Source: Candidatus Rokuibacteriota bacterium
Lineage (GTDB): Bacteria > Methylomirabilota > Methylomirabilia > Rokubacteriales > JACPHL01
Direction: 5' to 3'
Assembly: GCA_016188625.1 (NCBI GenBank)
Contig: JACPHL010000176.1
Location: 1 to 16,078, forward strand
Length of the DNA stretch: 16,078 bases
In this document: piece by piece, positions 1 to 16,078 of the stretch
Numbering within the stretch: position 1 is the first letter of the stretch
Layout of the letters: each line of letters opens with the position of its first letter
Program-made: the position numbers and the translations under genes
The notes under the pieces: model-generated
Databases searched by the model: none
Told to the model about the DNA's origin: nothing
What the model saw: only the letters and a program-made list of their open reading frames with translations

Positions 1-176
1 GTCCCGCCCGCCAGGCCGGTGGTCTCCACGTCCAGGAAGACGAGCCGTTCGGCGTCGGGGAGCGCCGGCGTCCCGCGGGACGCCGGGAGCGGCAGGCGCG
101 AGCGGGCGCAGAGGATCCCCCCGCCGGCGGCCTCTGGCCGGCGGAGGCGCCGCCGGAGCAGCTCGAGCTCGTCCAT
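1..176 (-). CDS. mrfB: MrfB-like DEDDh exonuclease, N-terminal fragment (runs off the window)
   Basis: Only the first 58 or so codons are inside the window; the gene continues past base 1. The ATG at 176-174 opens a frame whose residues 46-58 read VFLDVETTGLAGG, the exonuclease I motif (DxE) of RNase H-like DEDDh nucleases. The following Gly-Gly is typical of the YprB/MrfB family. The gene lies 61 bases after the stop of the MrfA-type helicase on the same strand. This matches the Bacillus subtilis yprA-yprB (mrfA-mrfB) pair, in which helicase and exonuclease act together in repair of mitomycin C damage. No strong ribosome binding site precedes the ATG, so the exact start is uncertain. The family call rests on one motif plus the neighbour; most of the catalytic domain is not visible. 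Confidence 0.72.
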   Translation of the reverse strand, partial: MDELELLRRRLRRPEAAGGGILCARSRLPLPASRGTPALPDAERLVFLDVETTGLAGG

Positions 177-237
177 CCGCGGGCTCAGGCCGGGCGCCGA
201 GGCGGGACCCGGGCCGGAGAGGGCTCGCCGGGACCGC

Positions 238-2583
238 TCACGGGACGAGGAGCCGCCGAAGGACGGCGCGGGCGACCGGCTTGGCCTGGCGCCCCACCTC
301 GTTGACGGGGCCGACGCAGGAGGGGCAGCCCGCCTGGCAGGGGCAGGTCTCGAGGACCTCGAAGGCGCGCTCGAGAAGGGGACGGAGCAGCGCGAAGAGC
401 CGCTCGGTCAGGCCGATCCCGCCCGGGTGGTTGTCGTAGAGGTAGAGGGTCGGCTCGAAGACGGACGCCTCGAGGAGCCGGGCCCGGCTGGCCTCGCGGG
501 TGAGGACCCGCCGCTCCGGGGGCGGGGCGGCCTCGCCGAGCCAGCTTCCGAGATCCCGCGGGTCGCACATGACGAAGAGCGGGGCGAGGTGGTGGAGGAG
601 GTGGGTGAGACCGCGCAGGCCGTCCACCAGCTCCTCGCGGCGGGGCGAGAGCGTGGCCAGGAGCGCGGGGTCGAGGGTCAGCCAGAGCCCCGCCGTCTGC
701 ATCTCCTGCTGGGGGAGCTCGACCACCCCCGAGCCGACGTTCTCCATGGTCTCGAACCTGATCTTCTTGAACCCGACCACCTGCTCGGCGACCAGGAGCT
801 CGCCCTGCTCGGCCCGCAGCGCGGGGCCGGCCGCGCTCCCGAAGCGGTCGAGCACCCAGACCCCCTTGGCGGTGATGGCGTCGGTGAAGTAATCGACGCT
901 GACCCGCTTGACGTAGGCGACCTTCTCCTCGTCCTCCCGGAAGCGGAGCTCCTGGACCTCGAACTGCTCCCCCTCCACCAGGTAGATGGCCTTAGGGTGG
1001 ACCATGGCGAAGGCGCTCCGCCAGTCCACCTCGGCGATCACCTGCCGTCGCTTCCGGCCCGGCACCTCCCGGGACGCGGTGTCGAGGACGACCACGTTGT
1101 CGCTCCCGACCGCGCGGAGGGAGAGGTGGTCGGCGGGATAGATCTCGCTGGTCCAGTGCCAGCGCCCGCCGGCCCGGTGGAGGAGGCCGGCCTCGGCGAG
1201 GAGGGCGAGGTAGGACGAGACGTCCCGGTCCCCGAAGGCCTCGCCTTCGGCGAAGGGGAGCTCGAAGGCGGCGCACTTGAGATGGCTCACCAGGATGTGG
1301 GGGTTGTCGGGGTTGATCAGGCCGTGCTCGGGCGAGGCGCCGAAGAAGTACTCGGGGTGGGTCACCATGAACTGGTCGAGGGGCGCTGAGGAGGCGACCA
1401 GGATCGCCGCCGCCACCCCGCTCCGGCGGCCGGCCCGTCCGGCCTGCTGCCAGGTCGAGGCGATGGTCCCCGGGTAGCCGGCCAGGACCGCCAGGTCGAG
1501 GTGGCCGATGTCCACCCCGAGCTCGAGGGCGTTGGTCGCCACCACGCCCAGGACCTCCCCCGCGCGGAGCCCCCGCTCCACCTCGCGCCGGCGCCCGGGG
1601 AGGTAGCCGCCCCGGTAGCCCCGGATCAGGTCGCGCGCCGCGGGGCTCGCCTCGATCACCGGCTTGAGGGCGGAGAGGAGCACCTCCTGCGCGAGCCGGC
1701 TCTGGGCGAAGACGATGGCGGGGACCCCGGCCCGGAGGAAGGGGAGGGTGATCCGCGCGGCCTCCTTGAGGTAGGGGCGGCGGATGCCCAGCTCGGGGCT
1801 GACCACGGGGGGGTTGTAGAAGAGCAGGAGCTTCTCCCCCGCGGGCGCGCCGCTCTCGGCCAGCTCCTCCACGGGCGCCCCGATCAGCCGCTCGGCCAGC
1901 TCCCGGGGGTTGGCGATGGTCGCCGAGGCCGAGATGACCTGCGGGGCCGAGCCGTAGTGGCGACAGATCCGGCCGAGGCGGCGGAGGACGTTGGCCAGGT
2001 GGCTCCCGAAGACCCCGCGGTAGGCGTGAAGCTCGTCGATGACCACGTAGCGGAGGTTCTGGAACAGGGCGAGCCACTTGGTGTGGTGGGGGAGGATCCC
2101 CGAGTGGAGCATGTCGGGGTTGGTGAGGACGAGATTGGCCCGGGCCCGGATCGCGCGCCGCGCGTCCTGGGGGGTGTCGCCGTCGTAGGTGAACATGCGG
2201 AGCTCCGGGAGGGCGCGGGCGAGGGCCTGGAGCTCGTCGAGCTGGTCCTGGGCGAGCGCCTTGGTGGGGAAGAGGTAGAGGGCGCGGGCATCGGGATCGG
2301 CGAGGAGGGCCTCGAGCACCGGCAGGTTGTAGCAGAGGCTCTTCCCCGAGGCCGCGGGGGTGACGACGACCAGGTGGCCGCCCTTGGCGACGACCTCGAG
2401 GGCGCGGGCCTGGTGGGTGTAGAGCGCCTCGACCCCCCGCGACGCCAGCGCGGCGGCCAGACGGGGGTCGAGGGTGTCAGGGAAGGGGACGAGCCGGGCG
2501 GGGCGCGGGGGATCGCGACGGAGGGCGGTGACCGCGGGGCCGGCCTCCGAGACCAGCCGGTCGATCAGCGCCTCGAGCGCCAC
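238..2583 (-). CDS. mrfA: DEAD/DEAH-box DNA repair helicase, MrfA (YprA) family, with C-terminal DUF1998/zinc-binding region
   Basis: 781 residues, close to the usual 750-800 of the family. Superfamily 2 helicase motifs appear in order: Q-like YTHQ near residue 55, Walker A TPAASGKS at 75-82, motif Ia FPTKALAQ near 105, DELH box at 183-186, SAT at 220-222, motif V VATNALELGVDIG near 348-360, and motif VI QAGRAGRR at 380-387. The C-terminus has the DUF1998-type YDNHPGGIGL stretch and four cysteines (C747, C749, C753, C756, pattern CxCxxxCxxC), which fit the zinc-binding domain described for MrfA. The GTG start follows a GGAGGAGG Shine-Dalgarno element. In B. subtilis MrfA is an ATP-driven helicase working with exonuclease MrfB on mitomycin C crosslinks; the same role here is inferred from domains and from the adjacent mrfB-like gene. 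A more generic Lhr/Hrq1-type helicase is the main alternative. Confidence 0.88.
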   Translation of the reverse strand: MALEALIDRLVSEAGPAVTALRRDPPRPARLVPFPDTLDPRLAAALASRGVEALYTHQARALEVVAKGGHLVVVTPAASGKSLCYNLPVLEALLADPDARALYLFPTKALAQDQLDELQALARALPELRMFTYDGDTPQDARRAIRARANLVLTNPDMLHSGILPHHTKWLALFQNLRYVVIDELHAYRGVFGSHLANVLRRLGRICRHYGSAPQVISASATIANPRELAERLIGAPVEELAESGAPAGEKLLLFYNPPVVSPELGIRRPYLKEAARITLPFLRAGVPAIVFAQSRLAQEVLLSALKPVIEASPAARDLIRGYRGGYLPGRRREVERGLRAGEVLGVVATNALELGVDIGHLDLAVLAGYPGTIASTWQQAGRAGRRSGVAAAILVASSAPLDQFMVTHPEYFFGASPEHGLINPDNPHILVSHLKCAAFELPFAEGEAFGDRDVSSYLALLAEAGLLHRAGGRWHWTSEIYPADHLSLRAVGSDNVVVLDTASREVPGRKRRQVIAEVDWRSAFAMVHPKAIYLVEGEQFEVQELRFREDEEKVAYVKRVSVDYFTDAITAKGVWVLDRFGSAAGPALRAEQGELLVAEQVVGFKKIRFETMENVGSGVVELPQQEMQTAGLWLTLDPALLATLSPRREELVDGLRGLTHLLHHLAPLFVMCDPRDLGSWLGEAAPPPERRVLTREASRARLLEASVFEPTLYLYDNHPGGIGLTERLFALLRPLLERAFEVLETCPCQAGCPSCVGPVNEVGRQAKPVARAVLRRLLVP

Positions 2584-2607
2584 GCCTCCTCCAGGCTCAT
2601 CGCCCCC

Positions 2608-2637
2608 ATCTTAGGGAGAAGCCGAAGGCGTTGTCAA
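2608..2637 (-). promoter_or_regulatory. Sigma-70-like promoter of mrfA
   Basis: Read on the minus strand, a perfect TTGACA -35 box (2637-2632) is followed by an 18-base spacer and a -10 box TAAGAT (2613-2608, 4 of 6 to consensus). Transcription would start near base 2601, leaving a leader of about 18 bases that carries the GGAGGAGG ribosome binding site just before the GTG at 2583. This is by inspection only. Confidence 0.55.
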
Positions 2638-2660
2638 TTTCTAACCGTCCGTGCGGTAAT
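2631..2660 (+). promoter_or_regulatory. Possible promoter of the vanZ-family gene, sharing its -35 with the mrfA promoter
   Basis: On the plus strand TTGTCA (2631-2636, 5 of 6 to consensus) is followed by an 18-base spacer and GGTAAT (2655-2660, 4 of 6). The ATG at 2667 starts only six bases after the -10 box, so the transcript would be leaderless. The -35 overlaps the opposite-strand -35 of mrfA (2637-2632), because TTGTCAA reads TTGACAA on the other strand. Confidence 0.38.
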
Positions 2661-2666
2661 AGCGGC

Positions 2667-3284
2667 ATGGGCGCGGGCGGTCTCGGCGGCGCGCTCCGGC
2701 GGTGGGGCCCTCCCGTGGCGTGGATGGGGGTCATCGCCCTCTTCTCGGAGCCGCAGTGGGACGCGGCGACGACCCGCGCGCTCCTCCGGCCCGTCTTCGA
2801 GACCCTCTTCCCCTGGGCGGCCCCGGCGACCCTCGAGGGGCTGCACGTCGCGCTCCGGAAGCTCGGGCACTTGGTCGAGTACGCGGTCCTGGCCCTCCTC
2901 TGGGTCCGGGCCCTCGAGCCGGGCCGAGCAGCGGGGCAGGCCCGACGGCTCGCCTTCCTCCTCGCCCTGGCCTACGCCACGGTTGATGAGCTCCACCAGG
3001 GCTGGACCGGGGCGCGCACCGCCAGCGCCTGGGATGTGGCCCTGGACGCCGCCGGCGCCGGCCTCGCCCTCGGGAGCCTCGCGGGCGGCGAGCGGGCCGC
3101 GCGCCGGCTCCGCCAGACCGCCCGGGTCGTCGCGACGCTGACCGCCCTCGGCGCACTCCTCGGGGTGGCGCTGGACTGGAGCCTCGGCCTGCCGGCCCTT
3201 GATCTCCTCATCGCCGCCCTCCTGGCCGGGGCGGGCGCAGCGCTCCTCGGCCCCGCCCGAGCGCGGCCCCGGGACCCGGGCTGA
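2667..3284 (+). CDS. VanZ-family integral membrane protein
   Basis: 205 residues from the ATG at 2667; a TTG 36 bases upstream is in frame but overlaps a promoter-like element, so ATG is preferred. Family signatures are an N-terminal membrane segment ending in FSEPQW (VanZ-like proteins have FSSQPG-like text here), the HLVEYAVLALLW segment, and the core DELHQGWTGARTASAWDVALD with conserved Asp-Glu-His-Gln, Arg and Asp. Several hydrophobic segments suggest four to five membrane spans, the last near residues 170-195. The domain is named after the teicoplanin-resistance protein VanZ, but chromosomal homologues are widespread and mostly uncharacterised, so no resistance role should be assumed. 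The gene diverges from mrfA. No Shine-Dalgarno element is visible, which agrees with leaderless initiation. Confidence 0.78.
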   Translation: MGAGGLGGALRRWGPPVAWMGVIALFSEPQWDAATTRALLRPVFETLFPWAAPATLEGLHVALRKLGHLVEYAVLALLWVRALEPGRAAGQARRLAFLLALAYATVDELHQGWTGARTASAWDVALDAAGAGLALGSLAGGERAARRLRQTARVVATLTALGALLGVALDWSLGLPALDLLIAALLAGAGAALLGPARARPRDPG

Positions 3285-3290
3285 GCGCGG

Positions 3291-3331
3291 GAGGCGTCGG
3301 CTCCGAGCGGAACGTTAAGCGGAGCGGCGCG
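3291..3331. repeat. Dispersed intergenic repeat, copy 1 (inverted relative to copy 2)
   Basis: This 41-base stretch matches the reverse complement of bases 14022-14062 at 39 of 41 positions; the only differences are two adjacent bases (CT here, TC there). The core contains AGCGGA-ACGTTA-AGCGGA, a 6-base direct repeat flanking ACGTTA. It lies seven bases after the vanZ-family stop codon. Similarity to the other copy fades quickly on both sides. Confidence 0.8.
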
Positions 3332-3548
3332 GGTCCCCGTCGTGAGCGAGCCGGGTGGGGAAGCCGGAGGACGGGCTGAGGACAAACGAGGAGGGGCCCC
3401 GCCCGGCGAGCCACTGACGGGTGCGCCGCGGAGCGTGTGGAGCGAGGGGTCGGCGCCTCCCGCTCGGATCCCCCCCGGGCCGCAGGCCAGCGAGTGTATA
3501 CTGGGCCCAGGCCCCACGAAGTCAGGCGCCGGGAAGGGGGTGGCGGCG
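3332..3548. other. Non-coding spacer before the EF-Tu-domain-2-like gene
   Basis: With the repeat, the gap between the vanZ-family stop (3284) and the next likely start (3549) is about 265 bases. No protein family is recognisable in any frame. The stretch holds G- and C-rich runs and a TATACT -10-like box at 3497-3502. No clear -35 lies 16-18 bases upstream of that box. Confidence 0.5.
3497..3502 (+). promoter_or_regulatory. -10-like box upstream of the EF-Tu-domain-2-like gene
   Basis: TATACT matches the TATAAT consensus at 5 of 6 positions and is one of very few A/T-rich hexamers in this spacer. It would give a leader of about 40 bases ending in GGGAAGGGGG, a good Shine-Dalgarno sequence. 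No -35 hexamer is recognisable, so the call is weak. Confidence 0.35.
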
Positions 3549-3815
3549 GTGGAGGAGACAGGGGAACAGAAGGTCGGAGAGGTGGTGGGGTACTACGCCA
3601 GGATCGGCGTGGCCGCGGTCCGGCTGAGCGAGGGCTCCCTCCGCGTGGGCGACACCATCCGGATCCGCGGGCACACCACCGACTTCACCCAGCCGGTGGA
3701 GTCCATGGAGATGGACCACAAGCCGATCCAGGAAGCCGGGCGGGGGACCGAGATCGCCATCAAGGTCCAGGAGCGCGCCCGGCAGAAGGACGAGGTCTTC
3801 CGCGTCGTCCCCTGA
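3549..3815 (+). CDS. Translation elongation factor-like protein (EF-Tu domain 2-like beta barrel)
   Basis: 88 residues from GTG 3549, chosen because the Shine-Dalgarno run GGGAAGGGGG ends eight bases upstream; an in-frame GTG at 3540 is the alternative. The protein is a single small beta-barrel resembling domain 2 of EF-Tu and other translational GTPases: VGYYARIGVAAVRL, LRVGDTIRIRGHTTDF, QPVESMEMDHKPI, and a final IKVQERARQKDEVFRV. There is no GTPase domain. Free-standing proteins of this type are annotated as translation elongation factor-like in archaea and several bacterial lineages; to my knowledge their function is not established. The gene is convergent with rlmD, with only 13 bases between the stop codons. 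That two translation-related genes sit together is suggestive, but opposite orientation argues against one operon. Confidence 0.75.
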   Translation: MEETGEQKVGEVVGYYARIGVAAVRLSEGSLRVGDTIRIRGHTTDFTQPVESMEMDHKPIQEAGRGTEIAIKVQERARQKDEVFRVVP

Positions 3816-3831
3816 GCCGGCTCCGGGCTCA
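3813..3831. terminator. Short hairpin containing both convergent stop codons
   Basis: TGAGCC (3813-3818) pairs perfectly with GGCTCA (3826-3831) around a seven-base loop. The left arm begins with the TGA of the EF-Tu-domain-2-like gene; the right arm ends with the complement of the TGA of rlmD. It could act as a bidirectional terminator, but the stem is only six base pairs and no T-tract follows on either side. Confidence 0.35.
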
Positions 3832-5193
3832 GCGCCGCTCGAGGCGGGCGACGGCCTCGATGTGCGGGGTGTGCGGGAACATGTCGAGGGGCTGCACCAC
3901 CTCGAGCCGGTACCCGCCCCGCACGAGCCCGCCCAGGTCGCGCGCCAGGGTGGAGGGGTTGCACGAAACGTAGACGATCCGGCGCGGGGCCAGGGTGAGC
4001 GTGGCCTTGAGGGCCTTGGGGTGGAACCCCGCCCGCGGCGGGTCGGCCACGACCACCTCGGCGCGCACCCCCTTCCGGATCAGCTCGGGGAGCACGTGGC
4101 GCACCTCGCCCGGCAGGAAGGTGCAGTTGGCGATCCCGTTGGCCCGGGCGTTCCGCACCGCGTCCTCGATGGGGGCCGCCATCACCTCGATCCCGTACAC
4201 GGCGCGGCAGCGGCGCGCGAGCAGGAGGCTGATGGCGCCCGTCCCCGAGTAGAGGTCCAGCACCGTCTCGGTCCCGGTGAGCGCGGCGTACTCCAGCACC
4301 AGCTCGAAGAGCCGCTCGGCCTGGAGCGTGTTGGTCTGGAAGAAGGAGTTGGCCGAGATCGAGAACTCGAGCCCCCCGAGGTGCTCCCGGATCGTCTCCC
4401 GGCCCGCTACGGGGTGCTCCTCCACCCCCAGCGCCACCGAGGCCTTCTTGGGGTTCACGTTCAGCACCACCGCCGTCACCTGGGGGAAGCGCGCCTGGAG
4501 CCGCTCGGCCAGGGCCCGCGCCTCGGCGAGGCGCGGCGAGGCGGTGACCAGGTTCACCATCACCTCCCCGCTCCGCTTCCCCTCCCGGAGCATGAGGAAG
4601 CGGAGAAGGCCCTCCTCGGTCTCGGGGTCGTACACGGGGAGGCCGCGCTCCCGGATGAAGGTGCGGACCTCGCCGAGGACGGCGTTCAGGAGGTCCGACT
4701 GGAGCAGGCAGCGCTCGATGTCCAGGATGACGTCGTAGCGCTCGGCCTCGTGCAGCCCCACCACCGTCTGCCCGGCCGCCTCCGCGATGGTGAACTCCAT
4801 CTTGTTCCGGTAGCCGTAGAGCTCCGGGGCCCCGATGATCGGGGCCAGCGGGACCTCCCCGAGCCCCCCCAGGCGGACCAGGCAGTCCCGGACCTGCTTC
4901 TCCTTGAAGGCGAGCTGGGCCTGGTAGTCCACGTGCTGGAGGCGGCAGCCGCCGCAGCGACCGAAGTACGGGCAGGGCGGCTCGACCCGGTGGGGCGAGG
5001 ACTGCTCGACCGCCTCCACCTGCCCCCGGGCGAAGCGGGGGCGCGCCTGGGTGAGCCGGACCCTGAGCCGGTCGCCCGGGATCCCACCGGGGACGAAGAT
5101 CACGTAGCCCTCGGCGCGCCCGACCCCCTCGCCGCCGTAGGCAAGATCCTCCACCGTCACCGAGACGCTCTCGCCCGCTCGGTAGCGCGCCAT
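3829..5193 (-). CDS. rlmD: 23S rRNA (uracil-C5)-methyltransferase, RlmD/RumA type
   Basis: 454 residues from the ATG at 5193; RlmD of E. coli is 433. An N-terminal TRAM-type domain (GESVSVTVEDLAYGGEGVGR, residues 7-26) precedes the [4Fe-4S] ligands C74, C80, C83 and C162. The methyltransferase domain shows the SAM-binding loop LDLYSGTGAISLLLA (312-326), DPPR from D384, the catalytic nucleophile C411 in VSCNPSTLARDL, and the general-base glutamate E446 in PHTPHIEA. The enzyme transfers a methyl group from SAM to C5 of a uridine in 23S rRNA (U1939 in E. coli). Related RlmC, RlmCD or TrmA-type specificities cannot be excluded from sequence alone. An in-frame TTG at 5226 is rejected as start because it coincides with the -35 box. 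Confidence 0.9.
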   Translation of the reverse strand: MARYRAGESVSVTVEDLAYGGEGVGRAEGYVIFVPGGIPGDRLRVRLTQARPRFARGQVEAVEQSSPHRVEPPCPYFGRCGGCRLQHVDYQAQLAFKEKQVRDCLVRLGGLGEVPLAPIIGAPELYGYRNKMEFTIAEAAGQTVVGLHEAERYDVILDIERCLLQSDLLNAVLGEVRTFIRERGLPVYDPETEEGLLRFLMLREGKRSGEVMVNLVTASPRLAEARALAERLQARFPQVTAVVLNVNPKKASVALGVEEHPVAGRETIREHLGGLEFSISANSFFQTNTLQAERLFELVLEYAALTGTETVLDLYSGTGAISLLLARRCRAVYGIEVMAAPIEDAVRNARANGIANCTFLPGEVRHVLPELIRKGVRAEVVVADPPRAGFHPKALKATLTLAPRRIVYVSCNPSTLARDLGGLVRGGYRLEVVQPLDMFPHTPHIEAVARLERR

Positions 5194-5202
5194 ACGGCCC
5201 TC

Positions 5203-5231
5203 ACTATACGGCCCGGGTCCGGGCAAGTCAA
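5203..5231 (-). promoter_or_regulatory. rlmD promoter with leaderless start and palindrome in the spacer
   Basis: On the minus strand TTGACT (5231-5226, 5 of 6) is followed by exactly 17 bases and TATAGT (5208-5203, 5 of 6). Nine bases separate the -10 box from the ATG, so transcription should start at or within a few bases of the start codon. The spacer contains a perfect interrupted palindrome, GCCCGG-GT-CCGGGC (5211-5224). Confidence 0.65.
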
Positions 5232-5241
5232 CGCTCGCGCC

Positions 5242-5270
5242 TTGTTCGGCCCTATCCCGTGTGCTACGAT
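5242..5270 (+). promoter_or_regulatory. Promoter of the MFS-dciA-TPR-lolB-ispE operon (extended -10)
   Basis: TTGTTC (5242-5247, 3 of 6) is followed by 17 bases and TACGAT (5265-5270, 4 of 6), preceded by TGC, giving an extended TGnTACGAT element. The start would lie near 5277, about 30 bases before the ATG of the MFS gene. It is back to back with the rlmD promoter; their -35 boxes are ten bases apart. Confidence 0.45.
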
Positions 5271-5308
5271 GAGGCCTTGAAGCCCTGGGAGGAGTCGGCG
5301 CGGCCCTG

Positions 5309-6631
5309 ATGAACCTTTCGCGGAACCTGCCTTCCCTCTCGCCGGCCTACGCCCGGTACGCCCTCACCGTCCTCTTCGCCGTGAACCTGTTCAACTACAT
5401 CGACCGGCAGATCGTCTTCGGGGTCTTCCCGCTGATCCAGACCGACCTCGCGCTCTCGGACTCGGCCCTCGGGCTCCTGGGCTCGGCGTTCATGGTCCTC
5501 TACATGCTCGCCTCGGTCCCCCTGGGGATGGCGGGAGACCGGTGGGCCCGGAACAAGCTCATCGCCCTGGGCGTCGCGGTCTGGGGGGCGGCCACCTTCC
5601 TCTCGGGGCTGGCCCGCTCCTTCGGGCAGCTCTTCGTCACCCGGGCCCTGGTCGGGATCGGGGAGGCCTCCTACGGCCCCACGGCGACCGCCATGGTCTC
5701 CGACTACTTCCCCAAGCGCCGCCGGGGGTTCGTCAACGCCCTGTTCACCGCCGCGATCCCCTTGGGCGGGGCCCTGGGGGTGGCGATCGGCGGGAACGTG
5801 GGGGACCGGTTCGGCTGGCGCCCGGCCTTCCTGGTGGTGGGGCTCCCGAGCCTCCTCCTCGCCGTCCTGGCCTGGCGCCTCGTCGATCCCCCACGCGGGG
5901 CGTCCGAGCCGGCCCCGGCCGCGGGGCCCGACGGGCCCACGGCCCTGGCCGTGCTCCCCGTCGCCGGCTGGGCCCTCTCCCAGCGGATCCAGTGGCTGTT
6001 CCGCATCCCCACCTTCGTCCTGGTCTGCGCCGTGGGGATGCTGATCGCCTTCGCCACGGGGGCGTTCACGGCGTGGCTGCCGACCTACCTCTACCGGGTC
6101 AAGGGCCTGTCCCTGGCCACCGCGACGAACTGGTACGGGGGGATCCTCTCCCTCGGGGGGTGCCTGGGCGTCCTGGCCGGCGGGGTGATCGGCGATGCCC
6201 TCGTGCGGCGCACCCCGGCGGGGCATCTCCTGACCATCGCGTTCGGGTTCCTCGCGAGCGCCCCCCTCGGGCTCCTCTTCCTCCTGCACCGAGCCCCCCA
6301 GGTCTACCTCCCGGCCCTGTTCGGGGCGGTCTTCTTCCTGGTCCTCTACATGGGGATCGTCAACGCGACCATCCACAACGTGGTGCACCCCGAGCTCCGG
6401 GCCACCGCCATCGCCATCTTCGTCCTCCTCATCCACCTCGGGGGGGACGCCTTCTCGCCGGCCATCGTCGGCCTCATCTCGGACCGCCGCTCGCTGCAGG
6501 GCGCCATGCTCCTCCTCCCCGTCCTGGTCTTCTTCGCGGGGGTGATCGCGCTGGCGGCCTCCGGCGTGGTGGCCGCCGACGCGAAGCGGCTGGAGCGGGA
6601 CCTGGTCCGCCGTCCCGCCATCGGGAGGTGA
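5309..6631 (+). CDS. MFS transporter, spinster-like subfamily
   Basis: 440 residues with about twelve hydrophobic segments, as expected for the major facilitator superfamily. The first span carries NYIDRQ (near residue 28), typical of spinster-like MFS members. The loop 2-3 signature is LGMAGDRWARN with the conserved Gly, Asp and Arg. The TM4 segment VTRALVGIGEASYGPTA and the TM5 segment with GG(A/V)LG glycines follow the family pattern. A hydrophilic loop at about 195-215 separates the two six-helix halves. The protein would move small solutes across the inner membrane by proton or ion coupling; the substrate cannot be told from sequence. It is the first gene of a tightly packed operon. GGGAGGAG at 5287-5294 is the likely ribosome binding site, at a rather long spacing of 14 bases. 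Confidence 0.85.
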   Translation: MNLSRNLPSLSPAYARYALTVLFAVNLFNYIDRQIVFGVFPLIQTDLALSDSALGLLGSAFMVLYMLASVPLGMAGDRWARNKLIALGVAVWGAATFLSGLARSFGQLFVTRALVGIGEASYGPTATAMVSDYFPKRRRGFVNALFTAAIPLGGALGVAIGGNVGDRFGWRPAFLVVGLPSLLLAVLAWRLVDPPRGASEPAPAAGPDGPTALAVLPVAGWALSQRIQWLFRIPTFVLVCAVGMLIAFATGAFTAWLPTYLYRVKGLSLATATNWYGGILSLGGCLGVLAGGVIGDALVRRTPAGHLLTIAFGFLASAPLGLLFLLHRAPQVYLPALFGAVFFLVLYMGIVNATIHNVVHPELRATAIAIFVLLIHLGGDAFSPAIVGLISDRRSLQGAMLLLPVLVFFAGVIALAASGVVAADAKRLERDLVRRPAIGR

Positions 6632-6636
6632 ACGCC

Positions 6637-7095
6637 GTGGGCGAGCCGACCCGCGTCTCGGTGCTCCTGGCCGGCCTCGGGCCCCCCCTGGCCGAGCGGG
6701 TGCGCCACGCCCGCCTGGCGGCGGAGTGGGCGACCCTGGTCGGGCCGGCGGTGGCGCGCCACGCCGCGCCCCTCCACCTCGAGGACGGCTGGCTCCACGT
6801 GGCCGTGGACAGCTCCGCCTGGCTCCACGAGCTCTCCCTCAAGGAGGAGGAGCTCCTGGCCGTCCTCCGCCGGGTGGCGGACCTCCGCGGCGTCCGGCTC
6901 CGGCTCGCGCCCCTGCCGGCTCATCGCCCCGAGCCCCGCGCCCCAGCACGCCGCCGTCACCTCCTCCCCGAGGAGCAGGCGGCGATCGAGGAGGCCCTCG
7001 CCCCGATCCGTGATCCGGCCCTGGCCGCCACGGTTCGGCGCGTGATGACCAAGGACCGCCTGACCAAGCCTTCAGAAGGAGCGCCGCCCGCATGA
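6637..7095 (+). CDS. DUF721/DciA-family protein
   Basis: 152 residues from GTG 6637, preceded at eight bases by GGGAGG. A GTG at 6628 is in frame and would overlap the MFS stop as GTGA. The first 90 residues fit the DUF721 (DciA) domain: RLAAEWATLVGPAVARHAAPLHL, then DGWLHVAVDSSAWLHELSLKEEELL with the conserved Trp and Leu positions. In bacteria lacking DnaC or DnaI, DciA proteins interact with the replicative helicase DnaB and help load it. The C-terminal third is Pro/Arg-rich then acidic (LLPEEQAAIEEALAPI) and shows no recognisable domain. The stop overlaps the next start as ATGA, so translational coupling is likely. Replication function is inferred from the domain alone; many DUF721 proteins are uncharacterised. 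Confidence 0.78.
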   Translation: MGEPTRVSVLLAGLGPPLAERVRHARLAAEWATLVGPAVARHAAPLHLEDGWLHVAVDSSAWLHELSLKEEELLAVLRRVADLRGVRLRLAPLPAHRPEPRAPARRRHLLPEEQAAIEEALAPIRDPALAATVRRVMTKDRLTKPSEGAPPA

Positions 7096-8825
7096 TACCC
7101 TCCCGTCGCGCCCACCTGATCCTGATCCCCCTCCTCCTGCTCCTGGGGTGCGCGGCGACGCCCCTCCAGCCGGCGGGACAGGGGGCCTCGGCAGCGACCC
7201 CCGCCCGCAAGGCCGACCCCGAGGCGTACCTCCACTACGCCGTGGCCCAGCTCCACGCGCAGGCCGGCCAGACGGCGGAGGCCATCGCGGCGCTCAGGAA
7301 GGTGATCGAGCGCGACCCCGACTCCCCCGAGCTCTGGGTCCAGCTCGCCCGGTGGCTCGCCAGGCAGGAGGAGCTGCCCGAGGCCGTGGAGGCCGCCAAG
7401 AAGGCCGTGGAGCTCGCCCCGGGGGACCTCCCCGCCCACCTGACGCTGGCCGAGATCTACCACCGGCAGAAGGCGTGGGCGGAGGCGGCGGCGACGCTCG
7501 AGCGCGCCATCGCCCTGGCGCCCTCCGCCCCGGACCCCTATCTGACCCTGGCGCGGTACCACGCCGAGCAGAAGGCGTACGACAAGGCCCGGGAGGTGCT
7601 GGAACGACTCCTCAAGGTCCAGCCGTCCCACGCCCAGGCCCACTTCCTGCTCGGCCGCCTCGCCATCGAACGGGAGGCCTTTGAGGAGGCGATCCGCGCC
7701 CTCCGCCGGGCGGTGGAGCTCGACCCGGACCTGGACGGCGCGTGGAGTACCCTGGCCTTCGTCTTCGAGCACCAGAAGCGGCAGGAGGAGGCCGTCGCCG
7801 TCTACCGCGAGGCGATCGAGGCCAACCCCGGCAACCTGGGGCTTCGCGACCGCCTCGGCGAGCTCCTGATCCGGCTGGGGCGGTACGGGGAGGCCATCCG
7901 CGAGTACGAGGACCTGGCCGGTCAGATCCCCGGCGACCCGCGGGTCTGGATGAAGCTCGGGGCCATGTACTACGAGCAGAAGGTGTTCGAGCGGGCCATC
8001 GACGCCTTCCGGCGGGTGATCACCCTGGACCCGAACAATCTTCGGGCCCGGTTCTATCTCTCCACCGCCTACCTGGATGCGGGGCGGGAGGGCGAGGCCC
8101 TCGAGGAGCTCGAGCGCATCCTCCGGGCCGATCCGAAGTCCATCGACGCCCGGCTCCAGCTCGGCTTCCTCCACAGCCGGGCCAAGCGTTACGGGGAGGC
8201 GATCCGGGTGCTCACCGAGGCGGTCAACCTGGAGCCCCGCCGCGCGGACCTCCTCCTCTACCTCGGGATGGCGTACTTCCGGGACGACCAGCACGATCGG
8301 GCGGTGGCCGCCTACCAGGAGGGGCTCTCCATCGAGCCCAACCACAAGGACCTCCACTTCCAGCTCGGGGTCGTCCACGAGAAGCAGGGGCGCTTCGAGG
8401 AGGCCATCAAGGTCTTCGAGACCGTGCTGGCGCTCGACCCCAAGCACGCCGAGTCCTACAACTACATCGGCTACATGTACGCCGAGCGGGGGATCCGCCT
8501 GGAGGAGGCCGTCACCCTGATCCAGAAGGCCCTGGAGCTCGAGCCGAACAACGGCTACTACATCGACAGCCTGGGGTGGGCCTACTACCAGCAGGGGCGC
8601 TACCAGGAGGCGCTGACCCAGCTGAAGCGGGCGGTGGAGTTGACCCGCGACCGGGAAGACCCGGTCATCTACGATCACCTCGGCGACGCCTACCTCAAGA
8701 ACCACATGGAGACCGAAGCCCTCGCGGCCTACGAGAAGTCGCTGGCGCTCGATCCCGCCAACGAATCGGTGAAGCGGAAGATCCAGGATCTCCGCACGCG
8801 GCGGGAAGGGCGAACGCGTGAGTAG
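7092..8825 (+). CDS. Lipoprotein with about 15 tetratricopeptide repeats
   Basis: 577 residues. The N-terminus is a lipoprotein signal peptide: two Arg, a run of Ile/Leu and lipobox LLGC, with C20 as the lipidated residue. From about residue 45 to the end I count fifteen 34-residue TPR units (pattern W/Y-x2-L-G/A ... Y/F-x2-A-x3-Y/F-x-x-A-L-x-x-P). These include the wholly regular HFQLGVVHEKQGRFEEAIKVF and the conserved C-terminal SLGWAYYQQGRYQEAL. Such long TPR lipoproteins are envelope scaffolds found in Deltaproteobacteria and related phyla, probably anchored in the outer membrane; partners are unknown. The gene starts in ATGA overlap with dciA and ends overlapping the lolB-like gene by eight bases, so expression is probably coupled. 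A role alongside the LolB-like protein in lipoprotein or outer-membrane assembly is inference from context. Confidence 0.85.
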   Translation: MIPSRRAHLILIPLLLLLGCAATPLQPAGQGASAATPARKADPEAYLHYAVAQLHAQAGQTAEAIAALRKVIERDPDSPELWVQLARWLARQEELPEAVEAAKKAVELAPGDLPAHLTLAEIYHRQKAWAEAAATLERAIALAPSAPDPYLTLARYHAEQKAYDKAREVLERLLKVQPSHAQAHFLLGRLAIEREAFEEAIRALRRAVELDPDLDGAWSTLAFVFEHQKRQEEAVAVYREAIEANPGNLGLRDRLGELLIRLGRYGEAIREYEDLAGQIPGDPRVWMKLGAMYYEQKVFERAIDAFRRVITLDPNNLRARFYLSTAYLDAGREGEALEELERILRADPKSIDARLQLGFLHSRAKRYGEAIRVLTEAVNLEPRRADLLLYLGMAYFRDDQHDRAVAAYQEGLSIEPNHKDLHFQLGVVHEKQGRFEEAIKVFETVLALDPKHAESYNYIGYMYAERGIRLEEAVTLIQKALELEPNNGYYIDSLGWAYYQQGRYQEALTQLKRAVELTRDREDPVIYDHLGDAYLKNHMETEALAAYEKSLALDPANESVKRKIQDLRTRREGRTRE

Positions 8826-9564
8826 GTGGCCGCTCCTCCTGGCCCTCGGCCTGGCCGCCTGTGCCGCCGTCCCACCGCCGCCCCCACCCCTCCCCCCGCT
8901 CGCCGTCCCGGAGGCGAAGGGGCTGCTCCGCGAGTGGGAGGCGGCGTGGGAGCGCTTCCCCGGCCTCCGGGCCGCCGTGGAGCTCTCGCTCTCCCAGAAG
9001 GGGACGACCCAGCGGACCGCCGGGGTGCTCCTCCTGGCGCCGGCCGGCCTGCGCTTCGAGGCGCTCTCCCCCTTCGGCCTCCCCCTCCTGATCGTGGCCG
9101 CGGATGGGGAGACGGTGACCATCTGGCGCATCGCGGAGCGGCGCGCCGTCATCGCGCCGGCGACCGCGGCGGGGATCCACCGCTGGCTCCAGCTCCCCCT
9201 GGCGCCGGCCGATCTGCTCCGGCTCCTGATCGGCCAGGTCCGCCCCCTGCCCGAGGCGGAGTCCGTCCAGACCGCCCTCGACGACGGCGTGCCGCGGGTG
9301 GAGCTCGGACGCGGCGCGCTCCGCCAGCGGGTCTGGATGGGGCCCGGCCGGGCGCCCGCGCGGGTCGCGTTCACCGGAGACCGGCACCTTCAGGCGGTCT
9401 TCGAGCGGGGCCCGGACGGGGGGCTTCGGGCGGTGCGGCTCGCCGCCCCGGAGGCGGGGGTGGAGGTTCACCTGCGGTACCACACCGTCGAGGTCGGGGC
9501 CGTCCCCGCCGAGCTGTTCGCGCTCAGGCTCCCGGCCGAGGTGAAGGTCCAGCGGGTCGATTGA
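8818..9564 (+). CDS. LolB-like outer membrane lipoprotein
   Basis: 248 residues from GTG 8818, with GGAAGGG about seven bases upstream; the start overlaps the end of the TPR gene. The signal peptide ends in lipobox LAAC (C15), followed by a proline-rich tether (VPPPPPPLPP). The mature part has the antiparallel-strand pattern of the LolA/LolB fold: FPGLRAAVELSLSQKG, then TAGVLLLAPAGLRFEALSPFG, then LLIVAADGETVTIW. It ends with strands that include VEVHLRYHTVEVG. LolB receives lipoproteins from LolA and inserts them in the outer membrane. Identity is supported by position immediately before ispE, as in the E. coli lolB-ispE-prs order. Sequence similarity is only at fold level, and a DUF4292-type relative is equally possible, so no gene symbol is given. 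Confidence 0.7.
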   Translation: MSRWPLLLALGLAACAAVPPPPPPLPPLAVPEAKGLLREWEAAWERFPGLRAAVELSLSQKGTTQRTAGVLLLAPAGLRFEALSPFGLPLLIVAADGETVTIWRIAERRAVIAPATAAGIHRWLQLPLAPADLLRLLIGQVRPLPEAESVQTALDDGVPRVELGRGALRQRVWMGPGRAPARVAFTGDRHLQAVFERGPDGGLRAVRLAAPEAGVEVHLRYHTVEVGAVPAELFALRLPAEVKVQRVD

Positions 9565-9579
9565 CAAGCGGGGAGGTGC

Positions 9580-10428
9580 GTGGTACGTTCGAGTCCTTCG
9601 GGCCCGCGCTCGCTCGTCCTCCGGGCCTCGGCGAAGGTCAACCTGGCCCTGGAGGTGCTGGGGAGACGCCCCGACGGCTACCACGAGATCGCGACCGTCC
9701 TTCAGGCCATCGACCTCTCCGACCGGCTCGTCCTGGAGGACGCCGACGGGGGGATCGAGCTCCGGTGCGACACCCCGGCGATCCCCACCGACCGGCAGAA
9801 CCTGGCCTGGCGGGCCGCCGACCTCCTCCGGCGGGCGGCGGGCGTGGCGCGCGGGGTCCGGATCCGCCTCTGGAAGCGGATCCCGGTGGCGGCCGGGCTC
9901 GGCGGGGGGTCGAGCGACGGGGCGGCGGTGCTCTACGGGTGCAATCGGTTGTGGCGGCTGGGATGGGACACGGCGCGGCTCGCGACCCTGGCCACGGAGC
10001 TGGGGATGGATGTCCCCTTCTTCCTCCGGGGGGGCCGGGCGCTGGCGACCGGCCGGGGTGAGATCCTCCGTCCCCTCCCGCCCGCGCCCGGTCTCACCCT
10101 GGTGATCGTCAACCCGGGGGTCCCCCTCCCCACCCGCGAGCGCCCTCGAGGGCGTGGTCGAACGGCGCTGCCCGGTCCTCGGCGAGCTCAAGGCGGCCCT
10201 CGCCAAGGCGGGCGCCCTCGGCTGCGTCATGTCCGGGAGCGGCCCGACCGTGGTCGGGGTCGCGGCGTCGGCGCGGCATGCCCGGGCGATCCGGGAGGCC
10301 CTCGGACCCTCGCCCTGGGCGAGTTGGGTGGTGCGGACGCTCCCGGGACGGGCGGTCGGGGCGCTCCGGGTCGCGCCGGAGTGGGCCGCCCTGGCGGACG
10401 CCGTGACTTGGGCGTGGCCAAGCGGTAA
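9580..10428 (+). pseudogene. ispE: 4-diphosphocytidyl-2-C-methyl-D-erythritol kinase, broken by frame change and internal deletion
   Basis: IspE phosphorylates CDP-methylerythritol in the MEP isoprenoid pathway. From GTG 9580, residues 1-185 are a normal GHMP kinase N-terminus: ASAKVNLALEV with K19, substrate loop RRPDGYHEI, phosphate loop PVAAGLGGGSSDGAA (102-116), and catalytic D146 in GMDVPFF. After IVNPGVPLPT (base 10134) the family match jumps to the +1 frame (about 10139-10406), which encodes ALEGVVERRCPVLGELKAAL and the C-terminal GHMP motif MSGSGPTVVG. E. coli and B. subtilis IspE have about 64-67 residues between these two motifs; here about 34 remain, so some 98-104 bases appear missing. 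The original frame runs as low-complexity text to 10428; the +1 frame stays open through the tRNA to 10534. IspE is usually essential in MEP-pathway organisms, so an assembly error is as likely as a real lesion. Confidence 0.85.
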
Positions 10429-10481
10429 GGCACGGGACTTTGGATCCCGGATCGGAGGTTCGAATCCTCCCGCCCCAACCA
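10408..10481 (+). tRNA. tRNA-Gln (anticodon UUG)
   Basis: A 74-base tRNA with encoded CCA (10479-10481). Acceptor TTGGGCG (10408-10414) pairs with CGCCCCA (10471-10477). The anticodon arm is CGGGA-CTTTGGA-TCCCG with anticodon TTG; the T arm is GGAGG-TTCGAAT-CCTCC. The weak first pair U1-A72 is typical of tRNA-Gln. Position 2 is U opposite C71, a mismatch where tRNA-Gln normally has G2-C71, an identity contact for glutaminyl-tRNA synthetase in E. coli. The 3' half lies in the tandem duplication, so it recurs 103 bases later. It sits between ispE and prs. Confidence 0.92.
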
Positions 10482-10652
10482 CGCCGCGGCCGGGCCCGCG
10501 CCCGAGCGAGGATGCACGATGCCCTACGAGCTGAAGCTCTTCACGGGGACCGGATCGGAGGTTCGAATCCTCCCGCCCCAACCACGCCGCGGCCGGGCCC
10601 GCGCCCGAGCGAGGATGCACGATGCCCTACGAGCTGAAGCTCTTCACGGGGA
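10447..10652 (+). repeat. Perfect 103-bp tandem duplication across tRNA-Gln 3' half and prs start
   Basis: Bases 10447-10549 and 10550-10652 are identical at every position. The unit begins in the 3' side of the tRNA anticodon stem, contains the variable loop, T arm and CCA end, the tRNA-prs spacer, and the first ten codons of prs up to CTCTTCACGGGGA. Bases outside the unit differ at once (C446 against A549; C550 against A653), so the boundaries are exact. 103 is not a multiple of three, so the first prs start codon leads into another frame. Confidence 0.97.
10550..10584 (+). pseudogene. Duplicated 3' half of tRNA-Gln
   Basis: This stretch repeats the anticodon-stem edge, variable loop, T arm, 3' acceptor strand and CCA of the tRNA (copy of 10447-10481). 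It lacks the 5' acceptor strand, D arm and anticodon, so it cannot form a tRNA alone. Its CCA end falls 37 bases before the functional prs ATG at 10622. Confidence 0.85.
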
Positions 10653-11560
10653 ACGCCAATCGGCCGCTGGCCCAGGAGATCGCCGACCACCTCGGGCTCG
10701 CCCTCGGCGAGGTCGAGGTCGGGCGCTTCTCCGACGGCGAGGTCTTCGTCCAGATCAACGAGAACGTCCGCGGCGCCGACGTCTTCATCGTCCAGCCGAC
10801 CTCGCCCCCGGTGAACGACAACCTCATGGAGCTCCTGGTCATGATCGACGCCTTCAAGCGGGCGTCGGCCCAGCGGATCACCACCGTCCTCCCCTACTAC
10901 GGCTACGCCCGGCAGGACCGGAAGGTCCAGCCCCGCGTCCCCATCACGGCCAAGCTGGTGGCGGACCTCCTGACCGCCGCCGGCACCCACCGGCTCCTGG
11001 CCCTCGACCTCCACGCCGGCCAGATCCAGGGCTTCTTCAACATCCCGGCCGACCACCTCTTCGCCGCCCCGGTCCTCATCGACTACATCGCCCGCCTGGA
11101 GCTCCAGGACCTCGTGCTGGTAGCCCCGGACGCCGGCGGCGTGGAGCGGGCCCGGGCGATCGCCAAGCGCCTCCGGGCGGGCCTGGCGATCATCGACAAG
11201 CGCCGGGAGGGGACCAACGTCTCGGTCTTCATGCACCTCATCGGCGACGTCCAGGGCAAGGACGCGGTGATCATCGACGACATCATCGACACCGCCGGCA
11301 CCCTCATGCAGGCGGTGGAGGCGCTCAAGCGGGAAGGGGCCCGGCGGATGTTCGCCTGCTGCGTCCACCCGGTCCTCTCCGGGCCGGCCCTGGCGCGGCT
11401 CGAGGCCTCCCCCCTCGAGGAAGTCGTCGTCACCAACTCCATCCTCCTCCCCAAGGAGAAGCAGCACCCCAAGATCACCGTCCTGTCGGTGGCCGCGCTC
11501 CTCGGGGCGGCGATCCGGCGCATCCACGCCGAGGAGTCGGTGAGCACCCTTTTCGTCTAG
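10622..11560 (+). CDS. prs: Ribose-phosphate pyrophosphokinase (PRPP synthetase)
   Basis: 312 residues, full length for class I enzymes (E. coli 315). It makes PRPP from ribose 5-phosphate and ATP for nucleotide, His and Trp synthesis. Visible motifs: [18 protein letters not shown] (34-51), ATP/flexible-loop YGYARQDRK (93-101), catalytic metal-site [11 protein letters not shown] (129-139), KRR (193-195), and the PRPP-binding loop [12 protein letters not shown] (217-228). The C-terminus is intact (SVSTLFV). The ATG at 10622 is the second of two identical starts made by the 103-bp duplication; the first (10519) goes out of frame after ten codons. GAGCGAGGA about six bases upstream is the likely ribosome binding site, and it too is duplicated. 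The next gene, rplY, starts 11 bases after the stop, so the two are probably co-transcribed. Confidence 0.97.
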
Positions 11561-11571
11561 AGGAGTCCCCC

Positions 11572-12225
11572 ATGGAAATCCGTGAGATGCACGTCGAACG
11601 ACGACAGGGGATCGGCAAGGGGCAGGCCAAGCGGCTCCGGCGGAGCGGGGTCGTCCCCGCCATCCTCTACGGGGCCCGGACCGAGCCCGTCCCCCTCGCC
11701 CTCGCCCCCCGCGAGCTCCAGCGCGTCCTCGGCGCCCACACCGGCGGCGGGGTGCTCGTGAGCCTGCGCTTCCCCGACGAGCAGGGGGAGACGAGGACCG
11801 CCATCATCCGGGACCTCCAGTACGACCCGGTGCGGGAGACCCTGCTCCACGTGGACCTGCAGGCCGTCTCCATGGACGAGGAGATCACCGTCGAGGTCTC
11901 CATCCACGTGGTGGGCGAGGCCGCCGGGGTCAAGGAGCAGAGCGGGATCCTCGCCCTGATCCAGCGGACGGTGGAGGTCTCCTGCCTCCCCGCCCTCATC
12001 CCCGAACGGCTCGACGTGGACGTCAGCCGGCTCCGGATCGGCGACGTCCTCACCGTCGCCGACCTCCGCCTCCCCGAGGGGGTCCGGACCCTCGCCGAGC
12101 CCACCCAGGCCCTGGTGACCGTCTCCCCGCCGATGGCCGAGGAGGTGGCGGCGCCCGCGGCCCCGGTCGCAGCCGAGCCGGAGGTGGTCACGGAGCGGAA
12201 GCCCGAGGCCGAGGAGGAGGAGTAG
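11572..12225 (+). CDS. rplY: Large ribosomal subunit protein bL25, long CTC form
   Basis: 217 residues from ATG 11572, with AGGAG six bases upstream. The N-terminal 95 residues are the 5S rRNA-binding bL25 domain: MEIREMHVERRQGIGKGQAK, then LRRSGVVPAILYGA, then IIRDLQYDPVRETLLHVDLQ. A TL5/CTC-type beta domain follows (ITVEVSIHVVGEAAGVKEQSGIL ... LPEGVRTLAEPTQALVTV). The last 30 residues are a low-complexity Ala/Pro tail ending in EAEEEE, common in long CTC-type proteins. E. coli bL25 is 94 residues and lacks the second domain; this is the longer form seen in most other phyla. It sits in the conserved prs-rplY-pth order. Because bL25 is encoded in the same frame as the first duplicated prs start, no in-frame stop separates 10519 from 12225. 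Confidence 0.95.
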   Translation: MEIREMHVERRQGIGKGQAKRLRRSGVVPAILYGARTEPVPLALAPRELQRVLGAHTGGGVLVSLRFPDEQGETRTAIIRDLQYDPVRETLLHVDLQAVSMDEEITVEVSIHVVGEAAGVKEQSGILALIQRTVEVSCLPALIPERLDVDVSRLRIGDVLTVADLRLPEGVRTLAEPTQALVTVSPPMAEEVAAPAAPVAAEPEVVTERKPEAEEEE

Positions 12226-12243
12226 GCCGGGCGCCCCCGGGCC

Positions 12244-12786
12244 GTGGCGCAGCTCGTCGTGGGGCTGGGGAACCCCGGGCCCGACTACCTGGGGAGCCGG
12301 CACAACATCGGGCACGACGTCCTCGATGCCCTCGGCCGCGAGTTCCGCGCTCGCTTCCGGGTCCGGGGCCAGGTCGCCCTGGCCCAGAGCGCGTGGGAGG
12401 CCTCACGGCTCTTCCTGGCCAAGCCCATCGCCTTCATGAACGAGAGCGGGCCGCCGGTGGCCCGCCTCCTCCGCGACCTCGACCTGACCCCGGCCGACCT
12501 CATCGTCGTCCACGACGACATCGACCTCCCGCTGGGGACCGTCAGGATCCGGCACAAGGGGCGCCACGGCGGTCACAACGGGGTCCGCTCCCTCATCGAG
12601 GCCCTCGGGACCCAGGAGTTCCGGCGGGTGAAGATCGGCGTGGGGCGCCCGGCCGCGAAGGCCGAGGTCGTCGAGTGGGTCCTGACGACCTTCAGCCCCG
12701 AGGAGCGGCAGGCGCTCCCGGAGATCGTGGACCGGGCGGTGGCGGCGGTCCTCGGCCTGGCCCGCGCGCGCCTGGCGGCCGGCTGA
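12244..12786 (+). CDS. pth: Peptidyl-tRNA hydrolase
   Basis: 180 residues from GTG 12244, 18 bases after rplY (E. coli Pth is 194). It releases peptides from tRNAs dropped from the ribosome. Catalytic and substrate residues are present: VVGLGNPGPDY with N10, catalytic H20 in SRHNIG, N66 in AFMNESG, the acidic HDDIDLPLG stretch with D91 and D92, and GRHGGHNGVRSLI with N112. The usual C-terminal helix (FSPEERQALPEIVDRAVAAV) follows. The gene ends six bases before the ychF start, with no Shine-Dalgarno element between them, so ychF translation is probably coupled to pth. Gene order pth-ychF is widespread in bacteria. Confidence 0.96.
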   Translation: MAQLVVGLGNPGPDYLGSRHNIGHDVLDALGREFRARFRVRGQVALAQSAWEASRLFLAKPIAFMNESGPPVARLLRDLDLTPADLIVVHDDIDLPLGTVRIRHKGRHGGHNGVRSLIEALGTQEFRRVKIGVGRPAAKAEVVEWVLTTFSPEERQALPEIVDRAVAAVLGLARARLAAG

Positions 12787-12792
12787 GTCCGC

Positions 12793-13872
12793 GTGAGCTT
12801 CACCTGCGGGCTGGTGGGCCTCCCGAACGCCGGGAAGTCCACCATCTTCAACGCCCTGACCGGCGCCGGCGCCGCGGTCGCGCCCTTCCCCTTCTCGACC
12901 CTCGCCCCCCAGCGGGGCCGCGCCGCCGTCCCCGATCCGAGGCTGGAGCGGCTGGCCGAGCTACTCCGGCCGGCCAAGGTCACGCCCGCCACCCTGGAGG
13001 TTCTGGACCTCGCCGGGCTGGTGGAGGGGGCGCATCGCGGCGAGGGGCTCGGCAACCAGTTCCTCGCCGCCATCCGGGAAGCGGACGCCCTCCTCCACGT
13101 CGTCCGCTGCTTCCCGGAGGCCGGCCAGGCCTCGCTCGATCCGGTCCAGAACGCCGCCGTGGTCGCCACCGAGCTCCTCCTGGCCGACCTCGAGCTGGTG
13201 GAGCGGCGGCTCGAGCGGCTCGCGCGCCAGGCGCGGATCGACCCCCAGGCCCCCGCCCGGGAGCTCGCCCTCGCGCGCGAGCTCAAGGAGGCCCTGGAGC
13301 GGGGCCAGGCGCTCCGGCGGCTCGACCTCCGGGGCGAGGCCCAGACCCTGGTGCGGGGGTGGGGGTACCTGACCGCCAAGCCGTTCCTTTACATCGCCAA
13401 CGTGCGCCGCGAGGACCCCGACACCCCGGCCGTCCTGGCGCGGCTCGAGGCCGTGGCCCGGGCCGACGGGGCCCCGGTGATCGGCATCGACGGCAAGCTC
13501 GAGGGGGAGCTCCTGGAGCTCCCCCCGTCGGAGCAGGCGGAGTTCCGGCGCGCCCTCGGGCTCGAGGAGTCGGCCCTCGCCCGCCTGGTGCGGGCGGGCT
13601 ACGAGCTCCTGGGGCTCCTGACCTTCTACACCGTGGTGGGGCCCGAGCTCCGGGCCTGGAGCCTCCCCCGCGGCGCGACGGCCCTCGAGGCCGCGGCGAA
13701 GATCCACAGCGACATGGCCCGAGGGTTCATCCGGGCCGAGGTGGTCCCCTTCGAGGCCTTCGCCGCGACCCCGTCCTGGGCGACCCTCCGGGAGCGGGGC
13801 CTCCTCCGGCTCGAGGGGCGGGACTACCCGGTCCGGGACGGGGACATCCTGACCGTCCGCTTCGCCCCCTAG
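12793..13872 (+). CDS. ychF: YchF/OLA1-family P-loop ATPase
   Basis: 359 residues (E. coli 363), from GTG 12793. The G domain has P-loop GLPNAGKST (9-17), G3 region DLAGLVEGAHRGEGLGNQFL (72-91) and HVVRCF (102-107). Residues about 125-190 form the coiled-coil insertion. The C-terminal TGS domain is clear: RAWSLPRGATALEAAAKIHSDMARGFIRAEV, then LEGRDYPVRDGDILTVRF. YchF proteins hydrolyse ATP rather than GTP, bind ribosomes and affect stress responses. Two motif positions are unusual. The NxxE motif after PFLYIA reads N203-V-R-R206, with Arg where Glu is expected and Glu one place later. Residue 35, a cysteine in E. coli (PFCT) implicated in redox control, is serine here (PFST). Fold and family are secure; altered nucleotide preference or loss of redox control is inference. 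Confidence 0.95.
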   Translation: MSFTCGLVGLPNAGKSTIFNALTGAGAAVAPFPFSTLAPQRGRAAVPDPRLERLAELLRPAKVTPATLEVLDLAGLVEGAHRGEGLGNQFLAAIREADALLHVVRCFPEAGQASLDPVQNAAVVATELLLADLELVERRLERLARQARIDPQAPARELALARELKEALERGQALRRLDLRGEAQTLVRGWGYLTAKPFLYIANVRREDPDTPAVLARLEAVARADGAPVIGIDGKLEGELLELPPSEQAEFRRALGLEESALARLVRAGYELLGLLTFYTVVGPELRAWSLPRGATALEAAAKIHSDMARGFIRAEVVPFEAFAATPSWATLRERGLLRLEGRDYPVRDGDILTVRFAP

Positions 13873-13878
13873 ATCCCT

Positions 13879-13904
13879 GGGAGGGGGGCGCTGCCCCCCT
13901 TCCC
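13879..13904 (+). terminator. Strong G/C hairpin just after ychF (possible terminator)
   Basis: GGGAGGGGGGC (13879-13889) pairs with GCCCCCCTTCCC (13893-13904) around the 3-base loop GCT; one T is bulged. It begins seven bases after the ychF stop. No T-tract follows, so intrinsic termination is not assured. It is the first of three hairpins in a row. Confidence 0.5.
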
Positions 13905-13905
13905 A

Positions 13906-13942
13906 AACCTCCCCCCAGAGGTTGCGCCGGCAAAGCCGGCGC
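13906..13942. repeat. Two further adjacent hairpins of the post-ychF array
   Basis: AACCTC (13906-13911) pairs with GAGGTT (13918-13923). Immediately after, GCGCCGGC (13924-13931) pairs perfectly with GCCGGCGC (13935-13942) around the loop AAA. No base separates the second and third stems, so they could stack coaxially in RNA or single-stranded DNA. The pattern resembles REP/BIME-like intergenic elements, though no second copy is seen in this window. Confidence 0.6.
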
Positions 13943-14021
13943 TCGAAGCGGATCGGTCAGAGCGTGGCGCCAGGATCAAGGCGAGTCCGGAGGGGTCTCC
14001 CCCGCGCCAGCCACGGAAGGG

Positions 14022-14062
14022 CGCGCCGCTCCGCTTAACGTTCCGCTCGGGACCGACGCCTC
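14022..14062. repeat. Dispersed intergenic repeat, copy 2 (inverted relative to copy 1)
   Basis: The reverse complement matches 3291-3331 at 39 of 41 positions. The two copies lie about 10.7 kb apart in opposite orientation, both intergenic. The conserved core CCGCTTAACGTTCCGCT is far more A/T-rich than its surroundings. Confidence 0.8.
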
Positions 14063-14099
14063 CTCCGGGGGGCCCTCGCTTGCCTCGCTTGCGTCCAGG

Positions 14100-14128
14100 T
14101 GGACAGGGGGTGGGGGTTATGGTATATA
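14100..14128 (+). promoter_or_regulatory. Promoter of rpsU (and probably mutS2)
   Basis: TGGACA (14100-14105, 5 of 6) is followed by 17 bases and TATATA (14123-14128, 5 of 6). An overlapping alternative -10, TATAGT, lies at 14125-14130. The predicted start near 14135 gives a leader of about 50 bases. This is the most A/T-rich spot in the right half of the window. Confidence 0.65.
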
Positions 14129-14184
14129 GTGAACGTTTAACCACGGGAAGGGCGATCTGGGCGGCTTGAAGGGGGGAACGGTCG

Positions 14185-14379
14185 TTGACCAAGGTCATCG
14201 TGGAGCCCGACGAGTCCTTCGAATCGGCCCTCAAGCGCTTCAAGAAGCAGTGCGAGAAGGCCGGGCTCCTCTCCGAGCTGAAGAAGCGGCAGCACTACGA
14301 GAAGCCGAGCGTGCGCCGCAAGCGGAAGGCCCTCGCGGCCCGCAAGAAGGCCAAGCGGCGGGAACGGTACCAGGGCTAG
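14185..14379 (+). CDS. rpsU: Small ribosomal subunit protein bS21
   Basis: 64 residues from a TTG start, chosen because AAGGGGGG lies eight bases upstream and the protein begins at the normal place ([20 protein letters not shown]). bS21 text continues as [29 protein letters not shown], then a very basic tail ([16 protein letters not shown]). E. coli S21 is 71 residues and most others are 58-70. bS21 is part of the 30S platform near the anti-Shine-Dalgarno sequence. The gene has its own promoter and is followed after about 44 bases by mutS2 on the same strand. The rare TTG start may keep synthesis low. Confidence 0.96.
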
Positions 14380-14423
14380 GACTGGGCCGGGCCGTCGCCA
14401 CCCGGATGGAGGGGGGCCGAGGC

Positions 14424-16078
14424 GTGGAGGTGGCGAGGGCGGAGGTCCTGGAGTGGGCGGAGGTGACGACCCTCCTCGCCCGCTTCGCCGTCACGGCCGC
14501 GGGGCAGGATCGGGCGCGGGCCCTCGCCCCGCGGCGCGAGGCCGAGGCCGTCCGGGACGCCCTCCGCGAGACGCGCGAAGCCCGCTGGGCCCTGGCCGCG
14601 GGCGGTGAGCCGCCCTGGGACGGCGTCGCTGACCTCCGGCCGATCGTGACCCAGCTCGCCGTCGAGGGGGCGACGCTCGAGGGGGCCGCCCTCGCGGCGC
14701 TCGGGCGGACGATCGAGGCCGGCCACCGGCTCAAGGGGTACGGCGCGCGCCTGGGGCGCGGGGCGCCGGGAGTGGCCGACCGCTGCCACGCCCTCCCGAC
14801 CCTCCGCCCGCTCCTCGAGGCGCTAAAGACCGCGCTCGACCCCGAGGGCCAGCTCCTGGACGGGGCGAGCCCCCGGCTCCACGGCCTCCGGCGCCGCCTC
14901 CAGGCGGTCAGGGGCGACCTCCAGGAGCGCCTCGAGGCCCTCCTCGCCGACCCCGAGATCGTCCCGGCCCTCCAGGAGCGCTACGTCACGGTCCGGAACG
15001 GCCGCTATGTCGTGCCGGTCCGGGGGGACGCCCGCCGCCGGATCCACGGGATCGTCCACGACCGGTCGGCCAGCGGCGCCACGCTCTTCATCGAGCCCCA
15101 AGGGGTCGTCGAGCTGAACAACCACCTGGTCCACCTCGCCCTCGAGGAGCGGGACGAAGAGGCGCGGCTCCTCCGGGCGCTCACCCGTCGGGCCCGGGCG
15201 CACCTCGCCGAGCTTCAGGCCCTCGCCGACGGCCTCGCGGCCCTCGACCTCGCCTTCGCCAAGGCCCGCCTGGCCGAGCGCCTGGACGCGGTCGAGCCCG
15301 AGATCGCCGACGCCGGCGGGGTGCGGCTCCTCGCGGCCCGCCACCCGCTGCTCGTCGTCCAGGGCTGGCAGGGGGGCGAGCCCGTCGTGCCGATCGATCT
15401 CCGGCTCGGGGACGACACCCGGCTCCTCCTCCTGACCGGCCCCAACGCCGGCGGCAAGACGGTCGCCCTGAAGACCCTCGGCCTCCTGACCCTCATGGCC
15501 CAGGCGGGGCTGCACCTGCCCGTGGCCGAGGGGAGCCGGCTCCCCGTCTTCGAGCGGCTCTTCGCCCTCATCGGGGACGAGCAGAGCCTGGCCGAGAACC
15601 TCTCGACCTTCTCGTCGTTCGTCCGCCAGGTCCGGGAGATCCTCGAGCGGGTGGACGGCCGCTCCCTGGTCCTCCTCGACGAGCTGGGCGCCGGGACCGA
15701 CCCGGCCGAAGGGGCGGCCCTTGGCGAGGCGATCCTGGAGGCCCTCCTGGACCGGGGGGCGCTGGTCGCGGCTACGACGCACCTCGAGCCGCTCAAGGTC
15801 TTCGCCGCGCTCGAGCCCCGGGCCGCGAACGCCACCGTCGCCTTCGACGCCGAGCGCCTGGCGCCGATCTTCCGGATCGAGTACGGGCACCCGGGCCAGA
15901 GCTACGCCCTCACCATCGGGGCCCGGCTCGGGCTCCCGCCAGGCCTGATCGAGCGGGCGCGCGGACGGCTGGCCACGGCGAGCCGGCGGCTCGAGGCCCT
16001 GCTCGGCGAGCTCGAGGCGCGGGTCCGCGCCGCCGAGGCCCGGGCGGCCGAGGCGGCCCGCCTCCAGCAGGAGGCCGA
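14424..16078 (+). CDS. mutS2: MutS2 family ATPase (endonuclease MutS2/RqcU), C-terminus beyond the window
   Basis: The frame is open from here to the window end, giving about 551 residues of a family usually near 780. GTG 14424 is preferred, with GGAGGGGGG seven bases upstream; an in-frame ATG at 14406 is the alternative. The N-terminal part fits MutS2 (VLEWAEVTTLLARFAVTAAG). The clamp/connector shows VTVRNGRYVVPVRGDARRR and the hallmark GIVHDRSASGATLFIEPQ. The ABC-type ATPase has Walker A TGPNAGGKT at 338-346, the segment LAENLSTFSSF, and Walker B LVLLDELGAGTDPAEG with D419 and E420, then TTHLEPLK. The expected KOW-like and Smr nuclease domains would lie beyond the end. MutS2 limits recombination in some bacteria and in B. 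subtilis splits collided ribosomes; proximity to rpsU favours neither role. Confidence 0.95.
   Translation, partial: MEVARAEVLEWAEVTTLLARFAVTAAGQDRARALAPRREAEAVRDALRETREARWALAAGGEPPWDGVADLRPIVTQLAVEGATLEGAALAALGRTIEAGHRLKGYGARLGRGAPGVADRCHALPTLRPLLEALKTALDPEGQLLDGASPRLHGLRRRLQAVRGDLQERLEALLADPEIVPALQERYVTVRNGRYVVPVRGDARRRIHGIVHDRSASGATLFIEPQGVVELNNHLVHLALEERDEEARLLRALTRRARAHLAELQALADGLAALDLAFAKARLAERLDAVEPEIADAGGVRLLAARHPLLVVQGWQGGEPVVPIDLRLGDDTRLLLLTGPNAGGKTVALKTLGLLTLMAQAGLHLPVAEGSRLPVFERLFALIGDEQSLAENLSTFSSFVRQVREILERVDGRSLVLLDELGAGTDPAEGAALGEAILEALLDRGALVAATTHLEPLKVFAALEPRAANATVAFDAERLAPIFRIEYGHPGQSYALTIGARLGLPPGLIERARGRLATASRRLEALLGELEARVRAAEARAAEAARLQQEA

Follow-up and report, generated by a model that had tools for sequence, protein, structure and literature searches.

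A 103-bp head-to-tail repeat across the tRNA-Gln/prs boundary of one draft genome: recent duplication or local error

Introduction

Short tandem duplications are a familiar class of mutation in bacteria, where they arise by slippage, template switching or end joining, and the products of slippage usually carry some microhomology at the join. For tandem duplication without homology in bacteria, we found nothing specific in the literature. The nearest technical counterpart is the local error in metagenome assemblies, of which examples lacking the support of any read are documented (PMC7111523). Here we analyze a 103-nt repeat at the boundary between tRNA-Gln and prs in a 16,078-nt stretch of DNA (the window) from a Candidatus Rokuibacteriota draft MAG of 344 contigs and 84% completeness. 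Rather than a biological system, the repeat looks like a one-off copying accident of an ordinary kind, or else a local error of sequencing or assembly confined to this draft.

Results

Structure of the duplication

The first-pass annotation described two identical 103-base units with sharp edges that duplicate half of a tRNA, a ribosome binding site and ten codons of prs. This proved right to the base, in content as in extent: 10447–10549 and 10550–10652 lie head to tail with 100% identity and 0 mismatches (2.0 copies), and each unit comprises tRNA-Gln from the 3' strand of the anticodon stem, a spacer with the ribosome binding site and ten prs codons.

10447–10549, forward strand: copy 1 of the 103-nt unit, with the tRNA-Gln 3' part, spacer, ribosome binding site and prs codons 1–10; carries a decoy start at 10519
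10550–10652, forward strand: copy 2 of the unit; its tRNA 3' part is an orphan, and after the spacer and ribosome binding site comes the true start of prs (10622)

At a shift of 103, the exact run is itself 103 bases long, and the flanking bases do not lengthen it; since run and period are equal, the join has 0 nt of microhomology. The sequence reads CTTCACGGGGA up to the junction between the copies and CCGGATCGG beyond it. Shuffled versions of the window gave longest exact repeats of only 13–15 nt at any shift from 12 to 2500, and with one copy of the unit removed the longest other exact repeat in the window is 19 nt, which excludes chance as the source of the repeat. Replication slippage between short repeats does not fit, as it expects microhomology at the join and 0 nt was found.

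Effect on tRNA-Gln and prs

The duplication crosses a gene boundary, yet both genes are whole. The complete tRNA-Gln consists of its 5' half plus copy 1, and the complete prs begins in copy 2; the surplus consists of an orphaned tRNA 3' part and, after it, one more ribosome binding site and prs start.

10408–10481, forward strand: complete tRNA-Gln (TTG), CCA encoded; T2 and C71 of the acceptor are mismatched, and the variable loop has 4 nt
10622–11560, forward strand: intact prs for ribose-phosphate pyrophosphokinase (312 aa); the genome yielded no other copy
10519–12225, forward strand: mechanical open reading frame from the duplicated prs start, in the frame of a bL25-like gene (start 11572) and out of the frame of prs; not a gene

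Pfam matches are strong over both halves of the 312-aa prs product, whose best named match is to Candidatus Rokuibacteriota, and prs, pth and ychF downstream are all full open reading frames. Because 103 is 1 mod 3, the frame from the first start (10519) is not that of prs; that it stays open through prs into the frame of the bL25-like gene is attributable to chance in GC-rich DNA.

Distribution among relatives

The nearest of the genomes searched belong to the same order, the source being the only one of its family. In the relatives' loci that were read, prs directly follows tRNA-Gln, whose 3' part was single-copy in 22 of the 22 loci examined. A pattern search for a doubled T-arm/acceptor at a spacing of ~87–117 nt found it in the source genome alone (1/60) and in 0 of the 59 other genomes of the order. 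The single-copy layout of the relatives is therefore ancestral and the duplication private to this one assembly. The junction was not found in the viral contigs searched. As the copies are identical and the duplication occurs in none of the relatives, the earlier description of the event as very recent or artificial is borne out.

We also looked for exact tandem arrays elsewhere. In about 704 kb of readable source-genome sequence there was one other, an exact two-copy repeat of a 35-bp unit, again with no microhomology (contig L161, 6333–6402), and there were 0 in 379 kb of relatives and 0 in 518 kb of other loci. One such array is too few to show an excess in the source genome.

Neighboring anomalies in ispE and tRNA-Gln

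Upstream of the tRNA, the ispE reading frame is broken.

9580–10428, forward strand: ispE frame, undamaged through the N-terminal part of the GHMP kinase up to 10140; a 110-nt net deletion then shifts the frame, and the C-terminal part lies in another one from 10142

The stretch between two flanking motifs spans 37 codons (111 nt) in 15 of the 15 relatives measured, and the window keeps 1 base of it; the net loss is thus 110 nt, with the frame shifting at 10140/10141. This damaged ispE is the only one found in the source genome. In a survey of 36 regions comparable with relatives it was the sole frameshift site, so the damage looks local; the survey in the reverse direction mostly flagged one overlong open reading frame, at 14166. 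Separately, ispE is also frameshifted in one relative (genome G044, locus L014, about 700–1300), where the frame stops after GERLRPLPAT and the rest lies in another frame.

The tRNA-Gln is itself unusual. Its acceptor strands, TTGGGCG and CGCCCCA, leave a T2.C71 mismatch, with TGGGGCG (G2) in 28 of 28 relatives; its variable loop has 4 nt (GATC), as in some relatives, most having 5. The mismatch sits between the ispE junction and the duplication junction, which lie 409 bp apart and are both apparently blunt. Counting the duplication, the ispE gap and the mismatch, about 510 bp thus hold three anomalies, all located in core genes or beside them. Such clustering suggests locally unreliable sequence, and a local error competes seriously with a genuine recent mutation as the explanation.

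Assembly evidence

Among the contigs sampled from the genome, the ends of two pairs (L193/L145 and L200/L220) overlap by exactly 141 nt, and no overlaps of other lengths from 25 to 300 were found, which points to a de Bruijn assembly with k=141, probably MEGAHIT-like. From k=104 upward, every k-mer in the region occurs once, so an assembly at k=141 can spell exactly two copies unambiguously. An artefact by graph collapse or a shared k-mer, which needs the joined ends to share no fewer bases than the smallest k, was rejected, since they share 0 nt. Graph joins need shared k-mers, so the junction must have come either from reads or from an unsupported patch. The zero-overlap join argues against simple mis-assembly but does not count against chimeric fragments where coverage is thin. 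The mis-assembly hinted at by the first-pass annotation is accordingly possible in general, and falls away for the graph-collapse type.

Discussion

We favor a one-off, very recent 103-bp head-to-tail duplication, present in the sequenced DNA and without a function of its own, a reading that we hold with about even confidence on sequence evidence. The exact identity, the sharp edges, the completeness of both genes, the single-copy state of relatives and the assembly evidence count for it; the 110-nt ispE loss and the T2.C71 mismatch within about 510 bp count against it. What would be expected of a recent tandem duplication was found here, namely two identical adjacent direct copies and an ancestral single copy in relatives. 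Such a duplication could have formed during replication or repair, if a strand was joined to, or copied again from, a point 103 bp behind with no use of sequence homology. The break points lie within tRNA-Gln and within prs, which leaves one whole copy of each; with both genes whole, the duplication could persist as a nearly neutral mutation. The one predictable effect would come from the repeated ribosome binding site and out-of-frame start, 103 nt ahead of those of prs: Prs might be made at a slightly reduced rate. Since the duplication is absent from relatives, its copies are undiverged and RNA folding of the region gave no signal against shuffles (z −0.85), no function is indicated, and it is probably functionless.

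Of the two main readings, a genuine recent duplication has only a slight lead; an error introduced locally by the library or the assembly is nearly as likely. Such an error, to which we give a little less than an even chance, would stem from a library fragment that was chimeric or had jumped, or from a local assembly patch unsupported by reads where coverage was thin, and it might also account for the ispE gap and the tRNA mismatch. None of the three clustered anomalies is common to relatives, the broken ispE has no other copy in the genome, the draft is fragmented, and errors of this kind have precedent (PMC7111523). Against it stand the lack of microhomology, which excludes a plain graph collapse or a mis-join through shared k-mers, the need for a chimeric read to outcompete the correct reads, and the full open reading frames of prs, pth and ychF.

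A special case of the favored duplication is that one replication accident made both changes by successive template switches, a forward jump losing 110 nt of ispE and a backward jump recopying 103 nt across tRNA-Gln and prs. The earlier description had taken the closeness in size to the ispE loss as a hint of a common cause. The proximity of the junctions (409 bp), the similar sizes and the apparent absence of homology at both are in keeping with this. The sizes nevertheless differ (110 and 103 nt), as do the phases (2 and 1 mod 3), so the duplication neither compensates nor mirrors the ispE deletion, and similarity in size and proximity by itself are both weak arguments for a shared cause. 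The ancestral bases at the ispE break, moreover, are reconstructed from relatives. We consider successive template switches unlikely, and it is very improbable that a single such accident in a living lineage made both changes and left a lineage that still survives lacking a normal IspE and bearing a decoy prs start.

It is more improbable still that the duplicate was selected, with the upstream decoy start or the orphan tRNA 3' half in the prs leader regulating prs. The decoy has the same ribosome binding site as prs and lies out of its frame, which would suit such a role, but the duplicate is absent from all relatives, the copies show no drift or refinement, and the region folds no more stably than its shuffled versions. 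Although tRNA genes are common integration sites and the unit starts inside one, we give almost no credence to a remnant of mobile element integration at the tRNA 3' end (att duplication), because the copies abut with no element or integrase between direct repeats, the repeat runs on long after the tRNA ends and reaches into prs, and a single copy would remain after excision.

Before a check of the reads, this 0.5-kb stretch is no basis for claiming ispE loss, a variant tRNA-Gln or a remodeled prs leader. If real, the duplication is a neat case of one that spans a gene boundary and spares both genes.

Set beside the two closest described phenomena, the locus resembles each in part. Like short tandem duplication mutations in bacteria, it has two exact head-to-tail copies, is recent and occurs in one genome only; it differs from them in the absence of microhomology at the join and in being known from sequence rather than seen arising. 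Like local errors of metagenome assemblies (PMC7111523), it lies in a fragmented draft, with core genes hit and anomalies clustered in 0.5 kb; unlike those errors, it shows neither an N gap nor any overlap shared across the join.
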